36,592 nt of DNA from Microcaldota archaeon (GTDB lineage Archaea > Micrarchaeota > Micrarchaeia > Anstonellales > Bilamarchaeaceae). A program made the translations under genes and the position numbers. This document shows, in pieces, positions 1 through 36,592 of the stretch. The stretch lies in the NCBI GenBank assembly GCA_014727925.1, contig WJMN01000037.1, positions 1-36,592 of the forward strand, written 5' to 3'. Under the pieces are notes generated by a model. The model was given only the letters and a program-made list of their open reading frames with translations. It ran no database searches and was not told where the DNA came from. Each line of letters begins with the position of its first letter. The first letter of the stretch is position 1.

Positions 1-32
1 GCGGAATTCCTTGAGGTTAGCAGAGAAGATTA

Positions 33-1772
33 TTAGTCATTTAATGCCCGGCTGTAAATCCAGGCCACAAGACCATTTTTTGAAAGGGTGCGCAGTGTTT
101 TTTTCCAGGAGAATTCTATATTCTGTCGCGTAGTGCTGCCGCGTCTCCGGGCTATCTCCGCATATCCCTGCTCTTCCATCTCTTCTCCGTGCTCATTCCT
201 CATTCCGCATACTGACCGCACGATATTCTGCTGCTTTGATGTTAGGCCCAGGACTGCAAAATTAACCATGAATGCAACCTTCTGGCGCTCCTTTGCAATT
301 AGCAGCTCTTCAGGGTTTAGGGGGATTGAATCGGTAGTGTGCATAAACGTTTCTGCATTTATTTGCTGGAGCCGGACCCCTGCTTCCGTATTGCATTTGG
401 GGATATGGCTGGTTTTGCGCAGGAAAACCCCTGTATCCCTGGGATTGAATTTCGGGAACAAATCCGGAAAGGATTCGTATGCTATTTCGTGCATGGCATC
501 AACCAGCTTTTCCGAAGCAAAATCCCGGAAGCTCCCGCTCCCATCCCAATAGGCAGCAGCCCGGAAAAGCTCAAAAAATGCAGTGTGTACTGCCCATTCC
601 GGGAACTCCCTCAGGGAATCAACCCCTTCCTCCTTTTCAAAAACTGAATGGGGCAGAATCCTGTCTCCGTAGATGCCAAACATTGCAGAGATTATATCCA
701 TATTCTGCTCCGCAAGCTCAAGCGCTTCAGGAACGCTGCGGAATGCGCCTTTCCTCTTGCGGTTGCGGGGGTAATTTGGCTTTTTGCGCTGCCTCTTTCT
801 GGGCTTTGGGGCAGGAAACTCCTTTTCCCAGCCCCTACATGTTCCCTCATTTTTGTGGATGAACAGGAGGGCATCTGCAAGCACGGAAGACGGAATCCCT
901 TCGCTTTCACCAATCAGCCCAAGCAAGGAGAGCTGTTTCCTTACCCGCTTTACTCCACGGTGGACGCGGTTAATTAAAGTGCTCTTGTTTACGCCCAGCT
1001 CTTCTGAAAGCTCGGCAAAAGTGCGCTTATTGGGGTCTCCTTCCAGGCAAAAGTATCTGCATACTGCCTCCCTGTTGTTTGGTGGAAGGCGGTTTATTGA
1101 GGCCCAGAGGGCTCTGGCGAACTTGGCGCAGCCTGCACTGTATTCAGGAGTCTGACCCATCTCCTCTCTTGCCTCCTTTGCAAGGGCAGATGGGTGTATC
1201 TCTGAAACAGGGCCAGGGGCATCGTGCAATGGCTTCCCGTTGCCTGTTATGCCATTCAGGGATTTTCTGTTTCCTGTGGGGCCGGATGCAAAAGCGGCAT
1301 CTTCAATGGTTTTTGCCCTGCGGATCCCGACTCCCATTTTTTCTGCAAAATCAGAAAGAGGCGCAGAGGGGTCGCTGGTCCTCCATTCCCAATACTGGCG
1401 GACATGCCTTCTTGCGCTTTTTGTATTTATCAGAACTTCCCGCTCCGCATCCCGGTAGGCGCTTTTTGCGTGTTTCCAGGCAAAATCCTTGAAAGAGAGT
1501 TCCTCCGGGTTCCACTTCTTTGCATTTCTAAAAAGATTGAGTTTGACCATTTGCACAGCATCCTCAAATTCCATTCCCTCCAAGCGGTCAAGGCGAAGGC
1601 GCCTGACTATGCTTTGCGCAAGATGAGGGTGCTTCTGCACAATTCCCCAGCAGGTTGCATCATCCCGCTCATTGTTTTTATGACGGGAAAGCCTTGGATG
1701 CTTATCCGGGAATTTGGGGGGGTTTCCCTTTTGCAGCGGAGGGGATTTTTTTGCAAGTGCCCTGACTCCCAT
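33..1772 (-). CDS. Tandem sigma-70-like protein (two sigma-like modules), 'sigma A'
   Basis: This 579-residue protein reads as two sigma-70-like modules joined by a very basic linker. In module 1, residues 44-112 resemble region 2 (FEDAVQMVKLNLFRNAKKW, then SFKDFAWKHAKSAYRDAE). Residues 118-158 resemble region 3 (LSDFAEKMGVGIRRAK), and residues 213-281 resemble region 4 (INRLPPNNREAV, then FAELSEELGVNKSTLINRV). The linker (about 313-345) is full of Arg, Lys and Pro. Module 2 has a region-2-like stretch (about 349-430; AAAYWDGSGSFRDFAS) and a region-4-like stretch (about 495-570; LGLTSKQQNIV, then YAEIARRRGSTTRQNIEF). The gene begins 5 bp after gene B and is almost certainly co-transcribed with it. 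Sigma factors recruit bacterial RNA polymerase to promoters; whether this protein does so in an archaeon is inference. The module 2 assignment is weaker than module 1. It could instead be a DNA-binding regulator that kept only the fold. Confidence 0.72.
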   Translation of the reverse strand: MGVRALAKKSPPLQKGNPPKFPDKHPRLSRHKNNERDDATCWGIVQKHPHLAQSIVRRLRLDRLEGMEFEDAVQMVKLNLFRNAKKWNPEELSFKDFAWKHAKSAYRDAEREVLINTKSARRHVRQYWEWRTSDPSAPLSDFAEKMGVGIRRAKTIEDAAFASGPTGNRKSLNGITGNGKPLHDAPGPVSEIHPSALAKEAREEMGQTPEYSAGCAKFARALWASINRLPPNNREAVCRYFCLEGDPNKRTFAELSEELGVNKSTLINRVHRGVKRVRKQLSLLGLIGESEGIPSSVLADALLFIHKNEGTCRGWEKEFPAPKPRKRQRKKPNYPRNRKRKGAFRSVPEALELAEQNMDIISAMFGIYGDRILPHSVFEKEEGVDSLREFPEWAVHTAFFELFRAAAYWDGSGSFRDFASEKLVDAMHEIAYESFPDLFPKFNPRDTGVFLRKTSHIPKCNTEAGVRLQQINAETFMHTTDSIPLNPEELLIAKERQKVAFMVNFAVLGLTSKQQNIVRSVCGMRNEHGEEMEEQGYAEIARRRGSTTRQNIEFSWKKTLRTLSKNGLVAWIYSRALND

Positions 1773-1777
1773 GCAAT

Positions 1778-2710
1778 TCAGAGCTCCATATTAATTCGCC
1801 TTAAGCGGGGATCTTTTTCAAGCATCTCCAGGGCCGTTTTCACTACAGTGTGGGCACGCTGCTTCGTAAAACCGAACCTTTCTGCGATTTCCCTGAGTTC
1901 GCGCATCCTCTTGTACCCGTTCATGCCAAAGCGCATGGATATCACTTTTCCCATCGGGACCCTGTTACTTTTTTTAATATCTAGTTTCCTTAGGGCAGAT
2001 TTAAGGGCGGACGAAAGAGCGTTATGGAATACTGCCTGCTCTGGAGGGAGAAGTTCGGTGCCATTATTGAAACCAGAATCCCCCTTATCCATTTCACGCA
2101 TAATTGTTTTTGCTTCCCATCTTTCCCCTTCATCACTTGATGAAAAAGAATTGAATGCTGTTTCACCGTGGAGCGGGAAGTGTGCCCTTTTCATTCTCCT
2201 GATTCCATCTTCAATGCTTGCAGGTGTGCACTTTTTGGATTCTGCCAGGAAAATGAAGTCGTTGCTGGCAAAAAAATCCTCCCGGGTTTTTCCGGGATTG
2301 CTTTCTAGCCACTTGTTCATGAATTCCAAAGCTTCCCGCATATAGTATGGAATGTGCACAGTTTCTATGTATGGATAAACCTCCCTCCAGCAGCTCCGCA
2401 TATTGTCAAGCGCGTATTTGGAAAAACTGGTTTTTTCGGAAGGGTCCCACTTCATCGCGCTCTCCACTGCAGAAATCCTTGCAAGCTGCAGTGCATCTTC
2501 GCTGGGGATAAACTTGTCAAGGTGCCATCGCCTGACTCCCTTGTGGCAGAGTCCCTCTTTCTCTTCTGCATCCATCACCATTTTCCATGCAGTTTCACTG
2601 CTACGCAGGCGCTCCTGCGGCGCAGGGCCCTTTCTTGCAAATGGACGCGGTTTCTGGTCTCGGGAATTTTTTCTGGCTTTGGATGGATTAGTAGGAAGTT
2701 CTCGCTGCAT
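1778..2710 (-). CDS. Sigma-70-like protein, 'sigma B'
   Basis: A protein of about 310 residues with the order of a sigma-70 factor. Residues 41-115 look like region 2 (SEDALQLARISAVESAMKWD, then TSFSKYALDNMRSCW). Residues 118-135 read HIPYYMREALEFMNKW, close to the IRIPVHM stretch that opens region 3 of primary sigma factors. Residues 230-300 look like region 4 (VISMRFGMNGYKRM, then LREIAERFGFTKQRAHTV), with the RFGxNGY hinge of primary-type sigma factors. The N-terminal 35 residues are basic and probably disordered. I prefer the ATG at 2710 over the GTG at 2728 because a TATA-like box at 2734-2747 would start the transcript near 2715. It is the first gene of the B-A operon and is divergent from the MTH938-like gene. 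The promoter-melting Trp pair of primary sigma factors is absent. Family fold is fairly sure; function is unknown. Confidence 0.75.
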   Translation of the reverse strand: MQRELPTNPSKARKNSRDQKPRPFARKGPAPQERLRSSETAWKMVMDAEEKEGLCHKGVRRWHLDKFIPSEDALQLARISAVESAMKWDPSEKTSFSKYALDNMRSCWREVYPYIETVHIPYYMREALEFMNKWLESNPGKTREDFFASNDFIFLAESKKCTPASIEDGIRRMKRAHFPLHGETAFNSFSSSDEGERWEAKTIMREMDKGDSGFNNGTELLPPEQAVFHNALSSALKSALRKLDIKKSNRVPMGKVISMRFGMNGYKRMRELREIAERFGFTKQRAHTVVKTALEMLEKDPRLRRINMEL

Positions 2711-2733
2711 AAGTTCATATTTGACCACAAAAC

Positions 2734-2747
2734 ATATTAAAAATATA
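2734..2747. promoter_or_regulatory. Shared TATA-like element between sigma B and the MTH938-like gene
   Basis: The AT-rich near-palindrome atattaaaaatata lies between the two divergent starts. It is about 24-26 nt from the expected start of the sigma B transcript on the minus strand and about 26 nt from a likely start near 2767 on the plus strand. One box may therefore serve both genes. The call comes from position and composition only. Confidence 0.5.
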
Positions 2748-2787
2748 GTGCAGAACCCCTGGTGTTTTTTTGCACTGGGGCGTTCAA

Positions 2788-3123
2788 ATGATAGAAAAAT
2801 ACGGGTTTGGAAAAATTGTGGTTGATGGGGATGAATATACCGAAGATATCATCCTGGTTGGGGAAAAGGTGTACCCTAAATGGTGGAGGGAAAGAGGGCA
2901 TTTGCTTCAGAAAAGAGACCTTGGGCCCATCCTTGATGCAGAGCTGGACACCCTTGTTGTGGGTACCGGCCATGATGGGAGAATGGAGGTGGGAGATGAT
3001 GTTAGGGAATACTGCAGAGAGAATGGAATTCGGCTTATTGAGCTTAAAAGCGGGAAAGCCGTAGATGAGTATAATGCAATGGAAAATAAAGGGTCGGCGC
3101 TTGCAATCCATTTAACCTGTTAA
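2788..3123 (+). CDS. MTH938-like (DUF498/NDUFAF3-type) domain protein
   Basis: A protein of about 111 residues that resembles the small MTH938/DUF498 family. It opens with a short beta region (YGFGKIVVDGDEYTEDIILV). It then has the typical W-rich segment YPKWWRERGH, followed by LDTLVVGTGHDGRM and a helix ending in IELKSGKAVDEYNAM. The biochemical role of the family in archaea is not settled; the eukaryotic relative assists complex I assembly. I use the ATG at 2788 rather than the TTG at 2770 because a GGGG stretch 7 nt upstream could pair with 16S rRNA. The gene sits between sigma B (divergent) and sigma C (convergent; stops 1 bp apart), so no functional link to the sigma-like genes can be concluded beyond a possible shared promoter with sigma B. 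Confidence 0.8.
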   Translation: MIEKYGFGKIVVDGDEYTEDIILVGEKVYPKWWRERGHLLQKRDLGPILDAELDTLVVGTGHDGRMEVGDDVREYCRENGIRLIELKSGKAVDEYNAMENKGSALAIHLTC

Positions 3124-3124
3124 A

Positions 3125-3991
3125 TTACCCCATTTCCTCAAGAAGATCCTTCAGTGGTTCCGCATATTCACTTTCCCTGATTTGATTAAAAGCATCCTGC
3201 TGAATCTGCCTTATGCGTTCCCTGCTAAGTGAAAATTTATCGCCTATTTCCTGCAGAGTATGTTCCTCATACCCATTTAGCCCAAAGCGCATTTCAAGGA
3301 GTTCGCGGTGGCTAGGTGGCAGTGAGTAGATGGCGCGGGTAATAACTGATAAAAGGTCGTTTGAAGTGAGGGATTTCTCCTGGACTGGTGGTGAAAAAGC
3401 ATTTATAATTGCTGAAACTCCAAGCTGGCGGGAATCCTTATGGGGTGAATTAGCATAGAGGAGGGGGCCGGAATCAGGAGAATCCTCGGCATGTATGAAC
3501 ACCGGCAGGAGAAGGCGCAGCGTATGTTTTGAGCGTTCCGATAGTCCCATCTTCTCCATTGCATCCTCAAAGCCCGCATTGTTATCCTTCATTGCCTTGA
3601 TAACACCAAATATCTTTCTCTGTTGGCTCTGGGTAAGAGACACTTCCCCAGAAAGCTTAAACACATCTTTTATGCATCTCCTTGCATCAGAAAGAAAATA
3701 AGTTGAAAAACTTGCTTTTGAACAGTCGTACCTCTGGGATGCATAAAAAAGTGAAAACAGCAGAATGCTGTCCACATCCTCCCTTTCGCATCTTGGGCTC
3801 CGTGAATAGAGTTCGTGTTTTTTGGCAGCTATGGAAATAAGCCTAATATTTTTCAATACAAGCTCCCACGCTTTACTATTGTTCCTCCTAACCAAGGGGG
3901 GCTGATTTGTCCTCTTTTTTTGGAAATGCGGCCTTCGCCTGGCTTTGCCAGAGCCCATATGGGGATTGCCAATTTTCCTGGTCTTACGCAT
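3125..3991 (-). CDS. Sigma-70-like protein with near-canonical region 4, 'sigma C'
   Basis: This 288-residue protein is the clearest sigma factor homologue of the three. Residues 41-110 match region 2: VLKNIRLISIAAKKH, an EDVDSI stretch, then YDCSKASFSTYFLSDARR, which parallels the YD...FSTY core of bacterial sigma factors. Residues 117-165 resemble region 3 (FEDAMEKMGLSERSKHTLRL). Residues 211-287 match region 4 of primary sigma factors in order and spacing: IYSLPPSHRELLEMRFGLNG, then TLQEIGDKFSLSRERIRQIQ, then a C-terminal tail like that of housekeeping sigma. The region 1.1 extension is missing, and the WW melting pair after FSTY is replaced by SD. A TATA-like CTTTTTAATC 26 nt upstream suggests a leaderless transcript from ATG 3991. 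In bacteria such a protein would be called a sigma factor. Activity with archaeal RNA polymerase is untested. Confidence 0.85.
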   Translation of the reverse strand: MRKTRKIGNPHMGSGKARRRPHFQKKRTNQPPLVRRNNSKAWELVLKNIRLISIAAKKHELYSRSPRCEREDVDSILLFSLFYASQRYDCSKASFSTYFLSDARRCIKDVFKLSGEVSLTQSQQRKIFGVIKAMKDNNAGFEDAMEKMGLSERSKHTLRLLLPVFIHAEDSPDSGPLLYANSPHKDSRQLGVSAIINAFSPPVQEKSLTSNDLLSVITRAIYSLPPSHRELLEMRFGLNGYEEHTLQEIGDKFSLSRERIRQIQQDAFNQIRESEYAEPLKDLLEEMG

Positions 3992-4012
3992 AATTACATT
4001 TTAAACCAAACA

Positions 4013-4022
4013 GGATTAAAAA
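4013..4022 (-). promoter_or_regulatory. TATA-like box of sigma C
   Basis: On the minus strand the sequence reads CTTTTTAATC, centred about 26 nt upstream of ATG 3991. That is the usual spacing for a leaderless archaeal gene. A second AT-rich run at 3997-4004 is too close to the start codon. Confidence 0.5.
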
Positions 4023-4060
4023 GATGCGTATTTGCCAGAGTTACGGAAAACAGGCATCAA

Positions 4061-4073
4061 AATATTTAAAATA
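4061..4073 (+). promoter_or_regulatory. TATA-like box of the acnX-hjc operon
   Basis: The stretch aatatttaaaata is centred about 27-29 nt upstream of the GTG start at 4096. This fits a leaderless transcript and supports the GTG as the real start. Confidence 0.55.
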
Positions 4074-4095
4074 TAGAATAGGGTAACCTGAATAG

Positions 4096-5274
4096 GTGCA
4101 AAACTTGGAACTGACGGAAAAAGAAGAAAGGATGCTTGTGGGTGAAGAGGGGGAAGCCAAGCAGAAAGCGATGGAGATCCTTGTTGCGCTGGGAAAAATC
4201 TACCATGCAGAGCGCATGGTCAGAGTCAGCTCTGCGCAGATTGCAGGAGTTTCCTACAAAACAATAGGGGATGCGGGGCTGGAATACCTGAAGCACATGG
4301 CTGCGCTCGGGGGAAGAGTGGAAATACCTTCCTTTCTGAACCCGGCGGGAATGGACACATGCCAATGGAGGCAGATGGGGTTCCCTGAGGAATTTGCAAA
4401 AAAGCAGCTTCAGATACTTGATGCATATTCAACTATGGGGATTACCACGAGCTGCACCTGCACGCCCTACTTAAATGGAGTAAGGCCTGTAGAGGGGGAG
4501 CATATTGCATGGAGTGAAAGCTCCGCGGTTTCCTTTGCAAACTCGGTACTGGGAGCGCGCACAAACAGGGAAGGTGGCCCTTCCGCGCTCTGCGCTGCGC
4601 TTTGCGGGGTAACACCTCTATATGGGCTGCACCTTGAGGAAAACAGGGTTGCGGATATCATTGTGAATGTGGAGGGAACACTTGAAAACCGCACTGAATA
4701 TGGATTGCTGGGCCTGCTTGTGGGAAAAGAAGCTAGGGGGAAGCTTCCTGCATTCAGGGGAATAAACCCGGACCAGGATATGCTAAAGTACCTTGGAGCA
4801 GCAATGGCTGCATCTGGCTCTGTACCGCTTTACTTTGTTGCGGGGGTAACTCCGGAATGGAATCTGGGAGAAAGCCCCGAGGAAATTACAATAACCAAAA
4901 AAGAGATTGAAGCACTTAAGGAAAAGCTGAACGAGGCCGGGCATGCGGATCTCGTCACCGTTGGGTGCCCGCATGCTTCACTTGATGAGCTTGAGGAGAT
5001 TGCACAAAAACTTGAGAAAAAGCCAGTTGAAAAGCCCTTCTGGATTTGCCTGGGCAGGGGGGTAAAAAAAGAGGCGGAGCAGAAGGGAATTGCCCGGAGA
5101 ATTGAGGAAAATGGGGGTAGGCTGGTTGCTGATACCTGCATGGTTGTTGCCCCCCTAGAAGAAATGGGCTTTGGGACAACTGCGGTGGATTCGGGAAAAG
5201 CTGCAACTTACCTGCCCACCATGTGCAAGCAGAAACTGGTTTTCGGAAAACTAGAGGAGATACTATGGAAATAA
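4096..5274 (+). CDS. Aconitase X, large (catalytic) subunit; phosphomevalonate dehydratase
   Basis: A 392-residue protein of the AcnX catalytic (DUF521) family. It shows AGVSYKTIGDAGLEYL, then PAGMDTCQW, then the cysteine-rich TSCTCTPYL, consistent with an iron-sulfur cluster site. Later it has NREGGPSALCAALCG and, near the C terminus, VADTCMVVAPLEEMG. In archaea the two-subunit form dehydrates (R)-5-phosphomevalonate to trans-anhydromevalonate 5-phosphate, a step of the archaeal modified mevalonate pathway to isoprenoids. That fits a genome that also carries a UbiA-type ether-lipid enzyme in this window. The small subunit follows and overlaps the end of this gene by 10 bp, so the two are co-translated. 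The start is a GTG about 27-29 nt from a TATA-like box. Length is normal for the large subunit. Confidence 0.92.
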   Translation: MQNLELTEKEERMLVGEEGEAKQKAMEILVALGKIYHAERMVRVSSAQIAGVSYKTIGDAGLEYLKHMAALGGRVEIPSFLNPAGMDTCQWRQMGFPEEFAKKQLQILDAYSTMGITTSCTCTPYLNGVRPVEGEHIAWSESSAVSFANSVLGARTNREGGPSALCAALCGVTPLYGLHLEENRVADIIVNVEGTLENRTEYGLLGLLVGKEARGKLPAFRGINPDQDMLKYLGAAMAASGSVPLYFVAGVTPEWNLGESPEEITITKKEIEALKEKLNEAGHADLVTVGCPHASLDELEEIAQKLEKKPVEKPFWICLGRGVKKEAEQKGIARRIEENGGRLVADTCMVVAPLEEMGFGTTAVDSGKAATYLPTMCKQKLVFGKLEEILWK

Positions 5275-5666
5275 TTGCAAGAGTGATATCCAAGGGGAGA
5301 GCAAAGGGCGAGGTGCTGCTGAGCAGGGACCCGATTTCCTTCCTGGGGGGAGTGGATCCAAAAACAGGGATTGTGCAGGAGAGGGGGCATGTACTTCAAG
5401 GAAAGAGCGTGGCCGGGAAGGTACTGGTTTTTCCCAGGGGAAAGGGCTCAACAGTGGGGAGTTATGTGATTCTTGGGATGAAAAAAAACGGGGTGGCGCC
5501 TGCAGCAATTGTGAACCTGGAGGCAGAAACAATTATTGCGGTTGGTGCAATCATTTCAGGGATTCCGATGCTGGACAAGCCGGAAACAGACGTCCTAGAA
5601 GCACTGGAGAGTGGAATGGAAGCAGAGATTGATGCAGAAGCGGGGAAAATTCTGGTGGAAGAATAA
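5265..5666 (+). CDS. Aconitase X, small subunit (DUF126 swivel domain)
   Basis: A 133-residue protein that matches the small (swivel) subunit of AcnX. It opens with IIARVISKGRAKGEVLLS, has the central GVDPKTGIVQERGH, and carries GKGSTVGSYVIL, where the family's conserved serine lies. It ends with GIPMLDKP and a short acidic tail. It completes the active site of the large subunit in phosphomevalonate dehydration. I start it at ATG 5265 rather than 5223 because AGAGGAGAT lies just upstream and the product then begins with the family's usual first strand. It overlaps acnX-L by 10 bp and shares one base with hjc, so all three genes form one transcript. Confidence 0.92.
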   Translation: MEIIARVISKGRAKGEVLLSRDPISFLGGVDPKTGIVQERGHVLQGKSVAGKVLVFPRGKGSTVGSYVILGMKKNGVAPAAIVNLEAETIIAVGAIISGIPMLDKPETDVLEALESGMEAEIDAEAGKILVEE

Positions 5667-6112
5667 TGGTAAAAACATACCATAAGGGCGCGCGTGCGGA
5701 AAGGGAACTAATCAGATTTTTCTCTGAGCGCGGATTCATGGTGATAAGGGGGGCCGGGAGCGGAACATCGGGGCTGAGCCCGGACCTGCTCGCTTTTCGT
5801 GGAATACAGCAGTATGTGGTTGAGGCAAAATCATTTGAATCAGAGCATCTGGCCCTGGATCGGGACCAGTTTGAAAACCTGAAAAAATGGCAGGAAACCA
5901 CAGGAATGGAAACATATGTGGCGTGGAGGAGGAAAAAACAAAAGGTTGTGAAGGGGGATGATTCTGCACTTGCAGTAATGAGAAAGGGAGTTGGAATGCA
6001 GTATAGGTGGAAATTCATTCCGGTTGCATTCTTCAATGAGAATCCAAAATCATACTCTGTTTCCTGGAAAATAGCGGAAAAATACGGAAAAGATCTCTCA
6101 GACTTAGTATAA
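5666..6112 (+). CDS. hjc: Holliday junction resolvase Hjc
   Basis: A 148-residue protein of the archaeal Hjc family, which cuts four-way DNA junctions during recombination and repair. The N terminus KGARAERELIRFF has the conserved glutamate, SPDLLAF has the catalytic aspartate (about residue 40), and YVVEAKSF has the E-x-K pair (residues 53 and 55) that completes the metal-dependent nuclease centre. A C-terminal extension of about 40 residues goes beyond the short Hjc of Pyrococcus. Its ATG overlaps the stop of the acnX small subunit (TAATG), so translation is coupled to an isoprenoid enzyme. I see no functional reason for that pairing. Confidence 0.92.
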   Translation: MVKTYHKGARAERELIRFFSERGFMVIRGAGSGTSGLSPDLLAFRGIQQYVVEAKSFESEHLALDRDQFENLKKWQETTGMETYVAWRRKKQKVVKGDDSALAVMRKGVGMQYRWKFIPVAFFNENPKSYSVSWKIAEKYGKDLSDLV

Positions 6113-6140
6113 TGCCGGGAAATCTGTGGAAACTCCGCAA

Positions 6141-6150
6141 CTTTTTAAAA
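6141..6150 (+). promoter_or_regulatory. TATA-like box of the DUF333 gene
   Basis: The stretch ctttttaaaa lies about 27 nt upstream of ATG 6173 and separates this gene from the hjc operon. It fits a leaderless transcript. Confidence 0.5.
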
Positions 6151-6172
6151 CCTCCCCTTATATTCTGCACCT

Positions 6173-6751
6173 ATGAAGAGGTTAATACTTGCGATGCTGC
6201 TGATGGGATTCGTGTTTTCACTTGCAAATCCCTCTGCAGTATACTGTGAAGAATTAGGGTATGAGTACAAGACTGTGGAAGGCCCTGATGGAGAAGAGGG
6301 AGTGTGCAAACTCCCGAGCGGGCAGGAAGTAAATGCCTGGTCCTTCTTCCAGGGAAAAGTCGCTGTGCAATATAGCTACTGCACCCAGCAGGGTTATGGA
6401 ATGACTACAGTCACTGAAGATGAGGGCAACTGGACCTCAGAATACGGCGCATGCATCCTCTCAAATGGGACCGCAGTCTCAGTAAGTGAACTAATGGGCC
6501 TAGAAACAGGCGGAATGGTTCCTGAAGAAGGTGCGGGAAACGAAACCATGGAAGAAGGCACTGAAGAGCCTGAAGAGGAGGGAGCTGAAGAGCCTGAAGA
6601 AGAACCGGCTCCGGCAGAGGAAGAACCTGCTACAGCTGAAGAGCCTGAAGAAGAACCGGCTCCGGAAGAAGGAGGGTTCCCTCTCATCCCTGCAATAATA
6701 GCAATTATTGTAGTTGTTGTGCTCGCTTACTGGTTCATGCTGAAAGAGTAG
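6173..6751 (+). CDS. Membrane-anchored exported protein with DUF333-like repeats
   Basis: A 192-residue protein with a signal peptide (about residues 1-22), then a stretch that fits the DUF333 pattern: NPSAVYCEELGYEYKT, followed by a Cys-Lys-Leu-Pro-x-Gly motif and AWSFFQGK. A second, related half follows (YCTQQGYGMTTV, then ACILSNG), so the domain appears duplicated, and each half has a pair of cysteines that could form a disulfide. Residues 117-165 are an acidic Glu/Pro/Ala stalk with repeated EEPEEE units. The last 25 residues are a membrane helix (IIAIIVVVVLAYWFML) ending in KE. The likely layout is an exported cysteine-bonded domain held away from the membrane by an acidic stalk. The domain's function is not known. 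A TATA-like box lies about 27 nt upstream and T-rich DNA follows the stop. Confidence 0.8.
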   Translation: MKRLILAMLLMGFVFSLANPSAVYCEELGYEYKTVEGPDGEEGVCKLPSGQEVNAWSFFQGKVAVQYSYCTQQGYGMTTVTEDEGNWTSEYGACILSNGTAVSVSELMGLETGGMVPEEGAGNETMEEGTEEPEEEGAEEPEEEPAPAEEEPATAEEPEEEPAPEEGGFPLIPAIIAIIVVVVLAYWFMLKE

Positions 6752-6761
6752 GCAACCCTGC

Positions 6762-6782
6762 CTTCTTTTCTTTTTTTATTTT
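6762..6782 (+). terminator. T-rich terminator-like tract after the DUF333 gene
   Basis: About 12 nt after the stop codon the plus strand carries broken T runs (ttcttttctttttttatttt). Archaeal RNA polymerase often stops at T-rich tracts without a hairpin. Composition is the only support. Confidence 0.45.
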
Positions 6783-6819
6783 ACCTTTCCGCAATTCTTT
6801 TATTCCTGCACATATAGAT

Positions 6820-7125
6820 ATGATCATGGGCGGGACAATGGCAAAGAAACCAGCTAAAAAGGGTAAGAAAAAACATGGGCCCAAAACAGAGAACCAATTT
6901 CTTGTTCCAAGAAATCCTGGTGCTGAGCGGGAAAATAGGGGGCACGTTAAAGCAGTTCCCGTAAAGATAACTCCTCCTGAAGAAAAGGAAGAACCCCCAA
7001 AATACTCGCGGGGAAGAAAAGTTAGGGGCCCTGGGCCAAAGGGAAGTATGGATGACAGGATTAGCCGGCTTGGAACTGAATGGGGAAGAAGGAAAAGAAA
7101 ACCTAAAAAGAAAAAGAAGGGCTAA
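6820..7125 (+). CDS. Small, very basic protein of unknown function
   Basis: A protein of about 95-101 residues with lysine-rich ends (KKPAKKGKKKHG near the start, RRKRKPKKKKKG at the end) and a Pro/Gly/Arg-rich middle. No domain is recognisable, and such composition suggests binding to RNA, DNA or ribosomes without proving it. The start is uncertain among the in-frame ATGs at 6820, 6826 and 6838. The last would give MAKKPAKKG and has a GGGCGGG stretch before it; a T-rich TATA-like element near 6797-6804 would favour 6826. It converges on the helicase gene with a 4-bp overlap of stop codons. Confidence 0.65.
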   Translation: MIMGGTMAKKPAKKGKKKHGPKTENQFLVPRNPGAERENRGHVKAVPVKITPPEEKEEPPKYSRGRKVRGPGPKGSMDDRISRLGTEWGRRKRKPKKKKKG

Positions 7126-9248
7126 TTCCCCAAGAGCTTTTCTGCAATTAGCCGGCCACTCTCCTTGTTTAGAAAACGGTTATCGTTTCCGCACATCGGA
7201 TCTAAAATGCACCTGGGGCATCCCTTTTCGCAGGGGCATTTCTCCAGGCGATTCCTGCTCATTTTAACAATTTTCTCAAACTTTCCGAAAACCACCTGAG
7301 TAACACCGTTTCCATCCTCAACAGAATCATAAACATACATTCTTCCTGAGGGATAGGAAATTCCTCCAAGCTCCTTGGGGTCTGCTCCGGTAATTGCGGG
7401 CATCATGGAGATGGAAACGTGCTCAAATGCATGCAGTCCGTCTCCGAACTCAGGAACATCATATACAAAATCCTCCAGGTCCAGCCAGAGCGCATAAGTA
7501 TCATACTCATAAATATAGGGGGTTTCAAAGGTGTGCTCTGCAATTTTTGTGCTGCCAAACATATCTTTTACAATGAATCCGTACACTTCCTCGGTTATGT
7601 GCACTTTCCCAAAGGAAAGTGTATGACCCAGGCATTCGCGGGAAGCAAGCTCCTGCACAACCTCTGCACTCTTGTTGCTGAGGGCGGAGGTGTACTCCTC
7701 CACCTGCCCGTGCATCTGCTCAACCCAGGCCTCCATCTTGTCCAGGTCCAGTTTTTGTGATAGATAGGGGTGGCCTCCGTGCAGATAAATTGCCCCCTCA
7801 AAAAGCTCCTTTATTGCCATTCCTATTCCCCTTTCCCCAAGGTGCCTGCCTGTTTCAGAATTGTAGATTTTTACCGAAGTGCCTGCAGAGCGGAGGTTTA
7901 TGCTGCGGGCGCGCTTTGAGCCCTCCCGGGTAATGCTGTAGAAATTGCCCCATTTTTTCACGAGCTCTTCCTCTTCAAGAGAATCGATTATTTCCAGGGT
8001 TTTGTTGTCCAGTTCCTCAGGAGAAAACATCAGGTCCTTTGCAGCAGAAAGAATGTGGAGGCGGCGAACGTTCTCGTTTTTTGGGTTTATGTAGCAGTTT
8101 TCGGGCTCCCCATGCAGATATTCGCCTGGGTTTTCAAAATAGTATTGGTCTAGGGGGCTTTCTTTTGCTACAAACACTCCATAGCCGGTCTGGCCTTTGC
8201 GGCCGCAGCGCCCTATGCGCTGGCGCACTCTGGTAATTGTACCTGGAAAACCTGCAAGAACTACCACATCCGTATTGCCCACATCTATTCCCAGCTCCAG
8301 GGCGGAAGTGGTTGCAAGATACTTTATCCTGCCCTCCTTGAAATCAGACTCTATTCTCCTGCGCTCGTCCTGGCGCAGCCCTGCCCTGTAAACTCCCAGG
8401 GGAATATTCATCCTGGAAGCCATCAGCCCCATCCGCTCAACTAGGGAATGGGAATTTCCGAATATCAGGGCTTTCCTTCCTATTTCATCCGCGATGCGCA
8501 GGGCAGCAACCGAATAGCTTTCCGGAGGAGAGATCAGGAGATGATGGAACTCTGAGCGTGGGGATGAATTGCCTTCCACAAGAACAAAATCCTCTCCACA
8601 GAGTCCTTCGGAAAATTCTTTTGCATTTCCAACTGTTGCAGAGGTTGCGATAAACTGGATATCGCGCTTGAACTTTTTTTTCATAAGTCGCTTTAGCCTC
8701 CAGAGAACATTTGAGGCATGGGCCCCAAAAATACCTGAGTATATGTGGACCTCGTCTAGAACAACATACTTGAGGTTCTCAAAGAATTTTGTAAAGAGGC
8801 GGTTGTTTAGGAGAACAAAGTGGAGCATGTCCATGTTGGAAACCAGGATTTGTGGGGGCCGGGCGCGGATTTTTTCCCTCCTTCCCTGCGGCGTGTCCCC
8901 GTCATAATTCTCTGTGCGAACCCCATATAATGCAAATTCCGAGAACCTCAGCTGCTGGTCCCTGGCAAGTGCCTTGGTTGGATATAGAAGAAGGGTGTTG
9001 TCCCCATTTATTGCAGACTCAACTGCAGGAACCAGGAAAACCTCGCTTTTCCCCCCTGCTGTTGGGGCCACAACCACTACGTTCTTCCCCTGCTTTACAT
9101 ATTCTATTCCATCTGCCTGGTGGCGGTAGAGATGGGTTATTCCCCTTCCTGAAAACACATTTTTTATTATTGGGGAAAGAAAATAATTTGCATACTGGGC
9201 TTCGCGGGCAGGCGCAATTTCTTCCACCGGGTTGTATTCTTCAAGCAT
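7122..9248 (-). CDS. DEAD/DEAH-box helicase with C-terminal cysteine cluster (Hrq1/MrfA-like, DUF1998)
   Basis: A 708-residue superfamily 2 helicase. Motif I is APTAGGKSE (residues 61-69), motif II is the DEVH box in VVLDEVHIY (about 165-168), motif III is ATSAT (about 201-205), and motif VI is QRIGRCGRKGQ. The C-terminal part ends with CPCEKGCPRC and a further cysteine in DPMCGN, the zinc-binding cluster typical of the DUF1998 domain in Hrq1 and MrfA. Those relatives are 3'-5' DNA helicases in repair of crosslinks or bulky lesions; the same job here is inference. It starts 5 bp after the gltX stop codon, so the two genes probably share a transcript. The family is often longer at the N terminus; here motif I starts within 61 residues and no N-terminal domain is present. 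Confidence 0.88.
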   Translation of the reverse strand: MLEEYNPVEEIAPAREAQYANYFLSPIIKNVFSGRGITHLYRHQADGIEYVKQGKNVVVVAPTAGGKSEVFLVPAVESAINGDNTLLLYPTKALARDQQLRFSEFALYGVRTENYDGDTPQGRREKIRARPPQILVSNMDMLHFVLLNNRLFTKFFENLKYVVLDEVHIYSGIFGAHASNVLWRLKRLMKKKFKRDIQFIATSATVGNAKEFSEGLCGEDFVLVEGNSSPRSEFHHLLISPPESYSVAALRIADEIGRKALIFGNSHSLVERMGLMASRMNIPLGVYRAGLRQDERRRIESDFKEGRIKYLATTSALELGIDVGNTDVVVLAGFPGTITRVRQRIGRCGRKGQTGYGVFVAKESPLDQYYFENPGEYLHGEPENCYINPKNENVRRLHILSAAKDLMFSPEELDNKTLEIIDSLEEEELVKKWGNFYSITREGSKRARSINLRSAGTSVKIYNSETGRHLGERGIGMAIKELFEGAIYLHGGHPYLSQKLDLDKMEAWVEQMHGQVEEYTSALSNKSAEVVQELASRECLGHTLSFGKVHITEEVYGFIVKDMFGSTKIAEHTFETPYIYEYDTYALWLDLEDFVYDVPEFGDGLHAFEHVSISMMPAITGADPKELGGISYPSGRMYVYDSVEDGNGVTQVVFGKFEKIVKMSRNRLEKCPCEKGCPRCILDPMCGNDNRFLNKESGRLIAEKLLGN

Positions 9249-9253
9249 AATAA

Positions 9254-10930
9254 TCAGCAGGAATAGATGAAGCGGAGGGGTTCTTTTGAATCCAGCCTGC
9301 AGAATCCATACCTCTCAAATTGAACCATGGCACCAGGCTCCAGCCCAAGCACTGCCTTTTCCGCATATCCCTTTTCAACATCCATGCTCTCGGGGTTGTA
9401 TTCTCCATTGAGGAAAAGGTCCCCGGGTTTCCATATCTCGCAGGCAAGTGGCTCGGAAACCCACTGGAGCTTTTTTCCTTCCCTGAGCTCTTCTCCAGCA
9501 TATCCGGCCTTTAATTCGTCCATATTCTCAATTATCCGCACGTTGTAAAGGTCCTTGAGCCGAAAGACCTCGCCTTCCTTCATTCCTTCTATTTCTGCGC
9601 GGGGAAGATAGAAAGTTTCGCTTACTGGGTATTCTCTGTGTTCATCCTTGTTTGGGTGCACCTTCATTTTTGCGGTGCGCTTTGGGGCGCCCTCAACCAT
9701 AACCTTCACCGGGTTGGGCACGAAAAAGTAATGCGGGGCAACCGGGTCCAGGAGCTTGCGGTTCTCAGTAAGAAGCCTGGACCAGCCCGGCTCGCTCTCG
9801 CTTTTCTTGAGCCCAAAAGAGAGTACGAAGTTCCGGATTGCATCGGGGAGGATTCCCCTGCGCCTAAGGCCCCGGAGCGTTGGAAGGCGGGGGTCATCCC
9901 ATCCGTGGACCAGCCCCCCCTTAACAAGAGGGATTATATGGCGCTTGCCCACTTTTGTGTTTTTTATAGAGAGCCTGGCAAACTCAACAAGCTCAGGCTC
10001 CCTGAGCCCCAGGTCCCGGAGGATTGCAAAATATAGGGGTTTCCGGAGCTCATACTCCTTTGTGCGCAATGCATGGGTAACCCCCTCAGTTGAATCCATT
10101 ATGGGGCCTGCAAAATCATAGGAGGGCCAGACGCGAAACTGCTCGCCCTGCCTGTAGTGCGCAAAAAGGATTATGCGAAACAGGGTAGGATCGCGCAGCG
10201 CAGTATTTGCAGATGCAAGGTCCCCCATATAGCGCAAAACTGCTTCTCCCCCTCCATAACTGCCTTCTAGCATCTTTTTCCAGCGGGACTTTTGCTCTTC
10301 GGGGATGAGGGCGCGGCAGGCGCAGGGCCTTCCATGCTCCCTGCCCTCCTTAACTTTTTCAGAGGGGCAGGTGCACACGTATGCTTTTCCTGCCGCAATC
10401 AGATTTTCCGCATAAGAATAGAATTTCTCCATGTTATCTGAAGTGTAGGTTGGTTCGCCGTCACAGGAAATCCCGAGCCACTCCAGCCCCTCTTTTATTG
10501 CATCCACGTATTCGGGCTTTTCCTTTTCCGGATTTGTATCATCAAAGCGGAGGAGCATCCTTCCTCCGTATCTCTTTGCAAGCTCATAATCAAGGAAAGC
10601 TGCTTTTGCATGCCCTATGTGCGGGTATCCTGAAGGTTCGGGAGGGAAGCGCGTAACAACCTTCCCCTCCTCTGCATTGGGGATCACCAGCCCCCTCTCC
10701 TCCTTCTTTTTCTCCTCAAAAGTGTATTTTGAAAGCTCTTCTTCCAATTCTTCTTCTGAAAGCGCATTCACCTCTTCACAAATGCGGGCGGCCTCGCCCA
10801 TTGTTGTTTTCATGTCTTTTTTTGCATCAGGAAAGTCTGCAATCACCTTTCCCACTATGGATCTGGGGTTGGTGGCTCCATACTGCTTCCTGTTTCTGAG
10901 CGCGTGTTTTCGGATAATTTCGGTGAGCAT
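9254..10930 (-). CDS. gltX: Glutamyl-tRNA synthetase, archaeal type
   Basis: A 558-residue class I synthetase that charges tRNA-Glu. In archaea it is usually non-discriminating when GatCAB or GatDE is present, which cannot be seen here. It has an N-terminal helical region (1-80), FPPEPSGYPHIGHAKAA with the HIGH signature (104-107), a Cys pair CTC and a second pair CAC (about 186-205) that could bind zinc, HGWDDPRLPTL, and a KMSKS-like loop read as SIKNTKVGKRH (321-331). The beta-barrel anticodon-binding C-terminal half identifies the archaeal/eukaryotic GlnRS-like branch. The loop has Gly where Ser is usual (VGKR, not VSKR or MSKR). The transcript likely begins at the ATG itself, because a TTTTTAAG box is centred 26-28 nt upstream. 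The helicase follows. Confidence 0.95.
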   Translation of the reverse strand: MLTEIIRKHALRNRKQYGATNPRSIVGKVIADFPDAKKDMKTTMGEAARICEEVNALSEEELEEELSKYTFEEKKKEERGLVIPNAEEGKVVTRFPPEPSGYPHIGHAKAAFLDYELAKRYGGRMLLRFDDTNPEKEKPEYVDAIKEGLEWLGISCDGEPTYTSDNMEKFYSYAENLIAAGKAYVCTCPSEKVKEGREHGRPCACRALIPEEQKSRWKKMLEGSYGGGEAVLRYMGDLASANTALRDPTLFRIILFAHYRQGEQFRVWPSYDFAGPIMDSTEGVTHALRTKEYELRKPLYFAILRDLGLREPELVEFARLSIKNTKVGKRHIIPLVKGGLVHGWDDPRLPTLRGLRRRGILPDAIRNFVLSFGLKKSESEPGWSRLLTENRKLLDPVAPHYFFVPNPVKVMVEGAPKRTAKMKVHPNKDEHREYPVSETFYLPRAEIEGMKEGEVFRLKDLYNVRIIENMDELKAGYAGEELREGKKLQWVSEPLACEIWKPGDLFLNGEYNPESMDVEKGYAEKAVLGLEPGAMVQFERYGFCRLDSKEPLRFIYSC

Positions 10931-10953
10931 GAGGAGGATTTAGCTATAAATCA

Positions 10954-10963
10954 CTTAAAAAGG
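10954..10963. promoter_or_regulatory. TATA-like box of gltX, possibly bidirectional
   Basis: The minus strand reads CCTTTTTAAG, about 28 nt upstream of the gltX ATG; the same string occurs upstream of tRNA-Pro. Read on the plus strand (CTTAAAAAGG), the box would start a transcript near 10983, exactly where a GC-rich hairpin begins. Confidence 0.55.
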
Positions 10964-10979
10964 TAAGGGGAGTGGCTTT

Positions 10980-11076
10980 CCGGTGCGTGCGCGACAGCGG
11001 CACCTAGCGCACCGGGAAAACATTGGCGTTCCGGTATTGCAGAAAACAAAAAGACTAGCCTAACACGGTGTTTTTT
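10980..11076 (+). ncRNA. Candidate small structured RNA (unproven)
   Basis: A strikingly GC-rich patch holds a perfect 8-bp inverted repeat, CCGGTGCG at 10980-10987 and CGCACCGG at 11008-11015, around a 20-nt GC-rich loop. A TATA-like box sits at the right distance upstream (10954-10963). About 60 nt further on, ACAC-GG-TGT followed by a run of six T residues (11070-11076) could end a transcript. No open reading frame or known RNA family is recognisable. A guide RNA such as an H/ACA type is possible but I could not fit one. This is a structural candidate only. Confidence 0.3.
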
Positions 11077-11173
11077 GACAATCCTGGACACATACCCAAG
11101 AAAAGAAATCGAAGTTTTATCAGGGTTTTCTCAGAATTTTGCTCCGGAGTATGAGGGATATAAAAGTTGAATT

Positions 11174-11245
11174 GGGACCGCCGAGATTCGAACTCAGATA
11201 ACAAGCACCCGAAGCTTGCAGCTTACCAGGTTGGCTCACGGTCCC
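11174..11245 (-). tRNA. tRNA-Pro (anticodon CGG)
   Basis: The minus strand folds as a full tRNA. The acceptor stem is GGGACCG with CGGTCCC, the D arm is AGCC...AGCT, and the anticodon stem CAAGC/GCTTG encloses loop TTCGGGT, giving anticodon CGG with G at position 37. The T arm is CTGAG-TTCGAAT-CTCGG. It decodes CCG proline codons. There is no intron and the CCA end is not encoded, as in many archaea. A CCTTTTTAAG box lies about 37 nt upstream of the first base, consistent with a short leader removed by RNase P. Confidence 0.95.
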
Positions 11246-11277
11246 GAATTTTATGGAAAGAATTTGTGAATGAACTG

Positions 11278-11287
11278 CTTAAAAAGG
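11278..11287 (-). promoter_or_regulatory. TATA-like box of tRNA-Pro
   Basis: The minus strand reads CCTTTTTAAG, the same 10-mer as in the gltX promoter. It is centred 37 nt before the mature tRNA 5' end. Confidence 0.5.
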
Positions 11288-11455
11288 CTACTGTATTACC
11301 CAAAATAATATGTCATACTCGTTTTTCTTTGGGAGAACCGAACCTTTCTCCGTGGGATTTGCTCACGGGAAGAAATCGAATCGGGAACGATGTTCACGAG
11401 AAGAAAGTGAAGCTTTCTCAGAGATTTCTCAGATTTTTGAAAAAGAAAGGGACGA

Positions 11456-11475
11456 CAGGTTGGCTCACGGTCCCG
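11456..11475 (-). repeat. Second copy of the tRNA-Pro 5' end (tRNA fragment)
   Basis: CAGGTTGGCTCACGGTCCCG occurs at 11227-11246, where it is the start of tRNA-Pro plus one flanking base, and again identically at 11456-11475. The second copy holds tRNA positions 1-19 on the same strand. The sequence beyond it does not continue as a tRNA. It could be the scar of a lost tRNA copy, of a rearrangement, or of an element that used the tRNA. Confidence 0.7.
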
Positions 11476-11576
11476 GAAAAGATGAAAAAAATTAAGGTTG
11501 TAGTCCTTATAAAGGATATAGTTATCGGCCTTGGCAGATGATGGGCACGCACAATCAAATTGCCAAGCAAAATGAA

Positions 11577-11584
11577 TTTATATG
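11577..11584 (+). promoter_or_regulatory. TATA-like box of the 11605 gene
   Basis: The stretch tttatatg is centred about 25 nt before ATG 11605 and so selects that codon over the longer ORF start at 11560, which lies upstream of the box. Confidence 0.5.
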
Positions 11585-11604
11585 GGTTCCACCTAAATCT
11601 GATT

Positions 11605-12573
11605 ATGCAAGGCAGAGCTGATATGAATATCCGGGGAAGTCCCAGGAGAGTTGGCGGCCAGGACACACCTCACAGGATACATGAGGATATTCTTTTTGCA
11701 AGGGGCAATGCTCCTTCTGAGAGGATAAGTGGCAGGGACCTAGAAAAGGGAAGAAAGCTGCTTTCTAATTTATCAAAAATAAAATATAAAATGAGAGAAA
11801 GAGCCAGGATTGCCTACCTTAATCCTGAAAAAGAAGAGACGGAAATGAAAAAGCTGGCATACGGACTTGCAGTGCTTGATTTTGTTGAAGCAGTAAACAA
11901 GCACGCAGAAAAATCAACCGAGGCAACTTCAGGAGACTATGAGATATTCTGCAATTCTGTTGCCATCTTCACAGATTTTCTGAAAGATAAATATTTTTCC
12001 GCAGAATTTGATAAAATAGAGCTCGCACTTTACATGATGGAATCTGCCCTGGAAGCATGTTCAGAAATATATGGTATGGGGCCTCTCCTGTTTGAAGATA
12101 CCAGCAGGAGATACACGGAAAAGGCAAGGGAGTTTTTTGAAGATTCCAAAAAACACGATTCAGAACTGAGGGCATTTGTTGCGTTAAGGGTGAAAAAACT
12201 TGAGGAAAACCTGAAAGAAGGCAAGGGAGCCCTGAAAACCGAAATAACAGAAAAAATCCTGAAAGCTTTGGAAACCCCTGGCTCAAGAGGCGTGAAATAC
12301 CAGATAAACAACAGGAAATATGATGGGGCATCCATGCATGAGCCCACAGAAGAATTTCTGCTTTTTTCAAAGGGGGACACTGAGGAGGTACAGCTGAAAA
12401 AACTCGATTCGGCAGGAGAACATTACCTGGAGCTGCTAAAACATGAGCTTGGTTTCCTAAAAGGCATGAGGGGCAAGTTCAGGAATGAACTTCCCATAAC
12501 AGCTGCAGAAAGGGAGAACATTTCAGAGATTCGTTCAGGAAAACATGAAAAGCGGATAACCATAATTGGTTAG
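11605..12573 (+). CDS. Helical protein of unknown function
   Basis: A soluble, mostly alpha-helical protein of about 322 residues, rich in Lys and Glu, with no signal peptide or membrane helix. Residues from about 40 on read as a chain of amphipathic helices, for example KKLAYGLAVLDFVEAVNKHA and IELALYMMESALEACSEIYG. A short variable region around VKYQINNRKYDGAS may be a loop or strand pair. I do not recognise a family. It is the first of three plus-strand genes leading into the giant phosphatase-containing protein, though a separate promoter lies before the next gene. The start is the ATG 25 nt after a TATA-like box; ATG 11623 is an alternative. Confidence 0.7.
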   Translation: MQGRADMNIRGSPRRVGGQDTPHRIHEDILFARGNAPSERISGRDLEKGRKLLSNLSKIKYKMRERARIAYLNPEKEETEMKKLAYGLAVLDFVEAVNKHAEKSTEATSGDYEIFCNSVAIFTDFLKDKYFSAEFDKIELALYMMESALEACSEIYGMGPLLFEDTSRRYTEKAREFFEDSKKHDSELRAFVALRVKKLEENLKEGKGALKTEITEKILKALETPGSRGVKYQINNRKYDGASMHEPTEEFLLFSKGDTEEVQLKKLDSAGEHYLELLKHELGFLKGMRGKFRNELPITAAERENISEIRSGKHEKRITIIG

Positions 12574-12595
12574 AATGTGTTAATTTGAACTAAAG

Positions 12596-12606
12596 CTTAA
12601 ATATAT
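12596..12606 (+). promoter_or_regulatory. TATA-like box of the 86-aa gene and giant gene
   Basis: CTTAAATATAT is centred about 25 nt before ATG 12625, preceded by AAAG that could act as part of a TFB recognition element. It probably drives both 12625-12885 and the giant gene behind it. Confidence 0.55.
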
Positions 12607-12624
12607 GTACTTCGTTTTTATTTT

Positions 12625-12885
12625 ATGGGTCTCGATGACAGGATTGTGAAGCTGGACAAAAAAACAAAAAGACAGGTTGCAAAGAGCCTGAAATCAATCA
12701 ACATTGCACTGAAGCTTAATTCTGCAAAACTCAGGGGAAAAAAGGTGCCAAAAAGATTCCAGAAGCTAATGAAATGGAAAAACGAGCTTGAACGGTGGCA
12801 GCAGAATTACGGCGAGGCAAATGACCTTATGGTGATTGCAGAAGGACTTGGCGCATTCAACGAAATCTGCACACGCCTAGGGTGA
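12625..12885 (+). CDS. Small basic helical protein upstream of the giant gene
   Basis: An 86-residue Lys/Arg-rich protein (KKTKRQVAKSLKSINIAL, RGKKVPKRFQKLMKWKNELE) with predicted helices and no membrane segment. I do not recognise a family. A TATA-like box 25 nt before the ATG fits a leaderless transcript. The stop codon overlaps GGTGA, which sits as a ribosome-binding site just before the GTG of the giant gene 6 bp downstream, so the two are probably co-translated. A partner or chaperone-like role for the giant protein is a guess from that coupling. Confidence 0.7.
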   Translation: MGLDDRIVKLDKKTKRQVAKSLKSINIALKLNSAKLRGKKVPKRFQKLMKWKNELERWQQNYGEANDLMVIAEGLGAFNEICTRLG

Positions 12886-12891
12886 ATAAAG

Positions 12892-15800
12892 GTGCCTGCA
12901 AGGAAACAGAGCCGTGCAGAAGAAATCGAAGAAGTCAGCCTAGAGGCTGAAGGAGAAGCAGAAAAAAGGGCGAGGGAGCTCCGGAATTCCATACCAAACA
13001 TAGTTTCTACCAGCGACCAGGCAGTAGCAGAAGCACTTGGACAGAGAGGAGAAAGCCGGGAAGTTTCAGCAGAAATTGAAGAAACAGCAGTCGCTGCAGA
13101 AGAAGAAGCTGAAGCAGGCATTGGAGAGCTTCAGCAGATGCAGTTTAGGCAAAGCCTGGAAATGGGAGTGCATATGCTGTATGCTGATGGGAGGCAGATT
13201 AAAGAATCGGCCGGAAATGAAATTGTTCTGGGATTTGCAGAAAAAGCAAAAGATGCATATGAAGCAGAATCATACGAATTGTGCGCAAAATACCTTGCAT
13301 ATGGGGAAGCTGCAATTTACGGGGCCATGGGTGCTGCAGAAGACGGTTCAGCATTGGAAAAGATAAATAAGGAAGGCCAAGAGCTGCTGGAAAATCCCGC
13401 GCTGATGGAAAAAAAAGAGAACCTGGAGTTGCTCGCACAGGCACAGCTGGAGATACAGCTGTATTCCGCAGAAAAAACTGCTGCGGGAATTGAAAATGCG
13501 CTGGGGAGCGCGGCATTGGGCAGGAAGGAAAGGGAGTTTGTGCAAAAGCAGCTAAATAAAGCGCGGCTTGAATATATGGATGCCAGGGGGGAGCTTGCCC
13601 GGGGAAGAACAAAAAAAGCAGCAGAGCTGGCAGGCAAATGCAGCCAGAGGGCCAACGCACTTCAAAGCTATATTGAAGGAGTATATGAGCAGAAGGCCAT
13701 GGGGGCCGCCCACAGGAGAATCAGAGTAACTGTTGAAATTAGTGGTGAAAAGAAAAAAACCACCATGGGAAAAATTGTTGAGCAGCAGATTTCAAAAATG
13801 CAGGAAGCTGTTGAGAAAGCAGATGCCGAATCTGCAGGTGAGCTTCTGGGGGGAGTCAGATATTACCGCGCTTACAGCGAACTGCAGAGATTCCGGAACT
13901 CAAGCAGAGGATATGCCGGAAAGGCCGGAAGCCGCTTGGCATTTGTCGGGGAAACTGCAGAAAAGCTTATGACGAGGGGGATGTTCCCGGAAGCACTGGG
14001 TGTTCTCAATATTGGATATAATTACAAGGCAACTTTTGAGAAAAGCACATATGTGGGCTTTGCAAAAAGCAGTGAAACTCTTATTGAAGCTGAAAGAAGG
14101 ATAAGAGGGGATGCCGGCCTGAAAATATCAGAAGACAGCCTTGCCCAGGCAAGGAAGTCCCTGGGAAGGGCGATAGATTCTCTTGATCCTAAGCTGGTTG
14201 AAGAAAGGAGAAGAAAGGGGCTCCGACCCATAGATATGGAAAGGGAACTAAGGAAAGCCGGGATGCATTCGGAGATGGCCATGGGTATGGGGGCAGCACT
14301 GGAGATAAACAAGAAAAGGGCCAGGGAAACGGCAGGGAGAATTTTCCAGAAAGCAAGCAAAGAGGAAGCGGAAAAAGCAGCAGAAGAGGAAATGCCCCGC
14401 GCATATGCAAGCCTTAAAAGAATGGAGGGTGCCGCGCTCGGAGGAAAGCCTGAAGAGATGGAAACAGCATCACTCTCCTTTTCACAAAATCTTGAAGTTG
14501 AGAGGGAAGAGTGGATTGCGCGGCTTGAGCGGCCCCATGTGCTTGCTGCATTTCAGCATGGGCAGGAAACCCTAGAGAGTATAAGGGACCAGGCTGCTGA
14601 TGAAAGTAAAGGGCTTGGAAATGCTGCAGACAGCATAGAGGAATTGGCTGTTGGAAGAGAAGAAGTGGAAGGGAATGCCAGAATAGTTGCAATAAACATC
14701 AGAAAAGGTGCAAAAGCTGCTGGGGAACTGAGCAACCGCGCCGCTGATGAACTTGAAAGAGAAGGCAGGGAGGAAGCCGGATTCAGCTTTAACGGTGAAG
14801 TAGGCAGAGGGAGAATAATTTCTCCTGGGCAGGAAAAAGCAGAAGTAGAAATTATGAGGGCAGCAGTAGCAAGGCAGGAAGAGATAATGGAGGATGCTGC
14901 AGGTATTTCCCAGAGAACCTCGGGACTGGGGATTTTGAGCCAGCAGGTCATTGGGAGCCTTGCAGGCTATCGCTCAGGAAACATGAGCGCTTTCAGGGGT
15001 TCAGATATTGAAAGGGGAATGGCGCAGGTCAGGTTCAGGGGGGCTATTGCAGAATATGCACAGGCATCAAGATACCTGGCTAACTTTGGGAGCGGGGATG
15101 TGCAGCTCGGCAAGGACATGAAAAATGCACATGATAACCTAGGTGACGGGCTGGAGGATGAAGCAGCTGCAGTCTCGCTTATGACTGGTGAGATGGTAGG
15201 CCATGAGCATGGTGAGGAAGTAAGGCAAAGGATAGAGGGAATATATGTGGGCCCGAGGCTTGCAGAATTTGAAATAAGCACAGGCATGCGGGAAGCAGAA
15301 GAAGGAGAGGGGCTTAGGGTGAGGCGGGAAATTGTAGCGAGTTCTTTAGTGAAGCAGCAGGCAATTGCGGGAACTCATGCTTTTGTTGGAAACGAAGGAA
15401 AAAGAATCTGGAAAATGGTGGAGAACACGGAAAGGATAAAGGATGGGAAAACAAGTGGAGTGGAGCAGCGGATTGCCCTTTCGGAAGTCAGAGTCCAGTC
15501 AGATGAAATGGATTTTGACAGGGAACAGGCCGCCACTATAGAAGGCGGTGTGCATTTCCTTAAAGCGTTTGTGCCGGTTGTTGGCCAGGCCTTTATCGCA
15601 ACAGATGTGCTGCATGGGGCTTCAAATGAAATTGAAATGGCAGGAGAAGTGAGCTGGGGGACTGTAGGGATGGGGGCACTCGTTGCAGCCCCCTATGTAG
15701 GCAAGGGGGCCCAGATGTTCCGGGCATCCCATGGAATCCAGAGGGCAATAGGTTTTGCCCATACAGGATTGGTTATAGGGATGACCGGGCATGGGGCATA

Positions 15801-18800
15801 CCATGGATATGAAGCATTCAAGCAAGGCCATTATGGGGCAGGCATACTCTCAGCAGCTCAAACGCTCCCGATGGCTTTCCATGGTGGCACAGGCATGCCA
15901 AAACTTAATAGGATGCTCAAGGCAAAAGTCGGGGCATCATTTGCGCTGCTTGGGGCCGGAATTGCATCCGGCGCAGGAAGAGCACGGGCAAGCAGGGGAG
16001 CTGCAAAATCCCCCAAGCCAACTTCCGAGCGGGCTTTGTCCGGGCTTGAAGAACTGGGAATCACAGAGCCATCAAGAATACGGGGTATTGAGCAGCGCAT
16101 TGGAGTCCGGGGGGCAGAACAACGGGCCAATGCACTTAAGAGGGCCTTTAGGGGAATAGAGAGGACTGGGAGGGAAGTTGTAGAAAAAAGTCCAGAACTC
16201 TTCACAAAGCCACAGGCCGAATTTGAAGCAGACATAACCAGATTCAAAAAAACACGGAACGCAGTAGAGCACCTAAAAGAAACAGCAGAAAAACATGGCC
16301 TTAGGCCGGCTAGGGGAATGGAAAGTGATGCAAGGCCATACCTAGATGTTGGATTCAGGGAGAATGTGGCCGGATATCTTGCTCGCAGAAAAGTGGAAGG
16401 CATGGAGCTGAGGACACCAGAATATCTAAAAAGCCAGGTAGAAAGCAGGGGGCTGCCAAAAAAAGCAGAATACAGTAATAGGGCAGAGAGGCAGTCTGCA
16501 GCTTTCAGGAAAAGAAATAGCCCAGAATGGGCTGAGAAAACAGTCCGGGAAAACCAGCCTTCAATGGGAGAAACGGTGGAAAATCAGCGATTGCGATACC
16601 TGGCCCTAAACAGAATTGCAGGGGAACCCCCGGAAACAAGGCAGCGAATAAAGGATAGAATATATGAGGGAATAAGTGAAGAAAACAAGCCAATACTTGA
16701 TATGGAATGGAAAATATACGTGGAGGGTTCAGTTCCTGGGCTCAACAAATACCGTCCGGTTTTGGAAGTGCCGGGTTTTGAGGCTCTTCCTGCCAAATCT
16801 CTGGCTCCGGAAACAAAACCAGATGTCAGCACTTTCCTGAAAAAAGCTGAAGGGGCAAATGCCCACGGAATTAGTGCAGAAAAGGGGGGCCACCAACGTT
16901 TTACAGATGTAATAATTAAAGGAGAGATAGGTGAAAATGCCTGGGTTGGGCCATTGAAGAAAGGGCCAGGCATGGACCGTTCTGTTTCCTCTGCATACCA
17001 TGGCCCCTTCTGGGTTGTCCTGGAAGGAAAAGCGGGTGCAGGAAAGGGACCAATAACTTCCAGGGAACACCTGGCATATGTGTGTCCTTCGGAAAAATAT
17101 TTGCTTCGGACATCACATGCAGTAAAGCAGGCTTACTCAAGAGGGCTTCTCACCAGGGCAGAAGCTTCTGATGCCATTTCAAGGCTAATGACAGCAGGCG
17201 AAGCCAAAAAAGCCCCTTCATCTGCATTTGAATCCAGTTCCAGGTGGGATAATGCGGCGAGGGAATTCTGGGGTGAGAGAAAAGCCTTGGCTGAAGCAGA
17301 ACTAAAATCTTTTGAAAGAGTCCACAGAAGAGGAATAATTGAGGCTGCACAGCCTGAAAAAACTGTAATTGAAAGAATGGAAGAACTGCGGGCCGAACAA
17401 AAAAGAACAGGTGTGCCCAGCGCAGAACTTGCAAGGCTGAAAAGAATCGTGAAAGAAAATCCTGAAATAAGGGAAGCTGTAAAAAGGGTCAGGCGTGCCA
17501 GAAGAAGGCTAAAAAACGCAGAAAGCGGAAGACAGATAGGCGCAATTGGGGATGTGGAGGGAACACGGAAGGAGCACGTGGCCCGTGCCAAAAAGCAACT
17601 TGAAGAAGCAGAAGGGCATCTGCTTGAAATTGAAAAAATAGCTGTTCAGGAAGGGAAGAGGACCGGAGTAGTGAAACGAGTGTTTGAAAGGCTGAGGGCG
17701 CTTGGAAAAAAGAGAAGAGAACAGGCGGAAATGGTGTTGGACCCCAAAGGGGAAAAAACAGAAGTGCCACAAGAAAGGGCAAAAAGCCCCACCAGGAGGG
17801 TACGGGACACGATATTCAGGTCCGCGATAGTAGACGCAGGAATGAGGAGGGCTATAGGCTTGGAGAGGGGAAGGGCACTGGCTGAGAGTGCATGGGCAGA
17901 TGTTTATAGGGGAGAGCCCGAGCCCACATTCAGAAACAGACTGGAGAAGGATGCCTATTCTGCCATGAAAGGCCAGGTTGAAGCAAGGTTTAGTCAGGTG
18001 GTGGAATACGCCTGGAAAGACATTGTCAGGGAAAAGACCAAATCAAAGAAGACAAAGGAGCCGCACAGGATAAATGAGGCAGAAATGCCTGTGTACCTGC
18101 GAACAAAAAGAATATTCAGTGCAATATGGGAAGCAAACCTAAAGCGAAGGGGAATGAATAAAAAAAGAGTACGGGGGATGATAGACCCCCAGGAAATTGC
18201 GGCAGACTACAGAGGGTACCTGCAAAGGGGCGCCGGAATGCCTAAAGAGATGCTTGCAAAAGTGCGGGAGATGGGGATAGAAACCACCATCACATATGAT
18301 AGCAAATACGTAACCAAAGTCAAAAACCCCTCTGCTGAAATCACAATCGGGGACATGCACGGAGACCATGTTACAGTTGTCACAGGATTCAAGGAAGCGG
18401 GATTCATAATTGATACCCGGCCGGACCTTCCAGTGGGTGACAAAAGCGTACTCCCTGCAGACCGGTACATAGTCAACAGAGAAATAGGGCAGGGCACACA
18501 ATTCATATTCCTCGGGGACTACATAGACAGAGGGCCGCACAGCCTCTATGCTGTGGATTTTGTGCAGTGGTTCAGGGGAGAAGTATCAGATTTAGGCAAT
18601 GGCTCGCGGGTGCACACACTAAGGGGCAACCATGAAGCAATTTTCAGCAGGGTTTTCAATAGATACAAGGGAAAAACCACTGCTGAGGTGCGGGAACTAA
18701 TAGCTGAAATTGAGCGATATCACACTCTGAAATCAAGGGGAAGAAATGCGGAAGCGCTGGACACTTCAGAAACCGGCAGGCTGGGAGAATTCAAAAGGGA

Positions 18801-20190
18801 AGGTGTTGCACTGGAGAGAGTCGGGACTGAAACCCTGCTTAGGAATATCCTGGAGAGATATGGAACGTGGGAATCTGCAGTAGTGGAAATGCAGAAAGAA
18901 GGGGGACTCATGCATTTTATTGAAAACACAAAGGCAGTTGCGATAATGGAAAGCGGGGAAGGCAGGCACATGTTTACTCATGCAGGGCCCGTAACCAAAA
19001 CCGCGGCAAGGGAGGCAGACGGAACACCTGTGAAAACACTTTCCGGAGATATAGTGTATGATGAGATAAGGAACGTGGATATGTTAAACAGGCATTATGA
19101 GAAATTTTTTGAAAATGACCTAAACTCTTGGGCCCAAAATGACGTCCCAACAGACCCAACGATGTATGGCCGCTATGTGAGGGAATACCGGGAAGCTGCT
19201 TATTCGGGAGATTACTCTTCCGCATATGCAGGGCTTCCGGAAAACCAGGGAGGGTGGAAGCCGGATTCTGCCACTTCAAAGGTAGGAGATAACCTGAGGC
19301 TTCTTTATGAAAACCTCGGCCTGGTAAGCATAAACGTGGGGCACCACGCAGGCCCGGAAACACGTGCAGTAAGCTTTCTTAAGTTCGGGGAAAGGCCGAT
19401 GGAGATAATATGTAATGATTCTTCATTAAGTGAAGTATACCTTGGCAGGTATTCTGCCTGGAAAGGCGGAATACAGTACAAAAGGGCGTGGGGGCTAGAA
19501 AGGAGCCTAGTCATAAGGGGTAGAAAAGAGGCAGCAGGAAAAGCAGAGAAAACACCCAAAATGGAAGAATTTGTTTCTCCTATTGAAATGGAAAATCCTT
19601 ATTCAAAGGCATGGGCAGAAACAGAAGGGGCAAGGCTTTCGGCAATAGAAGCAGGAGAAACCACGGCAACTATTCCTACCCTGCAGATTAAAACAGATGC
19701 CCATGTGCCTGTGCGCAGGGCTGGGCACGTCCCCCCCGTAAGAGGGATACAGCCAAAAAGGCCAAAGCCAAAAAAGCCGGTAAGGGCCCCGCCCAAAACG
19801 GAGGAAACAGAACCCTCTGGAGAAAGAATACGGGAACCATACCCTGAAATACCTGACAGGTTTGAAAAGTGGACTGACCCGGAAACAGGGCTAAGCGGAA
19901 GCAGGCTAAAAAGTTACATGGAAAAGGGAACGTATACAAAGGAGTTTGTTGTCCCTGTAAGAATAAAGGGAGAAACAGGAAGATGGCTTGTGAGAATAGA
20001 GGGTGTTATCCCTGACAGGAGAGGCGAGAGATACTGGTACAGTGTATCAGGATGGCCTGAAAACATAGAATACGCCCCTGGGGAAACAACAGGGTCTATT
20101 GTTTTGAAAAAAGGTGAAAGCCTGAAGGCAAGGATAATAGATAACATACAAAGAAGTTTTGCAAAAACAGGCTCAAGAAAAAAGAGATAG
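12892..20190 (+). CDS. Giant protein (2432 aa): helical N-terminal region, hydrophobic Gly-rich core, C-terminal PPP-family phosphatase domain
   Basis: Residues 1-870 are almost entirely charged, Ala/Glu-rich helices, with TPR-like stretches such as MFPEALGVLNIGYNYKA. Residues 884-1035 are hydrophobic and glycine-rich (FLKAFVPVVGQAFIATDVL, VGASFALLGAGIASGAG), like the membrane-interacting part of some secreted toxins. Residues 1040-1800 are again charged and helical, with an unrecognised globular part near 1330-1440. Residues 1815-2165 carry every core motif of the PPP metallophosphatase family: GDMHGD (1820-1825), GDYIDRG (1875-1881), RGNHE (1911-1915), HAGP (2030-2033) and VGHH (2149-2152). 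A Pro/Lys-rich linker (about 2268-2318) precedes a C-terminal beta-type domain. The enzyme should bind two metal ions and remove phosphate from Ser/Thr proteins or nucleotides; the substrate is unknown. No signal peptide is visible. The GTG start has GGTGA upstream. Confidence 0.85.
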   Translation: MPARKQSRAEEIEEVSLEAEGEAEKRARELRNSIPNIVSTSDQAVAEALGQRGESREVSAEIEETAVAAEEEAEAGIGELQQMQFRQSLEMGVHMLYADGRQIKESAGNEIVLGFAEKAKDAYEAESYELCAKYLAYGEAAIYGAMGAAEDGSALEKINKEGQELLENPALMEKKENLELLAQAQLEIQLYSAEKTAAGIENALGSAALGRKEREFVQKQLNKARLEYMDARGELARGRTKKAAELAGKCSQRANALQSYIEGVYEQKAMGAAHRRIRVTVEISGEKKKTTMGKIVEQQISKMQEAVEKADAESAGELLGGVRYYRAYSELQRFRNSSRGYAGKAGSRLAFVGETAEKLMTRGMFPEALGVLNIGYNYKATFEKSTYVGFAKSSETLIEAERRIRGDAGLKISEDSLAQARKSLGRAIDSLDPKLVEERRRKGLRPIDMERELRKAGMHSEMAMGMGAALEINKKRARETAGRIFQKASKEEAEKAAEEEMPRAYASLKRMEGAALGGKPEEMETASLSFSQNLEVEREEWIARLERPHVLAAFQHGQETLESIRDQAADESKGLGNAADSIEELAVGREEVEGNARIVAINIRKGAKAAGELSNRAADELEREGREEAGFSFNGEVGRGRIISPGQEKAEVEIMRAAVARQEEIMEDAAGISQRTSGLGILSQQVIGSLAGYRSGNMSAFRGSDIERGMAQVRFRGAIAEYAQASRYLANFGSGDVQLGKDMKNAHDNLGDGLEDEAAAVSLMTGEMVGHEHGEEVRQRIEGIYVGPRLAEFEISTGMREAEEGEGLRVRREIVASSLVKQQAIAGTHAFVGNEGKRIWKMVENTERIKDGKTSGVEQRIALSEVRVQSDEMDFDREQAATIEGGVHFLKAFVPVVGQAFIATDVLHGASNEIEMAGEVSWGTVGMGALVAAPYVGKGAQMFRASHGIQRAIGFAHTGLVIGMTGHGAYHGYEAFKQGHYGAGILSAAQTLPMAFHGGTGMPKLNRMLKAKVGASFALLGAGIASGAGRARASRGAAKSPKPTSERALSGLEELGITEPSRIRGIEQRIGVRGAEQRANALKRAFRGIERTGREVVEKSPELFTKPQAEFEADITRFKKTRNAVEHLKETAEKHGLRPARGMESDARPYLDVGFRENVAGYLARRKVEGMELRTPEYLKSQVESRGLPKKAEYSNRAERQSAAFRKRNSPEWAEKTVRENQPSMGETVENQRLRYLALNRIAGEPPETRQRIKDRIYEGISEENKPILDMEWKIYVEGSVPGLNKYRPVLEVPGFEALPAKSLAPETKPDVSTFLKKAEGANAHGISAEKGGHQRFTDVIIKGEIGENAWVGPLKKGPGMDRSVSSAYHGPFWVVLEGKAGAGKGPITSREHLAYVCPSEKYLLRTSHAVKQAYSRGLLTRAEASDAISRLMTAGEAKKAPSSAFESSSRWDNAAREFWGERKALAEAELKSFERVHRRGIIEAAQPEKTVIERMEELRAEQKRTGVPSAELARLKRIVKENPEIREAVKRVRRARRRLKNAESGRQIGAIGDVEGTRKEHVARAKKQLEEAEGHLLEIEKIAVQEGKRTGVVKRVFERLRALGKKRREQAEMVLDPKGEKTEVPQERAKSPTRRVRDTIFRSAIVDAGMRRAIGLERGRALAESAWADVYRGEPEPTFRNRLEKDAYSAMKGQVEARFSQVVEYAWKDIVREKTKSKKTKEPHRINEAEMPVYLRTKRIFSAIWEANLKRRGMNKKRVRGMIDPQEIAADYRGYLQRGAGMPKEMLAKVREMGIETTITYDSKYVTKVKNPSAEITIGDMHGDHVTVVTGFKEAGFIIDTRPDLPVGDKSVLPADRYIVNREIGQGTQFIFLGDYIDRGPHSLYAVDFVQWFRGEVSDLGNGSRVHTLRGNHEAIFSRVFNRYKGKTTAEVRELIAEIERYHTLKSRGRNAEALDTSETGRLGEFKREGVALERVGTETLLRNILERYGTWESAVVEMQKEGGLMHFIENTKAVAIMESGEGRHMFTHAGPVTKTAAREADGTPVKTLSGDIVYDEIRNVDMLNRHYEKFFENDLNSWAQNDVPTDPTMYGRYVREYREAAYSGDYSSAYAGLPENQGGWKPDSATSKVGDNLRLLYENLGLVSINVGHHAGPETRAVSFLKFGERPMEIICNDSSLSEVYLGRYSAWKGGIQYKRAWGLERSLVIRGRKEAAGKAEKTPKMEEFVSPIEMENPYSKAWAETEGARLSAIEAGETTATIPTLQIKTDAHVPVRRAGHVPPVRGIQPKRPKPKKPVRAPPKTEETEPSGERIREPYPEIPDRFEKWTDPETGLSGSRLKSYMEKGTYTKEFVVPVRIKGETGRWLVRIEGVIPDRRGERYWYSVSGWPENIEYAPGETTGSIVLKKGESLKARIIDNIQRSFAKTGSRKKR

Positions 20191-20195
20191 ACGAA

Positions 20196-20723
20196 CTACT
20201 TCTCTATTGTGTTGAACCGCTTTTTGTAATCCTTCACATCTCCAATATCCCGGAGTATTCTCTGTTCTTCATCAGAAACGGGGACTTGCTGAAAATACCT
20301 TCTCTTCATTTCAAGAAGAAAACTAAATTCAGATTCGGCATTGGCCAGGCAGAAATTTGCAATTGCATCCATCTTCATTTCCCGCATTTCAGGTTCTTCG
20401 CCTGATGCAACATATACATATGGGGCAGCAGCAAGATATTCCAGCTTTTTCCTGTCGCCATATTCCACAGCAGTGACCTCTTTGTTATCAAAAAGAGAGC
20501 GCATAACTGTTTTAATTTCATTTCTGAATAATTCCCCTCTGTTGTCCAGTCTTTTTTTAAGGAATGCAAACCTGGAAAGCAGGGAAGCTGCGAGTTTCTC
20601 CGATATATATCTCTTTCCATTCCGTATTTGAAAATTGCCTGATTCGGAATTTACCCTTGGAAGGCCTTTAAGGACCCTTGGGCGGGGAGTATTGGGGCCT
20701 CTGCTTATCTCCTTTGCTGGCAT
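20196..20723 (-). CDS. Helical protein of unknown function, convergent with the giant gene
   Basis: A soluble protein of about 175 residues with a proline/arginine-rich N terminus (NTPRPRVLKGLPRVN) followed by amphipathic helices such as LASALLSRFAFLKKRL-like stretches and a C-terminal helix ending KDYKKRFNTIEK. No known family is recognised. I start it at the second Met (20723) because a TTTAAATATAA box on the minus strand at 20744-20754 lies 26 nt upstream; the longer ORF to 20777 would place the box inside the coding region. Its stop is 5 bp from the stop of the giant gene, and its promoter faces that of the 20833 gene. Confidence 0.6.
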   Translation of the reverse strand: MPAKEISRGPNTPRPRVLKGLPRVNSESGNFQIRNGKRYISEKLAASLLSRFAFLKKRLDNRGELFRNEIKTVMRSLFDNKEVTAVEYGDRKKLEYLAAAPYVYVASGEEPEMREMKMDAIANFCLANAESEFSFLLEMKRRYFQQVPVSDEEQRILRDIGDVKDYKKRFNTIEK

Positions 20724-20743
20724 AGGGGTAATTAGCGCAGAGA

Positions 20744-20754
20744 TTATATTTAAA
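20744..20754 (-). promoter_or_regulatory. TATA-like box of the 20196-20723 gene
   Basis: The minus strand reads TTTAAATATAA, centred 26 nt before the ATG at 20723. It is one of the best TATA matches in the window. Confidence 0.55.
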
Positions 20755-20792
20755 GGTTCTGGAGGGAGGCTGGGCAACCTTTTTAAAGAACA

Positions 20793-20803
20793 CGTTTATA
20801 AAC
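20793..20803 (+). promoter_or_regulatory. TATA-like box of the 20833 gene
   Basis: The stretch cgtttataaac is centred near 20798 and predicts a transcript start near 20824. The long plus-strand ORF opening at 20635 is therefore probably not used from its first codon. Confidence 0.45.
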
Positions 20804-20832
20804 ATTTTGCAACATATTATGTTCTGTGTGAG

Positions 20833-22092
20833 GTGCAAAATTTGGGCAGAGAAGGAAAAAAGCCAAAAGCGGTTTCCCGGCCCATAATGGTTGCACCGGA
20901 AAAAAGGGGGGCCAATTGTGCATTCAAAACCGTGTGTCGCAGAAAATGCATCACGCCTCAAAGGCCTGTGATTGAAAAAAAGGCAAAAAGGCTTGTTCGG
21001 AAGAGAGTAAAGGACCTGGTCAAAAAAATAAACAGAATCACGGATTCGTGCCTGGATGAAAAAACCCTTGAAAAAAAGATTTCCCTTGCAAAAGAACTTG
21101 TTTTCATTCTTGAAGGCGTAGCAATTCCAAGAAAAAATGGGGGCACTGAATATGCTGTGTGTGGGCAGGGGAAAGGAAATGGGATGCAAGTTATGCAGAT
21201 GTTCAGCTATGAGGAACTGGGGGAAATTCTCCAGGGGATTTCGCTGCAGATTGACCTTGCGGGAGGATATATGGGAGCATCTGAAAAGGCCGCCCCATCC
21301 GGCTTGTATTTTGCATTTTCACACCTGCTTGCGCACAGGAGCGCAATTGAGCTTCCAGAAAGGCAGGATGCTATTGGGAAACTCATAATAGACGGGGGAA
21401 TGGAAGGGATTCGCATGGTTTCAAGGATGGCAGGTGAGCCAGCCATTTCACTTGAAAAAAGAAAAGAATACCTGAAAGCACTTAGCTGGGTTATCTCCTG
21501 TGCCGAGTTTTCAGGAGGGGAACCCACAATAAATAAAAAAGATTACCTGCTCGCCGCTTCTCTCTCAAGATTCATGCCTATTGAGAGTATTGGGGAACTG
21601 GAAGGAGGTGTGGAAACTGTGGATTTTTACCATATGGAAAGCCCGGGACCAGGAACAGAAATTAACATTGGTTTCCTTAAACAGATGGTTGAACTTGCAG
21701 TTTCTGAATTGTTTATGGGGCTGGTGGATACCTCTGCAAGAATGAACGCTATTTTTTCATCCTCCCCTGAGCAGATTGAGAACTACTATGCTCTTGGAGA
21801 GGAATATTACCATGCACTTGAATTTGGTACAAAACTGCTCGCGGGGAAAGGGGCGCCAAACAGGGAAATCCTGCTGCACGTTTGCAAAAGCAAAAAGGAT
21901 GGCATGTCAGGAATGGAGCAGAGAGACATTGCAATGCTAAACCATATTTTGCATAAGCTCAACAGCGAGGGGGTGCTGGACCAGAGTGCGGCAGAGAGCC
22001 TTTTTTCTTCGCTAGGAAATAACAATGAAAATCTGCAGGAAGAACTCACAAGAATTCATTTTTACCCTGGAACTCGGTTAAAACCCGAGTGA
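20833..22092 (+). CDS. Unknown mainly helical protein with basic N-terminal Cys motif
   Basis: A protein of about 419 residues. The first 80 are strongly basic and include VCRRKC, a CxxxC pair, and RLVRKRVKDLVKKINRI. The rest is helical with no membrane segment: AAPSGLYFAFSHLLAHRSAI, LKQMVELAVSELFMGLVD, YALGEEYYHALEFGTKLLAG. I recognise no family. The ORF is open back to 20635, but a TATA-like box inside that stretch and overlap with the opposite gene argue for a later start. GTG 20833 is my choice; ATG 20887 is possible. An out-of-frame ATG at 20819 would encode MFCVRC, so a frameshift near 20870 should be considered. Its 3' end overlaps the end of the UbiA gene by 15 bp. Confidence 0.6.
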   Translation: MQNLGREGKKPKAVSRPIMVAPEKRGANCAFKTVCRRKCITPQRPVIEKKAKRLVRKRVKDLVKKINRITDSCLDEKTLEKKISLAKELVFILEGVAIPRKNGGTEYAVCGQGKGNGMQVMQMFSYEELGEILQGISLQIDLAGGYMGASEKAAPSGLYFAFSHLLAHRSAIELPERQDAIGKLIIDGGMEGIRMVSRMAGEPAISLEKRKEYLKALSWVISCAEFSGGEPTINKKDYLLAASLSRFMPIESIGELEGGVETVDFYHMESPGPGTEINIGFLKQMVELAVSELFMGLVDTSARMNAIFSSSPEQIENYYALGEEYYHALEFGTKLLAGKGAPNREILLHVCKSKKDGMSGMEQRDIAMLNHILHKLNSEGVLDQSAAESLFSSLGNNNENLQEELTRIHFYPGTRLKPE

Positions 22093-22974
22093 AGCAAGAA
22101 GCAGGGAAAGAAGCCCGCAGAACAGTGCTGCAAGTGAATACTTCCTTACTGTGGGGAAGGTCTTGTCTGCCCTTGCATAAAGCAGATACAGGGAAAGTAT
22201 TAGAATAGAGATGTCTGCAAGAAAGAGGAAAAATCCGGATGCGAAATGAAGGGAAAGCCGGAACATAAAGGGCACAACCGTGAGCGGGATAAACAGGAGG
22301 AAAAGCATGGATGCTATGAACAGGGAAGGCCCCTTGCCTATGACCATGGGGAGGGTTCTGGACTTTCTTGCCTTAAGGTCTCCTTCCATATCCTCCACTG
22401 ATTTTACTATTTCACGGGCAAGCCCGGCCAGGAAACCCAGGAAAGCAATGTCCCATATTATTTCAGGCGGAGCCTGCACATACACATAAGCTCCGAAAAG
22501 GAAGGGAACTGCCATGGTGGTTGCAATGAACAGGTTTCCGCAGACTGCAACGTCCTTCAGCTTCACATTGTAGAGGATTGCGAACAGGTTGAAGAAAAGG
22601 GCAATTGCAAATGCTGATTCGTTTATGAGGTAACCTGCAATTATGGAAACCGCAAAAGAGACCACGGCAATTGCAAGCGCGGTGGATGGCTGGACCGTTC
22701 CCTTTACAAGGGGGCGCTCGAGCATGCCGTTTATCCGGTCTGCCTCCACATCCATGTAATCATTTAGAGCAAAAGAGCCGATCTCCGAGAATATGGGGAC
22801 AAGCATTGAAAGAAAGAAAACGGTTTCAATTGGAGGAATTTCCCCGAGAACAACAATTTCTGCAATAAGAACAGCAATGGCCAGCATGATTGCGTGCTCA
22901 AAGCGGACCAGCCGATAGTATTCACGGAACTTCGCTAGGACATCCCAGAGGGTGATATCCTTCTCCGGAAGCAT
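22078..22974 (-). CDS. UbiA-family prenyltransferase, probable digeranylgeranylglyceryl phosphate synthase
   Basis: A 298-residue membrane protein with about eight or nine hydrophobic segments. It carries both Asp-rich UbiA motifs: NDYMDVEADR (residues 71-80) and DMEGDLKARK (about 193-202), which bind the prenyl diphosphate through magnesium. In archaea the enzyme of this type adds the second geranylgeranyl chain to geranylgeranylglyceryl phosphate to make the membrane lipid core. That is the likely role here and it links to the AcnX isoprenoid genes at 4-5.7 kb. Other UbiA substrates (menaquinone, heme O) cannot be excluded from sequence alone. It starts from a promoter shared with agmatinase. 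Confidence 0.85.
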   Translation of the reverse strand: MLPEKDITLWDVLAKFREYYRLVRFEHAIMLAIAVLIAEIVVLGEIPPIETVFFLSMLVPIFSEIGSFALNDYMDVEADRINGMLERPLVKGTVQPSTALAIAVVSFAVSIIAGYLINESAFAIALFFNLFAILYNVKLKDVAVCGNLFIATTMAVPFLFGAYVYVQAPPEIIWDIAFLGFLAGLAREIVKSVEDMEGDLKARKSRTLPMVIGKGPSLFIASMLFLLFIPLTVVPFMFRLSLHFASGFFLFLADISILILSLYLLYARADKTFPTVRKYSLAALFCGLLSLLLASLGF

Positions 22975-22994
22975 GATTTGATAACACAGGAAAG

Positions 22995-23004
22995 CAATTT
23001 AAAC
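22995..23004. promoter_or_regulatory. Shared TATA-like element of the UbiA and agmatinase genes
   Basis: CAATTTAAAC, centred at 23000, lies 26 nt from the UbiA ATG (22974) on the minus strand and 27 nt from the agmatinase ATG (23027) on the plus strand. The TTTAAA core is symmetric, so a single box can point both ways. Confidence 0.55.
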
Positions 23005-23026
23005 TCTGCGCAGGCAAGAAAAACAT

Positions 23027-23887
23027 ATGGAGCTTCAGTTTCTTGAAAGGAATGCCGGGTTTGATTCTGCAGATGCCTGCATACTCCCCGTACCGTATGA
23101 AGGCACTGTGTGCTTCAGGGGAGGGGCTGCAAATGGCCCGGAGGCAATACTCAATGCAAGCGTGGAAGTTGAGGAATATGATATTGAACTCGGCTTTGAA
23201 ACAATCGGGGACGGGCTTCCCGGAGGCTTTCATGTAATGGAGCCTGTGGAGGCAGACAAAAAGAAAGCATCTGAGATTGATAGGGAAGTTTATTCTGCAG
23301 TTTCCAGGATGATGGGGGCAGATAAATTCCCAATTGTACTTGGGGGAGAGCACAGCATCTCTTCGGGTGCGGTAAGGGCGGTTGCGGAAAAATTCCCGAA
23401 AGTTTCGGTTTTGCAGATTGATGCACATGCGGATTTACGGAATGAATTCCAGGGAGAAAAATATTCGCATGCGTGCGCAATGCGGCGGATGATGGAATAT
23501 GCAGGAAAGAGTGCGCAGGTGGGGGTGCGCAGCATGAGCTCAGAGTGCGCAGAATACTTAAGCAGGAACCCTGAACTCAAGAGCTGGGGAAGCGAATTTA
23601 AAACAGAGGATGTACTGGGCGCGCTTGGGGAACACGTGTACATTTCAATTGACCTGGACGGGTTTGACCCATCAGAAATGCCCGGGGTGGGGACTCCCTG
23701 CCCCGGAGGCGTATCCTGGAAAAAAGGCCTTTCCCTGCTGAGGGAGGTTGCAAAAAAGAAAAAAATAGTGGGATTTGATGTGGTGGAGCTGTCTCCAATT
23801 GAGGGAGAAGTGGTGAGCGAGATTTTTGCGGCAAACCTTGTGTACAAAGTTGCCGGATACTCATTGTTCCCCGGAAGACTCGGATAA
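23027..23887 (+). CDS. speB: Agmatinase/ureohydrolase family enzyme
   Basis: A 286-residue member of the arginase/agmatinase family. All manganese-binding motifs are present: GGEHSIS (106-112), DAHADLR (132-138), the SHACAMRR helix, DLDGFDPSEMPGVGTP (209-224) and DVVELSP (251-257). In archaea agmatinase splits agmatine to putrescine and urea for polyamine synthesis. The SHACAMRR and GVGTPCPGG surroundings fit agmatinase better than arginase, but formiminoglutamase-like substrates are not excluded. It is leaderless from the TATA-like element shared with the UbiA gene. The 3' end overlaps the convergent 23861-24643 gene by 27 bp. Confidence 0.9.
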   Translation: MELQFLERNAGFDSADACILPVPYEGTVCFRGGAANGPEAILNASVEVEEYDIELGFETIGDGLPGGFHVMEPVEADKKKASEIDREVYSAVSRMMGADKFPIVLGGEHSISSGAVRAVAEKFPKVSVLQIDAHADLRNEFQGEKYSHACAMRRMMEYAGKSAQVGVRSMSSECAEYLSRNPELKSWGSEFKTEDVLGALGEHVYISIDLDGFDPSEMPGVGTPCPGGVSWKKGLSLLREVAKKKKIVGFDVVELSPIEGEVVSEIFAANLVYKVAGYSLFPGRLG

Positions 23888-24643
23888 ATCCAGGTGTTCC
23901 CGAAAATATTCGATAACGTGCTCCTGGAACTGCCTGAAAGAACCATAGCCGAATTTGCTGTGGAGGCGCAGCATGAACGGGTGGGGAGAAAAGTGGGGCA
24001 CAGAAACAACATACCCTTCAAGGTCTGCAGAAGCAAAAAGGCTGCGCACATTTCCCCTTTTTCCGTAAATCTTCTTCACATAGGAAGACTGCATTGCCTG
24101 CTCCTTGGAAATGATTCTCCCTTTCATTCCCCTGTGGAAAAAATTGAACCTTATTCTTCTTTTCTCGGTTTTTCCACTGACCATGTTCTTGAGCAGTTTT
24201 TCAGTATCCACTGAAACCTTCAGGTCTTTTCCATCGTATGCGACAGAATACTTGTTTTTGGGAAAATGGGAAAAAAGGAAGCTGGAAAGGAAGGGCCTGC
24301 CCGCTTCCTGCCCCACTGTTTTTGAAAACACCACAAGGGTGCTTCCGGAAAAGAAAACGGAGCGGGTTGCCCCATGGGCAAAATGATTTCCCATCTTTTC
24401 CCCGTCTAAAAACAGGGGCTGGAAATAATTATGTGGAACGGCAAACGCGGCTCTTGCCTCAAAAAGCGGCTTGGAAAGCTTTGTAGGCCATTTAAGGGAA
24501 GTATAGAGATTTTGGGAGAGAGAGGGGAACTTCTCCAGGAATTCCTTGGTAGTTTCAAGGCGGTGGATGTCCTCCTCCTGCATCTTCTCCAAAAGAGAAA
24601 GGTATTCCGAATCCGAAGAAGCGGCCTCGCAGATTTTGCACAT
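23861..24643 (-). CDS. Unknown protein with N-terminal CxxC, downstream of FKBP
   Basis: A 260-residue soluble protein starting MCKICEAA, so a CxxC pair sits at the very N terminus, then an acidic helix (LSLLEKMQEEDIHRLETT). The middle is a mixed alpha/beta domain (FFSGSTLVVFSKTVGQEAG, NKYSVAYDGKDLKVSVDTE) with many aromatic and basic residues, followed by RRIRFNFFHRGMKGRI and HPFMLRLHSKFGYG. No family is recognised. The gene starts 1 bp after the FKBP stop (TAGA-ATG), with GGAAGAG upstream as a ribosome-binding site, so it is translationally linked to the isomerase. The CxxC could bind metal or be redox active, but only one pair is visible. Confidence 0.65.
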   Translation of the reverse strand: MCKICEAASSDSEYLSLLEKMQEEDIHRLETTKEFLEKFPSLSQNLYTSLKWPTKLSKPLFEARAAFAVPHNYFQPLFLDGEKMGNHFAHGATRSVFFSGSTLVVFSKTVGQEAGRPFLSSFLFSHFPKNKYSVAYDGKDLKVSVDTEKLLKNMVSGKTEKRRIRFNFFHRGMKGRIISKEQAMQSSYVKKIYGKRGNVRSLFASADLEGYVVSVPHFSPHPFMLRLHSKFGYGSFRQFQEHVIEYFREHLDLSESSGEQ

Positions 24644-24644
24644 T

Positions 24645-25292
24645 CTACTCTTCCTTCAGGTCCACCTTCTTTATGCCTGGGATTTTTGAGCGGAGCGTCA
24701 TCAGGAGCATTGCCTTGTGCAGCTCATACTCTTTATCATCTTTCTTCTTCAGATTCACTGTAAGTTCCCCATCATCCTTAAGGCTGAAATCGCCTTCCAG
24801 CCCGAGATAATCAATCAATGCCCGGATTTTTTCATCCTTTTCAGTATATATTTCGTTTAGCTTGAGGTGGTAGTCCACTTCCTGGCCGGCTATTGGATGG
24901 TTAAAATCCACCATTACCCTGCCTGCATTCACACTTTTCACGGTGCCGTAGAGCCGGCCGGTATCCGTGTCAACATGCACCACCAGGCCCGGCTCGGGAT
25001 TTACATTATGCTTCTTGAATTCCGCATTGGACATTATCTTGAGCATATCCTTTTTCCTGTGGCCAAACGCCTCTTCAATCGAAAGATGGACGTCCTTTTC
25101 CTCTCCCTTCTTCATGCCTTTTAGCGCATCATATATGCCGCTAATAAGCTTGTCCATACCGAAAACAACCAGGAGGGGGCCCTCCTTTCCATGGAGCTTT
25201 TTAGCAACTTCTCCCTTTGTGGAATCAAACACACTGCCTTCCTGGCCCTTTCCTTCAAGCTCTATCAGAATGAAATCTCCTTTTTCTACCAT
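24645..25292 (-). CDS. FKBP-type peptidyl-prolyl isomerase (archaeal long, SlyD-like)
   Basis: A protein of about 215 residues with the archaeal FKBP layout: an FKBP fold broken by an inserted chaperone (IF) domain, then a C-terminal extension. Visible parts are VEKGDFILIELEGKGQEGSV, the core GMDKLISGIYDALKGMKKGE, IEEAFGHRKKDM leading into the insert, and the return to the core at VDFNHPIAGQEVDYHLKLNE. It speeds cis-trans proline isomerisation and helps folding in the cytoplasm. I start it at ATG 25292; the longer ORF to 25484 would add about 64 residues that do not look like FKBP and would cover the promoter of the opposite gene. It is the first gene of a two-gene operon with the MCKIC protein. 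Confidence 0.88.
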   Translation of the reverse strand: MVEKGDFILIELEGKGQEGSVFDSTKGEVAKKLHGKEGPLLVVFGMDKLISGIYDALKGMKKGEEKDVHLSIEEAFGHRKKDMLKIMSNAEFKKHNVNPEPGLVVHVDTDTGRLYGTVKSVNAGRVMVDFNHPIAGQEVDYHLKLNEIYTEKDEKIRALIDYLGLEGDFSLKDDGELTVNLKKKDDKEYELHKAMLLMTLRSKIPGIKKVDLKEE

Positions 25293-25335
25293 TCGTAACA
25301 CCAAACAAAAGAATTGAGTGTTATTAGGCCTATGC

Positions 25336-25345
25336 TCTTTAAAAT
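25336..25345 (+). promoter_or_regulatory. TATA-like box of the 25378 gene
   Basis: CTTTAAAATT is centred about 37 nt before ATG 25378, giving a short leader of about 11 nt. It excludes the ORF start at 25318. Confidence 0.4.
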
Positions 25346-25377
25346 TGTTTTCACACCAATCTATTCCGGTGCTTTTG

Positions 25378-26472
25378 ATGGATAAAGGCCTTATAGTGAA
25401 AGTATTAGTTGTATTTTTTGCACTTTTGTTCCTCCTCCAGCCCTTTGCAATGAGCATACAGAACTGGAGCGGGGAAGGAAACAATGGAAATTCTGATGTT
25501 TATCAGGGAACTGCAAACGTAAATGTTACCATATACTCTTATGGGGCGTTCCTTTATGCAGAAGGGCTCACCGAAGACCAGAAAGGGCAGGTGACGGCAA
25601 ATCCCGAAGTGCTCAGCATAGAGAACATTGGAGAAGAAGGAGAAGAAGTGCTGAGGATAACCCTTAGGGACTCTTCCAAAACCAGGGAGGTGTATTCCGG
25701 CCTTAAAAACCTGGGGATAGGAACCATGGCCGTTGCCCAGATAGGGCTTCCTGAAAAATACACTGTTTCGCTTGAAAACGGCACGCAGATGGAAATACAC
25801 GGGGGATACACCCAGATGCTTATGGAGCCCCTGATGAAAACGGGCAGGGAAATAAGCTATGTGCTTGTTGTGCAGACAGATGGATCAAGCACTTATGGTG
25901 TTGTTGAGGCCCGGAGCTATTCTTCCGAAGTTGAGCTGGAGGGCGAGACAGAGATAGTTAGTGCAAATGCAAGCGCTTACCTGTTCACAATAGCCTGGGA
26001 GAACAGGACACTGGACACTTCCGCGCTCAAAAGCGATTATGGGGAAGGGAATGTTACATACAACCAGAAAGACTACATAACATTTGACCCTCCTCTTTCC
26101 GCGGAGGAAACCGTGCTGTACAAGGCCAGCTATGTTACATATATATCCTCGGCGAGCGCAAGCGTTCTCGCAAACTTCACAAACAGGAGCAGGGCTGAAG
26201 CGGATTTTGCCGGAAAGGCAGTTTTCCCGGACTCCGTGCTCCAGGTAAATGCAGCTGCTCCCCCAAACCTCAGCTTTGAGCAGGAGCAGGTAAAAACATA
26301 CCGCGTCAGCTTCCCTGAAAAGATTGAGGGGTATGTGCTGGAGGCAGAAGAGCTGGATATTCCCTCAGAACTTGATTTCAGCAAAGGGGAAAACGCAACC
26401 GTTGTTTTCAATGCAACTGTCACAGGAAACATGATTCTGGGGATAAAAGAGATACACCTTGTAAAGAACTAA
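25378..26472 (+). CDS. Exported or membrane-anchored protein of unknown function
   Basis: A protein of about 364 residues with an N-terminal hydrophobic helix (VLVVFFALLFLLQPFAM) that is a signal peptide or membrane anchor. The rest is extracellular in style: beta-rich, acidic, and with many N-glycosylation sequons (NVT, NGT, NAS, NRT, NFT, NRS, NAT). It resembles other archaeal surface proteins in composition, but I recognise no domain. Segments such as VLRITLRDSSKTREVYSGLKN suggest a repeated alpha/beta unit. It runs convergently into the SMC gene with a 4-bp overlap. There is no C-terminal membrane helix or lipobox, so attachment would be through the N-terminal helix if it is not cleaved. 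Confidence 0.7.
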   Translation: MDKGLIVKVLVVFFALLFLLQPFAMSIQNWSGEGNNGNSDVYQGTANVNVTIYSYGAFLYAEGLTEDQKGQVTANPEVLSIENIGEEGEEVLRITLRDSSKTREVYSGLKNLGIGTMAVAQIGLPEKYTVSLENGTQMEIHGGYTQMLMEPLMKTGREISYVLVVQTDGSSTYGVVEARSYSSEVELEGETEIVSANASAYLFTIAWENRTLDTSALKSDYGEGNVTYNQKDYITFDPPLSAEETVLYKASYVTYISSASASVLANFTNRSRAEADFAGKAVFPDSVLQVNAAAPPNLSFEQEQVKTYRVSFPEKIEGYVLEAEELDIPSELDFSKGENATVVFNATVTGNMILGIKEIHLVKN

Positions 26473-29400
26473 GGGGATTTGCCTGGCTCAGGGGCAGTTT
26501 CCTGTTGCTTTTCCAGCTTTACCCCTACTATTTTTGAAACCCCCTCAACCCTGCTTACTCCAAGGACTGCACTAGCCATGCTCATCATGATGTCATTATG
26601 GCTGACCACCAGGAACTGGGACTGGGGGGCAAGCTCCTTGAGGAGCTTTGCAAGATTCTTTGTGTTTACCTTGTCCAAGGGTGCATCCACCTCATCCAAT
26701 ACATAGAAAGGAGAGGGCTTGTAGAACTGGAGGGCAAAAACAAACATCAGGGCAACCAGGCTCTTCTCCCCCCCTGAAAGCGATTCAAGCGAATGCTCCC
26801 GGCCATTCCGCTTAACCTTGATGTGGAGGCCAGACTCAAACGGGGTAGAAGGCTTGTCTAGGTAGAGGTGGCCTTCTCCTATATTTATAAGCGTGAAAAG
26901 CCGGCGGAACTCCTTGTCCACACCATGAAAGGTTTCAAAAAATGCCTGTTTTTTCCTTTCCTCTATCCCTGAAATCATGTCTATTACTGCGTTCTTTTCT
27001 ATCCTGAGCTTCTCTATCTTCTCTTCCATTTCCTGGATTTCCCTGTTTTTCTCCTCATACATTTCAGGGGCAGCCAGATTAACCTGTCCAAGCTGGGAAA
27101 GTGTTGCCTCTGCTGAGCGCATCTTGCTCCGGAGCTCCTCCTTGTTCCCTTCAATCGGCTCTGTTTCCACGTACTCCTCAAATTCCACAGAAAGGTCTGA
27201 AATCCGGGTTTCAATGTTCCTCAGCTCAACCTCTGAAACGGTAATGGTTTTTTCATGGGAAGCCAGCTTTGAGTGAAGCTCTCCCCTCTTTCCGCCCAGC
27301 TCCTGGAGCTTCTCCTCAAATTCCCGCATCCTCTCCATGAGCATTTTTATTGCGCGGTCTGAGGCACCGAGCTTGCCGCTTACCTTCTCAAGGTCATCTT
27401 CCCTGCGGGAAATCTGCAAATCCAGCTGTTTTGCCCTGAACTTAAGCTGCTCCTTCTCTTCCCCAAGCCGCTTGATCCGTGCATTCTTGTCCTTAAGCCC
27501 TTCCCTGCGCACCTCCGCTTCCCTGCGCTTTGAATCTGCCTGGGCCCTGAGCGAGGAATACATCTTTACCTTATCTTCCCTCTCCTTCTCTAGAGTTTCC
27601 CTCTGGCTTACCTCTGCTTCTATTGCTTGCCTCAGCTTTTCCTCCGCTTTCGCTATCTCCAAATCAAGGGAAGTGACCCTTTTTTCATAAGATAAAAGCT
27701 TTTCTTTGGAAAGAGAGACTGTCTTCTCCAGCTCCAAAATCCCCTTCCTCATTGAGCTTATGCGATGGGCCTTTTTCTCAGACTCACATATCTTTTCTTT
27801 CAGGGAATCCAGCTCAACCTCCTTTTTCCTGAGTGAAACCTCAACATCCGACTTTTCCCGCCTAAGGGAGCCCATCTCCTCCCTTATTGCAGTAAGGTCG
27901 CCCATGATTCCTGATTTTCTCTGCTTTGCCGAGTCTAGTTCCCCTTCCAGTTTGGAAAGCTGGGCTGCTGAGGCGGCTCCTCCCCTTGCCTTCCCCCCGG
28001 TTATTATGCCTGATTTCTCAAAAAGGTCGCCATCCAGGGTAACCATCCTCTCCCTTGTTATTCCTATTTTCTTTGCTTCTTTTGAATCCTTTAGCAAGAG
28101 GGTGCCGCCAAAAACAAAATCAATTGCTTTTTTGTGGGCAGGGCGGAAACTGATGAAATCTGAGATTCTCCCCATTCCCCCATTTGAACCTGTAGGCTGC
28201 GGGGAAACCTCCTTTAATGGAAGGAAAGTTGCCCTTCCCCTGCCCGCGCGCTTGAGCTTTGATATTGCCCTGGTTGCGATATCCGCAGAATCCACCACAA
28301 CATAAAGGAGCCTTCCTCCCCCTGCCGCATCAACTGCCTTTGAGTATTCAGATGAGAATTCTATGAGCTCGGCAACCGTTCCGTGTATCCCTTCCACCTC
28401 TCCGCTCTCCCTGAGCTCATTTATGTACTGGAGCGCGGGGTTGCGTATGGAAGCTGAAACCTGGGCGCGGAGGGTTGCACATTTTTCTCTGAGGAGAAGC
28501 AGGTTGCGGTCCAGGGAGGCATTCTCCGCATTGAGCTCTTTCTCCTTTGCAAACAGCCGGTCCTGGGCATCAACTATCTCCCTGAGGCTCTCTTTGAGCT
28601 TCTCCTTTCCGGATTCCAGCTCCTCAAGCCCCATTATTTCCGTGTTTCCGCTTTCCTCCAGTATGCTCTTTTTCTCATTTATTATTGATTCAGTTTTCTC
28701 TATTTCGCCCCTTAGCACCAGCAGCTGCTCGCGGACCTTTGTTCGCTCATCCTCAAGCTCTTCTAGGGAGTTCCGAAGCCCTGAAACCTGTGCACTTTCG
28801 CTTGTCTCAAGCTTTAGGTCCTCCAGCGGGGCCATCTTTTTCCTTAGTTCCTTTTCCTGCTCCGAGAGCTCTTCTAGAGTATCTTTCTGCTGCACTATGT
28901 CTTTCTCCAGCGAGGAAACAGAATCTTCTAGCTCCTTGGCCTTTTCTCTTGAATCAGAAAGGAGTTCCTTCTTGGATGCAATTTCTGCCTTTGCCTTTTC
29001 CATCTCCCGAAGCAGCCTCTCCCTCTCTTCTTTTGCCCCTATCTCCGCACTAACCTTTGCCTTCTTTTCCTCCTCTCTTTTCAGTTCCTGCTCCATGCCC
29101 TTAATCTCAGCAGAGATTTGTGCAGAGGCATCCCTTGCTTTCTCAAGCTCCTTTCCAAGTGTGGCCTTCCTCTTTTCTGCACCTTCCAGCTCCAGGCGGA
29201 GCAGGGATGCCTTTGAGCGCTTTACTGTTTTAGATGCAGAAGAATACTGCATGGCCTTTTCTTTCTCGGATTCTAGTTCCTTAAGAAATGATTTGCGCTC
29301 CCCGAGCACCAGGTTTGCATCCCTCATCCTGCCTTCCACAACCTCTAGCTCCCGGAGAGCTTCCTTCTTCTTTGCCTCAAAATCCGCAATACCTGCAACC

Positions 29401-29843
29401 GCATCCACGATTGTGCGGCGCTCCTTCCCACTTATTTCAACTATTTTCTGGACTTCACCTTGGGCAATGATGTTTCTTCCGCTCTTGTCCAGGTTGTATT
29501 TCTTTAGCAGCTCAAGTATGGTGTTCCGGGTGGTCTTCTTCCCGTTCATGATGTAGGATGCCTTGCCCTCCTCGTTTATTGCCCTCTTAAGCTCATACTT
29601 TTTGTCATCCTGGAAACAAAGGGCAACCTCTGCATATTTGGAATTATGGCAGATGAGGTCTTTTGCCCTTCTTGCGCGCAGGGATTTTAGGGAAATCTCG
29701 CCAAGAGCAAAGCGCACTGCATCCAGCACATTTGTCTTGCCGCTTCCATTTGGGCCTGCAAGGCAGATGAAATCGGGCGGAAGCTCAATCTCTGCTTTTT
29801 TGAATGACTTAAAACCTTTGAGCTTTATGCTGGAGATATGCAT
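26469..29843 (-). CDS. smc: Chromosome segregation ATPase SMC
   Basis: An 1124-residue SMC protein with all expected parts. The Walker A is AGPNGSGKTN (from residue 29); then come a first long coiled coil, a hinge at about 490-620 (VEGIHGTVAELIEFSSEY through RERMVTLDGDLFEKSGIITGG), a second coiled coil, the signature LSGGEKSLVALMF (from 1022), and the Walker B FYVLDEVDAPLD (about 1046-1057) with the D-loop. The hinge is of the SMC type, not the Rad50 zinc hook. SMC dimers compact and separate chromosomes, usually with ScpA and ScpB, which are not in this window. Length is normal for archaea. A TTTTTAAAC box about 45 nt upstream implies a short leader. Confidence 0.95.
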   Translation of the reverse strand: MHISSIKLKGFKSFKKAEIELPPDFICLAGPNGSGKTNVLDAVRFALGEISLKSLRARRAKDLICHNSKYAEVALCFQDDKKYELKRAINEEGKASYIMNGKKTTRNTILELLKKYNLDKSGRNIIAQGEVQKIVEISGKERRTIVDAVAGIADFEAKKKEALRELEVVEGRMRDANLVLGERKSFLKELESEKEKAMQYSSASKTVKRSKASLLRLELEGAEKRKATLGKELEKARDASAQISAEIKGMEQELKREEEKKAKVSAEIGAKEERERLLREMEKAKAEIASKKELLSDSREKAKELEDSVSSLEKDIVQQKDTLEELSEQEKELRKKMAPLEDLKLETSESAQVSGLRNSLEELEDERTKVREQLLVLRGEIEKTESIINEKKSILEESGNTEIMGLEELESGKEKLKESLREIVDAQDRLFAKEKELNAENASLDRNLLLLREKCATLRAQVSASIRNPALQYINELRESGEVEGIHGTVAELIEFSSEYSKAVDAAGGGRLLYVVVDSADIATRAISKLKRAGRGRATFLPLKEVSPQPTGSNGGMGRISDFISFRPAHKKAIDFVFGGTLLLKDSKEAKKIGITRERMVTLDGDLFEKSGIITGGKARGGAASAAQLSKLEGELDSAKQRKSGIMGDLTAIREEMGSLRREKSDVEVSLRKKEVELDSLKEKICESEKKAHRISSMRKGILELEKTVSLSKEKLLSYEKRVTSLDLEIAKAEEKLRQAIEAEVSQRETLEKEREDKVKMYSSLRAQADSKRREAEVRREGLKDKNARIKRLGEEKEQLKFRAKQLDLQISRREDDLEKVSGKLGASDRAIKMLMERMREFEEKLQELGGKRGELHSKLASHEKTITVSEVELRNIETRISDLSVEFEEYVETEPIEGNKEELRSKMRSAEATLSQLGQVNLAAPEMYEEKNREIQEMEEKIEKLRIEKNAVIDMISGIEERKKQAFFETFHGVDKEFRRLFTLINIGEGHLYLDKPSTPFESGLHIKVKRNGREHSLESLSGGEKSLVALMFVFALQFYKPSPFYVLDEVDAPLDKVNTKNLAKLLKELAPQSQFLVVSHNDIMMSMASAVLGVSRVEGVSKIVGVKLEKQQETAPEPGKSP

Positions 29844-29957
29844 GGCGCCTTACCCTTATACGTCAGTGTATTCGGCATTTTAGTTTAAAAAGCCTTCGGA
29901 GGGGCCTCCTCGAATAGAGTGTAAAGAAAGGGGATAGTGTGGAAAGTTTGCTACCAA

Positions 29958-29991
29958 ATTATTTGTAGCTAGGGTTAAAAACCCAAATAAT
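29958..29991. promoter_or_regulatory. Nested inverted repeats upstream of the PfkB-like gene
   Basis: ATTATTTG (29958-29965) and CAAATAAT (29984-29991) form an 8-bp inverted repeat, with a second one, GGGTTAAAAACCC (29972-29984), inside. The inner repeat also holds a TATA-like TTAAAAA. A palindrome over a TATA box is a plausible repressor site, but nothing here names a regulator. Confidence 0.4.
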
Positions 29992-30040
29992 GAAATAGCT
30001 ATGTTTGGTGCTGTTCAGTCTGGGTCAGGCAAAATGTGCC

Positions 30041-30059
30041 GGTTCCTGATACAGGAACC
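30041..30059 (+). promoter_or_regulatory. Hairpin in the leader of the PfkB-like gene
   Basis: GGTTCCTG-ATA-CAGGAACC is a perfect 8-bp stem with a 3-nt loop. It ends 6 nt before the ribosome-binding site GGTGAT and 15 nt before ATG 30075, so the folded leader could affect translation. Confidence 0.45.
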
Positions 30060-30074
30060 AGAAAGGGTGATCAG

Positions 30075-30785
30075 ATGAAAAAATTTTATATTGCCGGATG
30101 CTTTGCTGACAGCATAATTGTTGACCGGGACCAGGACAGGATAGAAAAGAAGGAGGGGGGACCCGCATATTTCATAAAAAATGTGCTTGAGGACCTTGGG
30201 GAAGGCTACTCGCTTGCAAAGGCCAAAAAGGGAATAATTGAAGTGCATATACAGGGGGGAAAAGAAGTGGGGAGATTCCCCCGCACTTCCTCCATAAGCA
30301 CCACTGCCCCAATAACTTCTCCCATCGTGCTCGCATATTCAATCTCCGGTGAGATATGCCTTGATAGTATCAGGGGAAATTTTAGAGAGATATATGCAGA
30401 CAGCAGGGGATTTGTACGGGACCCGGAGAACTTCGGGAAGAAAAGGGAATGGAAAGTGAATAATTTTGAAAAAATAACTGTGCTAAAAACAACCCCGGGA
30501 GAAATGGAATACCTTCCGGGCCCGCTGCTTTCCCACATCCGCAGGAATGGTGTTCTTGTTGTGATGAGGGATGAGGGAAAAGTGGAGGTTGTGGAAAAAG
30601 GCCAATCCAGGGAATACTCGCTCGGGAACTTTCCTGCATCCGAAGCATTCGGAATGAGAGAAGTCTTCTTCGCTGCATTCTCTTCTGAATACTCGCGTTC
30701 CCGGAATGCAGGGAAGGCAGCTGAATTTGCAATTGACTATTCCCTGAAATACATTTCAGGTGCGGATGAAAATGGGGAAAAGTAG
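30075..30785 (+). CDS. PfkB-like (ribokinase-fold) protein lacking the catalytic GAGD motif
   Basis: A protein of about 236 residues that reads like a short PfkB/ribokinase. It has an N-terminal KFYIAGCFADSIIVDR strand-loop, the substrate-side GGPAYF, and a C-terminal half with NFEKITVLKTTPGEMEYL and RRNGVLVVMRDEGKVEVVE, as in the nucleotide-binding part. The position that should read GAGDxFxAAF instead reads SEAFGMREVFFAAFSSE, so the catalytic aspartate and anion-hole glycines are missing. A sugar kinase activity is therefore doubtful; a binding or regulatory role is more likely. The start at ATG 30075 has GGTGAT at the right distance. The gene overlaps the next one by 20 bp. Confidence 0.65.
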   Translation: MKKFYIAGCFADSIIVDRDQDRIEKKEGGPAYFIKNVLEDLGEGYSLAKAKKGIIEVHIQGGKEVGRFPRTSSISTTAPITSPIVLAYSISGEICLDSIRGNFREIYADSRGFVRDPENFGKKREWKVNNFEKITVLKTTPGEMEYLPGPLLSHIRRNGVLVVMRDEGKVEVVEKGQSREYSLGNFPASEAFGMREVFFAAFSSEYSRSRNAGKAAEFAIDYSLKYISGADENGEK

Positions 30786-31251
30786 CCTGTTTCTTGTTTT
30801 TATTGTTTCCCTGGGATTTGCCCAGGGCTTCTTTGTTTCTTCAGATGGAAGTTATGAAGTGCAGAAAGCGGTTTACAACTCCCGCATCTCCGATGCCCCC
30901 TCCACCCTGAGATTTCTTTTCAGCGGGGAAAGGGCAAACCTGGAGGTTTCCGGGGTTGGGGATTTCCGTGTGCTTTTTGGAGACAGGGGAGAAGTGCTGG
31001 AAATCCTTCCGGGCTCCTGGGAAAAACCCTCCCTTGAAATTGGGCTCGGGAAAAGCACGCTTGTTGCGCTCAATTCCGGGCAGCTGGACCTGGAAGATGC
31101 AGTGGAATATGGGATGCTGCAGCTTACCGCCCGCAACATAATTGTGCTGGTCAAGCTGCAGATTGCCCAGGGTTTCATAAGCGCCGGGGGGGCGTGGGGC
31201 TCGTTTTTTGGTCCAGGACTCGACAGGTTATTTTCTTCCCTTCCTTTCTGA
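30766..31251 (+). CDS. Small exported protein of unknown function
   Basis: A protein of about 161 residues with a signal peptide (KMGKSSLFLVFIVSLGFAQG). The mature part looks compact and alpha/beta: STLRFLFSGERANLEVSGVG, FRVLFGDRGEVLEILP, then a helix-rich C-terminal end (YGMLQLTARNIIVLVKLQIA). The FSGERANLEV pattern followed by alternating strands and a lone long helix is loosely like SCP2-type lipid-binding domains, but the match is weak and I would not name it. It overlaps the PfkB-like gene, so the two are translated together; the small gap to the convergent MscS gene is 3 bp. Confidence 0.65.
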   Translation: MKMGKSSLFLVFIVSLGFAQGFFVSSDGSYEVQKAVYNSRISDAPSTLRFLFSGERANLEVSGVGDFRVLFGDRGEVLEILPGSWEKPSLEIGLGKSTLVALNSGQLDLEDAVEYGMLQLTARNIIVLVKLQIAQGFISAGGAWGSFFGPGLDRLFSSLPF

Positions 31252-31254
31252 GGA

Positions 31255-32199
31255 TTAGTAGGATTTCCTGGTCCTTGTGGCATCCCATACTCTTGCGCTG
31301 GTCCTGCTGGAGATGGTGATGTCCTTTGCCTTCTGGATTTTATTGAGTATCTTCTCAAAAACCGGGTTCACGTGCCTCCGCCTGTGCTTTGAATCAACAA
31401 TGAACCTGAGCCGCAGCTCAATCCAGTTGTCTGTGGGAATTACATAAACAGTGGGCATTACGTCCCTCGGCTCAAAAAGATACTTGTAGGTCATTTTCTT
31501 AAGCTGTTTTTCGCTGTCTTCTATGAACTTTTCAGTAACCTCGTTTGCCGCATCCTCCATTACCTTCCTTGCCTTCTTCAGGTTGCTGCTGTATGTTATG
31601 GGTATTGCCATTTCCTCCCATATAAAATTGAAGTCCCCCGAATAATTGCTTATCGTCTTTTCCATTACGAATGCGTTGGGAATCTCCTTTATTTTTCCGG
31701 TGAACTGGTCATAATTGCTGTCTCCTCCTATCTCCATTATCTTTGTGTACATGAGTTGAATATCTATTACATCTCCTCTTTCCTGCCCGATTTCAATCCT
31801 GTGGCCCACCTCATACGGCCTTATTGTAATCAGCACCAGGAACCCCACCAGGTTCATCAGGGGGCGCTGGAGGGCAATTGCAATTCCTGCACCTATGAAG
31901 CCCATCGCAACTACCAGGCTCTGCGTCTGCTCTATCCAGATGCCCATCCCTATTACCAGGGCAATTATGTATATTATGTAGCTGGAGATTTTTGAAAGGA
32001 AGTATCTCAGCTTGTAGAGCTTTACCCTGGAAACTACCCCCCCAACCAGTGAGTCTAGCAGGAGGGCAAGCGAAAGCACCCCAAGCGTCTGGGCTGCCTT
32101 AAGCAGCAGCGGCTGCTCGGGGTAATAAATGGGAATGTATTCTGAAGAAACCAGAAATAAGAGGAACATCAAGGCAAGCACTATCTGCTTAAGCATCAT
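31255..32199 (-). CDS. MscS-family mechanosensitive ion channel
   Basis: A 314-residue MscS-type channel. Three or four N-terminal membrane helices are followed by the pore-lining helix GFIGAGIAIALQRPLMNLVG. The beta domain comes next: VLITIRPYEVGHRIEIGQ, then the GDVIDIQLMYTKI core, the IPNAFVMEKTISNYS segment and a C-terminal alpha/beta domain. Such channels open when membrane tension rises and release solutes after osmotic downshock. Gly/Ala packing in the pore helix is kept and the chain is of normal length. It lies 30 bp downstream of the 32229 gene with a T/A-rich stretch in between that could be its promoter. Confidence 0.9.
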   Translation of the reverse strand: MMLKQIVLALMFLLFLVSSEYIPIYYPEQPLLLKAAQTLGVLSLALLLDSLVGGVVSRVKLYKLRYFLSKISSYIIYIIALVIGMGIWIEQTQSLVVAMGFIGAGIAIALQRPLMNLVGFLVLITIRPYEVGHRIEIGQERGDVIDIQLMYTKIMEIGGDSNYDQFTGKIKEIPNAFVMEKTISNYSGDFNFIWEEMAIPITYSSNLKKARKVMEDAANEVTEKFIEDSEKQLKKMTYKYLFEPRDVMPTVYVIPTDNWIELRLRFIVDSKHRRRHVNPVFEKILNKIQKAKDITISSRTSARVWDATRTRKSY

Positions 32200-32228
32200 A
32201 GGAGAAAAGAAGGGAAAAAATAAAAGGG

Positions 32229-33812
32229 TTATGTGCTCCTTTCCAGCCTGAGCTCATTGGCTGTCCTTGCAAGAGCTTCAAGATATGCTGCGCGCAGCCT
32301 TCTGTTGTCCGGGTCCCGAAGGGCTTCAAAGGCCACCTTCTTCTTTTCTCCGTTTTCCGGGTCTTCCAGGTATGCTGTCACTGCTGATTCAGGTGTCTGG
32401 GCTTCCCCCTCTTCAGGGGGTGAAAAGATTACTTCGCCCCTTGTGGCCTCAGCCGCAGTATCTATGAAGTTTGCTGATACCCTTGCCTTCATAACCTGCG
32501 GGGTTATCCTGACTCCTTCTGCCCCATTGTCCTTTATTACCTCCAGCGGGTCGGAGAAAAACGGGCCTACCCAGTTTCCTGCTCCGGGTGGAACCTCCAG
32601 TGGTGCGGTTTTCAGCATTGCAGTATATACTTCGGGGTCCTGCTGGAGCTTGTTTTTCACATCGTTTATGGGCGTTCCAGTACTCAGTTCCTCCCCAAGC
32701 TCCTTTTCTATAGCTTCTCTGAGGCTTTTGGGCAGATCAGCCGCAAAAAGGTTGTCTCCTGAATTTTCCCGTGCATTCTCCTCCCATTCCTTGAGCTCTT
32801 CTAGCATATTCTCAATATCCTCTTCCTGCTGCTGCTCATCAAGCCAGAGATCCAGTATGTCCCTTTCCCAGAGGAATGCTTCCGGAGAAACCTCTACAGC
32901 ATCCCCGTCTTCTTCCAGCATATCCATGGTGATGGACTGCTCTGTTATGAGGAAATTAAGTCCTGCATTCTCCATTACTGTTGTATATTCAGTATAGGTT
33001 TCCGCATTGCTTGCTTCTATATATGCTCCCTTGTCATGCAATTCAGAGCGGTGGTCCGCAATATCTATGAAAATGTTGAGTTTGTCCAATAATTCAGGGC
33101 TGATTTCATAACCGTCTTTTTTGGCTTTAGTAAGGAACACCTTCAATTCCTGCTCCCTTGCATCCTTCTGCTGCTTTTCTATTTCGTCCATGCTCAACCC
33201 AGCAGCAACTCCCTCATCCATAATTCTAGCTTCGGTTGCTGCCCTAAGGTCCATGAATGCGTCTATTCTTTCCTTTGGAATGTTTGTTTTGTTCTGCAGG
33301 TCCCGATACATTGAATGGTTCTCTGCAATAACCCCTGCGCGCATTCTTGCCTGCTCTGCAAGTTCCTTGTTTTCCGGGTCTTTATTCTGCTGCCCTGCCA
33401 CAGAAACGAAAGAGTCAATCTGCTTCTGCCAGGGAGCAGTTAGCTTAATTTCTTTTGTTTTCTTCAGGAGGTCTATTCCTGCACTCAGGGTTGCGCTTGC
33501 CTGCCTCGCCGCTTTCCCTGTTTTGGTTCTTGCTGTTTCAAAGAGGTTGAGGAGCTGTGGCACGAATTCCTTGTTTTCCATTTCTGGATTCTGGAGTGCG
33601 TTTAGATCTGCTTCAAGGTTTTGGCTTGCTTGCTCTACTGGAGGTTCTATATATCTCTCACTTGCATAAAGCTGCCTTTCTTGTTCTCCTTGGCCTTCAG
33701 GTGCCATCTGCCCCAGATCGCGGGACAATCTTGTTTCAGCTGTTTTTTTTACTCCTTCTTCTGCTTTAACCTTACTACTTTCATCTATATTTCTGGATAA
33801 GCTGCCCATCAT
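32229..33812 (-). CDS. Helical protein, paralogue 1 of a duplicated pair
   Basis: An acidic, mainly helical protein of about 527 residues with no signal peptide or clear membrane helix. Residues about 60-280 are very similar to the gene at 35311-36516: NLFETARTKTG, KERIDAFMDLRAATEARIMD, FIDIADHRSELHDKGAYIEASNAETYTEYT. The C-terminal 230 residues are longer than in the paralogue and include WLDEQQQEEDIENMLEELKEWEEN and a proline/glycine-rich part (EVPPGAGNWVGPFF). I recognise no family. The start ATG is 7-10 nt after the predicted transcript start and follows CCAGTGATT. A 20-bp block carrying the TATA box is identical upstream of both paralogues. The HRSELHD patch has two His and two Glu/Asp and could be a metal site, but that is a guess. 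Confidence 0.7.
   Translation of the reverse strand: MMGSLSRNIDESSKVKAEEGVKKTAETRLSRDLGQMAPEGQGEQERQLYASERYIEPPVEQASQNLEADLNALQNPEMENKEFVPQLLNLFETARTKTGKAARQASATLSAGIDLLKKTKEIKLTAPWQKQIDSFVSVAGQQNKDPENKELAEQARMRAGVIAENHSMYRDLQNKTNIPKERIDAFMDLRAATEARIMDEGVAAGLSMDEIEKQQKDAREQELKVFLTKAKKDGYEISPELLDKLNIFIDIADHRSELHDKGAYIEASNAETYTEYTTVMENAGLNFLITEQSITMDMLEEDGDAVEVSPEAFLWERDILDLWLDEQQQEEDIENMLEELKEWEENARENSGDNLFAADLPKSLREAIEKELGEELSTGTPINDVKNKLQQDPEVYTAMLKTAPLEVPPGAGNWVGPFFSDPLEVIKDNGAEGVRITPQVMKARVSANFIDTAAEATRGEVIFSPPEEGEAQTPESAVTAYLEDPENGEKKKVAFEALRDPDNRRLRAAYLEALARTANELRLERST
33516..33570. repeat. 55-bp identical block shared by the two paralogous genes (copy 1)
   Basis: This stretch is identical to 36232-36286 and encodes EFVPQLLNLFETARTKTG in both genes, including third codon positions. 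That implies recent duplication or gene conversion. Confidence 0.85.
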
Positions 33813-33829
33813 AATCACTGGAAGCACAT

Positions 33830-33849
33830 TCTCAGAATAAATTTAAAAA
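33830..33849 (-). promoter_or_regulatory. Conserved promoter of paralogue 1
   Basis: On the minus strand TTTTTAAATTTATTCTGAGA precedes the gene; the identical 20-mer is upstream of paralogue 2. TTTTTAAAT is the TATA-like part, and ATTCTGAGA lies near the expected transcript start. Confidence 0.6.
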
Positions 33850-33867
33850 GAAAGCAGAACGATGGAA

Positions 33868-34722
33868 CTAACGCATCGCAATTTCCTTTGTTTTTCCTAG
33901 AGCCACATTCGGTCCCATATACTTGAAGAACGTTCCTCCAGAAGTGCCATCAGTTAGTAGCGATGCCATCGTAATGGTATCTCCCGGCTGGAGATTCACA
34001 GGAGCATTCACCACGTCCACTGCTCCATCCTTTGCTATTTCAAATCCTGTTTTAATAGCTACTTCCCGCATCCTTCCTTTTTCAAGAGGTACTCCCCTGG
34101 TTTCATGCCTGTTTTCCTTCTTGTTGAAGTACTGGAAGTACACCGTTCCACTATCAGCAAATACGATGAGCTTGCCTTTTATATATGGATTGGACTCGGG
34201 CACATCTATTACCAAAACGTTTACTTCCGGCAAAGGAGCTACCAAGGCAACTCCAAATGTTTCCTTAGATCCATCTACTTTGACCTCAAAGTCAACTCCA
34301 GACCCCGACTTATCTACAGAAACCAGGTATGGCCCAATTTTCTTTTGTTCACCGAGCTTGAAGTTCACAAACCTGCCTTCAGCATTCTTGAAGTAACTAT
34401 CAAGTACTTCCGGGTCAGAGATAGTTTGGTATTCAACTTCGGATTTCTCTTTTTTCTTGCTTGGGGAAGCTTCTTTTGGGCTTCTGAGAGTTTTATCGTT
34501 GGCAAGGCTTGGTGCGCATGCAGTCATCACCCCAAGCCCAAGCAGTGCTGCCATGGACTTGAGTGCTCCCCTTCTGGAAACTTTTGATTCAGCACGGACT
34601 GCAGCTGCTTTCGCTTCTGCACGGCTTTCAAAGAATTTAGAAGTGAAACTGGAAAGCCTGCTTCTAACTGGTGAAGTCGGCATTTCTCTTTGTTTTTGGG
34701 TTTTTGATGTGCGCACCATCAT
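33868..34722 (-). CDS. Tat-type exported lipoprotein-like protein
   Basis: A protein of about 284 residues with an unusual long basic N-terminal region (about 48 residues), then a twin-arginine signal SRRGALKSMAALLGLGVM and a lipobox-like MTAC at the cleavage point, followed by a Ser/Lys-rich spacer. It would be folded in the cytoplasm, exported through Tat and anchored by lipid at the cysteine. The mature part is beta-rich: FKLGEQKKIGPYLVSVDKSG, VLVIDVPESNPYIKGKLIVF, VYFQYFNKKENRHETRGVP. The last part, VNLQPGDTITMASLLTDGTSGG, is also strand-like. I recognise no family. A TTTATATATAA box and a GGTGG ribosome-binding site fix the start at 34722. The gene lies between the two helical paralogues. 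Confidence 0.7.
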   Translation of the reverse strand: MMVRTSKTQKQREMPTSPVRSRLSSFTSKFFESRAEAKAAAVRAESKVSRRGALKSMAALLGLGVMTACAPSLANDKTLRSPKEASPSKKKEKSEVEYQTISDPEVLDSYFKNAEGRFVNFKLGEQKKIGPYLVSVDKSGSGVDFEVKVDGSKETFGVALVAPLPEVNVLVIDVPESNPYIKGKLIVFADSGTVYFQYFNKKENRHETRGVPLEKGRMREVAIKTGFEIAKDGAVDVVNAPVNLQPGDTITMASLLTDGTSGGTFFKYMGPNVALGKTKEIAMR

Positions 34723-34744
34723 TACCACCGGTTAAATTAGGAAC

Positions 34745-34758
34745 GCGCGTTATATATA
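34745..34758 (-). promoter_or_regulatory. TATA-like box of the lipoprotein gene
   Basis: On the minus strand the DNA reads TTTATATATAACG about 26 nt before the predicted transcript start near 34729, leaving a leader of about 7 nt that contains GGTGG. Confidence 0.55.
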
Positions 34759-34812
34759 AAGGTTTGCCTTTTGGTGTTTTATTGTGGGGAAACCAAAAAA
34801 AGAGAGTTTTTA

Positions 34813-35298
34813 TCACTTTTCTGGTGCAAAGCGTTCCAAAACAGAAACAAGCTTGTCCAAAGAACCCGACATATGCTCTAATTGTTCGGATATTTTGCCA
34901 TACTTCGTATCCACGACATCAAAACGGGAAGATGTGCTATCGGAAAACGAATCGATCTTTGTAGATACTTGCCTCAAATAAAATGCAGCTTCATCCAGCC
35001 TTTCCGACTGCTCTTTTGAGAGGTCCCCCCGCTTTATGTCAAATTCTTCAAACGGTTCACTTTCCACTTCCTCCCGAATAATCTCCTTCACATGGATTGG
35101 ATATTCAGAAACATTTACCTTTTCTATGAATTTTTCAAGTATTTGCTTATCCTCATGCTGGGCAATTATTTCCACGCTTCCATCTTCTAGGTTTTTTACC
35201 TGGCCCCTAATTCCCAGAGCATAAGCTGTTTCATCAACAAAATTCCTATACCCTGCTCTCTGTACACGCCCCTTCACAATAATCTTCAGTGACTTCAT
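34813..35298 (-). CDS. Acylphosphatase domain fused to a coiled coil
   Basis: A 161-residue protein. Residues 1-75 are an acylphosphatase fold: KIIVKGRVQRAGYRNFV holds the catalytic arginine (R18), and GQVKNLEDGSVEI holds the catalytic asparagine (N36). These enzymes split acyl phosphates such as carbamoyl phosphate or 1,3-bisphosphoglycerate. Residues 90-155 are charged helices with heptad-like spacing (FYLRQVSTKIDSFSDSTSSR, then LEHMSGSLDKLVSVLERF), so the enzyme probably forms an oligomer or binds a partner. Free acylphosphatases are usually about 90-100 residues. Promoter: GTATATAAAC about 28 nt upstream, lying within the last codons of the 35311 gene. Confidence 0.85.
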   Translation of the reverse strand: MKSLKIIVKGRVQRAGYRNFVDETAYALGIRGQVKNLEDGSVEIIAQHEDKQILEKFIEKVNVSEYPIHVKEIIREEVESEPFEEFDIKRGDLSKEQSERLDEAAFYLRQVSTKIDSFSDSTSSRFDVVDTKYGKISEQLEHMSGSLDKLVSVLERFAPEK

Positions 35299-35310
35299 TG
35301 CTAATTTCCC

Positions 35311-36516
35311 TCAACATGAGTTTATATACTTTACTAGGGCAGGTTTCCCCTGCCTTCCTGGAGTTATTGCAGGCACAATCCTTTCCCTTTTTTCTGCTTC
35401 ATTTATTGTCTTGTCCTGCTCTACTCCGAGCTTTTCCAGCCTCTCCTTCATTTCATCATTCAGGTCTGCAACCTTGGTTTCCTCGCCGGATTCCTCCGCC
35501 TTCTCCATAAGGTCTTCAATAATCTTCTTTGCCTCATCTGCGCGCTCCTGGTCTTCCCTTGCCATGTCCTGGATGTCGCGCATAAGCTGGGCCTGGGCGG
35601 CTGCCTCTGCTCCCGGGGCTTCTTCCGCTTCTCCTAAGGAATCCATGGAAAGAGCAGCAGAGCCTATAAGAAATGCAAGCCCTGCAGCATCCATTATTTT
35701 GGTATAATCAGTATAGGTTTCCGCATTGCTGGCTTCTATATATGCGCCCGCATCATGCAATTCAGAGCGGTGGTCCGCAATATCTATGAAAATGTTGAAT
35801 TTATCCAAGACTTCCGGGGTAATCTCATACCCGTCCTGCTTAGCTGCAGTAACGAATTCCTTTGCTTCCTGCTCCCTTGCCGCTTTCTGCTCCTTTTCTA
35901 TTTCATCCATGCTTTTTCCTGCAGCAAGCCCATCATCCATAATTCTAGCTTCGGTTGCTGCCCGTTTGTCCATAAATGCATCAATTCTTTCTTTTGGGAT
36001 ACCTGTTTTTTGCAGGTCCAGGTACATTGAATGGTTTTCGGAAATTGTATCCAGGCGCATTCTTGCCTTTTCTGCAATTTCCTTGTTTTCCGGGTCTTTT
36101 ACCTGCTGCCTAAGCAGTGGAACGGCTCCGTCCACTTGCTCCTGCCACAGAGGGCTTAACGCTGCCCCTGCACTTGCTTTAAGGAGCTTTATTCCCGAGC
36201 CCAGGCTTTCCCTTGCCTGCCTCGCCGCTTCCCCTGTTTTGGTTCTTGCTGTTTCAAAGAGGTTGAGGAGCTGTGGCACGAATTCCGTGTTTTCTACTTT
36301 GGGTTTTAGTTCGTTTAAATCCGTTTCCAGGTTCGCTTGTGCTTGTTCTATTGATGGGTCAGTATATCTTTCCCTTGCAATTGCTTCAGTTTGTCCCGTC
36401 GACATGGATAGCGTTCTGGTCAAATCTTGTTGTTGAGTTAGTTCTGCACCCTGAGCTTGACCCGCTTCTGTACCTGCAATTTTTCCACTTTTTGCTCCAC
36501 CGCCAAAGGTAGGCAT
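35311..36516 (-). CDS. Helical protein, paralogue 2 of a duplicated pair
   Basis: A protein of about 401 residues with the same core as the 32229 gene: EFVPQLLNLFETARTKTGEAA, IPKERIDAFMDKRAATEARI, IFIDIADHRSELHDAGAYI and SNAETYTDYTKIMDAAG. The N-terminal part is Gly/Ala-rich and polar with no clear signal peptide. The C-terminal part is shorter and acidic (LMEKAEESGEETKVADLNDE) and ends in LVKYINSC. I recognise no family. The start at ATG 36516 rather than 36537 is set by GGAGTGAT just upstream. It shares promoter sequence and long identical DNA blocks with paralogue 1, so the pair is a recent duplication. Confidence 0.7.
   Translation of the reverse strand: MPTFGGGAKSGKIAGTEAGQAQGAELTQQQDLTRTLSMSTGQTEAIARERYTDPSIEQAQANLETDLNELKPKVENTEFVPQLLNLFETARTKTGEAARQARESLGSGIKLLKASAGAALSPLWQEQVDGAVPLLRQQVKDPENKEIAEKARMRLDTISENHSMYLDLQKTGIPKERIDAFMDKRAATEARIMDDGLAAGKSMDEIEKEQKAAREQEAKEFVTAAKQDGYEITPEVLDKFNIFIDIADHRSELHDAGAYIEASNAETYTDYTKIMDAAGLAFLIGSAALSMDSLGEAEEAPGAEAAAQAQLMRDIQDMAREDQERADEAKKIIEDLMEKAEESGEETKVADLNDEMKERLEKLGVEQDKTINEAEKRERIVPAITPGRQGKPALVKYINSC
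35320..35332 (-). promoter_or_regulatory. TATA-like box of the acylphosphatase gene, inside the upstream coding region
   Basis: The minus-strand AAGTATATAAACT spans codons for KYIN near the C terminus of the 35311 gene. It is centred 28 nt before ATG 35298. Confidence 0.55.
36232..36286. repeat. 55-bp identical block shared by the two paralogous genes (copy 2)
   Basis: Partner of 33516-33570. A second identical block of 46 bp is at 33034-33079 and 35753-35798. Between the blocks the genes differ by scattered substitutions and small gaps. Confidence 0.85.
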
Positions 36517-36536
36517 AAATATCACTCCAGTTAGCA

Positions 36537-36556
36537 TCTCAGAATAAATTTAAAAA
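36537..36556 (-). promoter_or_regulatory. Conserved promoter of paralogue 2
   Basis: Identical to the 20-mer at 33830-33849 and placed the same distance from the coding start. The window ends about 36 bp further upstream, so additional elements cannot be seen. Confidence 0.6.
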
Positions 36557-36592
36557 TAAGAGTGCGGCTAGCGCAGAGCAACTGTATCTGAC

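Follow-up and report, generated by a model that had tools for sequence, protein, structure and literature searches.

The tRNA-Pro(CGG) locus

The window, by which we mean the whole 36,592-nucleotide stretch analysed here from contig WJMN01000037.1 of a Microcaldota archaeon, carries an intact tRNA-Pro(CGG) gene on its minus strand (Table 1). The first 19 nt of this gene plus one leader base, CAGGTTGGCTCACGGTCCCG, recur nearby on the same strand, as the initial annotation had pointed out, and both copies are exact. The repeated tRNA start lies 229 bases from the original, and 209 bp separate the two copies. The whole-genome search that the annotation had proposed returned these two copies and no others at up to three mismatches (1,008,376 bp in 59 contigs); at the same threshold the number of matches expected by chance in the window is 0.00, with none in shuffled sequences. 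We refer to the genome itself as G000 and to its genus-mates, all draft assemblies from one Micrarchaeota genus, as G001–G005. None of the genus-mates searched contains a second near-exact copy, and in G004 the 20-mer occurs once, in a single tRNA-Pro(CGG) gene. An assembly artefact is an unlikely source of the 20-bp repeat, even in a draft genome from an uncultured lineage.

Table 1. Features of the tRNA-Pro(CGG) locus and of a related tRNA pair in the same genome (window positions unless a contig is named)
Feature	Position	Strand	Basis
Second hairpin-type repeat, 3′ side of tRNA-Pro	11040–11165	+	Sequence similarity
Intact tRNA-Pro(CGG)	11173–11245	−	ARAGORN; Rfam RF00005, 49.4 bits
First 20-mer copy (tRNA nt 1–19 plus one leader base)	11227–11246	−	Sequence match
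TATA-like box of intact gene, CCTTTTTAAG on the minus strand, motif start −41	11278–11287	−	Motif scan; upstream DNA common to G001 and G004
Dispersed hairpin repeat; core 11322–11455 (TTTTTCTTTGGG...AAAAAGAAAGGGACGA)	about 11304–11455	+	Copies in G000, G001, G002, G004 and G005
Second 20-mer copy (proposed 5′ stub of a second tRNA-Pro(CGG)), hard against the hairpin repeat	11456–11475	−	Sequence match
Stub upstream region, weakly similar to tRNA-Pro(CGG) upstream regions	11476–11545	−	Local alignment against shuffles
TATA-like box of stub, CCTTTATAAG on the minus strand, motif start −40	11506–11515	−	Motif scan
tRNA-Ser(TGA) pair, L105 (G000:C52)	C52:411–494 and 1610–1693		

The interval between the copies is made up of two kinds of DNA. 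Positions 11247–11294 are the native upstream DNA of tRNA-Pro; these 48 nt are identical in G001, and the TATA-like region is also common to G004. Most of the remainder is a dispersed hairpin repeat, which ends at 11455 with zero bases between it and the second 20-mer. The annotation had weighed an integrated element here, and an element of a different sort from the one it had in mind occupies most of the 209 bp. Compared with G004, the window contains ∼265 extra bp, at roughly 11296–11565 in an alignment read by eye. The second hairpin-type repeat, on the other side of the tRNA gene, is related to the first: 11097–11141 is 80% identical to 11395–11439. Folding of the whole repeat is no stronger than that of dinucleotide shuffles (z −1.1), and the assignment of its palindromes therefore rests on sequence symmetry across copies. 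We also considered whether the GGGACGA ahead of the fragment was the 3′ acceptor strand of a tRNA left by an internal deletion; it is the right end of the repeat itself. Separately, the tRNA-Pro gene with its near flanks (11160–11294) is 98% identical to G001 (L033 4671–4806), compared with ∼77–78% for the neighbouring genes, a difference in sequence identity that suggests recent conversion or transfer of this patch.

A genus-limited family of hairpin repeats

The repeat belongs to a multi-copy, intergenic family with inverted-repeat ends, represented by 21 copies with matching arms in five genomes (G000, G001, G002, G004 and G005). Its simplest form is GTAATATCTSAAAATGC-TTTTTCTTTGGGNGAACCGNNCCTTTCTTTTT-loop-AAAAAGAAAGGGNNGA, and longer forms nest further hairpins inside. 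For example, L041, L042, L052, L056 and L067 have complete hairpins inserted within the first hairpin, sometimes in several layers. The family is essentially confined to one Micrarchaeota genus. A pattern of 22 specified bases run over the GTDB collection matched ten loci, all in Micrarchaeota, and one isolated site in Pelagimonas. In a further pattern search, hits outside the five genomes were few and comparable to those of a reversed-pattern control.

Family members tend to end at RNA genes. The right end lies 0–3 nt from the end of a tRNA in 11 of 21 distinct copies (nine at 3′ ends and two at the 5′ end of tRNA-Leu(CAG)), and in five of 21 it abuts GCTCCAGTTTCTCATCA, the 3′ end of a candidate C/D-box sRNA; the copies come from pattern-chosen loci, some of them orthologous, so that these counts are not of independent events. 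By a rough estimate, less than one random position per thousand falls so near a tRNA end. At the first copy in L050 only a short fragment of the candidate sRNA is present, and in L037 and L070 the candidate resembles Rfam sR3, with scores below the gathering threshold. In five species (L037, L050, L054, L062 and L070) a complete or variant hairpin repeat lies at the 3′ end of this candidate sR3-like sRNA or close to it. At tRNA-Leu(CAG) the repeat is found at the 5′ end of the gene, between the TATA-like box and the tRNA (G005 L059 8792–8884 and G004 L061 2059–2109), a placement that does not suit a pure terminator role.

Promoter and upstream DNA of the second copy

The second 20-mer is a sense-strand piece of a gene body, matching at 20 of 20 nt, and it is accompanied by a recognisable TATA-like promoter box, a combination expected of a tRNA pseudogene. 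On the minus strand, CTTTATAAGGA stands at −40 of the fragment, compared with CTTTTTAAGCA at −41 of the intact gene. Many tRNAs show only a weak match to the trained TATA motif, and the argument from spacing rests mainly on these two tRNA-Pro boxes.

The upstream DNA also resembles that of tRNA-Pro genes. Set against the upstream regions of 72 tRNAs from the genus, the 70 nt upstream of the fragment were most like those of tRNA-Pro(CGG) in G005, followed by those in G000 and G001, which are not independent comparisons. In register, these three share 26, 24 and 24 positions with the fragment's upstream DNA; one tRNA-Ala region shares 23 and ties with tRNA-Pro(CGG) in local score. Local alignment to the upstream region of the intact gene gave shuffle p values of 0.008–0.0165, and alignment to that of G005 a p value of 0.001; aligned end to end, the upstream regions of the fragment and of the intact gene showed no significant similarity (p 0.43). 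The likeness to tRNA-Pro promoters is thus supported statistically but weakly. The intact gene's own upstream region matches those of G001 and G004 and has no match with that of G005 (p 0.71). Two tRNA-Pro(CGG) lineages with differential loss would fit this pattern, each piece of evidence being modest. None of the draft genomes searched has two intact tRNA-Pro(CGG) genes, a weak kind of absence in drafts, and G001, G004 and G005 show one each. The right flank (11476–11575) has no convincing homologue elsewhere.

Duplication of a tRNA gene together with its promoter has a parallel in the same genome. The tRNA-Ser(TGA) gene is doubled within a 251-bp unit at 97% identity, the copies lying ∼1.2 kb apart, and one of them has a damaged acceptor stem. 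Four low-scoring tRNA-like matches elsewhere in the genome (G000:C10:12662–12720, C43:19007–19092, C59:5098–5156 and C39:3816–3890) may, judging by their scores, be degenerate or unusual tRNA genes.

Origin of the repeated tRNA end

The initial annotation had offered three explanations for the repeat, namely an integrated element, the remnant of a second tRNA copy, and a tRNA-fragment gene. The remnant is the best supported of these, because the fragment has a TATA-like box of its own and tRNA-Pro-like upstream DNA, and because tRNA-Ser shows a duplication with decay. We put at about even the chance that the second 20-mer is what survives of a second tRNA-Pro(CGG) gene, its 5′ stub, truncated at the hairpin repeat. 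Under this model a second gene would once have been present, with its TATA-type promoter on the right, and the genus-specific hairpin repeat would have lain against it, as at many tRNA genes of the genus. Since about half of the distinct copies have their right end no more than 3 nt from the end of a tRNA, a tRNA is what one would expect at this position. Deletion of tRNA nt 20 onward at the junction would then have joined the first 19 nt directly to the repeat. The work is presumably done by the intact gene 229 bp away, and the stub is probably DNA without a function; were it still transcribed, the product would be a short RNA that carries the tRNA-Pro 5′ end and stops in the T-rich end of the repeat. 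Several considerations count against the stub. Identity over 20 nt amid diverged flanks would require gene conversion, or else selection that persisted up to a recent truncation. The relatives searched include none with two intact tRNA-Pro(CGG) genes, the upstream similarity has an equal in one tRNA-Ala region, and other hairpin-repeat copies have short direct repeats although no gene is duplicated there.

The last point leads to the main alternative, that the hairpin repeat itself produced the duplication as a by-product: insertion or repair would copy 15–39 nt of the neighbouring sequence onto the right end, leaving a long target-site-like duplication or templated filler, and the 20-mer would never have come from a second gene. 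Direct repeats flank six of the 19 copies with both ends present (four independent loci: the window, the sRNA locus, L052 and L058), and in all six the right member lies 0–2 nt from the end of the hairpin repeat. They measure 20 nt in the window, 15–24 nt at the sRNA loci, 18 nt with two mismatches at L052 and 39 nt without mismatch at L058, and each pair scores higher with itself than in cross-pairs, the orthologous sRNA loci excepted. At L052 five relatives have the duplicated gene end once, so the extra gene end there was derived together with the hairpin repeat; at L058 the search for an empty site found no orthologous flank. Because at least one other locus links duplication to the repeat, we keep the by-product explanation open as a serious, if lesser, possibility. 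The remaining 13 of 19 copies have no such direct repeat, and the geometry of the window is also poorly accommodated. At the other loci the left copy ends 30–40 nt ahead of the core, compared with 75 nt in the window, where native promoter DNA common to G001 and G004 separates the left copy from the repeat. The same promoter DNA speaks against a simple target-site duplication, which we rejected in that form. Moreover, copying from the neighbour accounts neither for the TATA-like box behind the right copy nor for the tRNA-Pro-like upstream DNA there. A broader version, in which the hairpin repeat inserts precisely at the ends of mature tRNAs and C/D-box sRNAs and adds a copy of 15–39 nt of a neighbouring gene end to its own right side, with the tRNA-Pro 20-mer as one case, we regard as rather unlikely.

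Integration by an integrase-borne element, of which the repeat would be the att-type scar or remnant, is very improbable. Archaea do have integrated elements with tRNA ends repeated directly on either side (PMC9897764), but here only 209 bp lie between the copies, and native upstream DNA and the hairpin repeat take these up. The search of the genome for an integrase gene, also proposed in the annotation, gave a single match (PF00589, Phage_integrase) on contig C1, away from the repeat; the 20 window proteins scanned include no integrase and the 209-bp interval contains none, its plus-strand ORFs being mechanical ones of 61 and 124 aa. The annotation had further placed the start of an accessory block just past the repeat. 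Much of that right-hand DNA is instead collinear with G004, which has a single tRNA-Pro(CGG) copy, at 11748–12870, in pieces of 16117–19892, and at 20359–24544, whereas G005 gave no blastn matches over 11249–22090. The block thus varies within the genus, and nothing ties its boundary to the 20-mer repeat. With no integrase in the interval and a flanking block largely collinear in a relative that lacks the repeat, we rejected the att site. The block includes a 2432-codon ORF (12892–20190, plus strand) whose one Pfam match is a weak one to a metallophosphatase (PF00149) and which is partly matched in G004.

A functional gene in the fragment is improbable too, if somewhat less so than an att site. 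The box would drive transcription of a short RNA that starts as tRNA-Pro does at its 5′ end and acts as a regulator or decoy, and the TATA-like box at tRNA-like spacing and the T-rich stretch immediately after the fragment are what such a gene might have. The promoter-like box leaves the annotation's tRNA-fragment gene a small chance, but the fragment is retained in none of the relatives examined, and its RNA folds no better than shuffles. Nothing shows a function for the stub, whose transcript is a candidate read from sequence features. Archaea also have split tRNAs, and strong promoters lie upstream of both halves of split tRNA-Lys (PMC3218864), but we give almost no credence to a half gene joined in trans to a 3′ half: the break falls in the D-loop, and no separate 3′ half is present among the tRNA-Pro matches in the genome. 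The intact tRNA-Pro(CGG) gene led us to reject this candidate.

Relationship to known systems

Partial tRNA genes are left by integrated archaeal elements, e.g. tRNA-Gln(TTG) beside PYG1 in Pyrococcus yayanosii (PMC9897764). The copies that bracket such elements enclose 9–23 kb, compared with 209 bp and no integrase in the window, and, unlike PYG1-type partial genes, the partial copy here has a promoter-like box of its own. The closer comparison is with tRNA pseudogenes formed by duplication and decay, which the proposed stub resembles in orientation, promoter spacing and truncated body, and for which tRNA-Ser provides the parallel in the same genome. Unlike in ordinary duplication with decay, the truncation proposed here coincides precisely with the end of a dispersed hairpin.

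The hairpin family shares with REP and MITE-like repeats, as surveyed for bacterial and archaeal REPs (PMC12306157), a short, palindromic, intergenic and multi-copy character without an ORF of its own. It differs in being limited to one genus, in having its right end at tRNA and sRNA gene ends in one orientation, and in its nested hairpins. As outlined in the reports on organelle elements, the hairpin elements (RHE) of sponge mitochondria (PMC2800124) and the palindromes of Volvox (PMC2670323) are likewise small palindromes that spread in intergenic DNA; against that outline, the present family stands apart in its archaeal chromosomal setting and its consistent adjacency to RNA gene ends.

Implications

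The window repeat is best accounted for in ordinary terms, as a decayed tRNA gene next to a dispersed hairpin. The 20-mer repeat is not an integration scar and gives no ground for annotating a hidden provirus or island here. The more interesting part is the hairpin family, whose habit of ending at RNA genes and whose occasional flanking duplications are worth separate study. A genus-limited family of this kind would suit asking how small palindromic repeats choose their sites, whether RNA genes in reduced archaeal genomes take their terminators from them, and how tRNA genes come to decay.
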